DNA of 64,000 nt, taken from the NCBI GenBank assembly GCA_017306155.1, contig JAFKJB010000005.1, positions 62,001-126,000 on the forward strand, written 5' to 3'. The notes beneath the pieces were generated by a model. That model saw only the letters and a program-made list of their open reading frames with translations. It was not told the DNA's origin and made no database searches. Numbering within the stretch: the stretch's first letter is position 1; each line of letters starts with the position of its first letter. This document shows, in pieces, positions 1-64,000 of this stretch. The DNA comes from Nitrosospira multiformis (lineage in GTDB: Bacteria; Pseudomonadota; Gammaproteobacteria; Burkholderiales; Nitrosomonadaceae). Both the position numbers and the translations under genes were made by a program.

Positions 1-923
1 CCTCCGCCATTGGTTACGATGGCGAGCCGATTGCCGAATCGGCAGAAATTAAGCGATAACGCTTTCGCTGCCGTAAAGAGCTGGGTGACGGTCTGCACAC
101 GCACCGCGCCAACCCGGTTGAGTGCCGCATTGAATACATTATCGGCTCCCACCAGTGCAGCGGTATGTGAGCGTGCCGCCTTTGCCCCCGCCGCGTGGCG
201 GCCAACCTTGACAACGACCACGGGTTTGAGCCGGGTCGCGGCGCGAAGCGCACTCATGAACTGGCGGGCATCCCGGATCCCTTCGACATACATCAGAATG
301 CTTTGCGTGGCGATATCAGCCACGAGATAGTCAAGAATCTCCCCGAAATCCACGTCGGTCGATGAACCCATCGAGACGATGCTCGAAAAGCCCACGTCGT
401 TGTTTTGCGCCCAATCCAGAATGGCGGTACAGAGCGCTCCGGACTGGGAGACGAACGCAATGTTTCCGCTGTTGGCCCCCCCCTTGTAAAACGTGGCATT
501 GAGCCCGATCGACGGACGCATGATGCCCAGGCAATTCGGACCGATGAGGCGAATACCGAAAGCCCGCGCAGCCGCCAGCAATTGCTCCTCCAGGCCCTCG
601 CCGGCCTCGCGAAACCCGGCGGTGATAATGACTGCGGCCTTCACGCCCTCGTTTCCACAGTTCTCGATAATGCCAGGGACTGTCTGGGGCGGCGTGGCAA
701 TCACAGCCAGTTCAACCGGCTCGTGAATCGCGCTGATGGAGGAGTAGGCTGGTTTTCCCTGTACCTCGGTATATTTCGGATTGATAGGGTAGATCGCGCC
801 CTGAAAACCGCTTCTCAGCATGTTTTCAAACACCACATAGCCGACTTTGCCAGGACTGTTGCTTGCGCCGAATACAGCTACCGACTTGGGTGTGAAGAGT
901 GGACTAAGATAGTGCTTGCTCAT
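1..923 (-). CDS. Acyl-CoA synthetase (NDP-forming), CoA-binding part; C-terminus beyond the left edge
   Basis: About 307 codons are visible on the minus strand from ATG at 923; the gene runs off the window. The N-terminus (MSKHYLSPLFTPKSVAVFGA) opens the Rossmann CoA-binding domain of ADP-forming acetyl-CoA synthetases and succinyl-CoA synthetase alpha-like proteins. A flavodoxin-like succinyl-CoA ligase domain follows, with VSQSGAL, the SHTAALVGAD segment and LAIVTNGG near the window edge. The family makes or uses acyl-CoA with NDP/ATP exchange; some members carry an ATP-grasp domain and a GNAT acetyltransferase domain (PatZ/Pat type), which cannot be judged because the 3' end is missing. 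The start overlaps the end of the hydrogenase protease gene by 20 bp, so it is probably the last or a late gene of the hydrogenase operon. The substrate is unknown. Confidence 0.85.
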   Translation of the reverse strand, partial: MSKHYLSPLFTPKSVAVFGASNSPGKVGYVVFENMLRSGFQGAIYPINPKYTEVQGKPAYSSISAIHEPVELAVIATPPQTVPGIIENCGNEGVKAAVIITAGFREAGEGLEEQLLAAARAFGIRLIGPNCLGIMRPSIGLNATFYKGGANSGNIAFVSQSGALCTAILDWAQNNDVGFSSIVSMGSSTDVDFGEILDYLVADIATQSILMYVEGIRDARQFMSALRAATRLKPVVVVKVGRHAAGAKAARSHTAALVGADNVFNAALNRVGAVRVQTVTQLFTAAKALSLNFCRFGNRLAIVTNGG

Positions 924-1653
924 GATTCACAAATTTCTCCCACGCAATTAAGTCAAGGCCGGAACATAATCCTTTTACCAGGGCGAAGGACGCGTCCAGA
1001 CTGGCTGTGGCTTTCGGGCTGAGCGGCTCGCCCAGTTCGAAGCGCTCGCCCCGAATTTGGAGCAGATAAGCAGGGGGAGGAAGTCCATATAGGTTTTGGT
1101 AAGCATGCAAGAGTGCCATAGGACTCATGACATGGCTTGTAAAACTGGCGTCTTTGCATGCATTAAGCCGTGAAAAGGCATAAGGCCGCGCGCAGGAGAC
1201 GCTGGCGTCTACGAACAGCACCCTGTCGCGGCTTTGCAGGTCCAATGCATGTTCTATCTGGAGCTGAAAATCGGTGAGCAGCTCTACATTAGGCAAGCCA
1301 AGTGCTTCCAGGCGCCCTATCAACAGAGGGCCTAGCGCATCGTCTCCCCGGCTGGGGTTGCCGTATCCGAAGACCAGTAACGGAGGCGTTAAATCTGAAA
1401 TGTCCGGGAGAACCTTTATCCTTCCAGGCTTATCCGCCTCTTCGCCACGTTGTCCGTACCCGTCCTTCGTGTTAGTCCGCGCGCCCTTCAGCGCGGGCCT
1501 TTCGGTGTTCGTGCTCGCGCTGGCAATCAATACAACGCTTGGCTGTCGGGTAGGCAAGCAGCCGCTCATACCGGATATCGCTGCCACAGTCGATGCACTC
1601 GCCGTAGGTTCCTGCCTTGATCCGACCGCGCGCCGCGGCGATATCGCGCACAT
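904..1653 (-). CDS. hoxW: Hydrogenase maturation protease (HoxW/HyaD family), start uncertain
   Basis: Endopeptidase that trims the C-terminal extension of the hydrogenase large subunit once nickel is inserted. The conserved domain begins near residue 90 of the maximal frame with LLVFGYGNPSRGDD, where the second Asp (residue 105) matches the first Ni-sensing ligand. LFVDAS and SHVMSP supply the usual Asp and His ligands. The coordinates are those of the longest frame; its first 60 residues lie inside the upstream dksA-like gene in another frame and look unlike the family. Between the dksA-like stop (1472) and the domain (about 1390) I see no ATG, GTG or TTG in frame. A TTG at 1530 or a rare start is possible. 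The substrate should be HoxH, encoded upstream in the same operon. Confidence 0.85.
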   Translation of the reverse strand: MCAISPRRAVGSRQEPTASASTVAAISGMSGCLPTRQPSVVLIASASTNTERPALKGARTNTKDGYGQRGEEADKPGRIKVLPDISDLTPPLLVFGYGNPSRGDDALGPLLIGRLEALGLPNVELLTDFQLQIEHALDLQSRDRVLFVDASVSCARPYAFSRLNACKDASFTSHVMSPMALLHAYQNLYGLPPPAYLLQIRGERFELGEPLSPKATASLDASFALVKGLCSGLDLIAWEKFVNHEQALS

Positions 1654-1915
1654 CCTGCAGGTTCTGCCGAATGAGTGCTTCGTCTATAGCAGACAAGGTC
1701 TCAAGCAAGGCTTCATCCGAAGTGTCCGCAGCACGTTCGCCCAGCGCTATCCGCTGCCGCTCTTCACCCAGGCCAGCAACCAGCGAGCGGATTTCGTTGA
1801 ATTCGCGGCTCCAGCGCTCATCCATAATCGCGCTCAAGTGATCAATCTGTTGCTGTGCGAGTCGGGACACCATTTCTCCTTCGAATTGTTGAATGGGTAG
1901 TGGATGACCATTCAT
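1472..1915 (-). CDS. DksA/TraR-family C4 zinc-finger protein
   Basis: A 147-residue protein with a mainly helical N-terminal half (likely coiled coil) and a C-terminal four-cysteine finger, CIDCG and CIDCQ separated by about 17 residues, as in DksA/TraR proteins that enter the RNA polymerase secondary channel. The tip acidic residues of true DksA are not clearly visible, so it is better called DksA/TraR-like than DksA. A second Met at residue 15 has an AAGGAG very close upstream, so the start could be 14 codons later. It sits between hoxH and hoxW, an unusual place for such a regulator, and its 3' end overlaps the longest possible hoxW frame. Confidence 0.8.
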   Translation of the reverse strand: MNGHPLPIQQFEGEMVSRLAQQQIDHLSAIMDERWSREFNEIRSLVAGLGEERQRIALGERAADTSDEALLETLSAIDEALIRQNLQDVRDIAAARGRIKAGTYGECIDCGSDIRYERLLAYPTAKRCIDCQREHEHRKARAEGRAD

Positions 1916-2166
1916 CTCCCCAGTCTGTCAGCATGATAAGCCGGCTTTCTGCTTCCTGGCCATCCCATTCGTTATATTTATATATGCAACCAAACGCCTC
2001 GGGCGCTTCCACGGAGGCTTTCTTTTATTATAAGCAAGATGACGTCGAGTTGCACTGAACCAAATGTAGAGCGGTGGAGAAAAATCTGGCTACTGCCAGC
2101 TGCTTTCGTTTTGTCGCTTGCGAGTGGTATAAATTTCGCACTGGCGCCGAGGTCGATAACAGGTAA

Positions 2167-3648
2167 TCAAGCGCGATGCTTCCCGTCGGCATCCTTGATC
2201 AGGTGATGTATCCTCGCACCCTCCGCATCGATCAGTTCCACTTCCAGCGGCATTTTTCCAAGGGCGTGGGTCGCGCAGGAAAGGCAAGGGTCGAATGCGC
2301 GAATCGCGACTTCGATGTAATTGAGCAACCCCTCGGTCAACTGCTGTCCGTCGAGGTATTGCAGCGCCACCTGCCGTATGGCTTCGTTCATGGCCTCATT
2401 ATTGTGGGTGGTGGCAACGATCAGGTTGGCGCGCACGATCTGCTCGTCTTCGTTGATGCGATAGTGGTGGATCAGGGTGCCGCGGGGCGCTTCGATCACG
2501 CCTACGCCCCGCAGTTGCCGCTCTCCGGTATTCACCAGGTCGTCGCTCAGCAAATCGTCATCGTGCAACAGCTCCCGTATCGCCTCCGCCGAGTGGAGCA
2601 TCTCGATCATGCGCGCCCAGTGAAAGGAGAGCGTGGCATGGGTAGCGCGTCCTCCATCAAACTCCTTGAAAGTCTTGCGCTCGGCCTCGGCGAGTGGGGT
2701 GGGGATAAAATCGCAGTTGTTGACGCGCGCCAGCGGCCCCACCCGATACCAGCCTTCCTCCCTGCCTTGGGAACGTATGAAAGGAAATTTCATGTAGGAC
2801 CATGATTTCACCTCCTCGCGGATGTAATCCCCGTAGTGGCTGTAGTCCACGTGGTCGAAAATGGTCTGGCCCTTGTCATCTATAGCCCGCAAACCTCCGT
2901 GATACAGATCCATGGCCCCGTCTTCGCCCACCAGGCTCATGAAACTCGAGCGGTAATAGCCGAAGCTGTTGTAAAAATCCTTATGCTCGCCGTAGAGGCG
3001 CTTGATCAGGTTCACCGCTTCCTGGCTCCAGCGCACAACCTGATCTATTTCACCCAACAGCCAATTCCGATCTTCGCAAGATAAATTTTTGCTCATGCCT
3101 CCCGGAATCACGCCGGTGCCATGCACGCGCTTGCCGCTGGTCATGCGGATGGCTTCCTGGCCGAACTTGCGCAATCCGATCCCCTGTCTGGCTATTTCGG
3201 GGAATTCCATCGCAAGGCCGGCGATATTGCGCGTTCCAGCTTCCGAGTCAAATCCGAAGAGCAGATCGGGTGAGGAGAGGTGGAAAAAGTGCAGCGCATG
3301 GGATTGCAGCATCTGGCCCATGTGCATGAGGCGGCGCAACTTGTCGGCTGCCGGAGGAGGCGTCGCACCCACGATCACATCCATCGCCTTGGAAGCGGCA
3401 AGGTTGTGGCTCACCGGGCAAATGCCGCAGAGGCGCTGCACCAATACCGGTACTTCGGTATAGGGGCGTCCCTGAATGAATTTCTCGAAGCCGCGGAATT
3501 CAACGATATGAAAGCGTGCCTGATGCACCCGGTTATCCTCGTCCAGCAGGAGGGTCACCTTGCCGTGTCCTTCCACCCGCGTAACCGGCTCGATTACGAT
3601 CCGTTTCAGCTTTTCCGGATTGGCAGCAGTTTCCAGTTCAGATGGCAT
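2167..3648 (-). CDS. hoxH: NAD-reducing [NiFe] hydrogenase large subunit
   Basis: Catalytic subunit that binds the Ni-Fe(CN)2CO site and splits or forms H2 in the cytoplasm. The first ligand motif RLCGICPVSH is near the N-terminus and DPCLSCATH near the C-terminus, giving the four expected cysteines; RVEGHGK opens the domain. About 24 residues follow the last His and should be removed by the HoxW protease. I chose ATG at 3648 (MPSELETAANPEK) because GGAAG sits six bases upstream; the longest frame starts at 3714, right after hoxY, and adds 22 residues unlike the family. The length of 493 residues suits HoxH. It is in an operon with hoxFUY upstream and hoxW downstream. Confidence 0.96.
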   Translation of the reverse strand: MPSELETAANPEKLKRIVIEPVTRVEGHGKVTLLLDEDNRVHQARFHIVEFRGFEKFIQGRPYTEVPVLVQRLCGICPVSHNLAASKAMDVIVGATPPPAADKLRRLMHMGQMLQSHALHFFHLSSPDLLFGFDSEAGTRNIAGLAMEFPEIARQGIGLRKFGQEAIRMTSGKRVHGTGVIPGGMSKNLSCEDRNWLLGEIDQVVRWSQEAVNLIKRLYGEHKDFYNSFGYYRSSFMSLVGEDGAMDLYHGGLRAIDDKGQTIFDHVDYSHYGDYIREEVKSWSYMKFPFIRSQGREEGWYRVGPLARVNNCDFIPTPLAEAERKTFKEFDGGRATHATLSFHWARMIEMLHSAEAIRELLHDDDLLSDDLVNTGERQLRGVGVIEAPRGTLIHHYRINEDEQIVRANLIVATTHNNEAMNEAIRQVALQYLDGQQLTEGLLNYIEVAIRAFDPCLSCATHALGKMPLEVELIDAEGARIHHLIKDADGKHRA

Positions 3649-3716
3649 GCGATACTTCCGGATACTCCTGCCAGCGCAATATAAGGCAGCCTGAGAAGGC
3701 GCGCGCGCCGGCAACC

Positions 3717-4265
3717 TTAATCGTATCGCAGTAATTCATGACCGGTTTCCGGTTGCCTTCCCTGGATCAGATCAGTCAAGAATTTCCATATGGCATTGGC
3801 AGGGGGAGGGCAGCCATGCAGGAAATAATCCACTTTGACAACCTCATAGATGGGGTACACCTTGTCGAATGGAAGCGGCAGTTCCGGATCGTTAGGTATC
3901 TGCTTCCCCTCTGTTCCGGGGTCATACAAATACACCTCCTGGAAGCAGTCCCACAAATCGATATTATTGCGCAGAGCCGGAACGTTACCGGTGATCGCGC
4001 AGGAGCCGATTGCCACCAGCACCTTGCAATTCTCCCGGAATTCCTTGAGCACGTGGGCATTCTCGGCATTGCTGACACCGCCTTCGACAATGCCGATATC
4101 GCACGGGCCGCAATGCTTGATATCCGTGAAAGGGGTGCGATCGAACTCGACCATTTCCAATAGATCAAACAGTCTTTCGTCGATATCGAGCATTGAGGTA
4201 TGACAGCCGAAACATCCTGCGAGGGAGCAGGTCGCAATGCGAATCTTGCGTTTTTCATCCGCCAT
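3717..4265 (-). CDS. hoxY: NAD-reducing hydrogenase small subunit
   Basis: Small [NiFe] hydrogenase subunit of the short, cytoplasmic HoxY type (182 residues, no Tat signal) that carries the proximal [4Fe-4S] cluster. Cysteines are in CSLAGCFGC, HCGPCD, GSCA and HGCPPP, enough for one cubane. It passes electrons from HoxH to the HoxU/HoxF diaphorase. The start at 4265 (MADEKRK) has GGAGG nine bases upstream; an alternative ATG at 4274 abuts that Shine-Dalgarno. The 5' end overlaps the end of hoxU by about 11 bp, suggesting translational coupling. Confidence 0.95.
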   Translation of the reverse strand: MADEKRKIRIATCSLAGCFGCHTSMLDIDERLFDLLEMVEFDRTPFTDIKHCGPCDIGIVEGGVSNAENAHVLKEFRENCKVLVAIGSCAITGNVPALRNNIDLWDCFQEVYLYDPGTEGKQIPNDPELPLPFDKVYPIYEVVKVDYFLHGCPPPANAIWKFLTDLIQGRQPETGHELLRYD

Positions 4266-4992
4266 CCGGTCCATCCTCCGGCTCGACTCGCTTCTGCTGT
4301 TCCAGATGAAATTCGGGCAGTGTCTTCTGATCGAATAGGCGCTTGCCCATGGGCACGGTATACCCTTTGCGTTTGATCAGAATAGCGCCGGTGGGGCAAA
4401 CATGGGCGGCTTTGTCGGTAACTGCCATGCTGGTGTCGCCCAGTCTGCCGCTCTCTGAATTGACTACCAGATGAGAATCTATGCCTCGACTCGAAATACC
4501 GAACACACTCTTTTTATCGATATCGCGGCTGGCGCGAACGCAGAGTTCGCACAGAATGCAGCGATTGAGATCGAGAAAAATATCGGGGTGCGAAGCATCC
4601 ACCCTCCGTGGCGGATAGAAATGCATGAAGTGCGGGCTTTGCATGTGCAGGTAGTAGCCTGCCGCCTGCAACTGGCAATTTCCCGTCGCCTCACAGGCCG
4701 GGCAGATATGGTTGCCTTCGACGAACAGCATTTGCACCAGGGCCTTGCGATCCTCATTCAACTCGGGCGTATCGTTGACCACCACCATGCCGGGGGAAGC
4801 AGGCATGGTACAGGATGTCACGTTACGTCCATTGGCCTCCACTACACACAGCTTGCAGCTGCCGTGCGGCTTGAACTCAGGATTGTGGCACAGGTGCGGG
4901 ATGTAAACGCCGGCTGCCAGTGCGGCGTCCATGATGGTCTGCTCCTCGGTGAACGGCACCGTTTTTCCGTCGATCGTAATGGTGCTGATCAT
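4255..4992 (-). CDS. hoxU: NAD-reducing hydrogenase diaphorase subunit, NuoG-like
   Basis: Electron-transfer subunit of 245 residues, homologous to the N-terminal part of NuoG. In order it shows a plant-type [2Fe-2S] motif (CHNPEF, then GSCKLCVVE and TSC), the His-Cys3 cluster motif HICPACEATGNC, and a ferredoxin-like C-x2-C-x2-C (CILCELC) closed by HVCPTGA. The start at 4992 (MISTITIDGK) overlaps the hoxF stop as ATGA; the longer upstream frame lies inside hoxF and is not used. It links HoxY clusters to the flavin in HoxF. Confidence 0.95.
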   Translation of the reverse strand: MISTITIDGKTVPFTEEQTIMDAALAAGVYIPHLCHNPEFKPHGSCKLCVVEANGRNVTSCTMPASPGMVVVNDTPELNEDRKALVQMLFVEGNHICPACEATGNCQLQAAGYYLHMQSPHFMHFYPPRRVDASHPDIFLDLNRCILCELCVRASRDIDKKSVFGISSRGIDSHLVVNSESGRLGDTSMAVTDKAAHVCPTGAILIKRKGYTVPMGKRLFDQKTLPEFHLEQQKRVEPEDGPDGG

Positions 4993-6785
4993 GGCAGATG
5001 TGCCGAGGGGTCGTCCCTGCCGGTGATTCTGCGCGCTGTCGCCAGTGCGGCATCCAGATCGAAAGCTGGCTCGAACGACAGGCTCGTGAGCTTCTGCTCG
5101 TAAGCGCCGGGAAATTTCTGCAGCATATCCAGCACCGGATTCGGAGCCGCATGTCCCAGTCCGCAATGGCTCAGGGTTCTCATGAGGTGTCCCAGATGCT
5201 TCAGCTCTTCGAGATCTGAGGCGGTGCCATGACCGTTTGCGATTTTGTCCACGATCTTTTTCTGTAACTGCGTTCCCACCCGGCAGGGCGTGCAGAAACC
5301 GCAGCTTTCATGCGCGAAGAAGTGGGCGTAATTACGCACGGCTTCCAATATGTCGCGTCCGCGCTGGAATATGGTAAACGCGCCCGCAGTGGGCAGGTCT
5401 TCAAACGAAATGCTGCGCTCGAATTCCTGCCAGGAAACAAGAATGCCGGATGGACCGCCGACTTGAACGGCGTAGGGTTCCTGCGCGCCGCAGTCTTCCA
5501 GTATTTTTTGCACCGATACGCCGAACGGATACTCATAAATGCCGGGCCAGTGGCAGTCGCCCGAAATGCTCAGAATCTTGCTGCCGCTCGACTCCCATGT
5601 ACCTGTCTCCCCGAACCACTTGCCTCCGTGCACGGCGATCATGGCTGCGCAGGCGAATGTTTCCACATTGTTCACGACGGTGGGCTGATCGAGATAGCCA
5701 TGCTGCGCGGGGTAGGGCGGACGGTTGCGCGGTTTGCCCCGCCTGCCTTCAAGCGATTCGATCATGCCGGATTCTTCTCCACATATATACGCACCCGCGC
5801 CCAGGTGGATCTCGATATCGAAATCGAACCCGGGCTCGCCCAGGATATTGCTGCCCAGCAGGCCGGCCTCGCGCCGCCGTGCCAGTATCTCTTCGAGTTT
5901 TTCCAACAAATATCGGTATTCCCCCCGCAGATATAAGAACCCCTTTGCAGAACTGAGCAGCCGCGCACCTACGGTCATGCCTTCAAATACCGTATCCGCC
6001 AAACGGTTCAGCAATACGCGATCCTTGAAAGTTCCCGGTTCACCTTCATCCGCGTTGCAAACGATATAGCGCGCAGGTGCGGGAGAGTTCCGGCAGGTTA
6101 TCCATTTTTCTGCAGTCTTATATCCGGCACCGCCGCGTCCCCTCAATCTCGACAATTTCAGTTCGGTGAATATCGCCTCCGCGCCCCGCGTCACAGCAGC
6201 TTTGATTGCGGAGCCAGGTTCGAACGATTCATCAAGCAGTCTATCGGTCCTGCGGATATTGTCGTTGACCTCAAATAAAGTGGGCGGCCAACTCGCAACC
6301 GGGGATTTGGCGAGAATCAAATCGGCGATGAGATCAATGCGCTCTCTGTTTAAGCGAGTGACCGGCCAGCCATTGATCAGCGCCGCTGGCCCCTGGTCAC
6401 ACATTCCGGTACAGGAAGTGAAGTCTGCGCTGACCAGTTCATCCTCCGACACTTTGCCAGGCTCAAGCCAGAGCTTGTTGCAGAATTGGCGCATCAGTTC
6501 TTCGTTACCCAGCATCCGGTCGGTCACGTTATCGGAAAACAGGATGCGGTATTGGCCTGCGGGTTCGAGGGAAAGAAACGAGTAGAAACCTGCAACACCT
6601 TCCACGCTCACGCGAGGGAGAGGGAGATGCCTGGCAATAGCGGTGAGGGCTTGAGGAGGAATAAAGGTATATATCTCCTGTACATCGATCAGGATCTGAA
6701 GCAGGCGACGGGGCTCGCAGCCGTGCCGTTCGCATAACAATGCGATCCGCTGTTCGATATCAGGAAGATCAGGGGACTGCATCAT
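4989..6785 (-). CDS. hoxF: NAD-reducing hydrogenase diaphorase subunit, NuoE-NuoF fusion
   Basis: FMN- and NAD-binding subunit (598 residues) that reduces NAD+ with electrons from H2. The N-terminal 160 residues are NuoE-like; the rest is NuoF-like, with the FMN/NAD glycine-rich stretch RGRGGAGYKTAEKW near residue 215, CNADEGEPGT and the [4Fe-4S] motif ESCGFCTPC plus a later HCGLG. In the NuoE-like part only the second cysteine pair (CTGMC, residues 125-129) is present; the usual first C-x4-C pair is replaced by a stretch without cysteine. I recall the same pattern in Cupriavidus-type HoxF, so this is probably a family trait. The gene starts six bases after the hypE stop and is the first structural gene of the hydrogenase. 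Confidence 0.95.
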   Translation of the reverse strand: MMQSPDLPDIEQRIALLCERHGCEPRRLLQILIDVQEIYTFIPPQALTAIARHLPLPRVSVEGVAGFYSFLSLEPAGQYRILFSDNVTDRMLGNEELMRQFCNKLWLEPGKVSEDELVSADFTSCTGMCDQGPAALINGWPVTRLNRERIDLIADLILAKSPVASWPPTLFEVNDNIRRTDRLLDESFEPGSAIKAAVTRGAEAIFTELKLSRLRGRGGAGYKTAEKWITCRNSPAPARYIVCNADEGEPGTFKDRVLLNRLADTVFEGMTVGARLLSSAKGFLYLRGEYRYLLEKLEEILARRREAGLLGSNILGEPGFDFDIEIHLGAGAYICGEESGMIESLEGRRGKPRNRPPYPAQHGYLDQPTVVNNVETFACAAMIAVHGGKWFGETGTWESSGSKILSISGDCHWPGIYEYPFGVSVQKILEDCGAQEPYAVQVGGPSGILVSWQEFERSISFEDLPTAGAFTIFQRGRDILEAVRNYAHFFAHESCGFCTPCRVGTQLQKKIVDKIANGHGTASDLEELKHLGHLMRTLSHCGLGHAAPNPVLDMLQKFPGAYEQKLTSLSFEPAFDLDAALATARRITGRDDPSAHLP

Positions 6786-6791
6786 TCATTT

Positions 6792-7796
6792 TTAGCATAT
6801 CCGGGGGAGCGGGTCATCCTCCAGTTCATCCAGAATGCGCTCTCCACCCAGTTCGGTTTCGAGTACGACGTGCGGACGTCCGTGCTTCATGTTCCCAATA
6901 ATCGCGGCTTCGCACCCTTGCGGCAGTGCCTGCAACCGGGCGAGCGCTTCGCTCGCCTGAGTGGATTCCACCACCGCCACCACCCGTCCTTCGCAAGCCA
7001 GGTAAAAAGGATCGTACCCCAGCATTTCGCACACCGTCGCCACCTGTTCGCGGACCGGAATCACGGCCCCGTTCAAACGCGCTTCGAGGCCGGTGGCGCG
7101 GCAGATTTCATGCAGAACGGTAGCAAGCCCACCCCGGGTAGGATCGCGCATGAAGCGCAATCCTGGCAATGGCACTAATGCCTGCGTCAAGGGAAGCACA
7201 CTGGCTGCGTCCGACAGCAGCTCACCGCTCAAACCGAATTGTTCCCGGGCCAGCATAACGGCAATGCCATGATCGCCTACCGGGCCGCTCACCAGGATAG
7301 AATCTCCCGGCTGTACCCGAGGGAGGCCAAGTTCCAGGTTTTTTGGCCTCACACCCACTCCGGTCGCGGCAAGATACAGTCCGCCCCCTTGCCCACGCGG
7401 AAGAACCTTGGTATCGCCCGCGACCACGCAAACATTCGCCTCCCGTGCCGCACTGGCGAGGCTGGCGATAATGCGTTCCAGTTGCGCCATATCGAAGCCT
7501 TCCTCGATAAAGGCGTTGAGCGTGAGATAGCAGGGCAGGGCGCCGGATACGGCCAGATCGTTCACTGTTCCATGCACTGCCAGGGAGCCGATCGTGCCGC
7601 CGGGAAACTCCAGCGGCTGCACGGTAAAGCCGTCCGTGGTTATCATTATCACCCCCTCCATGGGAGGCAAGGCTGCTGCATCCGCCTGTACATCGAGCAA
7701 GGGATTGGAAAGATGGCGGGCGAATACGGTTTCGATCAGCTCGCGCATGCAGCTGCCGCCATTGCCGTGGGCCAGGCTGATATACCTGTCAGCCAT
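6792..7796 (-). CDS. hypE: Hydrogenase maturation factor HypE
   Basis: PurM/ThiL-like ATPase that dehydrates the carbamoyl group placed on its C-terminal cysteine by HypF to give the thiocyanate that becomes the Fe cyanide ligand. The protein ends in PRIC, so the essential terminal cysteine is present. LAHGNGG near the N-terminus, TTDGFTVQPL, HGTVNDLAVSGA and VAGDTKV are typical. In-frame starts exist at 7796 (MADRY), 7802 (MRMADRY) and 7829. I chose 7796 because homologues begin just before the AHG.GG segment; all of them overlap the end of hypF. Confidence 0.95.
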   Translation of the reverse strand: MADRYISLAHGNGGSCMRELIETVFARHLSNPLLDVQADAAALPPMEGVIMITTDGFTVQPLEFPGGTIGSLAVHGTVNDLAVSGALPCYLTLNAFIEEGFDMAQLERIIASLASAAREANVCVVAGDTKVLPRGQGGGLYLAATGVGVRPKNLELGLPRVQPGDSILVSGPVGDHGIAVMLAREQFGLSGELLSDAASVLPLTQALVPLPGLRFMRDPTRGGLATVLHEICRATGLEARLNGAVIPVREQVATVCEMLGYDPFYLACEGRVVAVVESTQASEALARLQALPQGCEAAIIGNMKHGRPHVVLETELGGERILDELEDDPLPRIC

Positions 7797-10104
7797 GCGC
7801 ATCTGCGTCAATGCCCGCAACCGCTTCAATCAATTGACCAAGTGCGATGCCCCCATCATTGCAGGGCACTCTTTCCGGCAAATGTGCCGCAAACCCGGCG
7901 ACTTCCAGTCGCGACACGGCCAACTCGGCAAGCAACCTGTTCTGGAACACGCCGCCGGCCAGGCCCACTCGATCAAACGGTATTGACGAATGGATGCGTT
8001 GCGCCTGGATCACAATGGAATTTGCGAGACTCAAGTGAAATTGCATTGCCCTCCGGGCAACCGGAACCGCCTCATTGAGCAGTTCGGGGAGGAGCGGTTT
8101 CCAGTCCACAGTGAGCAAGCCGGCAGGGCCTTGAAAAAGAGGCAGATCAATTACATCAATCTCGCGTTCTGAGTCGCAGACATCTGCAACGTTTTCCAGA
8201 TACATCCCCGCCTGACCCTCGTAGCTCGCATGCCGCAGTAACCCGAGCAGGCTGGCAGCACCGTCGAAAAGACGTCCCGCTGCGGTCGTGACGCGCGAAT
8301 TCAGTCCCTTTTCCCATGCTTTTTTTAGCAACTCCAGGCGGGCTCCCATGGCGGGAGGCTCTATTCCGCTTTCCCAGCAAAGCGCAGCAGCAGAACGCCA
8401 CGGCTCCCGCCCCGCCCGCTCGCCCCCTGGTAGCCGGAACGGGCATAGACGCGCAACTCGGCGCCAGGCTCCTGGGCGCCCAAGCAATGCTTCGCCGCCC
8501 CAAAGGGTATTGTCCTCCCCCAGGCCGACGCCGTCCCAGGTGAAAGTCAACCAGGTAAGTTCTCGAGAATGCTCAGCCGCCAAGGCAGATGCATGGGCAT
8601 GATGGTGCCAGACGGGGATGAGTGGCAAGCTCTGCCGATCCGCCCAGAGGCTGCTGGCATAGCCTTTATGGGCATCGCAAACGATAGCCTGAGGGGAAGC
8701 GCCGTACAACCGCTGCAAATCTGAAATGACCTGTTCGAATACTGCGATGCTTCGGGGAGCATCCAGGTCCCCGATATGGGGAGAAAGAACGGCTCGCCCA
8801 TTCCAGCCCAAGGCGATGCTATTTTTCATATGCCCGCCCACAGCCAGCAATGGCTGCGCAAACAGGCCAGGCAGGTCAAATTCAATCGGGCCGATGCCGC
8901 GTCCCACTCGGACCAAACGGGGCTTTCCTGCAATGACACGGACCACCGGATCATCCGCGGGACGCGCAATGGGGCGATTATGATGGAGAAAAACTCGAGT
9001 CACTCGGGCCAACCGCGTTTCCACCTCTGCATTGTCAATCAGCACTGGCTCTCCGCTCACGTTTCCGGAGGTGGCTACTACCGGTTTATCCAGTTCATCC
9101 AGCAACAAATGATGGAGAGGACTATAAGGGAGCATTACACCGATTTCCCTGATTCCCGGAGCGATAGATCGAGGCAACATCGAATCCCTGCGCCTTCGCA
9201 AGAGCACGATTGGCCGCGCCGGCGCCCGCAGTAATGCTTGCCCTTGAGCGTCGATCTCCAGTTCATCCTGCACCTGCGCCAGTCCATCCTCACCGCACCA
9301 GGGAAACATCAGCGCAAGCGGTTTATGTGGCCGGTGCTTGTTCGTGCGTAACTGCTCGATCGCTGTCTCGTTGCGGGCATCACACATCAGGTGATAGCCG
9401 CCAACACCCTTCACTGCCACAATCTCACCTTGTCGCAGCGCGGTAACAGAGGCTGCCAGCGCGGCAGGCCCATTAACCCGGCCTTCGGGTGCCGACAGGC
9501 AAAGCTGGGGGCCACATGCTGGACAAGCTACCGGTTCGGCATGAAAACGCCGGTCGCCGGGGTCTTCATATTCCCTGCGGCATTGCTGGCATAGTTCGAA
9601 TCTCGCCATCACAGTATTGGGACGGTCGTAAGGCAGCCTGGTGATCAGGGTATAGCGGGGGCCACATTGGGTGCAGTTAATGAAGGGGTAGCGATAACGC
9701 CTGTCACCCGGTGTCTGCATTTCCCGCTTGCAATCATCGCACAGGAAATAATCCGGAGGAATGTGAATGCGCTCCGCCGAATTGTCCGAACTTTGCAGGA
9801 TTTCGAAGCTATCCCTTTTGCTTTTGAGATAGGGGATTTTCTCAACGTGCCCCATCTCCGGTTGGGCGAGAGGCGGCGCTTCGGTGAGCAGGGCCGCGCC
9901 AAATGCATCGAGCAAGGATTTTTCCCCCGCTGCCTCGATTACCACCTGACCGGATGTATTCTGCACATGTCCGGTCACGCCGAATCGCTGCGCGAGCCGG
10001 AAGACAAAAGGACGAAAGCCCACGCCCTGCACCCGTCCGGCCACCCGCCAGCGGCGCGCTTCGAGCTCACCTGGCAGGATAATTTCGTGATTGTCCACAT
10101 TCAT
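7789..10104 (-). CDS. hypF: Carbamoyltransferase HypF
   Basis: Large multidomain protein (771 residues) that transfers a carbamoyl group from carbamoyl phosphate to HypE. Domains in order: acylphosphatase (RVQGVGFRPFVFRLA), two C-x2-C-x18-C-x2-C zinc fingers (CDDC/CTQC and CQQC/CPAC), a YrdC-like domain (AVKGVGGYHLMCDA) and a Kae1-like C-terminal domain (WHHHAHASA, GLAGGVFQNRLL). ATG at 10104 is used; a TTG at 10134 would add 10 residues. Neither has a clear Shine-Dalgarno. About 98 bp without a gene separate it from hypD. Confidence 0.95.
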   Translation of the reverse strand: MNVDNHEIILPGELEARRWRVAGRVQGVGFRPFVFRLAQRFGVTGHVQNTSGQVVIEAAGEKSLLDAFGAALLTEAPPLAQPEMGHVEKIPYLKSKRDSFEILQSSDNSAERIHIPPDYFLCDDCKREMQTPGDRRYRYPFINCTQCGPRYTLITRLPYDRPNTVMARFELCQQCRREYEDPGDRRFHAEPVACPACGPQLCLSAPEGRVNGPAALAASVTALRQGEIVAVKGVGGYHLMCDARNETAIEQLRTNKHRPHKPLALMFPWCGEDGLAQVQDELEIDAQGQALLRAPARPIVLLRRRRDSMLPRSIAPGIREIGVMLPYSPLHHLLLDELDKPVVATSGNVSGEPVLIDNAEVETRLARVTRVFLHHNRPIARPADDPVVRVIAGKPRLVRVGRGIGPIEFDLPGLFAQPLLAVGGHMKNSIALGWNGRAVLSPHIGDLDAPRSIAVFEQVISDLQRLYGASPQAIVCDAHKGYASSLWADRQSLPLIPVWHHHAHASALAAEHSRELTWLTFTWDGVGLGEDNTLWGGEALLGRPGAWRRVARLCPFRLPGGERAGREPWRSAAALCWESGIEPPAMGARLELLKKAWEKGLNSRVTTAAGRLFDGAASLLGLLRHASYEGQAGMYLENVADVCDSEREIDVIDLPLFQGPAGLLTVDWKPLLPELLNEAVPVARRAMQFHLSLANSIVIQAQRIHSSIPFDRVGLAGGVFQNRLLAELAVSRLEVAGFAAHLPERVPCNDGGIALGQLIEAVAGIDADAHG

Positions 10105-10202
10105 TCGATAGCAAACGGAAAAAGGGGAGGCCAAACAGCCGCAAGGCCAGGTTAGCGCATCCAGCTAATGCCTGAAACCCTCTCGTCTGTTATGCGCGCG
10201 TC

Positions 10203-11348
10203 TCAGCCTGTGCTGGGAAGAGGCATATTATCGGCAGTCGCCTTCTCATCGCTTGCCGCGTTCGCTCGCACGCCCGCTGCCCACCAGATGCGGCAGGCAC
10301 CTTCGTCCGATACCATGCACGGACCCACAGGTGTTTTCGGTGTGCAGGCACGGCCATAAATCTTGCACTGATTTGGATTTATCTTTCCAAGGACTACGCT
10401 CGCGCATTCGCAACCAGGCGGCATCTGGCCAGCGCGCTTGCGGCCCTCCGTATCGAAATCGGGGAATCGAAGCCGCGCATCGTTCTTGGCGAAGCGCTTC
10501 TGGAGGCTGAAACCGGAAGATGGAATAACACCAATGCCGCGCCAGTTGGCATCCGTATCATTCAATGCTTCCGCAAGTTGCGCCTGTGCGGCTCGATTTC
10601 CCCCGGACCGAACCAGTTCGGGATAGCAGTTATCCAGAAAACGCTTCCCTTCAAGCAGCTGGCGTAATACGGAATACATCGCGGCCAGCAGTGACACGGG
10701 CTGAAATCCGGCAACGGCAGCTGGAATATCATGCTTTTCGAAGACAAAATTCCACTCCTCAGGTCCCATGACCGTGGAAACATGACCCGGTGCAACGAGC
10801 CCATCAAAGCCGGGTGTGTCCGAATCGAGCAGCATGGCCACTGCTGGCCACGTGCGCCGGGCAGATAACAGAACGAATAAATTCTCTGGCACACCTTCCA
10901 GCAGCATGGCCGCGATCGGGGCTGTGGTGGTCTCGAAACCCGCAGCAAAGAAAACGACCTGTCGTTCCGGGTTTTGCTGAGCTATTCTGACTGCTTCGCG
11001 TGGACTGGCAATGGGACGCACATCCGCTCCTGCTGCCTTGGCCCGCTCCAGCGACCGCACTTTTTTCTTCGGCACGTTCACGGGCACGCGCAGCATATCG
11101 CCAAAAGCGACCAGAATTACATCGGCGCGCAGCGCGAGTTGAATGGCCTGGTACACGTCTTCTTCGGGGCAGACACAAACCGGACACCCTGGCCCGGCGA
11201 TGAGTTCGACATATTTCGGCAGCGCGCTTCGGATTCCTGCCATGGTAATCGAGCGCTCATGCCCTCCGCAAACGTTCATGATGCGTATCGGCCGATCGAG
11301 CCGCAGGGCATGGATTTTTTTCAGCCACTCCGGGGCGGTAAGAGTCAT
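10203..11348 (-). CDS. hypD: Hydrogenase Fe-ligand assembly protein HypD
   Basis: Scaffold on which, with HypC, Fe(CN)2CO is assembled. The conserved MNVCGGHE is near residue 25 and GPGCPVCVCP near residue 53. The C-terminal [4Fe-4S] ligands are spread over PPGCECASV, NQCKIYGRAC and GPCMVSDEGAC. It has 381 residues, a normal length. The start overlaps the hypB stop by four bases (ATGA type), so the two are probably coupled. Confidence 0.95.
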   Translation of the reverse strand: MTLTAPEWLKKIHALRLDRPIRIMNVCGGHERSITMAGIRSALPKYVELIAGPGCPVCVCPEEDVYQAIQLALRADVILVAFGDMLRVPVNVPKKKVRSLERAKAAGADVRPIASPREAVRIAQQNPERQVVFFAAGFETTTAPIAAMLLEGVPENLFVLLSARRTWPAVAMLLDSDTPGFDGLVAPGHVSTVMGPEEWNFVFEKHDIPAAVAGFQPVSLLAAMYSVLRQLLEGKRFLDNCYPELVRSGGNRAAQAQLAEALNDTDANWRGIGVIPSSGFSLQKRFAKNDARLRFPDFDTEGRKRAGQMPPGCECASVVLGKINPNQCKIYGRACTPKTPVGPCMVSDEGACRIWWAAGVRANAASDEKATADNMPLPSTG

Positions 11349-12151
11349 TCGCGCATTCTCGTATTGGACGATATCGACCGCAAGTCTGTCACAGGTTGCG
11401 CCGGAATGTCCGAAGCCAGTTTCCCCCGTTTCTGCACCAGTTCGCCTATAAGCCAGTCAAGCCAGTCCCCGAGGTCCAAACTCTTCCGGGCAGAAAGCGT
11501 GATTAAGGGTACTCGGCTACCCAGGCTGCGAAGGTTGAGTTCTGCTCGAGCCGGGTTAAAATCATCCAGCATCGGCAGCAGGTCGCTTTTGGTGAGAATT
11601 ACTGCATCCGCAGCACGGAACATTACGGGGTACTTTGCGGGCTTGTCATCGCCTTCAGTGACGGAGAGCAGAATGACATTCCTATGCTGGCCCAGATCAA
11701 AGCTTGCCGGGCACACGAGGTTGCCCACGTTCTCGATAAAGAGGATGTCCAGTCCTTCCAGGGGAAATTCATGCAATGCATTGTGCAGCATGTGAGCATC
11801 CAGATGACATGCCGCGCCGGTAATGATCTGGTATGCCGGCACGCCTTTGGCACGGATTCGGATAGCATCATTTTCGGTTTCCAGGTCACCCTCGATCACT
11901 CCAATGCGATACCGGTTACCCAAAGCATCGATGGTTGCTTCGAGCAGGGCAGTCTTGCCTGCTCCTGGGGACGACATAACGTTAATTGCGATTAAATCGT
12001 GCTTATCGAAATGATGCCGGTTGTGTCTGGCCTGATCGTCGTTTCTGGCCAGCAGGTTCTCGAGAACCGAAACCGCGGTCATGCCGTTTACCGGCTTGTA
12101 CGCGAATTCTCGGTTACCGGATGTGATGTTGCAGCCACACGTGTTACACAC
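11345..12151 (-). CDS. hypB: Hydrogenase nickel incorporation GTPase HypB
   Basis: SIMIBI-class GTPase that delivers nickel to HoxH together with HypA. The N-terminus carries CNTCGC, a high-affinity metal site like the C-x2-C-G-C of E. coli HypB, while no long histidine-rich stretch is present (only HNRHHFDKH). The P-loop is SSPGAGKT, and ENVGNLVCP with LTKSDLLP complete the GTPase core. It has 268 residues and starts 21 bp after hypA. Confidence 0.96.
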   Translation of the reverse strand: MCNTCGCNITSGNREFAYKPVNGMTAVSVLENLLARNDDQARHNRHHFDKHDLIAINVMSSPGAGKTALLEATIDALGNRYRIGVIEGDLETENDAIRIRAKGVPAYQIITGAACHLDAHMLHNALHEFPLEGLDILFIENVGNLVCPASFDLGQHRNVILLSVTEGDDKPAKYPVMFRAADAVILTKSDLLPMLDDFNPARAELNLRSLGSRVPLITLSARKSLDLGDWLDWLIGELVQKRGKLASDIPAQPVTDLRSISSNTRMRE

Positions 12152-12172
12152 CTCAGACCTCCTCCCGAGACT

Positions 12173-12520
12173 TCAAGCAGTGATCAATTCAACACTCATG
12201 AGCGTCAATTCCTCACCACTCACAACTCTGGTCAGACAACTCCCGCACATGCGGCAAGTGAGCAAATTTGGCTTGGCCTCTGATTCGAGGCCGCATGCTT
12301 CGCAATTTAACTTGAGTGGAGCACGCTCTATTTCAAGCCTGGAGCCCTCGACCAGGGTACCTGCGCTGGCAAAAGGATATGCATGTTCAAGCAGCGACAG
12401 CTCCACGCCAGAGAGGGGACCGATCCGCAGTTTTACCGATTCCACCTTCAACGCTCCGTGGTTGATCGCAATCTGCTCCACCTGTGCAACCAGAGCTTGG
12501 CAGACTGAGAGTTCATGCAC
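12173..12520 (-). CDS. hypA: Hydrogenase nickel incorporation protein HypA
   Basis: Nickel metallochaperone (115 residues). The start is set at the GTG at 12520, giving MHELSVCQAL, because His2 and Glu3 are the nickel ligands of the family. The longest frame, to 12583, places 21 unrelated residues before them. The zinc site is visible as CEACG and CRMCGS. The start overlaps the hypC stop by 8 bp, consistent with coupled translation. Confidence 0.93.
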   Translation of the reverse strand: MHELSVCQALVAQVEQIAINHGALKVESVKLRIGPLSGVELSLLEHAYPFASAGTLVEGSRLEIERAPLKLNCEACGLESEAKPNLLTCRMCGSCLTRVVSGEELTLMSVELITA

Positions 12521-12749
12521 TGTCCGCCCCGGAAGCAAGCCATTCGTCGTGAAGTTCCCAGACTGAGCGTGCCTCGCTTTCATTCATTTTCTGGATGGCG
12601 TATCCCACATGCACCATGACAAAATCCCCAATCGCAACCTGCTCCCCCTGAACCAGGTATAGACTTACCTCGCGCCTTACGCCTTTTGCTTCGCAAAGTG
12701 CGTTAAAGCCATTGATTTGGATTATCTGCATGGGGATACCGAGACACAT
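12513..12749 (-). CDS. hypC: Hydrogenase assembly chaperone HypC/HupF
   Basis: Small OB-fold chaperone (78 residues) that carries the Fe(CN)2CO unit between HypD and the large subunit. It begins MCLGIPMQI, with the functional Cys2 that becomes N-terminal after Met removal; IGDFVMVHVGYAI is the other signature. It is the first gene of the hyp-hox operon. The region directly before the ATG has no obvious Shine-Dalgarno; instead it is a perfect AT-rich palindrome. Confidence 0.95.
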   Translation of the reverse strand: MCLGIPMQIIQINGFNALCEAKGVRREVSLYLVQGEQVAIGDFVMVHVGYAIQKMNESEARSVWELHDEWLASGADSA

Positions 12750-12764
12750 AGAAAATATTTTCTA
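12749..12764. promoter_or_regulatory. 16-bp perfect palindrome at the hypC start
   Basis: TAGAAAATATTTTCTA is its own reverse complement and ends on the A of the hypC ATG, occupying the place of the ribosome binding site. It could be an operator for the hyp-hox operon, an mRNA hairpin limiting hypC translation, or chance in AT-rich DNA. Confidence 0.4.
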
Positions 12765-12783
12765 CCCAATTCCCAATCAGTTC

Positions 12784-12827
12784 AATCTTAATTGCGAGGT
12801 ATTCGATGATCCATTCGGATTAAGATT
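12784..12827. repeat. Inverted repeat upstream of the hyp-hox operon
   Basis: AATCTTAAT (12784-12792) and ATTAAGATT (12819-12827) are perfect 9-bp inverted arms with a 26-bp spacer, 35 to 80 bp upstream of hypC. Centre-to-centre spacing of 35 bp is compatible with a dimeric regulator looping or binding on the same DNA face. No sigma-54 signature was found on the minus strand here. Confidence 0.35.
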
Positions 12828-12956
12828 TTAATGAGGTTTGGAGGGTGAAATACATTCCTGAACTCTCGTTTAACTGTAATGAGCAGTCTATAACGAAGGC
12901 AGGGCACCTATTATTTGTTGATGCCACACTGGAGAAGATTGGAATGGAGGTGAACT

Positions 12957-13034
12957 ATGGCTGAGCATCCACTAATCATGTTGCCCCTTAATCTTCTGCA
13001 ACCTCCCGCAGCATCTCGTGGCTTCGCTGGCTGA
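12957..13034 (+). CDS. Possible proline-containing leader peptide upstream of mgtA
   Basis: A 25-residue frame (MAEHPLIMLP, ending ASRGFAG) is preceded by GGAGG with an ideal six-base spacer. It lies about 190 bp upstream of the Mg2+ ATPase on the same strand and contains four prolines, two of them adjacent. The mgtL leader of Salmonella mgtA is also short and proline-rich. No similarity beyond this is claimed. The remainder of the 12828-13221 interval has no convincing gene; a second weak frame (13102-13191, 29 residues) follows. Confidence 0.35.
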   Translation: MAEHPLIMLPLNLLQPPAASRGFAG

Positions 13035-13221
13035 TTTCGTTATGTTTCGCGATAGATGAGGTGAAAAAGATTTTGTTTTGGCTTGTAGAGATCCGAGGAG
13101 GATGGAGAGGGGAATCAGCGTGGATGACAAATGTTCAGGAAACAGGAAAGATGTTTGCAATATGATTATTGCAGTAGAAACAGTTATTTGAAGGCTCAGC
13201 TCTTACTTTTTCACGTCCATA

Positions 13222-15798
13222 ATGTTCGTTGATACAAAGCTTCGACCGTGGTGGCTGGAACCAGGGCTAGAGGAAGAAGCCGGACTGGACGCCAGGAAAG
13301 GGCTGTCCACAGCCGAGGCTAAATCCCGCCTTGCTTGTTTCGGTCCTAATCTGCTTCGCGAGACTCGGGAGAAATCGCTTCCGCTACAGTTTATCGCACG
13401 CTTCAGAAATCCCCTTATCATTATTCTACTTGCCGCAAGTACGGTGTCGGCACTGACTGGTGACGTCTCCAGTTTCTTCATTATCAACTTCATGATTTTG
13501 CTCAGCGTTACTCTTGATTTTGTCCAGGAGTATCGCGCCAATGAATCCGTAAAAAAACTGCGCCGATCGGTTTCCCTTCGAGCGACCGTGGTGCGCGATG
13601 ACAAACCGCTTGAGCTTCCGGTCAGCGAGATCGTGCCTGGTGACGTCGTACTGCTCTTCGCAGGTGACCTGGTACCGGGGGATGGTTTCGTGCTTGAATC
13701 ACGCGATTTTTTTGTGAATCAGGCGCTGCTCACCGGCGAGCCCTACCCAGTAGAAAAGCGGCCAGGTTTACTCCCTGAGTCTGCTACGGGACTCGAAGAC
13801 GCAAGCAATGCCGTATTCATGGGAACATCCGTCATCAGCGGCAGTGCACGAATAACTGTAGTCAATACCGGGTCTCGTACTGCTATCGGGGCAATTGCTG
13901 ACAGTCTTTCCCGTCCTGCGGAGCCAACCTCGTTCGAGCTCGGTATCCATCGCTTTGGTGCGCTGATCATGCGACTCACTATCCTTATGGTGATGTTCGT
14001 TTTGCTCACGAATGTGTTCTTTCACAAACCGTGGCTCGAGTCCTTTCTTTTTGCGGTAGCTCTTGCCGTGGGGTTGACCCCGGAGCTCTTGCCCATGGTT
14101 ATTTCGGTCACCCTGTCCCGCGGAGCACTGCGAATGGCTCGCATGCAAATAATCGTCAAGCGTCTCTCGGCGATTCAGGACCTGGGCTCAGTGGATGTTC
14201 TCTGTACCGACAAGACCGGTACTCTGACTGAGGCAAAAATCCGCCTCGAAAAACATGTGGACGTGAATGGATGCTCAAGTGAGCGGGTGCTTGAGCTAGC
14301 CTATCTCAACAGTTTTTTCGAGACAGGCATGAGAAGTCCGCTGGACCAAGCCATTCTTGATCATGAGCATATCGAGGTCGGGACCTGGAGGAAAATCGAT
14401 GAGGTTCCCTTTGACTTCGAGCGACGCCGCATCTCTGTTCTCATTGATAATGGAATGACGCGCTGGCTAGTGGTGAAAGGTGCGGCTGATGAAATTTTGC
14501 AATTGTGTAGCCACTACGAGGCTGGAGGGAAAGACGCACAGCGTTCCATGAATGAAGCAGCAATGGAGGAGATACATAAGCAATATCGGGTGCTAGAGGA
14601 AGAAGGTTTTCGCGTACTCGGTATTGCCTGGCGCGAAGTATCGCCAGACTACTTCCACGAGCTTGTCCATGATGAAGCAAATCTAATACTGGCAGGCTTC
14701 GCCGCCTTCCTCGATCCGCCCAAGGTAAGTGCCGCGCCTGCGCTAGCGGCTCTCGCTCATGCTGGTGTCACGATCAAAATCGTAACTGGCGATAGTGAGC
14801 TTGTTACTCGCTACATATGCAAAGAGCTAAAAATTGAGGTAAGTGGGCTTCTAACAGGGAAGGATATCGCAGAATTGGATGATCACGCTTTGCAGGCGCG
14901 AGTCGAATCGGCCAACATATTCTGTCGGGTGAATCCTACGCAAAAGGAGCGTGTGATTCGCGCACTCAAGGCGCGTAATCACGTAGTTGGCTACCTGGGA
15001 GACGGCATCAACGATGCTCCTTCGCTGCATACCGCCGATGTCGGCCTCTCGGTTGATTCAGCTGTGGATGTTGCGCGAGAAGCGGCAGACATGATTCTTC
15101 TAAAGCACGATCTTGACGTGTTATACCTCGCTGTTATGGAAGGAAGAAGGACACTGGGCAACATCATGAAGTACATCATGATGGGTACCAGCTCCAACTT
15201 CGGCAACATGTTCAGCATGGCAGGAGCAGCATTGTTTTTACCTTTTTTGCCGATGTTACCGACACAGATTCTACTCAATAATATCCTTTATGACATATCC
15301 GAGGTTCCTATTCCACTGGATAAAGTAGATACCAGGGAAATGCAACATCCCCATGTCCTCGATCTTGATCTCATCCGTAATTTCATGCTGGTGCTCGGGC
15401 CAATTAGTTCCCTGTTCGATTTCATAATCTTCTATATCATGCTGGTAGTTCTGAATGCCGGGGAAAAACTGTTTCAGACCGGCTGGTTTATCGAGTCCCT
15501 TTGCACGCAAGTACTGGTGATCTTCGTTATTCGAACAAGGGGAAATCCACTTCGCAGCACAGCCCACCCCCTGCTGATAATCACATCGCTGACGATAATT
15601 GCGGTGGCAGCGTTGTTGCCCTTGACGCCGGTAGGAGTGTATTTTGGCTTCGTGCCGCCTCCTATCGAGTTCTATCTTATCCTCGGAGCGATGGTCGTGC
15701 TCTATCTCACGCTTGCTGAATTGGCCAAGCAAGGTTTCTACCGATGGGTAGAACAAGCCGATCCGAAAAAGAAAAGGGCTCGTGACATCGTGGGGTGA
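13222..15798 (+). CDS. mgtA: Magnesium-importing P-type ATPase
   Basis: Inner-membrane P3B-type ATPase of 858 residues that imports Mg2+. The N-terminal cytoplasmic segment (AEAKSRLACFGPN) and first two helices are followed by the actuator motif TGEPYPVEK, the phosphorylation site CTDKTGTLTE, the nucleotide-domain KGAADEIL and the hinge GDGINDAPSLH. Six C-terminal helices follow, including the NNILYDISEVPIPLDKVD segment characteristic of MgtA/MgtB. No good Shine-Dalgarno lies before the ATG. The gene stands alone, divergent from the hyp operon and convergent with fghA. Confidence 0.93.
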   Translation: MFVDTKLRPWWLEPGLEEEAGLDARKGLSTAEAKSRLACFGPNLLRETREKSLPLQFIARFRNPLIIILLAASTVSALTGDVSSFFIINFMILLSVTLDFVQEYRANESVKKLRRSVSLRATVVRDDKPLELPVSEIVPGDVVLLFAGDLVPGDGFVLESRDFFVNQALLTGEPYPVEKRPGLLPESATGLEDASNAVFMGTSVISGSARITVVNTGSRTAIGAIADSLSRPAEPTSFELGIHRFGALIMRLTILMVMFVLLTNVFFHKPWLESFLFAVALAVGLTPELLPMVISVTLSRGALRMARMQIIVKRLSAIQDLGSVDVLCTDKTGTLTEAKIRLEKHVDVNGCSSERVLELAYLNSFFETGMRSPLDQAILDHEHIEVGTWRKIDEVPFDFERRRISVLIDNGMTRWLVVKGAADEILQLCSHYEAGGKDAQRSMNEAAMEEIHKQYRVLEEEGFRVLGIAWREVSPDYFHELVHDEANLILAGFAAFLDPPKVSAAPALAALAHAGVTIKIVTGDSELVTRYICKELKIEVSGLLTGKDIAELDDHALQARVESANIFCRVNPTQKERVIRALKARNHVVGYLGDGINDAPSLHTADVGLSVDSAVDVAREAADMILLKHDLDVLYLAVMEGRRTLGNIMKYIMMGTSSNFGNMFSMAGAALFLPFLPMLPTQILLNNILYDISEVPIPLDKVDTREMQHPHVLDLDLIRNFMLVLGPISSLFDFIIFYIMLVVLNAGEKLFQTGWFIESLCTQVLVIFVIRTRGNPLRSTAHPLLIITSLTIIAVAALLPLTPVGVYFGFVPPPIEFYLILGAMVVLYLTLAELAKQGFYRWVEQADPKKKRARDIVG

Positions 15799-15993
15799 TG
15801 TGCGACGAGCCCAAATGTAGAAGGAAAATAATGCGCAAAACAAACACGTACTGCTGGTACTACTGGCAACTTCAAGGAGAAGTCACAAGCAGAATAATGG
15901 ATTTTTACCCCTCTGGGAATGTGGCAAATTGTCGCACCATTCGTAGCAGCGGCTGGGGGATGGGAATACCATTTACAGGTTCAGGGAATCTGT

Positions 15994-16863
15994 TCAAGAA
16001 TCCTTGAGGGCGTGTGCGTGAAAACGCAGATGCTCTCCGATAAATGTGCTGATAAAGAAATAGCTGTGGTCGTAACCTTCGCGCATATTGATTCGCGCAG
16101 GGTAGTTCGCCGTATTGCACGCGGCGATAAAACGTTCGATTTTCAGTTGCTCGGCCAGAAACTCATCGGCAGAGCCCTGATCGATCAGCATGGGCAGATA
16201 CTCCGAGGGGCGGACAGATTCTACAAGCAAAGAGGCGTCATAGTTCCACCAGTTCTTGACGTCATCTCCCAGGTAGTGACTGAATGCCTTCATACCCCAC
16301 GGACTGGTGGTGGGGTTCACGACAGGTGCGAAGGCGGATACTGATCGATAGCGCTGCGGATTGCGCAAGGCAATCATCAGGGCGCCATGTCCTCCCATTG
16401 AATGCCCGCTGAGTGAGCGCCGGTCAGCGAGAGGAAAGTATTTCTCCGCCAGGACCGGCAACTCATCGACGATATAATCATACATCCGGTAATGCTGGCT
16501 CCAGGGCTTTTGCGTGGCATTCACGTAGAAACCGGCGCCCAGGCCCAGGTCATAGGCGTTATCGATGGCCCTCGCCACTTTTTCTCCCCGCGGGCTGGTG
16601 TCGGGCATGATCAGAGCGATATCAAGTTCCGCTGCTACCCGCTGCGCCCCGGCTTTAATCGTGAAATTCTCATCCGTGCAGGTCAAGCCTGAGAGCCAAT
16701 AGACAGCAGGCACCTTTTTACCCTGGTCTGTCGCCGGGGGAAGATAGAGGGAAAAATTCATCTTGCAGTTCAGCGATGGCGAAAAATGCCTGTAGCGTTT
16801 TTGCCATCCGTCGAACGAACGATGCGATGAGAGAAGCTGCAACTCCTCTGGATTCTGATTCAT
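15994..16863 (-). CDS. fghA: S-formylglutathione hydrolase
   Basis: Alpha/beta hydrolase (esterase D family, 289 residues) that hydrolyses S-formylglutathione to formate and glutathione, the second step of glutathione-dependent formaldehyde oxidation. The nucleophile elbow is SGHSMGGHGA, with WLSGLTCTDENF (oxyanion region) upstream and Asp and His later (DQGSADEFL, GYDHSYFF). It lies 37 bp downstream of frmA and is probably cotranscribed with it. The 195 bp between it and mgtA hold no convincing gene. Confidence 0.95.
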   Translation of the reverse strand: MNQNPEELQLLSSHRSFDGWQKRYRHFSPSLNCKMNFSLYLPPATDQGKKVPAVYWLSGLTCTDENFTIKAGAQRVAAELDIALIMPDTSPRGEKVARAIDNAYDLGLGAGFYVNATQKPWSQHYRMYDYIVDELPVLAEKYFPLADRRSLSGHSMGGHGALMIALRNPQRYRSVSAFAPVVNPTTSPWGMKAFSHYLGDDVKNWWNYDASLLVESVRPSEYLPMLIDQGSADEFLAEQLKIERFIAACNTANYPARINMREGYDHSYFFISTFIGEHLRFHAHALKDS

Positions 16864-16900
16864 GGATACAAGCCTTTGTGGTTAACGGAAACTGCACGAA

Positions 16901-18082
<1,182 letters not shown>

Positions 18083-18083
18083 T

Positions 18084-18191
18084 CACGGGATAATGGCGAG
18101 GTGTTTTGGGAGTAGATTTACGTATCCCGTGCCAAGCCGATAGCCGGGACTATCGACGCGAAGCGAGGGCGCAAGGATGCCGCAAAACACC
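18084..18191. repeat. Interleaved palindromic element in the frmA 5' region
   Basis: Three perfect inverted pairs are packed together: CACGGGATA (18084) with TATCCCGTG (18123), GGTGTTTTG (18100) with CAAAACACC (18183), and the hairpin CGATAG-CCGGGA-CTATCG (18138-18155). The first two pairs interleave, so both cannot form in a simple nested fold; they could form a pseudoknot or alternate. The element lies 60 to 165 bp upstream of frmA. The rest of 18192-18512 shows no gene. Confidence 0.45.
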
Positions 18192-18512
18192 CGTCAGTGT
18201 CCGTGAAGGTTAATGGTACAAACGGATTATAGCCTTGGTTGATCAAATACCCCTGTTCATACTGCCTTCTATGATTCCCGGGCCGGTTTGGTGAAATATT
18301 CGGGTTCAGTATGCAGGAGGATACAGGCGACTTACAAATGTGGCAGGGGTAAATCAGTATCCCTCATTTTCTGCCCCTTCCCGGGGGGCGCGCTGGTTTG
18401 CTTTTTCGGTTGACCTGTCCTATGCTGGAACAGCCGGTTTTGAATATTTTGAATATTTTGAATACTCTGTACGCTGGTGATTTGCCTTGTTAACCACTAT
18501 CAGGAGATCATG

Positions 18513-19022
18513 ATGCGAAGAATATACTTTCTGGTTCCCGACATTTCAACGACCAAACGCATTGTCGACGAGTTGCTTCTATCCCGAATAGAGGAAAAAC
18601 ACATTCATGTGGTGGCCAAGCGCGGTACCGAACTTGAGGATCTGCCCGAGGCCAGCCTGTTGCAGAAGACCGACTTCGTTCCCGCGGTGGAAAGGGGACT
18701 GGCGGTAGGCGGTACTGCCGGCGCTCTGGCCGGACTGGTTGCGGTCGTTCTGCCGCCAGCATCCACGGTAATTGCGGGCGGTATTGTGCTGGGGAGCGCG
18801 CTTGCAGGAGCAGGTGTCGGCGCCTGGGCGGGAAGCCTGATTGGCGTGAGCGCGGGAAGTTCGAGAATAAAGCAGTTTGAACAGGCGATCGAAGCAGGTC
18901 AATTGCTTGTACTGGCTGATATGCCAAAAGCTCGTGTCGAGGAGGTCGAGGCGCGCATAAAAAACCATTTGCCAACTGTAGAGATTGAAGGAACCGAACC
19001 GAAACAGCCCGCCTTTCCGTGA
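18513..19022 (+). CDS. DUF1269-type membrane protein with glycine zipper
   Basis: A 169-residue protein beginning MRRIYFLVPD, chosen because AGGAG lies six bases upstream; an adjacent ATG at 18510 is also possible. The N-terminal 55 residues form a small soluble alpha/beta region resembling the DUF1269 family. A glycine- and alanine-rich hydrophobic stretch of about 50 residues follows, with GxxxG spacing typical of a paired-helix glycine zipper. The soluble C-terminal tail ends with EPKQPAFP. The function is unknown; related proteins are inner-membrane proteins linked to stress. It is a single gene without obvious operon partners. Confidence 0.7.
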   Translation: MRRIYFLVPDISTTKRIVDELLLSRIEEKHIHVVAKRGTELEDLPEASLLQKTDFVPAVERGLAVGGTAGALAGLVAVVLPPASTVIAGGIVLGSALAGAGVGAWAGSLIGVSAGSSRIKQFEQAIEAGQLLVLADMPKARVEEVEARIKNHLPTVEIEGTEPKQPAFP

Positions 19023-19436
19023 TCGGACAGCCTGGCGCTCCAGCGCTTTGAATTGGGCAATGGAATAATGTGGCGCTATGTTCAGTGGGGTGGGCGGGAA
19101 AGATAGCCTCGCACTGCGATGAGGAGCAGTGAGAATTGCGTACGCTATAGATGATTTTATCAGCAGATAATTTTGCATTGATCCTCAGCGCGTGAGGGGC
19201 AAAGGTGAGGACGGAGAGGCTGGTTTTCGTAAAGACCGGAGCCGGTTGAACTGTCGGTCTATTTCTGAATACCCCTTCTGCACTGGTTCTTCTGGAAGGA
19301 TCTGTTTTTCGTATCGCCAATCTTTGCGGTATCCGACTTTGCCGGAAATCACATCCAATTTGCCGCCAAGGTTTTAGTTTTGACCTTACTGGTTTATCAT
19401 TCGCCATTCCAACCGGGATCAAACTGGAGAAAGGCA
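19023..19436. other. Intergenic stretch without recognised gene
   Basis: About 410 bp between the DUF1269 gene and the DUF971 gene. Frames on both strands are short, lack ribosome binding sites or are shadows. A short GCGCT-CC-AGCGC repeat just after the upstream stop has too small a loop to be a convincing terminator. The DUF971-ubiE promoter presumably lies here. Confidence 0.6.
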
Positions 19437-19856
19437 ATGGCTGGCTTGAGTAAAGATACGCCTGTTCCCGTCGAAATCAAACTGCACCGAAAATCACGGT
19501 TGCTGGGAATCACTTTCAGTGATGGAAAGACGTTCCAGTATGCCAGCGAGTTCCTGCGGGTATATTCGCCCTCGGCAGAAGTGCGAGGTCATAGTCCCGG
19601 CCAGGAAGTGCTGCAGACCGGCAAGAAAGAGGTGAATGTCAATCGTATCGATCCGGTAGGCAACTACGCGATTCAGCTGACTTTTTCTGATGGCCATAAT
19701 ACCGGGCTTTATTCCTGGGATCTGCTCTACGAGTATGGCCTGCACCAGGACGAAATGTGGCAGCGTTACCTGCGCCGAATGGAAGAAGCGGGAGCCAGCC
19801 GGGAACCGGCCGGACATTTACCGGGCTCGAACCGGGAATCGACGGTAAAAAACTGA
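19437..19856 (+). CDS. DUF971 (gamma-butyrobetaine hydroxylase N-terminal-like) protein
   Basis: A 139-residue protein of the DUF971 type, known as a stand-alone version of the N-terminal domain of gamma-butyrobetaine hydroxylase. The characteristic pattern runs through ITFSDGKTFQYASEFLRVYS and the later GNYAIQLTFSDGHNTGLYSW and LYEYG. The start at 19437 has GAGAAAGG upstream; the frame extends 19 codons further but without a good site. A gene of this type commonly lies beside ubiE in betaproteobacteria, as here with a 57-bp gap. Its role is unknown, possibly iron-sulfur or quinone related by context only. Confidence 0.8.
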   Translation: MAGLSKDTPVPVEIKLHRKSRLLGITFSDGKTFQYASEFLRVYSPSAEVRGHSPGQEVLQTGKKEVNVNRIDPVGNYAIQLTFSDGHNTGLYSWDLLYEYGLHQDEMWQRYLRRMEEAGASREPAGHLPGSNRESTVKN

Positions 19857-19913
19857 GACTATCCGGGAACGAGATTTCTTCTCCCTCTACCTTTTATTTA
19901 AGTTTGAACATCG

Positions 19914-20648
19914 ATGACGAGAACTACTCATTTCGGCTTTAAGACCGTGTCGGAAACGGAGAAAGCACGCGAGGTAGCAGGCGTGTTTGATTCTGTTGCG
20001 GAACGTTACAACCTGATGAATGACCTGATGTCCGGGGGCATGCATCGGTTATGGAAGCGATTTGCAGTTGAGGTGAGCGGAGTCCGGTCAGGTAACCGTG
20101 TGCTGGATATTGCCGGGGGAACGGCGGATCTGAGTTCGCTTTTCCTTGAGCAGGTGGGAAGCAGGGGAGAGGTCTGGCTGACCGATATCAACAATTCCAT
20201 GCTGACCATCGGCCGCGATCGTCTGCTGGACGAAGGTATTGCCGTGCCGGTCGCACAGTGCGATGCGGAAAAGCTGCCATTCCCCGCCAATTACTTCGAT
20301 TGCGTAAGCGTTGCTTTTGGTCTGAGGAACATGACGCACAAGGATGTTGCGCTGAAAGAAATGCTGCGCGTATTGCGCCCCGGCGGCTGCGTTATCGTGC
20401 TTGAATTCTCCAGGATATGGAAACCTATGCAACGGCTCTACGACCTCTACTCGTTCAAAGTACTTCCTGCGATGGGTAGTTTCGTTGCAAAGGATCCGGA
20501 CAGCTACCGGTATCTTGCCGAATCCATCCGCGTACATCCCGGGCAGGAGGAGTTGAAGCAACTGATGCAGAGAGCCGGATTCGAGCGCGTGGAATATTTC
20601 AACCTTGCCGCAAACGCGGTAGCACTGCACCGTGGATACAAGTTCTAG
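19914..20648 (+). CDS. ubiE: Ubiquinone/menaquinone C-methyltransferase UbiE
   Basis: SAM-dependent C-methyltransferase of ubiquinone biosynthesis, 244 residues. [24 protein letters not shown] is the family N-terminal signature (quoted in part: the key run is YNLMNDLMS), [12 protein letters not shown] is the SAM-binding loop and FGLRNMTHK the second UbiE signature. It probably forms an operon with the upstream DUF971 gene. Confidence 0.96.
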
Positions 20649-21123
20649 AAAATTTGACGTTCCAGAATCTTTCGAAAAACTTGCCCGGAAGCTGGCAGAC
20701 TTTCTTCACGCAGTATGTCTGCTATCGTACAGAAACCCTTTCTGTGGCTGATATATTGTTGATTTTTCCTGTTGTTATTCCTGCTTTCACCGGCGGATGG
20801 AAAAGAGGCAAAAGAAGCGGTAATCAAGGCAAATAGGAGCGGAGTGTTCTTCATTTTTCCCTGAATTCTTTCCCGATGCTTCCTTCTTACTTTATCCGGA
20901 GGCGCTTCAGGAGCGGCAGCGGGCAGGCAATAAGCTTCTGAATCGATGCCATTGCATCTACTTTGAAAAAGCTGCTTTGGAAAGCTTATTCAGGGTTGCT
21001 GAAGGTGCTCGTATAGCAGGCAATATCCCTCTTTCCCATGGCTTCGCACGAAAGCATGCGGAAAACCATTCATGCGCGTCGGCGAATCCGGAGCAGATTC
21101 GCGACCGATTTTTTCAAGCTATC
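20649..21123. other. Intergenic stretch without recognised gene
   Basis: About 475 bp between ubiE and the fructokinase gene. The fructokinase frame stays open back to 20977 but the extra residues do not resemble the family. A 69-codon minus-strand frame (20645-20854) has a signal-peptide-like start but is not convincing. The promoter of the sucrose operon is expected here; I could not pick a clear one. Confidence 0.55.
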
Positions 21124-22056
21124 ATGATGAACGATGTTCACCACTCGGTGCTCCTTTTTGGCGAAACACTGATAGACCGCTTCCCCGACGGGGATGTGCT
21201 CGGGGGCGCACCTTTCAATGTTGCCCGCCATTTGCGCGCTTTTGGCTGTGCGCCTGTTCTCGTGAGCCGGATAGGTCAGGATGCGGAAGGCGCGCGTCTG
21301 TTGCAGGCGATGGAGAATGCCGGATTGAGCACGCACGGTGTACAGCTTGACTCGGTTTACCCTACGGGTGTGGTAGCGGTTCATCTGGGGGCGGAAGGAC
21401 ATCGGTTCAATATTGTCCCTAACCAGGCCTACGATCATATTCATCCACGTCTGGCACGGGTGGCCGCGCTGGCGGCAAGCCCGGAAATGGTCTATTTCGG
21501 AACGCTGGCTCAGCGCGCCGATTCGCATCGCGCCCTGCGTCATATGCTGCGCGCAACCAGCGGCCAACGTTTTTTTGATGTCAATCTGCGCGATCCCTGG
21601 ATTAATGGCGAACGACTGCACTGGTCGCTGCAGCATGCTGATATTGTTAAGGCGAACGACGATGAACTGGATCGCATCGCTCGATTGTTAAGTATGGATG
21701 AGCCTGTTGCCGAGGCCCAGGCCAGAGCCCTGATTGAGCGATATCAGTTGCGCGGAATGCTCATTACTTGCGGTGGAGCCGGTGCCTGGTGGCTGGGGCA
21801 GGCAGGAGCAAAAATATCGGTCGCGCCGGACAAGGCAGTGGATGTTGTCGATACGGTGGGAGCGGGTGATGCATTCTCTGCGGTCTTCATATTCGGCCTG
21901 CTGCAGGGATGGGATATGCCCGTCATCTTGAAGCAGGCACAGCATTTTGCCAGTGCAATTTGCGGAATACGGGGAGCCATTCCCGAACACGATGATTTTT
22001 ACGAACCGTTCATCAGACAGTGGTCAGTGGTCAGTGGACGGTTAGGAGACGGATGA
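21124..22056 (+). CDS. PfkB-family carbohydrate kinase, probable fructokinase
   Basis: Sugar kinase of the ribokinase/PfkB family, 310 residues. GGAPFNVARHL near residue 30 is the sugar-binding signature and DTVGAGDAFSAV near residue 245 holds the catalytic Asp and anion hole. The neighbours, sucrose-phosphate synthase and sucrose synthase, make fructokinase the likely activity, phosphorylating fructose released from sucrose. Tandem ATGs at 21124 and 21127 are the best start although no strong Shine-Dalgarno is visible. Its stop overlaps the next ATG (ATGA), so the three genes form an operon. Confidence 0.85.
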   Translation: MMNDVHHSVLLFGETLIDRFPDGDVLGGAPFNVARHLRAFGCAPVLVSRIGQDAEGARLLQAMENAGLSTHGVQLDSVYPTGVVAVHLGAEGHRFNIVPNQAYDHIHPRLARVAALAASPEMVYFGTLAQRADSHRALRHMLRATSGQRFFDVNLRDPWINGERLHWSLQHADIVKANDDELDRIARLLSMDEPVAEAQARALIERYQLRGMLITCGGAGAWWLGQAGAKISVAPDKAVDVVDTVGAGDAFSAVFIFGLLQGWDMPVILKQAQHFASAICGIRGAIPEHDDFYEPFIRQWSVVSGRLGDG

Positions 22057-24218
22057 AAGAGTTATATATACTGATGCTGAGCCTGCACGGGCTGATTCGG
22101 GGAAACGACATGGAGTTGGGGAGCGATGCGGATACCGGCGGCCAGGTGCTGTATGTAGTGGAGTTGGCGCGGGCACTCGCGCGTCAACCCCAGGTCGGTA
22201 AAGTGGATCTGCTCACGCGAAGGATAGAAGATCCTTCGGTTTCCGCGGATTATGCCCATCTTGAGGAAACGTTGGGCAACAACGCGCGCATTATCCGCCT
22301 TCAGTGCGGACCCCGCCGCTATCTGCGCAAGGAAAGCCTTTGGCCCTATCTGGATCAACTGGTGGATCGCGCACTGCTTTTTCTCCGCGGGCAGAAGCGC
22401 TTGCCGGATGCCATCCACAGCCATTATGCCGACGCCGGTTATGTCGGTATGCAGCTTTCCCAGTTATTGGGCATCCCTCAGATTCATACCGGGCACTCCC
22501 TGGGGCGCAGCAAGCAACAACACCTGCTGGCACAAGGCCGAAAGCCGCAGGCACTGGAGCGCCAATTCAGCTTCTACCGGCGAATAACCACAGAGGAAGC
22601 CGTACTGCAACATGCTAGCCTGGTCATAACCAGCACACCTCAGGAGAGCGTCGAGCAATACGGACTGTACACCAACTATCGCCCGGAACGCGCGGTCGTC
22701 ATTCCGCCGGGAACCGATATATCGCGTTTTTCTCCTCCCAGCCGTCAAAAACCAGTGGAAGCGGAAACCGCGGATCTCATCGATCGCTTTCTCGCGCACC
22801 CGCGCAAGCCCCTGGTATTGACCATTTGCCGTCCTGAAATTCGAAAAAATTTGGGGGCGCTGGTCGCCGCCTTCGGCAATTCGCCCAAACTGCATGAACA
22901 GGCCAATCTCGCCATTGTGGCGGGCAACCGGGATGACATCCGTCAACTGGATGCTGCCCAGAACGAAGTGATGACCGATCTGCTGCTGGATATCGACCGC
23001 TACGATTTATGGGGCAAGGTGGCATTGCCCAAACACCACAAGCCTTCCGATATCGCTGGTTTCTACCGTCTCGCAGCCCAGCGGCGCGGCGTGTTCATCA
23101 ATCCGGCGCTTACCGAACCCTTCGGCCTTACACTGATCGAAGCCGCCGCCAGCGGGCTTCCCATTGTCGCGACAGAAGATGGAGGGCCGCGCGATATCGT
23201 GGCAAACTGCAAAAACGGGATACTGGTAAATCCCTCGGATACCGGCGCGATTGCCGAAGCGATCGAGTATGCGCTTGCCGACCCTGTGCGCTGGCGGCGC
23301 TGGGCGCGGAACGGCGTTTCAGGGGTAAAAAACCACTACACGTGGGAGGCGCATGTCAGGAGATATCTGCATGTTCTCTCGCGTCTGCTGCATCAGGAGC
23401 GCAAACGCATCCGCCGGAACCTGGCGATATATCAAAGACAGTCGCGCCCTCTGCCCTTGATCTCGCATATGCTCATCACGGATATAGACAATACGCTGCT
23501 CGGTGACCGTGCTGCCCTGCGTCGCTTTCTTGCTATCCTGCGGGCGACGCCGCCCAACCTGGGCTTTGGTGTCGCCACTGGCCGCACGCTGGAAAGCGCC
23601 GTGAAAATATTGAACGAATGGGGCGTGCCCTTGCCCGATGTGCTGATCACCGCCGTGGGCAGCGAAATCTATTATGGTCCCGAACTTCGTCCGGATATCG
23701 GGTGGCAAAACCTGATCAAGTATCTATGGCGCCGCGATGCCATTGAAAACGTATTGCGGAAAGTGCCGGGACTCAAGCTGCAGGCGGGCGAAAACCAGCG
23801 CGAGTTCAAGCTCAGCTACAACGTGGATCCGGAAAAAATGCCGCCATTATCCAAAATCCGCACATTGTTGCGTGAGCAGAATCTGTCAGCACACCTGATC
23901 TACTCGCGACAGACTTATCTGGACGTGTTGCCGCTGAGGGCGTCCAAGGGGCGGGCAATACGTTATCTTGCCTACAAATGGGGGCTGCCGCTACGCGCGT
24001 TTCTGGTCGCCGGGGACTCCGGCAATGATCATGAAATGCTGGTCGGTGACACCCTCGGCGTCATAGTTGCCAATCATAGTCCCGAACTCGCAAGCCTGAA
24101 AGGGAATGAGCAAATCTATTTTGCCCGGTCCGGATATGCTGATGGCATCACAGAGGGCATGGCGCATTATGAATTTGGTACTTCCATCATGGAGACTGCA
24201 AATGCTGCACAAATTTGA
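22053..24218 (+). CDS. sps: Sucrose-phosphate synthase with C-terminal phosphatase domain
   Basis: Two-domain protein of 721 residues. Residues 1-450 form a GT4 (GT-B) glycosyltransferase that makes sucrose-6-phosphate from UDP/ADP-glucose and fructose-6-phosphate: [58 protein letters not shown]. From about residue 470 comes a HAD domain with intact DIDNT (Asp477 and Asp479) and the late [10 protein letters not shown], so it may also dephosphorylate the product. Some fused SPS proteins have a dead HAD domain; the catalytic aspartates are kept here. AGGAG lies five bases before the ATG, which overlaps the fructokinase stop. Confidence 0.92.
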
Positions 24219-26586
24219 AGCCTGGGCTGCCGATCATCGCGGTGATATGTATACCCTTCTGCGCAGGTGGTTCGAACTGGAAAGGCCGCTTCTGCTTCGT
24301 TCCGACCTGGGAGCCGTTTTTGATGCGTTGAGCGCGGAACATACGCATCTGCTTGCTGACTCGCAGGTACAGGAAATCGTGGATATTTTGCAGGAAGCAG
24401 TGTGCCGGCCGCCGCTGGTCTATATGGCGGCCCGAGAGGACGCGGGGTGCTGGTGGTACGTGCGTCTGCATCTGGATCGGCTGATTCCCGAACCTGTCAC
24501 CGTATCGGAATACCTTGCTTTCAAGGAACTGCTGGTAAATCCGGAGGAGGCGAATGAGCCCGTGCTGGAAATTGATTTCGCGCCTTTTAATCGTGGTTCT
24601 CCCAAGCTCAAGGAAATCCGGTCTATAGGACAGGGTGTGATTTTTCTCAACAAGCAGCTTGCCGGGGGCCTGTTTGGGCAACTGGGGTTGGGGTCGGACA
24701 AGCTGCTGCATTTTCTGACAGTACATTCCATGGACGGGAAGCAGTTGATGCTGGGTGGCAACTTCACCGATGTACCGGCGCTGCGTTCCGGACTGCGCAG
24801 GGCTCTGAACACACTTGAGAAGTATCCCGACGATACCGAGTGGAAGGATGTTGCCGAGCTGCTGGGGGGTATCGGGTTTGCACCCGGCTGGGGAAATTGC
24901 GTGGGCCGCGTGAGCGAGACGATGAGTTTGCTGGTGGATATTCTGGAAGCCCCTTCTCCACAAATCCTGGAGAACTTCCTCGCACGCATTCCGATGATCT
25001 CGAAACTGCTGATTCTGTCTCCCCATGGCTATTTCGGGCAGGATAACGTGCTGGGATTGCCGGATACAGGCGGGCAAGTGGTATACATCCTCGATCAGGT
25101 GCGGGCCCTGGAGCGGGAGATGAGCGAGCGCCTGATATTGCAGGGAATAGATGTGCCGCCAAAAATCCTGATCGGCACGCGCCTCATCCCTGACGCGGGC
25201 GATACGCTCTGCCACCAGCCTCTGGAAAAAATCCACGGTACCCAGAATTCATGGATCGTGCGAGTGCCATTTCGGAAAGTGAGCGGTGAAATCGTTCGCC
25301 ACTGGATTTCACGGTTCGAGATATGGCCATACCTGGAAAACTTTGCGCACGACGTTGAACGCGAAGCACTGGCCCAGCTCAGCGGCAGTCCCGACCTGAT
25401 CATAGGCAACTATTCCGATGGAAACCTTGTCGCCTCGCTGATTTCCAAAAGGATTGGCGTAACCCAATGCAATATTGCGCACGCGCTGGAGCAGAGCAAG
25501 TACCTGCACTCGGCGTTATACTGGCGGGAGACCGAAGCTCAGTATCACTTCAACTGCCAATATACCGCCGATCTCATCGCGATGAACAGCGCCGACTTCA
25601 TCATCACCAGCACCTTTCAGGAAATTGCCGGTACCGACCAGACGGTAGGCCAATATGAAACGTACCAGAATTATACGATGCCGGGTTTATACCGGGTGGT
25701 GAACGGTATTGACCTTTTCGATCCCAAGTTCAACATCGTTTCGCCAGGTGCGGATGCGGAAGTCTATTTCTCTTATCTCGATCGCGAGCGGCGCCTGGAT
25801 GCCCTGGTTCCGGACATCGAGCGTCTTTTGTACGGGGATGATCCGGGCGTGCCTTATCGCGGCTACTTTGCTGATCCCGCGAAACCATTGATTTTTACAA
25901 TGGCTCGCCTGGACACGGTGAAGAATCTTACCGGCCTTGCCGCCTGGTTCGGGCAGTGTCAATCCTTGTCGGACGCGGCCAACCTTCTGGTGATCGGCGG
26001 GCATATCGATCCCGCAGCCTCCAGTGATGGCGAGGAGCGTGCCGAGATCGAGCACATGCATGCCCTCATGGACGAGTACAAGCTGGAGGGACGCATGCGC
26101 TGGCTTGGCACCCGGCTGGAAAAGAATCTTGCCGGTGAGTTGTACCGGCAGGTGGCGGATCGTCGCGGCATTTTTGTTCAGCCGGCGCGATTCGAGGCAT
26201 TCGGGCTGACCATTATCGAGGCCATGGCTTCCGGCCTGCCTGTATTCGCCACCTGCTATGGCGGCCCGCGCGAAATCATTCAACATGGAGTTTCGGGCTA
26301 CCATTTCGATCCCAACAATGGATTGGCGGCCGCTTCCGCCATGACGGATTTTTTTGCGCGAGCGGCAGTCGATCCGGGGTTTTGGGACAAGGTTTCCCAG
26401 AGGGCCCTGCAGAGGGTCGAAGCGCGCTATACCTGGCGTCTCTATGCCGAAAGAATGATGACGCTATCGCGTATTTACGGTTTCTGGAAATTCGTCAGTA
26501 AGCTGGAGCACGAAGAAACCGTGCGCTACCTCAACATGTTTTATCACTTGCAGTTTCGGCCCATGGCGAAGGCGCTTCCTCAATAA
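24202..26586 (+). CDS. sus: Sucrose synthase
   Basis: Reversible UDP/ADP-glucose:fructose glucosyltransferase, 794 residues, the usual length. The N-terminal 250 residues are the regulatory region of the family, then the GT-B core: [25 protein letters not shown], the E-x7-E type end motif in [19 protein letters not shown], and [12 protein letters not shown] well characterised homologue is the Nitrosomonas europaea enzyme. ATG at 24202 (MLHKFEAWA) has GGAGA seven bases upstream and overlaps the sps end by 17 bp; the longer frame is inside sps. With sps it gives a cycle that stores or mobilises sucrose. Confidence 0.95.
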
Positions 26587-26595
26587 AAGGAGGTC

Positions 26596-26706
26596 ATGCT
26601 GTCGTTTTTAAAGAATAAAGACCGGTTCCAATGCGCGCCTGTGTCGCCAATCGTGAAAGCTTATTTGTTGTTCGGCGATGTTTTCTCTGCTGTCGGTATC
26701 ACTTGA
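26596..26706 (+). CDS. Candidate 36-residue small ORF after sucrose synthase
   Basis: Nine bases after the sus stop a near-perfect AAAGGAGG is followed by ATG and a 36-residue frame (MLSFLKNKDR, ending FSAVGIT). The middle is mildly hydrophobic (IVKAYLLFGDVF). The last half is antisense to the 3' end of the next gene. The strong ribosome binding site is the main argument; no family is recognised. Confidence 0.3.
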   Translation: MLSFLKNKDRFQCAPVSPIVKAYLLFGDVFSAVGIT

Positions 26707-27443
26707 GAATGATCGGCAGCATGCAGTTTCTGGAATAGATCCAGCAGGGAGTTTTTTACCGTAAAAATGCTGCCCTCCAGTATCGCAGCCGTTTCAGAAA
26801 CCGTTTTACCCATCCGGGTCCACTCAATTACCGCGATTTCGCGCGGGCTGAATCCATACGCCTCCGGATTTAATGGAACCAGGGCGCATCGGTTGTTCCG
26901 GAGCGGTGGCTCGATGCGGCCGAAGGCCGCATCGATGTATGGAAGCAGTATTCCGATGACGTCCATCGAGGAAGGGGAGATATTCCTGCTCGAACTGAAC
27001 ATCACGTACAGGCAATCATGCTGCCCGCGTTTGTCGCTGATGCCATGTATCAACATGGAATGCATACCTTGCAGCGCCCCTCCCAGAGGACATTGCAGGA
27101 CACGTTCTTCCATCAGGAAACCATATTCGCCGCTACCCAGAGCGTAAGGAACCTTTCCAAGCTGAACCCAGCGGTGGAACAGTCCCTGGAGCAAGGGACG
27201 CAGCGCCCTTGCATCCGAGTTTTCACTCCTCACTTCGAGCAAGGCAGAGACAACGTCATGACACACAGCATCTGCATCGAAATCTCCCCATGCAGCGAGC
27301 ATGATCTCGTGAGGCAGGTAGTGTTGCATCTCGCCTTGCAACCACAGCAATAGATCATAGTGACAGCTTACTTCCAGCCATTCCTGGATGATATGGCGAT
27401 ACCGCTCCACGTGTTCCACAGAAGAAGAGGGCGGCAGGTTCAT
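26661..27443 (-). CDS. LuxR-type transcriptional regulator, EpsA-like
   Basis: A 260-residue protein with a C-terminal LuxR helix-turn-helix at about residues 196-243 (FSPREIAVIEWTRMGKTVSE, then IFTVKNSLLDLFQKL). The N-terminal 170 residues resemble the sensing region of EpsA, a regulator found next to exopolysaccharide and exosortase loci in betaproteobacteria. No such locus lies in this window, so the name is by resemblance only. There is no receiver domain. It converges on the sucrose operon, with under 80 bp between the stops. Confidence 0.6.
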   Translation of the reverse strand: MNLPPSSSVEHVERYRHIIQEWLEVSCHYDLLLWLQGEMQHYLPHEIMLAAWGDFDADAVCHDVVSALLEVRSENSDARALRPLLQGLFHRWVQLGKVPYALGSGEYGFLMEERVLQCPLGGALQGMHSMLIHGISDKRGQHDCLYVMFSSSRNISPSSMDVIGILLPYIDAAFGRIEPPLRNNRCALVPLNPEAYGFSPREIAVIEWTRMGKTVSETAAILEGSIFTVKNSLLDLFQKLHAADHSQVIPTAEKTSPNNK

Positions 27444-27888
27444 CTGGAATATTCAGTTGAAGTTACGGGAGATATCCATTCACACGATATGCAAGCAATA
27501 CTCATGCCAAGGGCTTAATTCGCGGATTTCAAAGGTCGAACAGATGCTTGATGAAAGAAATATGAGAAGAATGTAAAGATTTCTGACAGGCGATCGGACC
27601 TGTTTAAGTTAGTAATGCCGAAGCTTCCGGATTATTTCTATCCATCGCAATCCCGGAATATGGCTTTTCCGTAGCTGGTATTTTCTTGTTGACCACTTTC
27701 TTTGTTGATAGAATAAATTGGATTTGGTCTTTGAGAGTTCCTGAACCAGAGCTATTTGTTCCAGAGCCAGGGGAACAGGGCAGGTTGAGAACAGGGCGAG
27801 CCACGATTTCTCCCCGGAGAGGGGGAGAGGCACGTTCTTTTTTATTGTCGATTTTGGCCAGTGCGGAGAAATTCCGTAAAGGAGTATC
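27444..27888. other. Intergenic stretch without recognised gene
   Basis: About 445 bp between divergent genes. A 100-codon minus frame (27609-27911) has no ribosome binding site, biased composition and no family features. Presumably holds the promoters of the EpsA-like gene and the small secreted protein. Confidence 0.55.
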
Positions 27889-28356
27889 ATGAACAAGAGA
27901 GTAAACGACAAGAGAGTAATAGCGATGGCATTCTCTATTATTCTGTCATGGCCCGTCTCTGCCTTCTCATTGCAGCAGCCGGAATCACAGCCGCAATCGC
28001 AATCACAATCGGCTTCATCCCCGGAACTGCCTCATGGAGACGGGTGGCGCCTTGTGCGCTCAATTCAGCTTGGCAACTCAAAAAACTATATCCATATGGT
28101 CCTGATCGATGGCAAGCGGGATATGGATAAGGCGGTTTATGGCGCTGCGCTCAGCAAGATATGCAGATCGGAACCCGATTTCTGCAGAGTCAGATTCTGG
28201 AATGAAGAACGTTACGTAGCTGACTCGATTTCGTTTACAGATGCTCAGTTCAAAGCGCTGCGGGCCGAATACATATTCAACCGTGCCGGCCAGGTGCAGC
28301 AAATGAAATATGCATGCACGGTCGTAACTGACAAGAACCAGTGCTTCTCTCACTGA
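27889..28356 (+). CDS. Small secreted protein of unknown function
   Basis: A 155-residue protein with AAAGGAG before its ATG. Residues 1-27 look like a signal peptide (basic start, hydrophobic MAFSIILSWPVSAF). A low-complexity linker QPQSQSQSQS-like follows, encoded by repeated caa/tca-type triplets. The mature part contains four cysteines (CRSEPDFC, ACTVV, NQCFSH) that could pair as disulfides. No family is recognised. Confidence 0.6.
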   Translation: MNKRVNDKRVIAMAFSIILSWPVSAFSLQQPESQPQSQSQSASSPELPHGDGWRLVRSIQLGNSKNYIHMVLIDGKRDMDKAVYGAALSKICRSEPDFCRVRFWNEERYVADSISFTDAQFKALRAEYIFNRAGQVQQMKYACTVVTDKNQCFSH

Positions 28357-28430
28357 GGAACACATCGGGTACATCCGGAAAAGCGGTGGAGGTTTATCCA
28401 CCTGCTGGTCCTAAAGAACAGGAAGCTCAG

Positions 28431-28820
28431 ATGACACGCAGATTGATCAGTTCAGGATCCACGTTCGAGCAGGAGATCGGCTACTCCAGGGCTGTGGTTG
28501 AGGGTGACTGGGTCTTCGTCTCAGGCACGACAGGTTTTGACTACAGCAAAATGACAATTTCGGACGATCTTCTTGAGCAGGCTGAGCAATGTTTCAGAAA
28601 TATCGGCGCTGCTCTGGACGAAGCCGGGGCAAGTATGAGAGATATTGTGCGCGTCACCTATATATTGCCTGATGCTGCTGACTTTCCAAGGTGCTGGCCC
28701 ATATTCCGGAAATATCTCGGGAATGTGAGGCCAGCGGCAATGATGCTGGCTGCCGGCCTCTCGGATCCGCGCATGCGTATCGAGATACAGGTAACCGCAA
28801 GGCGCGGTTCGGGGACGTGA
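28431..28820 (+). CDS. RidA (YjgF/YER057c) family protein
   Basis: A 129-residue protein with the family core: VFVSGTTGFD, QAEQCFRNIGAALDEAGASM, VRVTYILPDA and the end PRMRIEIQVTA that contains the conserved arginine binding the substrate carboxylate. The canonical member hydrolyses reactive enamine/imine intermediates released by PLP enzymes. The start at 28431 has GGAAG upstream; the frame is open further but overlaps the previous gene. Its neighbours give no pathway. Confidence 0.85.
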   Translation: MTRRLISSGSTFEQEIGYSRAVVEGDWVFVSGTTGFDYSKMTISDDLLEQAEQCFRNIGAALDEAGASMRDIVRVTYILPDAADFPRCWPIFRKYLGNVRPAAMMLAAGLSDPRMRIEIQVTARRGSGT

Positions 28821-28910
28821 GATATTGGAACGATCAAGGGAGCGCTTTCGGCTGGCGAAGAGGATGGTTAGGACTTGGGACGCTAATAACAAACGAGGAG
28901 GGAGTAATTG

Positions 28911-29297
28911 ATGGCTGAAAAAACAAACAAGATCTTTATCAGTTTTGCACTCAAGGACAGAGGTGCGCACGACCAGCTTCTGGAGCAATTGAAGGAGCAA
29001 ACAAAATTTTCCTTTGAGGAGATGCCCGTCAAGCAGTCCTGGGAGCCTTCCTGGAAAGACGAGTGCCGGGATACGGTGAAGGGATGTGATGGCGTGATTG
29101 GTCTGATTACCAAAAACTATGTCAGAGCCGACGGCCAGCAATGGGAACTGCGCTGCGCTTACGATGCGAGAATGCCTGTACTGCTTATTCACGGAGATTC
29201 CGACAGGCTCCCTTCCAAATTGCCTGAACCCGTTGGAGACCGCGAGATCGATGCATGGAGCTGGCCGGCAATCTCATCGTTCCTCGACAGGCTATAA
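28911..29297 (+). CDS. TIR-like (MTH538/DUF1863-type) domain protein
   Basis: A 128-residue single-domain protein. The pattern KIFISFALKD at the N-terminus, FEEMPVKQSW, CDGVIGLITKNYV, then the WELRCAYDARMPVLLIH region matches TIR-like proteins of the MTH538/DUF1863 kind, the fold used by Thoeris ThsB. Glu in WELRCA sits where TIR enzymes place the catalytic glutamate. GAGGAGGGAG is upstream of ATG 28911. No ThsA or other effector lies nearby, so no defence role can be assigned. Confidence 0.7.
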   Translation: MAEKTNKIFISFALKDRGAHDQLLEQLKEQTKFSFEEMPVKQSWEPSWKDECRDTVKGCDGVIGLITKNYVRADGQQWELRCAYDARMPVLLIHGDSDRLPSKLPEPVGDREIDAWSWPAISSFLDRL

Positions 29298-29530
29298 GCA
29301 TTCTTTCTGAGTTTCCCGAGCACTCCGGGCGGCAAAAAACCGGATATTGCCGACCGGAGCATGTCAGTTTTTCATGCACCGCCTTCCATAGCACGGGGAA
29401 GGCTGTCGGAAGGTGCTCGCAGCTTGAGCTGGATTAAGTTCGGTCGCAGCCTTCGAGGGAAATGAAAGCGGGCCAGCCGTTAAGAGTATCGATGCTCCCG
29501 ATGGAACCGTTCGGTGAGTCGAGAAAACGC

Positions 29531-30781
29531 TTATTGCAGCACACCCAGGTCTGCTACCCGCTGTTCGATAGTTCGCATCATTTCCTCATAAGCGGGCGCT
29601 CCGATTCCCCCAAAGCGTTTTTTGAACTCAGCCTCCGGCATGAACTCCGGCAGGTCGGACCAGGAGGGCATCAAATCCGTGTCTCCAATGCCGGAAAGGA
29701 CGCGATACTGAAGTTGCTGCGCTGATGTCTCGCTTGCTACCGCCTTTTCTCCAAACTTTGTGCCTGCGTGATCCGCAGCAAGATCGTTAAAGGAGAAGCC
29801 GCTGCCATGGCGGGAGTCCTCGAATTCCTTGTACAGCCCGATTGCATCCGCGAGTGCGGTGTCGGCATAGGCAGCGATAGCGGCAGAAACCATGAAGTGC
29901 TTGGCAAAATCATCCCGGCCATCCAGTGTTACAACCTGAGGCTGGGCCCGGGGCCAGGTTGTTTTTCCTGGAAGAATCCGCTTCAGCGAAACACCCAGCA
30001 CATGTGCCGTGGCCACAAGAATAAGGGCGCGGTTTTCAGCGCGTGGGTCAGCCTCCGTCGATAGCCCGGCTGCTGCACGCATGAGCGGTGAAAGCACGTC
30101 CGACAGCGGTAATTCTTTCTCGCCAGTTCTGCTGTTGTCCACCAGCAGACGTTGATAACGAAGCAAACGTTCGCGCTCCTCTTCGCCTATGATCGAGGCC
30201 TTCATGCCGTGGGAGAGGCCACCGCGCCAACGATAAACAATGGTCAATTCATCCGGGGAAACCTTTACCATCCGAATCGAGTCCAAGCTGACCCTATATT
30301 CCGGGCTCTCTCTCAGCCATTCCAGTATCCGGGGTATGAGCATGTCCGCAAGCGCGTCGGGTAACGCAAGCTTGCCGATCCGGATCGATCTTAGCTGTGG
30401 CAGATGATCGGTCTCGACCAAAGATGTCTGAATGTTGAGATAGCGCCTGAGCGGAGTCTCGGAAAGGGGAATGCTGAGGCGGATCACTGCGCTTCGATGG
30501 GCAAGGGTGAGGTGAGCGCTGCCTTTCAGGAGTCTGCGCGCCAGGTAATTTAGGGCCAGATCCGCATCCGCCGGCATTATCCTTGCAGCAGCGAACATTC
30601 CCGGACGTACCCAGTAACGGTGCTTATCCACAATGCGTTTTGCACGTTCTATATGATCCGGTGTCAGGACGACCTGACGGTTAACGCGTGGATGATCTTC
30701 AATGGCGAGCGAGATTATGACGACCAGGATCAGGGAAAAAATCAATAGCAATCCAGCCGAGACAATCAGAAGTTTGCGCAT
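29531..30781 (-). CDS. Membrane-anchored protein of unknown function
   Basis: A 416-residue protein with one N-terminal helix (LLIVSAGLLLIFSLILVVII), so probably anchored in the inner membrane with a periplasmic domain. Conserved-looking stretches include VLTPDHIERAKRIVDKHRYW, the VTLDGRDDFAKHFMVSAA region and SFNDLAADHAGTKFGEKA, the last like a motif I have seen in uncharacterised betaproteobacterial proteins. No enzyme family is recognised. It is a single gene facing the TIR-like gene. Confidence 0.7.
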   Translation of the reverse strand: MRKLLIVSAGLLLIFSLILVVIISLAIEDHPRVNRQVVLTPDHIERAKRIVDKHRYWVRPGMFAAARIMPADADLALNYLARRLLKGSAHLTLAHRSAVIRLSIPLSETPLRRYLNIQTSLVETDHLPQLRSIRIGKLALPDALADMLIPRILEWLRESPEYRVSLDSIRMVKVSPDELTIVYRWRGGLSHGMKASIIGEEERERLLRYQRLLVDNSRTGEKELPLSDVLSPLMRAAAGLSTEADPRAENRALILVATAHVLGVSLKRILPGKTTWPRAQPQVVTLDGRDDFAKHFMVSAAIAAYADTALADAIGLYKEFEDSRHGSGFSFNDLAADHAGTKFGEKAVASETSAQQLQYRVLSGIGDTDLMPSWSDLPEFMPEAEFKKRFGGIGAPAYEEMMRTIEQRVADLGVLQ

Positions 30782-31171
30782 GAAATTTTATTGAAGTGTC
30801 CACTCAGGACAAAGGGCGCGGATGCCAGTATTCCGGACCATGGCGTCTGCGCCCTTGTGGATTTAGCGATCCTCTGGATTTGCCGCGAAAGAATAAAGAA
30901 AAACGACGCGGTTTCGAATAGTGCTTAAATCGCTTTCTCAAAAAAAGCGGAGCAGGTCACAACGGTCCCACATGGCATGCAAACCGCGCCCGGCAGGGCG
31001 ACGCACCCTGCACATGGGCGATGATTATCCCGACTTTACCAAGAATGCTCAAGAGGACTTATCAAGGGTTTCCATTAATTCGGCGAGCAAGCGGTTCAAA
31101 GGACGCCATTATTGGTTTGGCTGGATTCCGGCTTGCTGGATTCAGAGTCAAGCCAGTATTTTCTGACCGTA
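30782..31171. other. Intergenic stretch without recognised gene
   Basis: About 390 bp upstream of the 416-residue protein and downstream of slp. It contains a CAGGG-cgacgca-CCCTG hairpin (30994-31010) without a T-run. Plus-strand frames here are short and unsupported. Confidence 0.5.
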
Positions 31172-31720
31172 TCAATAATACCACCAGTAAGGGCCGTAGA
31201 ATCCTCCCCAATAGGGTCCGCCATAATAATACCCATATCCGTAATATGGACTGAAGCCATAGCCGGGGCCACTATAATTGTAAGACTGATATTGGTACAC
31301 CGGCCATAAATAAATGCCTTTGGAAGAAAGCAGAGGCAGACGTACATGTTTCTTTCCTATCGTACGCTCGATGTCACCTTCGAGCGTTCCCGCAACTGTG
31401 ATTTCTTTATCTTTTGCATAAACGGCGGGATCCAGGAATTCGGAACTCTTGATCACGAAACGCCCCTCGCTCTGTTTGTTCAGTTGCGGCCGTCCGGAAT
31501 AATTGAGGGGATAGGAGAGCACCTGCACCAGGGTGAAGTTTTCTTCATTTTCAACATCAATCACCACGCCTCCCCAACGGACGGATGTATCCTTATAGTT
31601 GTTCGGGTTCTGGCTCACCTCGCCATAACCGACTTTTGCCACCGGTATGTCTCGCACTGCCGCCGGCAATCCGACGCACGCACTCAAGAAGATACAGACG
31701 AATAACGAATATAGTCTCAT
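31172..31720 (-). CDS. Slp-family outer-membrane lipoprotein
   Basis: A 182-residue lipoprotein. The signal peptide MRLYSLFVCIFLSAC ends in a lipobox with the acylated cysteine; an AAAGGA lies seven bases before ATG 31720, preferred over upstream ATGs. The body has the Slp pattern: VSQNPNNYKDTSVRWGGVVI, VLSYPLNYSGRP, GRFVIKSSEFLDPAVY and AGTLEGDIERTIG. The last 40 residues are an unusual Tyr/Gly/Pro-rich tail. Slp proteins are starvation- or acid-induced outer-membrane lipoproteins in enterics; the tail could be surface-adhesive, which is inference. Confidence 0.85.
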   Translation of the reverse strand: MRLYSLFVCIFLSACVGLPAAVRDIPVAKVGYGEVSQNPNNYKDTSVRWGGVVIDVENEENFTLVQVLSYPLNYSGRPQLNKQSEGRFVIKSSEFLDPAVYAKDKEITVAGTLEGDIERTIGKKHVRLPLLSSKGIYLWPVYQYQSYNYSGPGYGFSPYYGYGYYYGGPYWGGFYGPYWWYY

Positions 31721-31907
31721 CTTTTTTCCTTTCATGAAAACATGGCCCATGGATTGTTTATTTGCCATCTTCGCCTAGAATTGGAGTTTCTTAATGGGGT
31801 TACTATAAGCATAGTTTAATCTGGGTTAAAAACACGACCCATTCCTAATAGGGCGCCTTTGAACACTTTCTCAAGGCTGGGCAAGTTGTTAGCGGATCCC
31901 TTAGGGT

Positions 31908-32570
31908 TTATGCCGCCAGCGTCGTGAGCAGGAAGATGCTTTCCTGAAGCTGGCTTACGCCTCGTTGCTGAAAGCGCGAATTTTCCGCCAGCACGTCGAG
32001 TTTTGTGAGCAGGCGAATGTCTGCGTGTTTTCCGTAAAGCGCCTCTACCTCGGCTGTGGAAACCGCAAAAGGCGGACCGGACATTTCGGATTGGGGATAA
32101 TCCAAAGTAACGAGCAGTATCGGGATTGCGGGCGGCAAGATGCGCAACAGGTGGTCTGCGTACGCACGGCGGGTTTCAGGTGGCAGCGCGATCAGGGAGG
32201 CACGGTCATACACTGCCCCCATCTCTGCAAGGTCATTTTTTTTCAAGTCGAAAAAGTCTCCACACAGGATGCGAATTCCATCCGCATCCCACTGATCGAA
32301 TTTCTCGCCGACGGTATGACGAGGGGAATACCCGTTTTCCTTGAAGAACGCCTCTACTGCCAAAGGGCTTAATTCCACGCCCAGCACGGAAAGATTCTGC
32401 TCGCGAAGCCATATCATGTCACGACTTTTGCCGCAGAAGGGGACGAATATCTGTTTTCCGGGTGCGATCTGTAATTCCGGCCAGTACTGGCGCAAATACG
32501 AATTGATCTCGCTCTGGTGAAAACCGATTTCTTCCTGCCGCCAGCGCTCCAGCCAGTATTCTTTCTTCAT
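31908..32570 (-). CDS. tpm: Thiopurine S-methyltransferase family protein
   Basis: SAM-dependent methyltransferase of 220 residues related to bacterial Tpm, which methylates thiopurines and takes part in selenium/tellurium methylation. WLERWRQEEIGFHQ at the N-terminus, VPFCGKSRDMIWL as the SAM loop, VLGVELSPLAVEAFF and YDRASLIALPPETR are typical. ATG at 32570 (MKKEYWLERW) is chosen as it matches the family start; the frame is open to 32633. Confidence 0.92.
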   Translation of the reverse strand: MKKEYWLERWRQEEIGFHQSEINSYLRQYWPELQIAPGKQIFVPFCGKSRDMIWLREQNLSVLGVELSPLAVEAFFKENGYSPRHTVGEKFDQWDADGIRILCGDFFDLKKNDLAEMGAVYDRASLIALPPETRRAYADHLLRILPPAIPILLVTLDYPQSEMSGPPFAVSTAEVEALYGKHADIRLLTKLDVLAENSRFQQRGVSQLQESIFLLTTLAA

Positions 32571-32700
32571 TTTCCTGATTTCTCCCGGTCCTAAGATAAA
32601 TTTACTCCTGCCGCCGTCCACTTGAACTCGCAAAAGATTAGGCCGACAATATTTCGCCGATATAAAAATCTGCCAAAATTATCCTGTCAATAGCTACGAA

Positions 32701-33399
32701 ATGCTTCAAAAACTTGCAGTACTTTTTAAGGAATTCGGATTTTTTGCTGGTCTGCTGTATTTGTCAGATCGTTTTCTTGCCAGCATTTCTCCCAGTCTGC
32801 GACTGTATTTCTACGATATTATGGTCCAGCCGATTTACAAAGAGCCACTTATCCCGGAGCGGTTAAGCAGGGGTCTTGAAATTCGCGAGATCAAACGAGG
32901 TGATCCGGAAGTAGAGCTCATGTTGGCTCGGCCGGATATAAAGGAGGCTCGTTTCGAGCAGAATGCAGTCTGCCTTGGCGCTTTCCAGAAGGGGAAATTT
33001 ATCGGATATATGTGGTTTTGTCCCCATACCTATATAGAAGACGAAGTTCGCTGCATCTTCCTGGTGTCACCCGCAGGCGAAGCAGTCTTCGATTTCGACT
33101 TCTACCTTTTTCCTGAATATCGCATGGGCCGAGGATTTATCGGCATGTGGAGCGGAGCCAATCAATATCTTAACGAGCGAGGGATAAAATATACGTTCAG
33201 CCGTGTCGCCCGGACGAATATCGCTTCGCGCCGGGCGCACAGCCACCTGGGATGGAAATGTGTAGGACGCACCCTGTTCCTGCAGGCCGGGCAGTTGCAG
33301 TTCATGGTTGCCACTATTTTTCCCTTCCTTCACTTGTCGTTTGGGAAGTCCGGGCGTGTTCAGCTAAAATTACGCCCCGACGCTCTGCTGGTCCAATAA
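32701..33399 (+). CDS. Probable GNAT-fold acetyltransferase
   Basis: A 232-residue protein, hydrophobic and basic at the N-terminus, with a C-terminal half resembling GNAT N-acetyltransferases: LGAFQKGKFIGYMWF, then YLFPEYRMGRGFIGMW (where acetyl-CoA would bind) and RVARTNIASRRAHSHLGWKCVG. The substrate is unknown. It is divergent from tpm with about 130 bp between them. Confidence 0.6.
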   Translation: MLQKLAVLFKEFGFFAGLLYLSDRFLASISPSLRLYFYDIMVQPIYKEPLIPERLSRGLEIREIKRGDPEVELMLARPDIKEARFEQNAVCLGAFQKGKFIGYMWFCPHTYIEDEVRCIFLVSPAGEAVFDFDFYLFPEYRMGRGFIGMWSGANQYLNERGIKYTFSRVARTNIASRRAHSHLGWKCVGRTLFLQAGQLQFMVATIFPFLHLSFGKSGRVQLKLRPDALLVQ

Positions 33400-33706
33400 C
33401 CCTCCCTGAAATAAATGTGGAACTCGGGCTCGCCAAGACAATCGAAAGCACCAGAATAAACCAGAATAATCAAGTACCCGAAGTTGAAGGAAGTAACCTC
33501 AGGTCTTTTTACGCAGCACCGCGGTATGAAGCATCAGGCGGGTGAGCGTCAGCAATTCGGGAGAAACTCCTCTTCACCGTGTGCTGTCATATTTTTCAGT
33601 GCTGAGTTCTCTGATCCACGATTCCTGACAATAGTGAGGCAATGTATCCGGGTGTACACTTCGTTTACTTTATATTGAGAGGCTATATCCATAACCGAGG
33701 GTGAAC
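33400..33706. other. Intergenic stretch upstream of ovoA
   Basis: About 307 bp without a supported gene. The end (ACCGAGGGTGAAC) provides the ovoA ribosome binding site. The GNAT terminator and ovoA promoter must lie here but I could not assign them. Confidence 0.5.
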
Positions 33707-35887
33707 ATGAATTTGAATGCAAAGAAAACAATCGCAGCTGTTCAATCTGCTTCCGAAAACCCCAAGTTGCGTGTAATGCCCAAACAACTCTTTTCCCGAA
33801 CTCCTGTTCTTGCCGGAGGTAATGCTGCGGCAAAGCGTGAGGAAATACGCGAATACTTTCATTCCACCCTGGATCGTTACGAGCAGCTCTTCGAGACATT
33901 GCGGGGAGATGCGGCCTACTTCAAAAAACCCATTTCTTTGCGTCATCCACTCATATTCTATCTCGGCCATACGGCCACCTTCTTTACCAATAAACTGCTG
34001 CTCGCGGGTCTGATCACGGAACGTATCGACCCAAAAATGGAATCGATGTTCGCAGTGGGTGTCGATGAAATGAGTTGGGATGATCTGGATACGACGCATT
34101 ACGATTGGCCTTCTGTCGAAGAGGTGCGCGCCTATCGCAGAAGAATGCGGGAAACTGTCGATCAACTCATCCGTGAAACGCCTCTGACCCTGCCCATTGA
34201 ATGGGACAGCCCCTGGTGGACGATCATGATGGGTATCGAACATGAGCGCATTCATCTCGAAACTTCGTCTGTCCTTATCCGACAGCATGCGCTGGAACAG
34301 GTCGCTCCCCATCCTGCGTGGGAGCCTTACCGTAAATCCGGGGCCGCACCCGAAAATCAGTTGGTAAAGGTACTGGAAGGTACCGTGCAGCTTGGCAAGA
34401 AAAAAGACGATCCTTTCTACGGATGGGATAACGAATACGGTATCCACATTGCGGACGTTGCAGCCTTCGAAGCCGGCAAATACCTGGTGAGTAACCAGGA
34501 ATTCCAGGAGTTTGTTCAGGCAGACGGCTATGGAACCGAAAGTTACTGGGAGGAGGAGGGCCGTGCCTGGCTGAAGCATGCTGGCGCGAAACATCCCGTT
34601 TTCTGGATCCGGCGAGGCGCCGAATGGGAGTTGCGCCTGATGACCAGGGAAGTCCCCATGCCCTGGGATTGGCCCGTGGAGGTGAATTATCACGAAGCCA
34701 AGGCCTTCTGTAACTGGAAAGCATCCGTGAGCGGCCAGCCTTATCGCCTCCCGACCGAAGATGAATGGTACCGGCTCTATGAGGTAGCAGGACTATCCGA
34801 GATTCCGGCTGCCGCACCGGCTGTCGCCAATATTCATCTCGATCATGGTGCCTCCAGCCACCCTGTCAACGAATTTGCTCAGGGCGATTTTTACGATGTA
34901 GTCGGGAATGCGTGGCAGTGGACCGAAACGCCTATTTATCCTTTCGACGGCTTTGATGTTCATCCCCACTATGATGATTTCACAACCCCGACTTTCGACG
35001 GCAGGCACAACCTGATCAAAGGAGGTTCCTGGATTTCCTGCGGCAATGAATCCCTGAAGAACTCGCGTTATGCGTTCCGGCGACATTTCTTTCAGCACGC
35101 GGGTTTTCGCTATGTGGTAGGTGCTGCCCCGGCAATTCAGCATGGCTCGCATTACGAAACTGACAAACTGCTCTCTGAATATGCGGAATTTCATTATGGA
35201 GACACCTATTTTGGCGTGCCAAATTTTCCGAAAGCGCTGGCCGGGCTCGCTATTGCCGCCGCGGGGGACAAGCCGGCGCACAAGGCACTTGATCTGGGCT
35301 GTGCATCAGGGCGGGCTGTCTTTGAACTGGCGCGGCATTTCGATGAGGTGACAGGAGTCGATTTCTCTGCCCGCTTCATTGGGCAGGGAGTTCAGCTGGC
35401 GTCGCAAGGCGTGCTGCGTTATACCCTCGCCGATGAAGGTGATCTGGTCTTCTATCGGGAGCGGACGCTGACTGGACTTGGCCTCGATAACGTCAGGCAC
35501 AAAGTGGCGTTTTATCAGGGCGATGCCTGTAATCTCAAGCCGCTCTATACGGGTTATGACCTGATCCTCGCGGCGAACCTCATTGACCGCCTTTACGATC
35601 CGGCCAAGCTGCTTACATCCATACACACCCGCCTCAATCTCGGCGGTATTCTGCTGATCGCTTCTCCTTATACCTGGCTGGAGGAACATACCAAGCGGGA
35701 GGCCTGGATCGGCGGATTCAAGCGGGATGGTGAAAGTTTTGGAACGCTCGATGGCCTGAAAGAAATTCTGGGCGTCCACTTCAAGCTGATTCAGGGACCT
35801 ACCGAAGTTCCATTTGTCATTCGCGAAACACGTCGTAAATTCCAGCATACCCTCTCGGAAGTAACAATCTGGGAGAGAGTTGCTTGA
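33707..35887 (+). CDS. ovoA: 5-histidylcysteine sulfoxide synthase/4-mercaptohistidine N1-methyltransferase OvoA
   Basis: Bifunctional ovothiol enzyme of 726 residues. The N-terminal DinB-like region carries the iron site HERIHLE (H-x3-H-x-E, about residues 179-185) with an earlier His in YLGHTATFF. The central FGE-sulfatase-like domain shows RLPTEDEWYRL, GNAWQWTETP and GGSWISCGNES. The C-terminal Rossmann methyltransferase has ALDLGCASGRAVFEL from about residue 525. The middle and N-terminal domains join cysteine to histidine C5 as a sulfoxide; the C-terminal domain N-methylates. Its end overlaps the next gene. ATG 33707 is preferred over GTG 33701 because GAGG lies six bases before it. Confidence 0.93.
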   Translation: MNLNAKKTIAAVQSASENPKLRVMPKQLFSRTPVLAGGNAAAKREEIREYFHSTLDRYEQLFETLRGDAAYFKKPISLRHPLIFYLGHTATFFTNKLLLAGLITERIDPKMESMFAVGVDEMSWDDLDTTHYDWPSVEEVRAYRRRMRETVDQLIRETPLTLPIEWDSPWWTIMMGIEHERIHLETSSVLIRQHALEQVAPHPAWEPYRKSGAAPENQLVKVLEGTVQLGKKKDDPFYGWDNEYGIHIADVAAFEAGKYLVSNQEFQEFVQADGYGTESYWEEEGRAWLKHAGAKHPVFWIRRGAEWELRLMTREVPMPWDWPVEVNYHEAKAFCNWKASVSGQPYRLPTEDEWYRLYEVAGLSEIPAAAPAVANIHLDHGASSHPVNEFAQGDFYDVVGNAWQWTETPIYPFDGFDVHPHYDDFTTPTFDGRHNLIKGGSWISCGNESLKNSRYAFRRHFFQHAGFRYVVGAAPAIQHGSHYETDKLLSEYAEFHYGDTYFGVPNFPKALAGLAIAAAGDKPAHKALDLGCASGRAVFELARHFDEVTGVDFSARFIGQGVQLASQGVLRYTLADEGDLVFYRERTLTGLGLDNVRHKVAFYQGDACNLKPLYTGYDLILAANLIDRLYDPAKLLTSIHTRLNLGGILLIASPYTWLEEHTKREAWIGGFKRDGESFGTLDGLKEILGVHFKLIQGPTEVPFVIRETRRKFQHTLSEVTIWERVA

Positions 35888-37110
35888 ACAGAAGCGCTTC
35901 CATCGGGAATCAGGGTTTTGATAAGGAAATCGACCGGACCGGAACAGCCAGCCTGAAATACGACAAGCGCCAAAGCATGTTTGGCGCAGCGGGAGTGATT
36001 CCCCTATGGGTCGCGGACATGGATTTTTCTGCTCCAGTCGCGGTGACTCAGGCCCTTTCCCGACGCGCTGCCCATCCGGTGTATGGGTACACCGTCTTTC
36101 CCGACAGTCTGTATGAGTCGCTGATTGATTGGCTAAGGCGTCGTCATGGCTGGGAGATCGAGCGAGACTGGATCATGATGTGCCCCGGTGTGGTTCCGTC
36201 GCTGCATGCCGCTATCATGACCTTTGTGCAACCCGGAGAACCGGTTATCGTGCAGCCGCCGGTATATTTCCCCTTTTTCTCTGCCGTCACCAGCACCGGC
36301 AGGCAGCTCGTACAGAATCCGCTGCGGTTGCGAAATGGCCGTTATGAGATCGATTACGATCATCTCGAGCAATGCGCGCAAGGCGCACGTCTCCTGCTGT
36401 TATGCTCGCCGCATAATCCCGTCGGCAGGGTGTGGAGCAGGAGGGAACTCGAACGCATCCTGCAGATAGCGGATAAACACGATCTCATGGTATTTTCCGA
36501 CGAAATCCACGCTGATCTGGTTTATTCCGAAGCCAGGCATCATATGCTCTTACGGCTGGCGAAAGCATGGGGCGGAAGCAAGGCGGATGTCATAACAGCT
36601 GTCGCCCCCAGCAAGACATTCAATATTCCCGGATTGAATCTTTCCGCTCTCGTCGTGCCGGATTCCAGGCATCGGGAAGAGCTTGCGCGAACGTTCGATA
36701 TCCTGCATGTCAGCGCATCCAATCCTTTCAGCATTGCTGCTTTCGAGGCAGCCTATCGGGAAGGTGAAATCTGGCTGGATGAATTGCTGGCTTATCTACA
36801 GAAAACCCGTGATTTTGTCTCAAAGTATCTGGAGACTCACCTCCCGGAAATCCACCTCATCGACCCCGAAGGCACGTATCTGCTCTGGCTTGATTGTCAC
36901 GAGCTGATGAACAAACTGGAGATGACTGATATCCAGCTCAGGCATTTTTTTGTGCATGAAGCGGGTATCGGTATGAGTCCGGGCACGTTGTTTGGCGAAG
37001 AAGGCAGCGGTTTCATGCGCATGAATATCGGTGCGCCTCGTAGCATCATTGAAGCAGCACTTGAAAACATCAGAAAAGCTGTGGACAAAGCGAAGCAGGG
37101 GAGCATCTGA
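35884..37110 (+). CDS. PLP-dependent C-S lyase (MalY/PatB type), probable OvoB
   Basis: Fold-type I PLP enzyme of 408 residues. The Schiff-base lysine is in APSKTFNIPGL (Lys244), with SPHNPVGRVW, FSDEIHADLV and the N-terminal PLWVADMDF. MalY/PatB enzymes cleave C-S bonds. The TTG start overlaps the ovoA stop (TTGA), so it is read with ovoA; the obvious role is to split 5-histidylcysteine sulfoxide into 5-thiohistidine, the missing step between the two OvoA reactions. General cystathionine beta-lyase activity is the alternative. Confidence 0.87.
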   Translation: MNRSASIGNQGFDKEIDRTGTASLKYDKRQSMFGAAGVIPLWVADMDFSAPVAVTQALSRRAAHPVYGYTVFPDSLYESLIDWLRRRHGWEIERDWIMMCPGVVPSLHAAIMTFVQPGEPVIVQPPVYFPFFSAVTSTGRQLVQNPLRLRNGRYEIDYDHLEQCAQGARLLLLCSPHNPVGRVWSRRELERILQIADKHDLMVFSDEIHADLVYSEARHHMLLRLAKAWGGSKADVITAVAPSKTFNIPGLNLSALVVPDSRHREELARTFDILHVSASNPFSIAAFEAAYREGEIWLDELLAYLQKTRDFVSKYLETHLPEIHLIDPEGTYLLWLDCHELMNKLEMTDIQLRHFFVHEAGIGMSPGTLFGEEGSGFMRMNIGAPRSIIEAALENIRKAVDKAKQGSI

Positions 37111-37221
37111 GCATATGGAGATTCCGGCAGTCCTGTTTTCCCGGGAAAGGAAGCTCCGTTCGTGCTCATGAAACACCCGCAACAAAGAACAGCCAGACAA
37201 TAACGAGCGCCGTTTCAATAC

Positions 37222-38097
37222 ATGAGCGAAGCACTCAAATCCTGGAGCGGCTGGATAGCGGTCTTCTTTTCCATATGCATCTGGACCGGCTTCATTCTCG
37301 TCAGCCGATACGGAGGAACGGGGGCGTTGACAAGCTGGGACATTGCCCTGCTGCGATTCGGTGTAGGTGCTTCGATCGCCGTCTTTTTTTTGCCGCGAAT
37401 CCTGTTGCCCCCACTGAAGGTAATAGCCCTGTTCTCGCTGTTTGGCGGGATCGGTTACGCCGCGGTGGTATATGCCGCCTTTCGCTGGGCGCCGGCAGCT
37501 CATGCTTCCGTATTGCTGCCCGGCACACTGCCTTTTCTGACTGCGATTATTGCATGGCTGTGGTTCGGCGAAAGATTTACAGGCGAGCGTCAGGTCGCGC
37601 TGCTTATTGTTTTTGTCGGCATCCTGCTGACCGCCGCTGACTCGCTCTCACTCGGAACACGCGTATCTCCCACGCAGATTCTCGGTGACATGCTATTCCT
37701 TTGCGGGTCCTCATTATGGGCGATATTCACGCTGCTGCTTGCGCGCTATCCGATGACACCGCTTGCTGCCACTGTAACGACCACCCTGGGCAGCGCTACA
37801 ATTTACCTGCCCGTTTGGCTGTTATTTCTGCCCAGCAATCTCGCACAGGCCTCTGTCCGCGAAATCACCATTCAGGCAGCATATCAGGGCGTGCTGGTCG
37901 TCTTTATCGCGATGCTGCTCTATACGTTCGCCGTGAGTCGCCTTGGGTCGCAAACGGTCGCCCTGCTGATGGCATTCGTACCCGTCGTATCCGCATTGGC
38001 GGCTGTGCCTGCCCTGGGAGAGTCCTTGTCTCTGCTCACTCTGGCAGGACTGGGGGCGGTTACCGTAGGCGCTGTGCTGGGAGCGCGCCAGGCATAA
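37222..38097 (+). CDS. EamA/DMT-family transporter
   Basis: Ten-helix inner-membrane protein of 291 residues with two EamA repeats: ALTSWDIALLRFGVGA and RWAPAAHASVLLPGTLPFLTAI in the first half and the matching ASVREITIQ, LLMAFVPVVSALAAVPALGE in the second. Drug/metabolite transporters usually export small metabolites or amino acids. It lies 111 bp after the lyase on the same strand, so it could export ovothiol or a precursor; this is by context only. Confidence 0.85.
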   Translation: MSEALKSWSGWIAVFFSICIWTGFILVSRYGGTGALTSWDIALLRFGVGASIAVFFLPRILLPPLKVIALFSLFGGIGYAAVVYAAFRWAPAAHASVLLPGTLPFLTAIIAWLWFGERFTGERQVALLIVFVGILLTAADSLSLGTRVSPTQILGDMLFLCGSSLWAIFTLLLARYPMTPLAATVTTTLGSATIYLPVWLLFLPSNLAQASVREITIQAAYQGVLVVFIAMLLYTFAVSRLGSQTVALLMAFVPVVSALAAVPALGESLSLLTLAGLGAVTVGAVLGARQA

Positions 38098-38381
38098 ATG
38101 CCAGGCATAAATATCGGGCGGGGAGTAAATGCTCAGACACAGTCCCCCGATAAGGGCATAATGGTACTATCTGATACCCCCCTGGTTATTACTCGGGTCC
38201 CGAGATGGGAAGCCGGCATCATCGTTTTTGCACGTGTGTGAATACTTCTATGAAATGCTCTTGATCCGATGATGTCCCAAGCGGGGCGAAGATGTTTGCT
38301 GCTTGCCTGGATGGACCAGCAGGCAGAATGCCCCGTTCGCTATTTTTGAATATCTGATATTGATTTCCCCTGTATAGAGCA

Positions 38382-40724
38382 ATGCCGGAATCCGGGTTTT
38401 CGCCGATTTCTCCCGATGACATGCTGTCAGGCGCAACGGCGCCTACTCTCCCGGCTGCCTGGATTGCGGCTGTTGAATCCCGGTTGTCCAGCGGAGAGAA
38501 GGTGGCGGCATGGTTCGAAACTGACCTCAATGACCGACTGCATTTTGATCCTGGACTTGTGGTCGTCACCAATAAACGTCTGCTCGCCGAGGCGGGAGCG
38601 AAGGAGTCGGCAACGTGGCACGAGTGGAGCTACCGGCACGGACTGACACTTGTGCGCAGCGATCATGCAGGTGTCGGCAGCCTTGAGCTTCTCGATGAGA
38701 GTGCGCTACTCGCGCGCTGGCGCTACACATTGGGGCGTGATGCTGCGGCCACGCGGCTCATCGATAATTTCCGCGAGCAGCTTCATTATTACTCGACAGG
38801 GGAATTTCGCCCTTTACCTGTACAGGATATCTGCCCCAGGTGTCACCGGATACTGGATATCCCGCTGGCTCCGGGGCAGGAGGAGTGCGAAGCGTGCCGC
38901 AAGCAAGTACACGCGCCCCCGTCTACCTGGACCCTGTTACGCTTGTGGCGTTTCGCCAGACCCTACAAGTGGAGACTTTTTGCCGGTTTTCTTCTGACGC
39001 TCGGCAGCACGGGAGCGGCGATGGTGCCTCCGTATCTGACCATGCCCCTGATGGACAATGTACTGATTCCCTACCAGAACGGTAAGCCGATTGATGCTGA
39101 ACTGGTTGGTTTTTATCTGATCGGACTGCTTGGAGCCGCGATTGTGGCCTGGGGATTGGGATGGGCACGCACTTACGTGCTCGCACTGGTTTCCGAGCGC
39201 ATCGGTGCTGATTTGCGCACAGCCACTTTCGAGCATCTTCTCAAGCTCTCGCACGCCTATTTCGGCGGCAAGCGCACTGGGGACCTCATGGCGCGTATCG
39301 GGTCGGAAACAGATCGCCTCAACATTTTCCTGTCGCTGCACCTGCTCGATTTCGCGACCGACGTGCTGATGATCGGCATGACGACCATTATCCTGGTTTC
39401 GATCGAGCCGTGGCTTGCGCTGGTCACTCTGACGCCATTGCCGATCATTGCGTGGTTGATCCATCTGGTTCGCGATAAGTTGCGGACCGGGTTCGAGAAA
39501 GTAGATCGCGTTTGGGCTGAATTGACGAGCGTGCTTGCCGATACCATTCCCGGCGTGCGGGTGGTGAAGGCGTTTGCGCAGGAGAAGCGGGAGGCAACCC
39601 GCTTCCGCGCCGCCAATGAACGCAACCGGGAAGTCAATGACCGGGTCAACAAAGTCTGGTCGATGTTCACGCCCACAGTCGTGCTGCTGACCGAGATCGG
39701 TTTGCTGGTGGTGTGGATTTTCGGTATCTGGCAGGTATCAAAAGATGAAATCACCGTAGGCGTGCTGACGGCTTTTCTCGCCTACATCAGCCGTTTCTAC
39801 GTGCGGCTGGATTCGATGAGCCGTATCGTCTCGTTTACGCAAAAGGCCGCTGCCGGCACCAAGCGCATCTTCGAAGTTCTGGACCACGTTTCCAGCGTTC
39901 CAGAATCGGCCCACCCTGTGCACCTGCCCGTCGTAGAGGGGCGCATCGAACTGCGAAATGTCGAGTTCCGCTACGGTACCCGCACCGTCACGCACGACAT
40001 CAATATAATCATCGAGCCGGGTGAAATGGTCGGTCTGGTGGGACATAGCGGTTCAGGCAAGAGTACGCTCGTCAATCTGATCTGCCGTTTCTACGATGTG
40101 ACGGAAGGCGCAATCCTGCTGGATGGCGTGGATATACGCGCGCTTCCGGTCGCGGAATACCGCAAGCATATCGGGCTTGTTCTTCAGGAGCCCTTTTTGT
40201 TTTTCGGCACCATTGCCGAGAATATTGCCTACGGCAAACCGAACGCGACCAAGGAGGAAATTGTTGCCGCCGCACGGGCTGCGCATGCGCATGAGTTTAT
40301 TCTCCGTCTGCCGCACGGCTATGACTCTCTGGTCGGCGAACGAGGGCAGGCGCTCTCGGGCGGAGAGCGTCAACGCATATCGATTGCAAGGGCACTGCTA
40401 ATCGATCCGCGTATTCTGATCCTGGACGAAGCGACATCCTCCGTGGATACGACTACCGAGAAAGAGATTCAGAAAGCGCTCGAAAACCTGGTGCGCGGTC
40501 GGACTACCATCGCGATTGCTCACCGGCTCTCCACGCTGCGCGATGCCAGCCGGCTCATCGTGCTTGACCGGGGAAGCGTTATCGAAATAGGCAATCATGA
40601 TGAACTCATGGCACGTGAAGGGCATTATTACCGGCTTTACCAGGCGCAAGTGCGTAACGTGGACACAGAGGACGATCTGCGCGGACTGAGCCCGGAGCCA
40701 AGGGCTGAAGGTGGTCGGGAATGA
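38382..40724 (+). CDS. Cyanophycin-associated ABC transporter, permease-ATPase fusion with N-terminal extension
   Basis: ABC exporter half-transporter of 780 residues. Residues 1-180 are an extension not found in ordinary exporters, ending in a zinc-ribbon-like CPRCH and CEACR (Cys151, 154, 169, 172). Six membrane helices follow (about 190-480), then the ATPase with GHSGSGKST, LSGGERQRIS and ILILDEATSSVD. It overlaps the following DUF1854 gene (ATGA), and both precede two cyanophycin synthetase genes, an arrangement I know as cyanophycin-metabolism-associated. The cargo is unknown. Confidence 0.87.
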   Translation: MPESGFSPISPDDMLSGATAPTLPAAWIAAVESRLSSGEKVAAWFETDLNDRLHFDPGLVVVTNKRLLAEAGAKESATWHEWSYRHGLTLVRSDHAGVGSLELLDESALLARWRYTLGRDAAATRLIDNFREQLHYYSTGEFRPLPVQDICPRCHRILDIPLAPGQEECEACRKQVHAPPSTWTLLRLWRFARPYKWRLFAGFLLTLGSTGAAMVPPYLTMPLMDNVLIPYQNGKPIDAELVGFYLIGLLGAAIVAWGLGWARTYVLALVSERIGADLRTATFEHLLKLSHAYFGGKRTGDLMARIGSETDRLNIFLSLHLLDFATDVLMIGMTTIILVSIEPWLALVTLTPLPIIAWLIHLVRDKLRTGFEKVDRVWAELTSVLADTIPGVRVVKAFAQEKREATRFRAANERNREVNDRVNKVWSMFTPTVVLLTEIGLLVVWIFGIWQVSKDEITVGVLTAFLAYISRFYVRLDSMSRIVSFTQKAAAGTKRIFEVLDHVSSVPESAHPVHLPVVEGRIELRNVEFRYGTRTVTHDINIIIEPGEMVGLVGHSGSGKSTLVNLICRFYDVTEGAILLDGVDIRALPVAEYRKHIGLVLQEPFLFFGTIAENIAYGKPNATKEEIVAAARAAHAHEFILRLPHGYDSLVGERGQALSGGERQRISIARALLIDPRILILDEATSSVDTTTEKEIQKALENLVRGRTTIAIAHRLSTLRDASRLIVLDRGSVIEIGNHDELMAREGHYYRLYQAQVRNVDTEDDLRGLSPEPRAEGGRE

Positions 40725-41200
40725 CGGAAAAAGTACCCTTGCACTACTCCCTGAGACGCAATGCCTTTGGACGACTGGTGTTTACCGGAGCGAACGGGGA
40801 AGTGCGAGAGGGTGTGGTTCCGGTGCGGGCTTTTCCCATTACCGCTCCCAACCGTGGTATCTCGCTGATCGATACGGATGGCCATGAGCTGGCGTGGATC
40901 GAGGTGTTGAACGACCTTCCCGATGAGACGCGCAGGCATGTTGAAGCGGATCTTGCCAACCGGGAGTTCATGCCGGAAATCAAACGCATCGAGGCAGTTT
41001 CAAGTTTTGCCACCCCCAGCATCTGGCGGGTTGAAACCGACCGCGGAAGCACGTCGTTCATTCTCAAGGGCGAAGAATACATTCGTCGTCTGACTCCAAT
41101 CGCTTTTCTGATTACCGACAGCCAGAACATCAATTTCCTGATACGCGACCGTACGGCGCTCGATCATCACAGCCGAAAGGTTCTCGACCGCTTCCTCTGA
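40721..41200 (+). CDS. DUF1854 protein, cyanophycin-associated
   Basis: A 159-residue soluble protein of the DUF1854 type: LRRNAFGRLVFTGANG, VVPVRAFPITAPNRGISL, GHELAWIEVLNDLP and FMPEIKRIEAVSSFATPS. Its start overlaps the ABC stop by four bases. Function unknown; the tight linkage suggests it works with the ABC protein, perhaps in handling the polymer or its precursors. The 380 bp to the next gene hold a sigma-54-like promoter and no gene. Confidence 0.82.
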   Translation: MTEKVPLHYSLRRNAFGRLVFTGANGEVREGVVPVRAFPITAPNRGISLIDTDGHELAWIEVLNDLPDETRRHVEADLANREFMPEIKRIEAVSSFATPSIWRVETDRGSTSFILKGEEYIRRLTPIAFLITDSQNINFLIRDRTALDHHSRKVLDRFL

Positions 41201-41417
41201 TTCAAAGCCAGGGCACCGATCCCGGCGATTGCAGCTGGAGGGTTGTTTCGTGTTCCGGAGCTTACAGCATCTCCGGCAAAGCCTGTCGCTGACAGGAGAC
41301 ATACAACCTTGCGTGATATCAACGGCATATTCTCGCCGTGAAACCGATTGTCGGCAAATGGCGACAGAATGGCTCCTTTTCTACTCCAAATAATTGTTTT
41401 GCAAAGACTATTTTAGC

Positions 41418-41434
41418 TGGCATAATCCATGCTT
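41418..41434 (+). promoter_or_regulatory. Sigma-54-like -24/-12 promoter upstream of the cyanophycin synthetases
   Basis: TGGCATAATCCATGCTT shows GG and GC separated by exactly ten bases, with TGGCA and TGCT matching the -24 and -12 boxes (consensus TGGCAC-N5-TTGCA). It lies about 150 bp upstream of ATG 41584. RpoN control would suit a nitrogen-storage operon. No upstream activator site was assigned. Confidence 0.4.
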
Positions 41435-41583
41435 AATTCCTTGAGGATAGGGACTTCGTACTGAAAGCGAACGCTCGTGAAAAAAATCATTTGCTTTTCA
41501 TATTAATTTATCTGGTTGTAAACCCTATTGTAGTCAGCCGCGTTAGTTCAACCTTAACTTATTTCTTGTGAGAATCTCACTTT

Positions 41584-43824
41584 ATGCTGGCTTACGCAGA
41601 TACCAAACCTGACTACATAGCGGTAAATCGGGATATCAAATTTATTGAAATACGCCATCTCAACGGACCCAATATCTGGAGTGTTCGTCCCGTACTTGAA
41701 GCTATTGTCGATATCGGGGAACTCGAGGATTTTCCCTCCGATACAATCCCGGGTTTCCATGAACGCCTGTCTTCCTGGCTTCCTTCGCTCATCGAGCATC
41801 GCTGCAGCTATGGAGAGCGGGGCGGATTTCTGCGCCGTTTAAAGGAAGGTACCTGGACTGGCCATATTCTCGAGCACGTTACGCTTGAACTGCAAAATCT
41901 GGCAGGAATGCCCGGCGGCTTTGGCCGGGCGCGCGAAACATCGCTGCGCGGTGTCTACAAGGTGGCGGTGAGCGCGTGGCATGAGGATGTCACACGCAGT
42001 GCTCTCGCGACAGCAAGGGAATTGCTGCTTGCGGCAATGGATTATTCGCCGGGGGACGAACCTTACGATGTGAGAGGCGCTGTTGCGCATCTGCGGGAGA
42101 TGGTCGATTTGCTGTGGCTGGGGCCATCCACTGCCTGCATTGTGGAAGCTGCCGCCAGCCGCAACATTCCGGCGATTCGTCTTCTTGCCAGGGGAAATCT
42201 GGTACAACTGGGTTATGGTATTCGAAGCCAGCGCATCTGGACAGCCGAAACGGACCGCACTCCCGCAATTGCAGAAAGCATCTCGAGAGATAAGGATCTG
42301 ACCAAGACGCTGCTGCAATCGTGTGGCATCGCCATCCCGGAGGGCCGCATCGTTCACAGTGCTGAGGATGCATGGAAAGCGGCGCAGGAAATCGGTCTGC
42401 CGGTGGTGATCAAACCGTGTGACGGAAATCATGGACGCGGCGTTTTTATCGAGTTGAGTAAACGTGAAGAAATCGAGTCCGCTTACAGGGTAGCTCTGGA
42501 AGAGGGTAGCGGTGTCCTGGTCGAGGGTTATGTTCCCGGTACGGAACACCGCCTGCTGGTGGTCGGAGGCCGTCTCGTCGCCGCAAGCAGGGGAGATTCC
42601 GTTTCGGTTGCAGGTGATGGGATTTCCACCATAAACGAACTGATCCAGCAGCAGATCAACTCTGATCCCCGCCGGGGGGAAAGTGAAGAGTATCCGCTGA
42701 ATCCGGTCAGTGTGGATGGGATAACGATAATGCAACTCCTCCGGCAAGGCTTCACCGCGGATTCAATACCGCTTGCAGGACAGGAAATCATCGTTCAGCG
42801 TAATGGTAACCATGCTTTCGATGTTACCGACGAGGTGCATCCCAGTACGGCGGCGGCAGCTTCGCTGGCCGCGCGCGTTGTCGGCCTGGATATTGCGGGC
42901 ATCGATCTTGTCGCCACGGATATCGCGCGACCGCTGGCAGAGCAGGGCGGCGCCATTGTCGAAGTCAATGCCGGACCCGGTTTGCTGATGCACATCAAGC
43001 CTGCTATTGGCACCCCGCGTCCGGTCGGTGAAGCGATCGTCGAGCATCTCTTCCCAAGCCATGAGGATGGCCGCATTCCGATTGTAGGCATTACCGGCAG
43101 TTATGGTACAACCAACGTGGCGCATCTCATTGCTCAACTGCTCGCGCTATCCGGAAAGCAGACGGGTCTGGCATGCAGCGACGGCTTTTATCTTGACCGC
43201 AGGCAAGTGAAAAAAGGTGATCAGGCCAACTGGAGGACAGCGCGCAACATTCTCATGAACCGGTCAATCGAGGCAGCGGTTTTTGAAAACGGCAGCGACA
43301 GCATGCTGCGCGAGGGATTGGCCTACGATGGTTGTCATATCGGCATCGTTACCAATGTGGAGTTGACCCGTCATTATGGAAAATATCTCGAAACTCCCAA
43401 GCAAGTCTTCGACCTGTTGCGTACCCAAGTGGATGTCGTCGTGCCCGCAGGTGCTGCAGTACTCAACGCCAGGGAGCCCATGCTGATGGAAATGGCCCCG
43501 CTATGCAATGGGGAAATTATTTACTTCAGTCTGGATCCCGATCTTCCGGTAATAAGGGAGCATTGTCTACACGGCACCGCCGGTATCAACGGCGTTCAAG
43601 GCAAACGGGCGGTAACGGTTCGAAACGGAGAAATTTTCCTTGTTGACGGGTCCGGTGAACTGCTACTGAGTAAATTGAACGATGTTCCGGTTACATGTAA
43701 CGGGCAGGATGTTTTGGAGGTCGAAAACATACTCGCGGCGGTAGCCGCCGCATGGTCACTCGGCATCGACCTGGCCGTCATACGCGCGGGGATTGGGAAC
43801 TTTCACGCGTTTAACAAGGCGTAA
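41584..43824 (+). CDS. cphA': Cyanophycin synthetase homologue with decayed Mur-ligase half
   Basis: A 746-residue CphA homologue. The N domain is well kept, with GHILEHVTLELQNLAG (His94, His98, Glu102). The ATP-grasp domain (about 230-490) looks intact: VVIKPCDGNHGRGV, EGYVPGTEHRLLVVG, VEVNAGPGLLMH. The Mur-ligase P-loop is not: GITGSYGTTN (502-511) replaces the usual GTNGKTTT, so the ATP lysine is absent, and the C-terminal Mur domain is missing. It may only add aspartate, or act like CphA2 enzymes that polymerise Asp-Arg dipeptides. It is followed by cphA after 49 bp. Confidence 0.88.
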   Translation: MLAYADTKPDYIAVNRDIKFIEIRHLNGPNIWSVRPVLEAIVDIGELEDFPSDTIPGFHERLSSWLPSLIEHRCSYGERGGFLRRLKEGTWTGHILEHVTLELQNLAGMPGGFGRARETSLRGVYKVAVSAWHEDVTRSALATARELLLAAMDYSPGDEPYDVRGAVAHLREMVDLLWLGPSTACIVEAAASRNIPAIRLLARGNLVQLGYGIRSQRIWTAETDRTPAIAESISRDKDLTKTLLQSCGIAIPEGRIVHSAEDAWKAAQEIGLPVVIKPCDGNHGRGVFIELSKREEIESAYRVALEEGSGVLVEGYVPGTEHRLLVVGGRLVAASRGDSVSVAGDGISTINELIQQQINSDPRRGESEEYPLNPVSVDGITIMQLLRQGFTADSIPLAGQEIIVQRNGNHAFDVTDEVHPSTAAAASLAARVVGLDIAGIDLVATDIARPLAEQGGAIVEVNAGPGLLMHIKPAIGTPRPVGEAIVEHLFPSHEDGRIPIVGITGSYGTTNVAHLIAQLLALSGKQTGLACSDGFYLDRRQVKKGDQANWRTARNILMNRSIEAAVFENGSDSMLREGLAYDGCHIGIVTNVELTRHYGKYLETPKQVFDLLRTQVDVVVPAGAAVLNAREPMLMEMAPLCNGEIIYFSLDPDLPVIREHCLHGTAGINGVQGKRAVTVRNGEIFLVDGSGELLLSKLNDVPVTCNGQDVLEVENILAAVAAAWSLGIDLAVIRAGIGNFHAFNKA

Positions 43825-43873
43825 AAAGAATCAGTAAACCTCTGCTGAATAAGAAACGCTAGGAGAACTGCCG

Positions 43874-46444
43874 ATGCAAGTATCACGTCTCCGCGCTTTG
43901 CGCGGACCCAATTTGTGGAGCCGTCAGACAGCCATAGAGGCAGTCGTTTCCTGTAACACTCCTGAATCCCTGCCGGGGGGCATGCCGGGTTTTCTGGATC
44001 GCCTGCACGCGCGATTCCCGCAAATCGATTTGCTTCGAGTCGCATCCTGCCCTGAAGCGGAAATGCTTGCGCATGCGCTCGAGCGCGCTGCACTCGGACT
44101 GGAAGTACAGGTGGGTTGTCCGGTGGCTTTCAGCAAGATTGCTCCGACGCTTGAAGTCGGCGTCTACCAGGTCGTCGTGGAATACAGCGAAGAAGCGGTT
44201 GGCAGGCTCGCCTTTGGTCTGGCACAAGCCCTGTGCAGCGCAGCTATCGAAGATACCCCTTTCAATCTGGCCGATGCCCTGCAGCACCTGCATGGGCTTT
44301 ATGAGGACATACGCCTGGGGCCGAGCACCGGTTCAGTAGTGCGGGCAGCGGTTGCCCGCGGCATTCCCTTCCACCGGCTGACTGATGGCAGCATGGTGCA
44401 ATTCGGCTGGGGTAGCAGGCAGCGGCGTATTCAGGCTGCGGAAACCTGCCTCACCAGCCTGGTAGCCGAGTCGATTGCGCAGGACAAAGAGCTTACCCGA
44501 TTCTTGCTGGATGCTGCCGGCGTACCCGTCACACCCGGAAGACCGGTTACAAGTGCAGAGGACGCATGGGTGGCGACCTGTGAAATAGGCAGTCCTGTCG
44601 TCGTCAAGCCGCAGGACGGCAATCAGGGAAGGGGAGTTCGTGTGAACCTTGTGAGCCGCGAACAGGTGGAGGCAGCGTACACCGTTGCAGTTGAAGTCAC
44701 TGGAAAAGTAATGGTTGAGCGCTATATTCCCGGTTACGACTATCGCATGCTGGTAGTCGGCAGCAAGCTGGTTGCCGCAGCACGCCGGGAGCCCCCCCAG
44801 GTTGCAGGGGATGGGATTCATACGGTCGGAGAATTGGTGGAACAGATCAACAGGGATCCGCGACGTGGTGAAGGGCATGCCAACGCGCTTACAAAAATCC
44901 ATTTGGATGAAATCGCTCTTGCCCACCTTGCAGCTCAGGGTCTGACATCGGAATCCGTACCCCCGGCGGCCATGCGAGTAGTCCTCAGGAATAATGCGAA
45001 TCTTTCGACCGGCGGAACGGCGGCAGATGTTACCGACGAGGTTCATCCGGAATTTGCGGCGCGTATGGGCGAAGCTGCACAGATGATCGGCCTTGATATC
45101 TGTGGAGTGGATGTTGTCTGCGAAAGCGTGTCCAGGCCTTTGGAGGGACAAGGCGCTATTATCGAAATCAATGCAGCGCCGGGTTTGCGCATGCACTTGC
45201 AGCCTTCCTTCGGTAAAGGGCGGGCGGTGGGAGAGGCGATCATTGCAAACATGTTCAAGAAGGGTGATGATGCCCGTATCCCGGTAGTGGCGGTAACAGG
45301 CACCAACGGCAAAACGACTACCGTCAGGCTGATTGCCAACATTCTTGGTTGTCAAGGCCTGCGTGTCGGCATGACAAGCACGGATGGTGTCTATATCGAG
45401 GGACAACGTATCGACACCGGCGATTGCAGCGGTCCGAAGAGTGCAAGAAAAGTGCTTCTTCATCCGGATGTGGACGCAGCAGTGCTTGAAACTGCGAGAG
45501 GCGGCCTGCTGCGCGAAGGATTGGCTTTCGATCGTTGTGATGTCGCAGTAGTTACCAACATTGGAGTCGGTGACCACCTCGGTCTTTCCTACATCAATAC
45601 CGTGGAAGACCTGACCGCCGTCAAACGCATCATCGTGCAGAATGTGAAGCCCGGAACGGGTGTGGCAGTGCTGAACGCGGCTGATCCGTTTGTGGCAGGC
45701 ATGGCCGTTCATTGTCCTGGCAAGGTCACTTTTTTTGCGCGCAATCCGGATAATCCCGTCATGGCGAAGCATCGCGCTCAACGTAAACGTGTTGTTTATG
45801 TCGATGGCGACGCAATCATCGCTGCGGAAGGCAATTTCGAATATCGCCTTCCGTTTGCAGGCATCCCCGTGACACAGAACGGTGCGATCGCATTCCAGAT
45901 TGAAAACGTCATGGCGGCCGTCGCAGCGGGTTGGGCGCTCGGTCTTGATTGGCAGATCATTCGCGGTGGTCTCGCGAATTTTGTCAGCGACATGCAAACT
46001 GCCCCTGGCCGCTTCAATTTCTTCACTCATCGGGGTGCTACACTTATTGCTGACTACGGCCATAATGTCGATGCAATTCGCGCACTGGTAAATGCGATCG
46101 ACAAGATTCCGGCGAAACGGCGTTCTGTGGTTATCAGCGGTGCTGGCGATCGACGCGATGAGGATATTCGGCGGCAGACGGAAATATTGGGAGATGCTTT
46201 CGATGAAGTGGTGCTTTATCAGGATCAGTGCCAGCGCGGACGCGCGAATGGGGAGATATTGAGCCTGCTGCGACAGGGCCTGGAAAAGGCGAAACGCACC
46301 CGGAAGATCAAGGAAATCTACGGGGAGTTTGGGGCCATTGATGCCGCATTTGATGATCTGAAAGAGGGAGAATTATGTCTTATTCTCATCGATCAGGTGG
46401 ATGAAGCGCTGGGATACATCACTAAGCGGGTGGTGGCTGGCTGA
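43874..46444 (+). CDS. cphA: Cyanophycin synthetase
   Basis: An 856-residue cyanophycin synthetase that makes multi-L-arginyl-poly-L-aspartate. The ATP-grasp domain (VVVKPQDGNQGRGV, VERYIPGYDYRMLVVG, IEINAAPGLRMH) adds Asp and the Mur-ligase domain, with intact P-loop GTNGKTTT (476-483), adds Arg; ISGAGDRRDEDIRRQ belongs to its C-terminal part. The N domain is shorter and the His-x3-His-x3-Glu seen in the upstream paralogue reads HALERAALGLE here, so that site appears lost. AGGAG is upstream of the ATG. Confidence 0.94.
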   Translation: MQVSRLRALRGPNLWSRQTAIEAVVSCNTPESLPGGMPGFLDRLHARFPQIDLLRVASCPEAEMLAHALERAALGLEVQVGCPVAFSKIAPTLEVGVYQVVVEYSEEAVGRLAFGLAQALCSAAIEDTPFNLADALQHLHGLYEDIRLGPSTGSVVRAAVARGIPFHRLTDGSMVQFGWGSRQRRIQAAETCLTSLVAESIAQDKELTRFLLDAAGVPVTPGRPVTSAEDAWVATCEIGSPVVVKPQDGNQGRGVRVNLVSREQVEAAYTVAVEVTGKVMVERYIPGYDYRMLVVGSKLVAAARREPPQVAGDGIHTVGELVEQINRDPRRGEGHANALTKIHLDEIALAHLAAQGLTSESVPPAAMRVVLRNNANLSTGGTAADVTDEVHPEFAARMGEAAQMIGLDICGVDVVCESVSRPLEGQGAIIEINAAPGLRMHLQPSFGKGRAVGEAIIANMFKKGDDARIPVVAVTGTNGKTTTVRLIANILGCQGLRVGMTSTDGVYIEGQRIDTGDCSGPKSARKVLLHPDVDAAVLETARGGLLREGLAFDRCDVAVVTNIGVGDHLGLSYINTVEDLTAVKRIIVQNVKPGTGVAVLNAADPFVAGMAVHCPGKVTFFARNPDNPVMAKHRAQRKRVVYVDGDAIIAAEGNFEYRLPFAGIPVTQNGAIAFQIENVMAAVAAGWALGLDWQIIRGGLANFVSDMQTAPGRFNFFTHRGATLIADYGHNVDAIRALVNAIDKIPAKRRSVVISGAGDRRDEDIRRQTEILGDAFDEVVLYQDQCQRGRANGEILSLLRQGLEKAKRTRKIKEIYGEFGAIDAAFDDLKEGELCLILIDQVDEALGYITKRVVAG

Positions 46445-46683
46445 GTTGAACGGGCTCAGAGCAGGCTGTCAAAGGATTAAGGACTAATTGCTGGAGACGT
46501 TCCCATTTTCCCCATTTGCTCTCGAAATCCGTATTCTTCCGGTGAGAGGTGGGGAGAGCGGGCAGTTTTAGCTCCTTCCCGGTTGCAATCCGCAAAATTG
46601 AACCTAAACTGAAAATCACATCAGTAGAGATACCGGTTTGCCCGGTGCCGAGTGTATGTTGTTTACCTATGAAGGAGAATTTC

Positions 46684-46902
46684 ATGGCTGGAGATAGCGT
46701 TTACAAAATAACGGAGATAATCGGAACCAGCACGACTTCCTGGGAAGACGCCGCCAGGAACGCCGTGGAAACAGCATCAAAGACATTGAGAGACTTGCGC
46801 GTCGCTGAAATAGTGAAGCTGGATCTGGTGGTTGAAAATGGGAAGGTGGTGGCTTATCGTGCGAGGGTAAGTCTGTCTTTCAAATACGAGACCGGTAAAT
46901 AA
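46684..46902 (+). CDS. Dodecin, flavin-binding storage protein
   Basis: A 72-residue protein of the dodecin family, which assembles into a 12-mer binding flavins. VYKITEIIGTSTTSWEDAA and RVAEIVKLDLVVENGKV and YRARVSLSFKYE follow the family closely; the Trp that stacks on flavin is W21-type (TSWEDA). ATG 46684 has AAGGAG upstream and fixes the start; the longer frame is not used. It stands alone downstream of cphA, facing clpA. Confidence 0.92.
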   Translation: MAGDSVYKITEIIGTSTTSWEDAARNAVETASKTLRDLRVAEIVKLDLVVENGKVVAYRARVSLSFKYETGK

Positions 46903-47040
46903 CCGCTTCCCGGCACCATGAGGGATAACGAGCTCGTAGGGAGGCTATAGAGGTTGTGGATACTTGGCGCGGGTGACCTCGGTGAAATCAGCGTGCGAGG
47001 AATAATCGGGACAACAGCAGAGGCAAAGTAAAGAAGACAA

Positions 47041-47082
47041 AAACAAAGGAGGTGCGGAAATTCGCACCTCCTTTGTTTTTTC
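47041..47082. terminator. Rho-independent terminator, bidirectional
   Basis: A perfect 16-bp stem AACAAAGGAGGTGCG-type (47041-47056 with 47063-47078) around the loop GAAATT is followed by TTTTTTC on the plus strand and by T-rich sequence (from the preceding A-run) on the minus strand. It sits between the convergent dodecin and clpA genes. Confidence 0.9.
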
Positions 47083-47100
47083 TAGCCTGATGAATCGAAT

Positions 47101-49359
47101 TTATATCGCTGTCGCTGCTTCTTCCTCAAACTGAAGCTTCACTTTGCTATCGGCATCGATATCGACCGTTACTCTGCCGCCATTGGCCAGGCGTCCGAAC
47201 AGTAATTCATCCGCCAGGGCGCTGCGTATGGTGTCTTGAATGAGACGCGCCATCGGCCGTGCGCCCATGAGGGGATCCACACCATTCCTGGCAAGATATT
47301 CTCTGAGTGCATCGGTGAATATCGCATCCACTTTCTTCTCCTGCAACTGTGTTTCAAGCTGCATCAGGAATTTATCCACTACGCGCAGAATCACTTCTCT
47401 ATCCAGAGGTGCAAAGGAAATGATCGCATCCAGCCGGTTGCGGAACTCAGGCGTAAACATCCGCTTGATATCGGCCATCTCGTCACCTGTCTGTGCGGCC
47501 TTGGTGAAGCCCATGGTAGCCTTGCTCAAGGCTTCCGCTCCGGCATTGGTCGTCATGATGATGACGACATTACGGAAATCCGCCTTGCGACCATTATTAT
47601 CCGTCAATGTGCCGTGATCCATCACCTGCAGCAGGATATTGAAAATATCCGGATGCGCCTTTTCAATTTCGTCCAGCAGCAGCACGGAATACGGTTGCTT
47701 GATGATAGCCTCGGTGAGCAAACCACCCTGGTCAAATCCGACATAACCTGGCGGTGCGCCGATCAGACGCGAAACAGCATGCCGTTCCATATATTCGGAC
47801 ATGTCGAAGCGATGCAGGTGAATGCCAAGAGCATAGGCCAGCTGCCGCGCGACTTCGGTTTTGCCAACTCCGGTCGGGCCGGAAAAAAGAAAGGAACCGA
47901 CCGGCTTTTGCGGATTGCCCAAACCGCTTCTCGCCATCTTGATCGCCGCAGTCAGCGCATGGATGGCCTTGTCCTGCCCGAACACAACCGCTTTCAGGTC
48001 ACGGTCAAGCGTCTTCAAGGTGTTGCGGTCATCACTGGAAACATTCTGCGCCGGAATGCGCGCAATCTTGGCAATGATGGCCTCTATCTCATGCTTGCTG
48101 ATTACCTTGCGCTGTTTCGATTTCGGCAAAACACGCTGGGCCGCGCCGGCTTCATCGATCACGTCGATTGCTTTATCCGGCAGATGCCGGTCGTTGATAA
48201 AGCGGGCTGACAATTCTGCGGCAGTCGTAAGCGCGGTAGCGGTGTATTTGACACCATGATGCGCCTCATAACGCGCTTTCAAGCCACGTAGTATGGAAAC
48301 TGTTTCATCCACGCTCGGCTCGGGCACATCGATCTTCTGAAAACGGCGCGAAAGCGCATGATCCTTTTCAAAGATGCCGCGATATTCGCTGTAGGTGGTG
48401 GCGCCAATGCATTTCAGCTGTCCTGTATTCAGGATCGGCTTCAACAGGTTGGAGGCATCCAGCGTGCCCCCGGAAGCCGCACCGGCCCCGATCAGGGTGT
48501 GAATTTCATCAATGAACAGTATGGCATTCGAGCTATCGAGCAATTGTTTGAGTACTGCCTTCAGGCGTTGCTCAAAATCACCCCGGTATTTGGTACCCGC
48601 CAGCAATGCGCCCATGTCGAGGGCATAGACCTGATGATGTGCAAGGATCTCGGGAACGTCGTTCTCGATGATTCGTCGCGCCAAGCCCTCAGCGATAGCC
48701 GTTTTGCCTACTCCTGCTTCCCCTACCAGTAACGGGTTGTTCTTGCGCCGGCGGCACAGCGTCTGTATCAGGCGTTCCAGTTCACGTTCCCGCCCGATCA
48801 ACGGATCGATCTTGCCTGCCAGTGCCTGCGCGTTGAGGTTGACCGCATAACTTTCCAGCGCACCCCCCGCATTCATTTCCTGCTCGGTATCTCCCTCACT
48901 TTCGGTTTTGGCGTTGGTGCCCTGCGGGACTTTGCTGATGCCGTGAGAAATATAGTTCACGACATCGAGTCGGGTTACCCCCTTTTGATGAAGAAAATAA
49001 ACTGCGTGGGAATCCTTTTCGCCAAATATCGCTACCAGTACGTTTGCGCCCGTAACTTCTTTTTTGCCCGAGGACTGCACATGCAGAATCGCGCGCTGGA
49101 TAACGCGCTGAAAACCAAGAGTAGGCTGCGTATCTACCTCTCCACTCCCTCCCACGGTCGGCGTGTTTTCGGTAACATGCTCGGTCAGCAGCCGGCGTAA
49201 ATCGTCCATATCAACCGAGCAGGCGCGCAATACCTCTGCGGCAGTCGGATTATCGAGCAGGGCCAGCAGCAGATGCTCGACCGTAATGAACTCGTGGCGC
49301 TTCTGACGCGATTCCACGAATGCCATATGCAGACTTACCTCTAATTCTTGAGCAATCAT
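47101..49359 (-). CDS. clpA: ATP-dependent Clp protease ATPase subunit ClpA
   Basis: AAA+ unfoldase of 752 residues feeding ClpP. The N-domain ([24 protein letters not shown]) binds ClpS. The first ATPase has [13 protein letters not shown] and [13 protein letters not shown], the second [13 protein letters not shown] and [12 protein letters not shown]; the IGL-type ClpP loop region lies between. It starts two bases after the clpS stop. ClpAS handle N-end-rule substrates. Confidence 0.97.
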
Positions 49360-49360
49360 T

Positions 49361-49669
49361 TCAGTTCTCCTCCATCACGCACTGTAGCGGATGCTGATGC
49401 TGCCTTGCAAATGCAACTACCTGCTCGACTTTTGTGGAAGCCACATCATTGGGATAAACCCCACATACTCCAGCTCCGTCCATATGGACTTTGAGCATGA
49501 TCTGTGTCGCCTGTTCTCGGTTCTTGGAAAAAAAAGTCTGTAGTACAGTCACCACGAAATCCATCGGCGTGAAGTCATCATTCAGCAAAATAACCTTGAA
49601 CATTGGTGGCGGCTTGAGTTTACTCTTTTTAGCCTCAAGTACAACATCGCCATGATTTCCTGCAGCCAT
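49361..49669 (-). CDS. clpS: ATP-dependent Clp protease adaptor ClpS
   Basis: N-recognin of 102 residues. [20 protein letters not shown] and the [20 protein letters not shown] segment are the binding-pocket and ClpA-interaction signatures. It is upstream of and adjacent to clpA. The 280 bp before it are shared with the divergent cold-shock gene. Confidence 0.96.
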
Positions 49670-49806
49670 GATCCTGTATTTTTGCCTTCAATTAAAACGG
49701 AAATATAACCACTTCCAATCTTTATATTTGATGATTGCGCTGAAATATTCAAGTACCTTTTAAAAAATTTTCTGCTGCATTTCTACCAAATAACGGAACT
49801 CACTAC

Positions 49807-49835
49807 TTGACTTGAACAATGGATTTGCGTAAAAC
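49807..49835 (+). promoter_or_regulatory. Sigma-70-like promoter of the cold-shock gene
   Basis: TTGACT and TAAAAC are spaced by 17 bp; the predicted start near 49842 leaves a leader of about 108 nt before the cold-shock ATG. Long structured leaders are usual in csp genes. Confidence 0.45.
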
Positions 49836-49949
49836 AGCTCTTGGCGTTTGGCTTCAAGTTCTCTGCAGTACCGGTTACAGCCGTTTTGCGGTCTTGAAAC
49901 TCAAACAGTGTTCGGGTTTCCGGCCCGGTTTTATTTATAGGAAGCAATA

Positions 49950-50153
49950 ATGGCAACTGGTACAGTAAAGTGGTTCAATGACTCAAAGGGTTTTGGCTTC
50001 ATTACACCCGATGATGGAAGCGAGGATTTATTCGCGCACTTCTCCGCAATCAATATGTCCGGATTCAAAACTCTCAAAGAAGGTCAAAAAGTAACGTTTG
50101 AGGTTACCCAGGGTCCGAAAGGCAAGCAAGCATCAAATATTCAGTCTGCTTAA
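49950..50153 (+). CDS. CspA-family cold-shock protein
   Basis: A 67-residue single-stranded nucleic acid binding OB-fold protein with RNP1 (KGFGFITP) and RNP2 (LFAHFSAI) motifs. TAGGAAG precedes the ATG. It would act as an RNA chaperone. A strong terminator follows 60 bp after the stop. Confidence 0.96.
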
Positions 50154-50212
50154 AGATTTCATGCCGGCGTGCGAGTACGCTAAACAGCATGTGATCCATC
50201 ACAGAATTATAC

Positions 50213-50248
50213 AAAGCCCCTTGCTGTAAATCGGCAAGGGGCTTTTTC
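50213..50248 (+). terminator. Rho-independent terminator after the cold-shock gene
   Basis: AAAGCCCCTTGC (50213-50224) pairs perfectly with GCAAGGGGCTTT (50234-50245), loop TGTAAATCG, followed by TTC. It ends the csp transcript. Confidence 0.9.
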
Positions 50249-50352
50249 TTGTCGAGAATAAGGCGCAAGCTCAGCAGTAAACTTGCGCTTCTTTTATATC
50301 CCTTTCTCATTCTTCCACCTCCTCAGGGAGGCAGATTTCAACGACCATGTTT

Positions 50353-51606
50353 TCAACTGGTCATGTTTTCGATCAGGGCCTGCCCGAATGCTGAACAGGA
50401 GACTTTTTGCGCGCCGGGCAGCAGCCGGGCGAAATCATAAGTCACGGTTTTATCCTGAATGGTTTTTTCCATCGACCGTGTAATGAGATTAGCGGACTCC
50501 GCCCAGCCCATATGCCTTAGCATCATCTCCGCGGATAATATGATTGAGCCGGGATTGACCTGATCCTTGCCTGCATACTTGGGGGCAGTTCCATGGGTTG
50601 CCTCAAAAATGGCTATAGAGTCGCTCATGTTTGCGCCGGGGGCGATTCCGATGCCCCCTACCTGTGCGGCCAAAGCATCGGAAATGTAATCCCCGTTCAG
50701 GTTCAGCGTGGCGATGACATCATACTCCTCCGGTCGCAGCAGGATCTGCTGGAGAAAAGCGTCGGCGATCACATCCTTGATCACTATACCACCTTTGTCC
50801 TCGGGCAACTTCATCCATGGTCCGCCGTCGAGCAGGCTTGCCCCAAACTCTTTTGCTGCAAGCTGGTAGCCCCAGTTCTTGAACGCACCCTCGGTAAATT
50901 TCATAATGTTGCCTTTATGCACCAGTGTTACCGAGTGCCGTCCGTTATCTATCGCATACTGGATTGCCTTGCGCACCAGCCTTTCAGTTCCTTCCCGCGA
51001 TACCGGCTTTATGCCGATTCCTGCGGTTTGGGGAAAGCGTATCTTGGTGACGCCCATATCGTTCATCAGGAAACCGATGACTTTTTTTGCCCCTTCCGAG
51101 CCGGCTTCCCATTCGATACCGGCATAGATGTCTTCCGAGTTCTCGCGAAAAATGACCATGTCGGTTTTTTCGGGATTTTTCAGGGGGCTAGGCACTCCCT
51201 GAAAATAGCGAACAGGACGAAGGCATATGTACAGGTCCAGTTCCTGGCGCAAGGCGACATTGATGGAGCGGATCCCGCCTCCCACAGGGGTGGTCAGCGG
51301 CCCCTTGATCGAGACCGCATACTCTTTCGCCGCCCGCAGGGTTTCCTGGGGCAGCCAGACATTTTCACCATAAATCCGTGTCGATTTCTCACCGGCATAG
51401 ATTTCCATCCAGGAAATCCGGCGTTTGCCCCCATAAGCTTTTTCCACGGCGGAATCCACTACCTTCCTCATTACCGGCGTAATGTCCACTCCAATCCCGT
51501 CGCCTTCTATATAGGGTATGACCGGATTGTTCGGCACATTCAGGGAAAAATCCGGATTCACGCTGATTTTTGAACCTTCCGCTGGTATGCTGATGTGCTG
51601 ATACAT
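50353..51606 (-). CDS. icd: Isocitrate dehydrogenase, NADP-dependent
   Basis: TCA-cycle enzyme of 417 residues, the E. coli Icd type. The substrate loop with the regulatory serine is in [16 protein letters not shown], and [29 protein letters not shown] and [14 protein letters not shown] mark the active and nucleotide sites; the KYAGKD segment and later Tyr/Arg positions fit NADP use. GGAGA lies before ATG 51606. Monocistronic. Confidence 0.96.
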
Positions 51607-51872
51607 GCTATCTCCATTTATTGATCTGGGCCGGTTCCATAATCCGGAACGAGCCGGAACCGGGTCGGCAAAATTTATACATTTTAACCGCGTTTCAGAT
51701 AGAAGCGCTTGCTTTTGCCCGCGAGCCTTCTCTATATATCCTGAAAAGCGTTACAGGCGGCAGCAGCAGGATGGCATCCCTTATAATAAACAGGGGATGA
51801 CGTTTCGCGCCCGTATCCGGTTGTATTCACGTTCTGCTATTTGATGATTAAAACGGTTGAAATAACGAAATC

Positions 51873-52319
51873 ATGATCTGGAAACCCAATGTGACGGTTG
51901 CAGCAGTGGTAGAGAAGGACGGGCAATATCTTCTGGTGGAAGAGCAAACCAGTAGCGGCCTGTTATTTAATCAGCCGGCGGGTCATCTGGAGCCGGGCGA
52001 GTCAATCATTCATGGCGCGATACGGGAAACTCTGGAAGAAACGGCTTACACGTTTGTCCCCCGATCCGTACTCGGCGTTTACCACTGGCATTCCCCGGTG
52101 GAAGATACGACATTCATACGCTTTGCTTTTTCCGGTTCAGTAAGCGGTCATGATCCCGGCCGTAATCTGGATTCGGGGATCGTACGCGCCGGCTGGTTCG
52201 GCATCGATGAAATTCGCAGCATGATCTGCTGCCACCGCAGTCCGCTTGTCATGAAATGCATCGAAGACCATCTGGCGGGGAAGGGTTGTCCGCTCGACAT
52301 ACTTACTCATTTGGCCTGA
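51873..52319 (+). CDS. nudJ: NUDIX hydrolase, NudJ-like
   Basis: A 148-residue hydrolase with the Nudix box [39 protein letters not shown] and the Phe-Asn-Gln-Pro-Ala lead-in are those of NudJ, a thiamin pyrophosphate/HMP-PP and nucleoside phosphatase. It ends one base before mnmA; the same pairing occurs in E. coli and supports the assignment. Confidence 0.87.
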
Positions 52320-52320
52320 A

Positions 52321-53427
52321 ATGAGCAAAGCGCGCGTGGTTGTCGGAATGTCCGGCGGCGTGGATTCCTCTGTCGCTGCCTTGTTGTTGAAACAGCAGGG
52401 GTATGAAGTAACCGGTCTCTTCATGAAGAACTGGGAAGATGACGACACGGATGAATACTGCTCATCCCGACAGGATTTGATAGATGCGGCATCCGTGGCG
52501 GATGTCATTGGAATTCCCCTTGAAGCGGTAAATTTCTCCGCCGAATACAAGGAGCGGGTATTCAGCCATTTTCTTGCCGAATACAAGGCAGGCCGGACAC
52601 CCAATCCGGACGTGCTGTGCAACGCCGAGATCAAGTTCAAGGCATTCCTGGATCATGCGGCGGGACTGGGGGCGGATTATATTGCAACCGGCCATTATGC
52701 CCAGGTGCGCAATACGGAGGGCGTATTCCAGCTGCTCAAGGGTGAGGATGGAACAAAGGACCAGAGCTACTTTCTCTATCGGCTCAACCAGGCGCAGTTG
52801 TCCCGGACACTGTTTCCCATCGGGCATCTTTATAAGCGCGATGTACGAAGCATCGCGAAAGACCACGGGCTACCCAATTTCTCCAAGAAGGACAGCACTG
52901 GTATCTGCTTTATCGGTGAACGGCCCTTTCGCGAATTTCTCAACCGTTATTTGCCGAACGATCCAGGCGAGATCCGGACGCCTTCCGGGGACGTCATGGG
53001 CAGGCATGCCGGCCTTATGTATTACACCATCGGCCAACGGCAGGGATTGGGGATAGGCGGAACAAGGGGGGGAGACGGCGAGCCCTGGTTTGTTTCAGAC
53101 AAGGACGTGAAGCGGAATATCCTGACGGTGGTTCAGGGGCATGGTCATCCCGACCTGCTCAGGCCCGCGCTTACCGCAACCGACCTGACATGGGTGAGCG
53201 GCAAGATGCCTCGCTGCAACTGGGTGTACGCGGCCAAAATCCGTTATCGCCAACCGGACGCTCCCTGTTCGATCACTTACCTCGATCGCGATAAATGCGA
53301 AATCGAGTTCGCCCAGCCGCAGTGGGCCGTAGCGCCGGGGCAGTCCGTGGTGGTATATGAAAGCAGGGTGTGCCTGGGAGGAGGTGTAATTACCGCTACA
53401 CAGGAGATTGAGAGGGAGAGCGGATAA
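52321..53427 (+). CDS. mnmA: tRNA-specific 2-thiouridylase MnmA
   Basis: Makes the 2-thio group of wobble U34 in Glu, Gln and Lys tRNAs, 368 residues. The PP-loop is [12 protein letters not shown], the first catalytic cysteine is in [12 protein letters not shown] and the second in [24 protein letters not shown] is also typical. It is directly downstream of nudJ. Confidence 0.97.
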
Positions 53428-53463
53428 AACGGACCACGGTGGCAGGGATAAGAGGGGTGAAGG

Positions 53464-53547
53464 CTGCGGGAAGTAACGATCCTCATTGTCACGGAGTTTA
53501 AAATCCGGATTTATCTCCAGGTAAAAATGAATACCCGCTTCCCGCAG
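53464..53547. repeat. Inverted repeat between convergent mnmA and gst
   Basis: CTGCGGGAAG (53464-53473) and CTTCCCGCAG (53538-53547) are perfect 10-bp inverted arms about 64 bp apart. The spacing and lack of T-run make a simple terminator unlikely. Confidence 0.3.
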
Positions 53548-53578
53548 GTATGATCCATCTTGTCTGGCAATGTCGCTG

Positions 53579-54187
53579 TCAGTCCTGCGGCGCGGTTTCC
53601 ATGAACGCAGACCGCTTTTCCAGGCGATCGGCAAGATCCGCAAGATTGGGAAAATTCTCCCGCCACTTGATCTCCGGAAACCGGAAGGCTAGATAGCCCA
53701 GCGCGCAACCCAACGCGATGTCAGCCAGTGAATAGGCGTTTCCATCGCACCATTTTCTGTCACCGAGTTCCCTCGACGCCGCTTCCAGGCCTCCCTCAAC
53801 CTTTTTCTGCTGGCGGGAAATCCACTGTCCGCTTTGCTGCGTCTTGCCGCGCTTGCGTTCCAGGAAAATGGCGGCGGCGGCATCACAGATACCATCCGCC
53901 AGCGCCTCCCAGCGTTTTACCGCGATGCGCCGCCGGTTGCCGTCCGGAATCAGGCGCGATACGGGATTGACACTGTCGAGATACTCGACGATTACGCGTG
54001 AATCGAACACGCTCGTCCCGTCATCCATGATCAGCACCGGCACCTTGCCGAGCGGATTGTAGTCGGGTACCTGGCTATCATCGTTCCAGGGGACATCCAG
54101 TTCGAAGGTATAACCAACGTGCTTTTCGGCGAGGACAATACGTGCCTTGCGTACGTAGGGGCTGGTAAGCGATCCAATAAGCTTCAT
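53579..54187 (-). CDS. Glutathione S-transferase family protein
   Basis: A 202-residue protein with an N-terminal thioredoxin-like domain (KLIGSLTSPYVRKARIVLAE with Ser8/9 in the catalytic area, NPLGKVPVLIMDDG and DSRVIVEYLD for glutathione binding) and a helical C-terminal domain (SLADIALGCALGYLAFR). It resembles GstB/YibF-type bacterial enzymes. Substrate unknown. It is on the minus strand between mnmA and purB. Confidence 0.92.
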   Translation of the reverse strand: MKLIGSLTSPYVRKARIVLAEKHVGYTFELDVPWNDDSQVPDYNPLGKVPVLIMDDGTSVFDSRVIVEYLDSVNPVSRLIPDGNRRRIAVKRWEALADGICDAAAAIFLERKRGKTQQSGQWISRQQKKVEGGLEAASRELGDRKWCDGNAYSLADIALGCALGYLAFRFPEIKWRENFPNLADLADRLEKRSAFMETAPQD

Positions 54188-54292
54188 GGCGAATCTTGAA
54201 GAGAGTAGTCAGCGCGCATTATATCGGCTTTCCGCACTGCATGGCATAACGGGACCGAAGCCTACTTGTGTTAAAATTTCGCCGGAAACTGA

Positions 54293-55678
<1,386 letters not shown>

Positions 55679-55744
55679 TTTTTACATCTTTTCTTTTTCT
55701 ATCAGCACTTTTCCCTGCATACCTCCTCGAGCTCCATTTTTGGG

Positions 55745-55774
55745 CTTGAAAATCGAGAAACCGTCCCGACATAT
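55745..55774 (+). promoter_or_regulatory. Sigma-32-like heat-shock promoter of grpE-dnaK-dnaJ
   Basis: CTTGAAA (55745-55751) and CCCGACAT (55765-55772) are spaced by 13 bp, close to the CTTGAAA/CCCCAT-T pattern of RpoH promoters, 28 bp before the grpE start. No CIRCE inverted repeat was seen. Confidence 0.55.
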
Positions 55775-55801
55775 TTATGGATAGAAAATCAGGAGAAAGC
55801 C

Positions 55802-56383
55802 ATGACAGAAGAAAACCGATCTCAACCAGACCAGCCCGAACTGACCGTTACAAGCGGAAGCGGTGTACAGGAAACTGGGGAAAACAAGGCCAGGACGCCC
55901 GAGCAGGAAGGCGAAACCATGCCTAGCCTGGAACAGTTACTGAAAAAAGCGGAACTCGATGCAGCGGAACATTATGATGCATGGCTTCGCGCCAAGGCTG
56001 AGGGCGAGAACATAAGAAAGCGTGCCCAGATCGATGTCACCAACGCGCACAAATACGCTATTGAAAATTTTTCAACTGAACTGCTCTCGGTCATGGACAG
56101 TCTGGATGCTGCATTGGCGGTGGAAAATGCAACCGTCGAGAATTTCAAAAGTGGCATGGAGTTGACGCTCAAGCAGCTGACTGCGGCTTTCACGAAGTTC
56201 AATATCAGACAGCTCAATCCCCAGGGTGAAAAATTCGATCCGCATTTGCACCAGGCCATGTGCATGGTGGAGTCCGAGCTTCCGCACAACGCGGTAGTGC
56301 AGGTTATGCAGAAAGGCTATGTGCTGAATGATCGCGTTATCCGGCCGGCGCTGGTTTCGGTTTCGAAGGGAAAAGAGTCTTGA
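55802..56383 (+). CDS. grpE: Nucleotide exchange factor GrpE
   Basis: A 193-residue co-chaperone that releases ADP from DnaK. An acidic, disordered N-terminus leads into the long helix ([20 protein letters not shown]) and the beta domain with [14 protein letters not shown] and [28 protein letters not shown] precedes ATG. First gene of the grpE-dnaK-dnaJ operon. Confidence 0.97.
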
Positions 56384-56480
56384 AATCACGATCCTTACCC
56401 CCATTTCAGCGGTAACAAGCGAATTACTCGGCGGATTTATAACAACGGATATCAAGGACTGACTAATACAAGGATCAATT

Positions 56481-58415
56481 ATGGGAAAAATTATCGGTAT
56501 CGACCTGGGAACCACTAACTCATGCGTCGCCGTCATGGAGAGCGGCAAGCCCAAGGTAATAGAAAACTCCGAGGGCGCGCGCACTACCCCTTCCATCGTT
56601 GCCTACACGGAAGATGGCGAGATTCTGGTAGGCGCCTCTGCCAAACGGCAGGCGATCACCAATCCGAAAAATACCTTGTTCGCGGTGAAACGCCTGATCG
56701 GGCGGCGCTTTAACGAGGAGATGGTACAAAAGGACATCAAAATGGTGCCTTATACCATCATCAAGGCCGACAACAACGATGCATGGATTGAGGTGCGTGG
56801 CAGGAAAGTCGCGCCGCCCGAGGTGTCGGCACAAGTGCTCATGAAGATGAAAAAGACGGCAGAGGATTATCTGGGTGAACCTGTCACCGAGGCCGTCATT
56901 ACCGTTCCGGCTTATTTCAATGATTCCCAGCGGCAGGCCACAAAAGACGCAGGCCGCATCGCGGGACTCGAGGTCAAGCGTATCATCAACGAGCCGACCG
57001 CAGCCGCGCTTGCTTTCGGAATGGATAAAAAGGAAGGAGATCGCAAGATTGCCGTGTACGATCTGGGCGGCGGAACATTCGATATTTCCATTATCGAGAT
57101 CGCAGAAGTCGAAGGCGAGCATCAGTTTGAAGTGCTGGCGACCAATGGCGACACCTTCCTGGGCGGCGAGGATTTCGATGCCCGTATCATCGAGTATCTG
57201 GTGGATGAGTTTAAAAAGGAAAACGGTATCGATCTCAAGAAGGATATGCTTGCTTTGCAGCGGTTAAAGGACTCCGCGGAAAAAGCCAAGATCGAACTCT
57301 CTTCCAGCCAGCAAACCGATGTCAATCTGCCGTATATCACGGCGGATGCCAGCGGTCCGAAGCATCTCGCGGTAAGAATCACGCGCGCCAAGCTGGAAAG
57401 CCTGGTGGAAGATTTGATCACGCGCACTGTGGAGCCCTGCCGTACCGCTATCAAGGACGCGGGTATAAAGGTTTCCGACATCGACGACGTTATCCTGGTG
57501 GGAGGGCAGACCCGCATGCCCAAGGTACAGGAAAAGGTCAAGGAGATTTTCGCCAAAGAGCCCCGCAAGGATGTGAACCCTGACGAGGCGGTGGCCGTGG
57601 GCGCGGCGATCCAGGGCGGCGTGTTGCAGGGCGCGGTGAAGGATGTGCTGTTGCTGGATGTGACCCCATTGTCATTGGGTATCGAAACGCTGGGCGGCGT
57701 GATGACCAAGCTGATCCAGAAGAATACGACTATCCCGACAAAGGCGCAGCAGGTATTTTCCACCGCGGATGATAATCAGACCGCCGTAACCATTCACGTG
57801 CTGCAAGGCGAGCGCGAGCTGGCATCCGGCAACAAGAGCCTGGGCCAGTTCAACCTGGCCGATATCCCGCCCGCGCCGCGCGGCATGCCGCAAATCGAGG
57901 TGACATTCGATATCGACTCGAACGGCATACTGCATGTGTCGGCCAAGGACAAGGCCACAGGCAAGGAAAGCAAGATCAAGATTCAGGCGAGTTCCGGCCT
58001 GTCGGAAGAGGAAGTGCAGCGCATGGTCAAGGATGCCGAAGCCCATGCCGAGGAAGATCATAAGGCGATGGAACTGGTCACGGCGCGCAATCAGTGCGAT
58101 GCGATGATCCATTCTGTGCAGAAAACCATGAAGGAACATGGGGATAAATTGGCCGATGAGGAAAAATCCAGGATAGAGGCGGCGCTGAAAGAGGCGGAAG
58201 ATGCGTTGAAGTCCGGCGACAAGGAAACCATCGAAGCCAAAACCCAGGCGCTGGCCGAGGCTTCGCATAAATTGGCGGAAAAGATGTATTCGCAGGGGCA
58301 GGGTCCGCAGGCCGGACCCGGTGAGGAACCTTCCGGCCAGAGCGGGGGGACCGAAAAACCTGTCGAAGGAGAGGTTGTCGATGCGGAGTTCGAGGAAGTA
58401 AAAAACAAGAAGTAA
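56481..58415 (+). CDS. dnaK: Chaperone DnaK (Hsp70)
   Basis: A 644-residue Hsp70. [18 protein letters not shown] opens the ATPase, with [12 protein letters not shown] and [10 protein letters not shown] later; the linker [19 protein letters not shown] leads into the substrate domain. The C-terminus ends with [14 protein letters not shown]. Translation signal AAGGA before the ATG. No frame problems. Confidence 0.98.
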
Positions 58416-58468
58416 ATCCGCCAAGCGGCCAAAAAGCGGCAGCCAAAAAAGTATCAAGAAATCTCAAG

Positions 58469-58517
58469 CGCAGCGGTGCGGGAAAGGCGCAGCATTCCTT
58501 TCCGCATCCTGCGTTTT
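58469..58517 (+). terminator. Possible attenuator hairpin between dnaK and dnaJ
   Basis: A long stem pairs CGCAGCGGTGCGGGAAAGG (58469-58487) with CCTTTCCGCA and TGCG (58497-58513), with small bulges, followed by TTTT. It lies in the 174-bp dnaK-dnaJ gap and could make dnaJ mRNA less abundant than dnaK. Confidence 0.4.
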
Positions 58518-58589
58518 GGCTTGCCGGAGAGGAAGCTGGTTTAAGCTACTCCGCTACTTTCCGTGCTGCCAAATTTTCAAGAAGACTAT

Positions 58590-59696
58590 ATGAGTAAACG
58601 CGACTACTACGAAGTGCTGGGCATTAATCGCGACAGCAGCGAGGATGAAATAAAAAAAGCATATCGCAGGCTGGCGATGAAATATCATCCGGATCGCAAT
58701 CCGGATAGCCCGAAAGCAGAGGAACACTTCAAGGAAGCAAAAGAAGCCTACGAGGTCCTTTCGGACCCCCGGAAGCGGGCAGCGTACGACCAGCATGGCC
58801 ACGCCGGCGTGGATGCCGGCATAGGCGGGGGGGGAGCCCAGGGATTTGCTGATGCATTCGGCGACATATTCGGTGATCTTTTCGGGGGTCGCGGCGCGCA
58901 GGCCAACGTTTATCGAGGAGCGGATCTGCGCTATAACCTGGAAATTTCACTGGAACAGGCAGCACGAGGAACCGAAACGAAGATTCGCGTTCCTACCATG
59001 GATGCCTGCGGCACCTGCCATGGCAGCGGCGCAAAGCCCGGCACCTCGCCCACCACTTGCCCCACCTGCAACGGCCACGGGCAGGTGAGAATGCAACAGG
59101 GATTCTTCTCGATCCAGCAGACGTGTCCCAAGTGTCATGGCAGCGGCAAATTCATTTCCAGCCCATGCAATACCTGCGGTGGTTCCGGTCGCATCAAACA
59201 CCATAAGACGTTATCCGTAAAAATTCCGGCGGGCGTGGATGAAGGCGATCGCATCCGTTTATCGGGAGAAGGCGAATCAGGGGTGAATAATGGTCCGCCA
59301 GGGGACTTGTATGTTGTCATTCACATGACGCCTCATTCGGTTTTTCAGCGCGACCACAACGACCTGCACTGCGAAATGCCCATCAGTTTTACGACTGCGG
59401 CACTGGGGGGCGATATCGAAATTCCCACGCTGGAAGGACATGCGAAAATCCGGATACCGGCGGAAACACAAAGCGGAAAAATCTTCCGACTGCGCGGCAA
59501 AGGGATCAAGGGCGTGCGCAGCAATAACCCGGGCGACCTGTTGTGTCATGTCGTGGTGGAGACGCCGGTCAAGCTTACCTCCCGCCAGAAAGAGCTGTTG
59601 CAGGAACTGGAGGTCATCAATCAGGAAGACGGTTCGCGTCACAGTCCGCGCGCAAAATCCTGGATGGACAAGGTCCGGGAGTTTTTTGCAGAGTGA
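58590..59696 (+). CDS. dnaJ: Chaperone DnaJ (Hsp40, type I)
   Basis: A 368-residue co-chaperone. The J-domain has the HPD motif in KYHPDRNPD; then a G/F-rich region ([12 protein letters not shown]) and four C-x2-C-x-G-x-G zinc repeats: [35 protein letters not shown] 58590 ([11 protein letters not shown]) is chosen; an upstream ATG at 58563 adds nine residues unlike the family. End of the heat-shock operon. Confidence 0.97.
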
Positions 59697-59790
59697 GCGC
59701 ATATATTCGAGCTCACATAAGCTACAGAGTCAGTGTGGCTTCCCGCATTGACTGATATCCTTTCCCCTTTGCTGCAGTAGAGAGCCGTTC

Positions 59791-59820
59791 CTGCCCGATT
59801 TCGCAAATCGGGCAGTTCTC
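59791..59820 (+). terminator. Terminator-like hairpin after dnaJ
   Basis: CTGCCCGATTT (59791-59801) and AAATCGGGCAG (59805-59815) form a perfect 11-bp stem with a three-base loop CGC, followed by TTCTC. The T-run is weak, but the position 95 bp after dnaJ fits the end of the heat-shock operon. Confidence 0.6.
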
Positions 59821-59884
59821 ATAAAACCATTTGCATTTGCGGGAACACCGGAGTGATGAATTCTGCACCCGATTCATCAAGGTA

Positions 59885-59966
59885 TCGTCATGCCTGCAAA
59901 AGCAGGTCTCCAGATCTTTTAGCACAATAACAAACCAATGGATTTCCGCTTTCGCGGAAATGACGA
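59885..59966. repeat. Miniature inverted-repeat element of the TGGATTCCCGC...GCGGGAATGACG kind
   Basis: The left end (59885-59912, starting TCGTCAT and containing CCTGC-AAAA-GCAGG) and the right end (59939-59966, TTTCCGC-TTTC-GCGGAAA ending ATGACGA) are imperfect inverted copies of one 28-bp sequence, each itself palindromic, enclosing 26 bp. Similar paired palindromes are scattered in many beta- and gammaproteobacterial genomes between genes. Confidence 0.6.
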
Positions 59967-60373
59967 TCAAGGTTTTTCCCAAAAGATTCTGCCCATCCAA
60001 AGCAGCTGTCTTTTGCCTGTGCAGTTCTCCAGATCGCTACTCATTTTATTCTGGACAGTAGTACGCATCCTCACCGCTTCACACAAACTCATACCCAGCA
60101 ATTAACGGGATTTTCCCCTTCCTATTCCCCGATTTGAATCCAGCCCGGCGGTGCTAGCCTTTCGGATCGTAGTTGTATCGATGTCGCTTCCTTTGGCGGA
60201 GGGCTCGGGCACTGCGCTTTCATAATCCAGAAAAAAGTCTGTTGGAAATACCTCATTCTGTCAGTGGTCGGTATCAAACCGGAAGAAGCTGCTTTTGGCA
60301 TTCCGGTTCCTTGGCGGATGGAAATTTCAGCGCGTTGGATTTATTCATTTAAAGCCTATAAGGGGAATCGTAA

Positions 60374-61831
60374 ATGACTTTAATCAAGAAGAACTCTCGC
60401 CTGTTTTTACAGGCGAGCTTATACATCCTGACACTATCTGTGAGCGCAATTCATGCGGCAGATAATCTGTCGCCTTCAGCACCGCGTACCAGAATCGACA
60501 GTCTGCGTGAAGCAGATGGCAAGGTGCATGCGGGCGATGATAATTACGCGAACAAGGGGCAAGTGCCCCCTCAGTCGCTTCCACTCGATCAATATCCCGA
60601 TGTCTATAACAATTATATCCAGCCTATCGCGACTGCAATCGACTACCACAACGGGATGGTCTATCTCTTCAACTATGAAAACGACAAGCTGATCATCCTG
60701 GACCCCACCTCTCTTCCCGGTTGGCCCGGGAATGTTCCCTTGCAGCACACAGTAGTGATGCCCGAGGGGAAAAAGATTTATATCACCTCCGACAATACGC
60801 CGGATCACCCTTCCTACATCATCGCCCTGGGTGTGAACGAAATTAACTGGGATACGCGCTACGCCTCACTGACGGTCGAGGCAGTACTTGCAGCTGATAC
60901 ACCCAACAAGCCTGGGGAATTACCGTTTGTCAAACCGGTCAACCAGGTCCAGGCTGTTCCCAACTGGTTGATAGGCAGAGGAACGCAAATTCACGGCCCG
61001 ACCCTGTTGCCGTACTCTGATTTTCTCTACTTCACGGAATTTACGTCGGACAGGATACGTGTCATCAACCACAAAACGAATCAGTTTGTGAGTTTTGATC
61101 CGATTGTCATACCCGGCTACACTGAGCAAACCCATGGAGTTAACTTCAATAAATCGGGCACCATTGGTCTTGGGACAGGCTATTTTTTCGATAACAGTGT
61201 AATCGATATATACAGGCCGAACAGGGAAACGGGTGAACTGCAGACAGTAGGCCAGATCATGCTGGGCAACGAGACGATGCATGCGGCTTTTACCCATTTC
61301 GTGTACTGGCTGGACGAGCGGTACGCTGTCACCGCAACGATGCAATTCGACAAAACCTCCCTCACGCCCTCGACCACGAGTTACATCATTCCACCGAGTG
61401 TATGGCTGCTTGATACCCATGAAGGAACCGCGAAACAGATACTCTGGCCTACCAATCAAGCCAATAAGCAAGGGGTTCTCCGTTCTGCCTCCGACATTGC
61501 TGTAGTGAATGGCAAACTCTACATCGCAGAGGAGGATACCCTCGATTTTACGTTCGGCAATGATGGCTACATCTCGGTATTCGACCTGACCGATCGTAAA
61601 AACCCCCGATTCATCAAGAGGCTGCGGCCCGGTTTCGAACTCCCGAGTGGATACTCCGTAGCACATACCATCAGTCCGACACCGGATAATCGCTATTTGC
61701 TGGTGGCAAGCTGGGTTTCCGGATATGTCCTGAAGATCGATACTGAAACCGACACAGTGGCCACGGTATGGGGGCCGCGTGACGGTCTTGTCAAGCCGCA
61801 TGGCATATTTGCCGCAGGCGGTCTGCGCTGA
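60374..61831 (+). CDS. Secreted beta-propeller protein of unknown function, histidine-rich core
   Basis: A 485-residue protein with a signal peptide (basic start, hydrophobic core, cleavage near SAIHAAD at 26-29). The rest has repeats typical of a YncE/WD-type beta-propeller: GMVYLFNYENDKLIILDP, RIRVINHKTNQFVSFDP, KLYIAEEDTLDF, YLLVASWVSGYVLKIDTETD. Histidines recur in blade-like positions: IHGPT (207), THGVNF (254), MHAAFTH (303, 308), VAHTIS (431), KPHGIF (476), a pattern reminiscent of metal-binding propellers such as nitrous oxide reductase or selenium-binding protein 56. No cysteine is present in the mature part. It precedes the porin and Sco genes on the same strand. Confidence 0.72.
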   Translation: MTLIKKNSRLFLQASLYILTLSVSAIHAADNLSPSAPRTRIDSLREADGKVHAGDDNYANKGQVPPQSLPLDQYPDVYNNYIQPIATAIDYHNGMVYLFNYENDKLIILDPTSLPGWPGNVPLQHTVVMPEGKKIYITSDNTPDHPSYIIALGVNEINWDTRYASLTVEAVLAADTPNKPGELPFVKPVNQVQAVPNWLIGRGTQIHGPTLLPYSDFLYFTEFTSDRIRVINHKTNQFVSFDPIVIPGYTEQTHGVNFNKSGTIGLGTGYFFDNSVIDIYRPNRETGELQTVGQIMLGNETMHAAFTHFVYWLDERYAVTATMQFDKTSLTPSTTSYIIPPSVWLLDTHEGTAKQILWPTNQANKQGVLRSASDIAVVNGKLYIAEEDTLDFTFGNDGYISVFDLTDRKNPRFIKRLRPGFELPSGYSVAHTISPTPDNRYLLVASWVSGYVLKIDTETDTVATVWGPRDGLVKPHGIFAAGGLR

Positions 61832-61850
61832 TCCCGGCAATCCTCCCCTT

Positions 61851-62021
61851 CCTTCATACCTTCGTATTCCGGCCTATCTTCTCCTCCGGGATTCTTTCCG
61901 GAAATAGGACAGGGTGGGCCGTTTCCGGAAGTCAACCAGAAGAATTCATGATTTGACTATGAAATACATCAGCAAAATCCGTTCAGGGATATATCGGCAA
62001 TACTTCAGCGCTATGCTGGCA
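61851..62021 (+). repeat. Direct repeat copy 1: leader plus signal peptide of the porin gene
   Basis: About 171 bp that recur at 63293-63464. It covers 108 bp of leader and the first 21 codons of the porin. A conserved stem pairs GGCCTATCTTCT (61871) with the segment ending AGGGTGGGCC (61920), with G.U pairs, about 40 bp before the ATG. Confidence 0.88.
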
Positions 62022-63233
62022 CTAAGTTTTCTGTTCTTGCTGCCTGAGGCATTCGCAATGAATGGTCATATTGCGGATGGTCCGAAGTGGATTATCGATG
62101 ACACCAAGTGGTTCACTCTCGGCATCGGTTTCCGAGGTTCGGGCGTATGGGCTGAAAACAGGGGTACTGGCAATTTCCAGACCAGTTTCAGCATTGACAA
62201 TGCCCGTGTCTATCTCAACGGGCAGATTCACAAGTATGTCAAATTCGAAAGCTACACCGAATGTACTTTCTGCAATAACACCCATCCCGGGGATAACCCC
62301 AGGATGTCCTACAACATTCTCGCCGCAATCGGAAAGGTCGAGATTAACCGCTTTGTCAATTTCTGGGGTGGGCGCATGCTGGTGCCCACGGAACGGGGCG
62401 AATTGAGTGCCCCTTTTTATCATGCGACACATGATGCCATCAAAACGCCGTTCTTTCCCCAGGGATTCAGTACTAAATTCGGCAGCTTCGGCGCAGGCCG
62501 GTATGGACATGATGACGGAGGAACTTTTTGGGGCAATGTCGAGCCCGGCTTCATCAAAGGCACCCTGGGCTACGCGCTCGGCGTGTACAGAGGCTTGCAA
62601 TCATCCACACCAGCACGCATGGGACCTAATCAGGGTGATAGTGTCGCATGGGCCGGGCGTCTTACCTACAATTTCCTGAACCCCGAGCCGAATCCGGGCT
62701 ATTACACTCGCAATACCTACTTCGGCCAGGCTGGTGACATTCTGGCGCTAGCAGCCGGTACTTCATATCAAAAGGATGGCGCCGGATCGTTTGCGCATCC
62801 CAGCGATTTCCTGGGTCTTGTCGGCGATGTCCTGTTTGAAAAGGTCCTGCCAAAAAATATGGGTGTAGTTACCGTCAACGGTGATTACAAGCAATTCTAT
62901 GCCAATTACTCGCCGCTGGCCTTTGCTGATCCGGACTGCTTCTGCATATTCGATGGGAAAGCATGGGGCGTTACCGGCCTCTACCTGATTCCCGTCAAGG
63001 TAGGGATCGGACAATTTCAACCTTATGGAAGATTTACCAACGTTGAGCCTGATAACAGCAGCAAACGGAAAGAAATCGAGGCTGGGGTGAATTATGTCAT
63101 CAGTGGCTTCAACGCCCGTATTTCAGCGTACTACCAGCACGGTGATCTTCGTACTAAAGGCATCAATTACGCGCCGAATGTAACAGGTGAGAACGTCGAT
63201 GTTTTTAAACTGGCATTCCAGTTGCAAATGTGA
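61959..63233 (+). CDS. Outer-membrane porin, phosphate/polyphosphate-porin-like, with two cysteine pairs
   Basis: A 424-residue outer-membrane beta-barrel. The signal peptide is MKYISKIRSGIYRQYFSAML plus LLPEAFA, cleaved before MNGHIAD. The mature part begins WFTLGIGFRGSGVW and has alternating aromatic/hydrophobic strands such as VYLNGQIHKYVKFES, NARISAYYQHG and FKLAFQLQM at the C-terminus, as in OprO/OprP-type porins. Unusually for a porin it has four cysteines in two pairs, ECTFCNN (102, 105) and DCFCIF (327, 329). ATG 61959 is chosen because it starts the signal peptide. It lies 127 bp after the propeller gene. Confidence 0.75.
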   Translation: MKYISKIRSGIYRQYFSAMLALSFLFLLPEAFAMNGHIADGPKWIIDDTKWFTLGIGFRGSGVWAENRGTGNFQTSFSIDNARVYLNGQIHKYVKFESYTECTFCNNTHPGDNPRMSYNILAAIGKVEINRFVNFWGGRMLVPTERGELSAPFYHATHDAIKTPFFPQGFSTKFGSFGAGRYGHDDGGTFWGNVEPGFIKGTLGYALGVYRGLQSSTPARMGPNQGDSVAWAGRLTYNFLNPEPNPGYYTRNTYFGQAGDILALAAGTSYQKDGAGSFAHPSDFLGLVGDVLFEKVLPKNMGVVTVNGDYKQFYANYSPLAFADPDCFCIFDGKAWGVTGLYLIPVKVGIGQFQPYGRFTNVEPDNSSKRKEIEAGVNYVISGFNARISAYYQHGDLRTKGINYAPNVTGENVDVFKLAFQLQM

Positions 63234-63292
63234 ATTTAATTTCTCCGTCATGCATATCCGCCAATTGGCTGAATAAGCAACATTACCGCAGT

Positions 63293-63464
63293 CCTTTATG
63301 CCTTTGTATTCCGGCCCATCTTCTCCTCCGGGATTCTTCCCCAAAATTGAAGAGGGTGGGCCGTTTCCGGAAGCCAACCAGAAGAATTCATTGACTTGAC
63401 CATGAAATACATCAGCAAAATCCGCTCGCGAATATACCGGCAATACTTCAGCGCTATGCTGGCA
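63293..63464 (+). repeat. Direct repeat copy 2: leader plus signal peptide of the Sco gene
   Basis: Second copy of the 171-bp module, covering the leader and the first 21 codons of the Sco gene. The stem is conserved: GGCCCATCTTCT (63313) with AGAGGGTGGGCC (63351-63362), some pairs changed compatibly through G.U. The protein starts MKYISKIRSRIYRQYFSAML, nearly identical to the porin. Confidence 0.88.
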
Positions 63465-64000
63465 ATCTTGCTTCTGGCAGTGAGTGCCGGAAGTGAGGCG
63501 GCTACAGTTCTCCTGCGCCGCCCGATACCCTTGCTTCCCGAGGCTGCCACCCAGTTGAATCAGGTACATACGGGCAAGGACCCCCGGATGTGGCAATTAG
63601 TCGTTTTTGGGTTCGCCCACTGCAAGGATGTCTGTCCGGCATCGCTTGCCAATCTATCCATGCTGGTCAAAGCTGCTGCGGCCGAAAAGATCAGGATCGG
63701 CGGAATCTTTGTAACAATAGACCCGGATCGGGACACCGACGCAGTGCTGTCACAGTACACCAAGGCCTTCGGAACCGACCTTGGCTATTTGCGGCTCGAG
63801 GGTGGGGAACTGGAGCGGTTCAAGGCTGCTTTCAGCGTGGAAACCGCGTTCTATACGAAAAATGCCGGGAACATGCTGAATTATCAGGTGGATCACAGCA
63901 CTACTGCGTTTCTGATCGATCCTGCGGGAAATATCAGAGTGATATTCGATGCATTGACGGACGCCACGGATATAGAAGATTTATTTCGCAGGAACAGGAC
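63402..64000 (+). CDS. SCO1/SenC family copper protein, C-terminus beyond the right edge
   Basis: About 199 codons of a Sco1/SenC protein on the plus strand, running off the window. After the shared signal peptide the thioredoxin-like domain shows the copper motif FAHCKDVCPASL (C-x3-C) and the downstream His in YQVDHSTTAFLID; ITIDPDRDT-type sequence (FVTIDPDRDTD) is also family-typical. Sco proteins insert copper into cytochrome oxidase CuA or other periplasmic cuproenzymes. The nearest candidate client here is the upstream histidine-rich propeller; this is inference. Confidence 0.88.
   Translation, partial: MKYISKIRSRIYRQYFSAMLAILLLAVSAGSEAATVLLRRPIPLLPEAATQLNQVHTGKDPRMWQLVVFGFAHCKDVCPASLANLSMLVKAAAAEKIRIGGIFVTIDPDRDTDAVLSQYTKAFGTDLGYLRLEGGELERFKAAFSVETAFYTKNAGNMLNYQVDHSTTAFLIDPAGNIRVIFDALTDATDIEDLFRRNR

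Follow-up and report, generated by a model that had tools for sequence, protein, structure and literature searches.

The window, a stretch of 64,000 nucleotides from Nitrosospira multiformis, carries two adjacent paralogues of the cyanophycin synthetase CphA1, here called A' and A. Upstream of them, on the same strand, lie genes for an ABC transporter and a DUF1854 protein (Table 1). The transporter has an exporter-type layout and is MsbA-related. Coordinates and lengths of the pair (746 and 856 residues) agree with the initial annotation, and its landmarks were all recovered in place: His94, His98, Glu102 and GSYGTT from residue 505 in A', GTNGKTTT from residue 476 and HALERAALGLE from residue 67 in A. 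Both proteins pass the cut-off of the NCBIfam model NF010623 'cyanophycin synthetase'. The equivalog TIGR02068 (cut-off 850 bits) is passed by A with 953.6 bits and failed by A' with 735. Beyond A' and A, a search of the own genome yielded nothing CphA-like that exceeded weak similarity to Mur or ATP-grasp proteins. Among the best 80 of 579 confirmed loci, the named relatives nearest to A' belong mostly to the Nitrosomonadaceae, so an ammonia oxidiser of this family is the probable host.

Table 1. Features of the cphA pair and its upstream neighbours (positions in the window).
Feature	Position	Strand	Remarks
ABC transporter, 780 aa	38382..40724	+	NF052233 'cyanophycin metabolism-associated', 1397 bits vs cut-off 880
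DUF1854 protein, 159 aa	40721..41200	+	NF052234 'cyanophycin metabolism-associated', 226.9 bits vs cut-off 150
A', CphA1 paralogue, 746 aa	41584..43824	+	N-domain peptidase motif intact; aspartate pocket and Mur motif lost; without Mlid
A' N-domain site, residues 72-102	41797..41889	+	H72, C74, F82, R85, H94, E97, H98, E102
A' ATP-grasp (G) domain, residues ~179-495	42118..43068	+	ATP residues kept; aspartate-binding ones replaced or deleted
A' Mur core (Mcore), residues 496-746	43069..43821	+	P-loop GSYGTT; R596 at D585 position
A, CphA1 paralogue, 856 aa	43874..46444	+	G and Mur domains complete except His267->Gln251; N-domain site lost
A degenerate N-domain motif HALERAALGLE, residues 67-77	44072..44104	+	C59, R70 and H83 equivalents absent
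A Mur P-loop GTNGKTTT, residues 476-483	45299..45322	+	

Functional residues were compared with those of SuCphA1 (Synechocystis UTEX2470) and TeCphA1 (Trichodesmium). The N site of SuCphA1 consists of C59, H79, E82 and H83, together with H57, F67, R70 and E87; the published primer-site pattern is Cx19HxxEH, present in 83% of nr70 CphA1 sequences and so not universal; S603 and E607 of the M domain contact the polymer; H267A inactivates the G domain and D585A/H586A the M domain (PMC9262961). G-domain residues of TeCphA1 are E215, K220, K261, H267, R309, R323, N394, S396, D431, E450 and R458, and those of its Mur ligase are the P-loop 495-501 with K499 and T500, T522, E558, and R731 and H748 of Mlid; module limits are from the same source (PMC9427784). 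For the functional residues checked, the stated identity holds in both reference chains. N452 was added as a functional residue of ATP-grasp enzymes.

The order-level survey comprised 399 genomes drawn evenly from the window's order. A match at E <= 1e-60 was found in 147 (two matches in 132, one in 15) and none in 252; 11 genomes carry a stand-alone CphA1. The 120 regions fetched (L094-L213) came from 100 order-level places with a known A', belonging to the 132 two-match genomes, and from part of the family-search places; 116 gave a usable pair, making 117 pairs with the window. Left out were L110 (A in two frames), L112 and L167 (contig ends) and L212 (both genes broken); L213 was retained despite an inner stretch absent from its A'. 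Nineteen stand-alone CphA1s were compared, with L224, L225 and L227 excluded as other protein or split gene. A named set, the best 80 of 579 confirmed loci, holds 80 A' but 78 A (L231 and L258 have no A in the stretch); it possibly overlaps the fetched set and hence is not independent of it. This set spans Cupriavidus, Ralstonia, Achromobacter, Bordetella, Pandoraea, Herbaspirillum, Accumulibacter, Zoogloea, Gallionella and Thiobacillus; its counts below refer to these best 80 of 579. At class level an A'-type match (E below 1e-200) occurs in four of 274 genomes, the window's own among them, and one damaged A' is additional to these four (G091). Family relatives with neither A' nor A exist, for example G275. 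In one genome A' and A are both broken, as if lost together (G328, L212).

The N-domain peptidase site of the window's A' is complete (C74, H94, E97, H98). It is intact in 117/117 A', window and 116 fetched pairs taken together; the pattern Cx19HxxEH is present in the same 117 and in 80/80 named A' (best 80 of 579). Among the primer-site residues listed in the initial annotation, His94 and His98 were right and Glu102 corresponds to the supporting residue E87; Cys74 and the general base Glu97 had been missed. Polymer contacts of the site partly differ, E90 being replaced by Asn in 96/117. The ATP-grasp domain of A' had been called intact, which is wrong: its aspartate pocket is gone, though the ATP residues stay. 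ATP and acyl-phosphate residues are complete in the window (K237, K277, H283, R323, D441, E460 and N462, equivalent to reference K220, K261, H267, R309, D431, E450 and N452) and kept in 114/117 A', His267 in 112/117. In the aspartate pocket, reference R323 is replaced by Gly337 and R458 by Leu468, and S396 is deleted with its loop (after N409). None of the three occurs in any of the 117 A', nor in the named set (0/80 of the best 80 of 579). The replacement pocket is itself conserved, with Gly at 323 in 111/117, Leu at 458 in 113/117 and Asn at 188 in 99%. Both A' and A have lost E215. The observation of the pair in the initial annotation is, taken together, partly confirmed.

In the Mur part of the window's A', T509 occupies the P-loop Lys position and R596 that of D585. 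The C-terminal Mur part, correctly recorded earlier as absent, is Mlid; nothing aligned from about Te position 723 onward. The Mur motif is kept in 6/117 A' and in 14/80 named A' (best 80 of 579), and because of the latter the loss is read as secondary. Of the 117 A', 45 retain Lys499 followed by Thr or Ser at 500, so P-loop decay is not general; the P-loop state shows at least 16 changes on a quick tree. Conservation reaches 97% or more in only 14/236 columns of Mcore, including 603 and 607, where R613 and D617 of A' are invariant in 117/117. Columns 603 and 607 correspond to the two Mur residues touching the polymer at the N site in SuCphA1 (PMC9262961). Compared with a complete three-site CphA1, A' possesses the N site and lacks the Asp residues, the Mur motif with Mlid and the TIGR02068 score. 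Assignment of A' to CphA2 was ruled out by sequence score (199 and 188 bits vs 516 for CphA1).

In A the N site is intact in 0/117, and the N motif is found in 0/78 named A (best 80 of 579); the window's A retains H67 and E70, with the Cys and second His absent. R323, S396 and R458 are present in 117/117 and 78/78, as is the Mur motif (named A again from the best 80 of 579). Mur motif and Mlid, which together with the missing N site are expected of a primer-dependent CphA1, are both found in A. ATP residues are kept in 117/117 apart from the His267 position, at which His is kept in four and Gln stands in the other 113, as well as in 78/78 named A (best 80 of 579). The window's A has Gln251 there; its G-domain ATP and aspartate residues are otherwise all present. 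Position 251 is a conserved change at a catalytic position, accounted for by none of the explanations offered.

Among the stand-alone CphA1s 18/19 keep all sites; the exception, L019, sits on a long branch. A' and A form sister clades, paralogues of CphA1 that arose by a single old duplication. A' stands first, with both genes on one strand, in 116/116 analysed pairs, and a median of 43 bases separates the A' stop from the start of the aligned A (range -10 to 276, fetched pairs). Values of dN/dS against seven relatives, given where computable and with dS mostly saturated, are 0.05-0.11 for A' and 0.10-0.27 for A in the N domain, 0.09-0.16 for A' and 0.04-0.09 for A in the Mur part, 0.05-0.10 for the A' G domain and 0.07-0.11 for A' overall. 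Both genes are under purifying selection. The complementarity of the two proteins proposed in the initial annotation is supported, and the co-occurrence in other genomes that it suggested checking is seen in the 116 fetched pairs. Chance is ruled out by conservation over 117 pairs, and assembly error is rejected on the same pattern.

DUF1854 follows the pair closely. It is over cut-off in 132/399 order genomes: 130/132 with two matches, 2/15 with one match (G401, G718), 0/252 with none; it is found in 0/11 stand-alone CphA1 genomes. At class level 5/274 are over cut-off (the window's own, G107, G224, G213 and G091), all with the pair locus, and three more genomes of the 274 have weak matches. 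DUF1854 and ABC genes both lie in the fetched stretch in 106/116 pairs, 16 on the same strand as in the window and 90 divergent; in one of the 106 stretches the ABC match is placed inside the pair. The ABC gene alone is present in two pairs and neither gene in eight, one of these with only 419 bases of flank. A cytoplasmic storage polymer hardly accounts for such a near-constant tie to DUF1854 and an MsbA-related ABC protein.

Cyanophycinase (TIGR02069) is over cut-off in 11/11 stand-alone, 10/132 two-match and 6/252 other genomes (stand-alone vs two-match, Fisher p 4e-11, not corrected for kinship). Nine of the 11 stand-alone genomes carry it no more than 2.5 kb from cphA; the ten two-match genomes that have it show no copy on the pair's contig closer than 180 kb. 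In a six-frame search of the own genome, A' included, TIGR02069 gave no match, and it is absent from the 25 best of 46 NCBIfam families matching A' (up to E 0.001). The own genome carries an Asparaginase_2 gene. At stand-alone loci (L214; genomes G412, G564, G494 and others) a gene for a protein of ~580 aa with a Mur-ligase-like stretch was seen within ~1 kb after cphA, followed by the cyanophycinase. Proteins of ~630 aa with a CphA-like ATP-grasp domain occur at L309 (G230) and L310 (G298); the closest PDB chains of the L310 protein are CphA1, not CphA2, and G298 also has an A'/A pair.

On balance A' is probably a stand-alone N-domain endo-cyanophycinase that makes primers and A a primer-dependent synthetase, separated after tandem duplication. 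Residue-by-residue equivalence with SuCphA1 and TeCphA1 makes these the most likely catalytic roles. An ancestral three-site CphA1 would have undergone tandem duplication in an ancestor of this order, after which the copies would have shared out its work. A' would be a zinc-type endo-cyanophycinase whose cuts yield short (beta-Asp-Arg)n pieces that can serve as primers; it may also release stored polymer. Its ATP-grasp domain would be unable to hold aspartate any more, and what keeps its Mur core may mainly be a role in lining the polymer cleft. A would be the builder, adding Asp by its G domain and Arg by its Mur domain, incapable of producing its own primers. The interpretation in the initial annotation is partly supported. 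Its suggestion that the first protein might make primers is the best reading, since A' has the pair's only primer-site motif. The alternative there, that A' adds Asp, is rejected on the pocket residues, and the statement that neither protein suffices alone does not hold for synthesis: apart from His267->Gln, both synthetic sites are present in A by itself, and TmCphA1, which lacks the N motif, is an active, primer-dependent CphA1 (PMC9262961). Contact between A' and A is not required, because an isolated N domain supplied in trans renders TmCphA1 primer-independent (PMC9262961).

Several observations speak against this division into primer maker and builder. Gln replaces His267 in A, while H267A kills the G domain of SuCphA1 (PMC9262961). 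The conserved ATP residues of A' and the low dN/dS of its G domain exceed the needs of a pure scaffold, and a pure storage role leaves the constant ABC transporter and DUF1854 unaccounted for. The homologues of R. eutropha H16 gave no cyanophycin when overexpressed in their own host or expressed in E. coli (review PMC8560796), and none was observed in the wild type (PMC11362209); both sources cite Adames 2013 for the R. eutropha result. Least explained are the ATP machinery of A', His267->Gln in A and the tie to the transporter; these three points give ground for other readings, one of export included.

A' could mainly be the missing degrading enzyme, its endo-cleavage mobilising cyanophycin instead of CphB and primers arising as a side effect. 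The distribution of cyanophycinase over stand-alone and two-match genomes fits this, as do its absence from matches in the own genome, where the Asparaginase_2 product is available for a possible last step, and its recognition in 2.8% of 903 beta-proteobacterial CphA1 genomes (PMC10206079). The reading is nevertheless rather unlikely: cleavage by the SuCphA1 N domain is several-fold slower than polymerisation by the same enzyme (PMC9262961), and with A' encoded alongside the builder, degradation would be on whenever synthesis is on. The kept ATP and acyl-phosphate residues, the conservation of the remodelled pocket and the dN/dS of the A' G domain would suit an A' that, besides its N site, has remained an ATP-dependent ligase, its aspartate replaced by a new acceptor such as a beta-Asp-Arg dipeptide or another amine. 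ATP binding may, however, be purely structural or regulatory, and to our knowledge no enzyme has the A' pocket, CphA2 residues lying outside the comparison; such a ligase is considered unlikely.

It is quite unlikely, in turn, that the four genes form a dedicated system with a product other than ordinary storage cyanophycin, in which A would build, A' would cut and join a non-aspartate partner to chain ends through its remodelled ATP-grasp domain, and the MsbA-like ABC protein would export oligopeptides with the help of DUF1854. An A' without catalysis, either a relic or a regulatory subunit, would agree with the decay of its Mur domain in many lineages and with the genome in which both genes are broken; the invariance of its N site in all 117 and in all 80 named A' (best 80 of 579), and its overall dN/dS where computable, make this improbable. 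A split in which A' adds Asp and A adds Arg draws on His267, kept by A' and replaced by Gln in A. It is highly improbable, with R323, S396 and R458 absent from every A' and present in every A of the 117 pairs and likewise divided in the named set (0/80 vs 78/78, best 80 of 579).

Fold and domain order of the pair are those of SuCphA1 and TeCphA1; A' has their N site and A their Asp and Mur residues. The differences are that three sites in one protein are here split over two, that A has Gln at 267 and that A' is mostly without Mlid. TmCphA1 (Tatumella morbirosei) resembles A, by sequence, in having no N motif, and it needs primers (PMC9262961); it differs in having His at 267 by alignment, and no N-active partner gene is mentioned for it in the accessible text of that paper. 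A CphA2 polymerises beta-Asp-Arg dipeptides in its G domain. CphA2 (PDB 7ta5, 8fxh), an enzyme with a single active site (PMC10206079), shares with most A' the lack of a working Mur ligase. No beta-proteobacterial CphA was found among the PDB matches listed. A' may act on the same polymer as the cyanophycinases CphB/CphE (TIGR02069), which belong to another family; A' is a paralogue of CphA, and its N site is metallopeptidase-like.

Tandem cphA copies are already known (PMC10687191, PMC5178258). The 'Group 1' cluster of activated-sludge bacteria has two neighbouring cphA genes, an ABC transporter gene and no cphB (PMC10687191), and all of this applies to the window. Neighbouring 'CphA1, CphA2' without cyanophycinase, described from Sideroxydans (PMC5178258), are likewise similar to the present pair. 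These loci are very probably of the same type as A'/A; the copies are not assigned different active sites in the accessible text of either paper. Both papers cite Krehenbrink 2002 and Fuser and Steinbuchel 2007. For Achromobacter a cyanophycin synthesis pathway is reported, with two copies unmentioned (PMC12509546). Among the papers listed in the literature search, which covered few subscription papers, none was recognised as describing a division of active sites between cphA copies.

If the division holds, two proteins would share the synthesis of cyanophycin in many bacteria of a large order, nitrifiers, Cupriavidus and Accumulibacter among them, and primer-making and polymer-building would be tunable apart, which is impossible with a single CphA1. 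Counts of the N motif over all 'CphA1' may credit synthetases with a primer independence that resides on a protein without an aspartate site, a caution that bears on the published 83% (PMC9262961). The pair would further offer a testable answer to the puzzle of beta-proteobacteria that have cphA but no recognisable cyanophycinase (PMC10206079, PMC5178258), and perhaps also to the question why the R. eutropha homologues yielded no polymer (PMC8560796).
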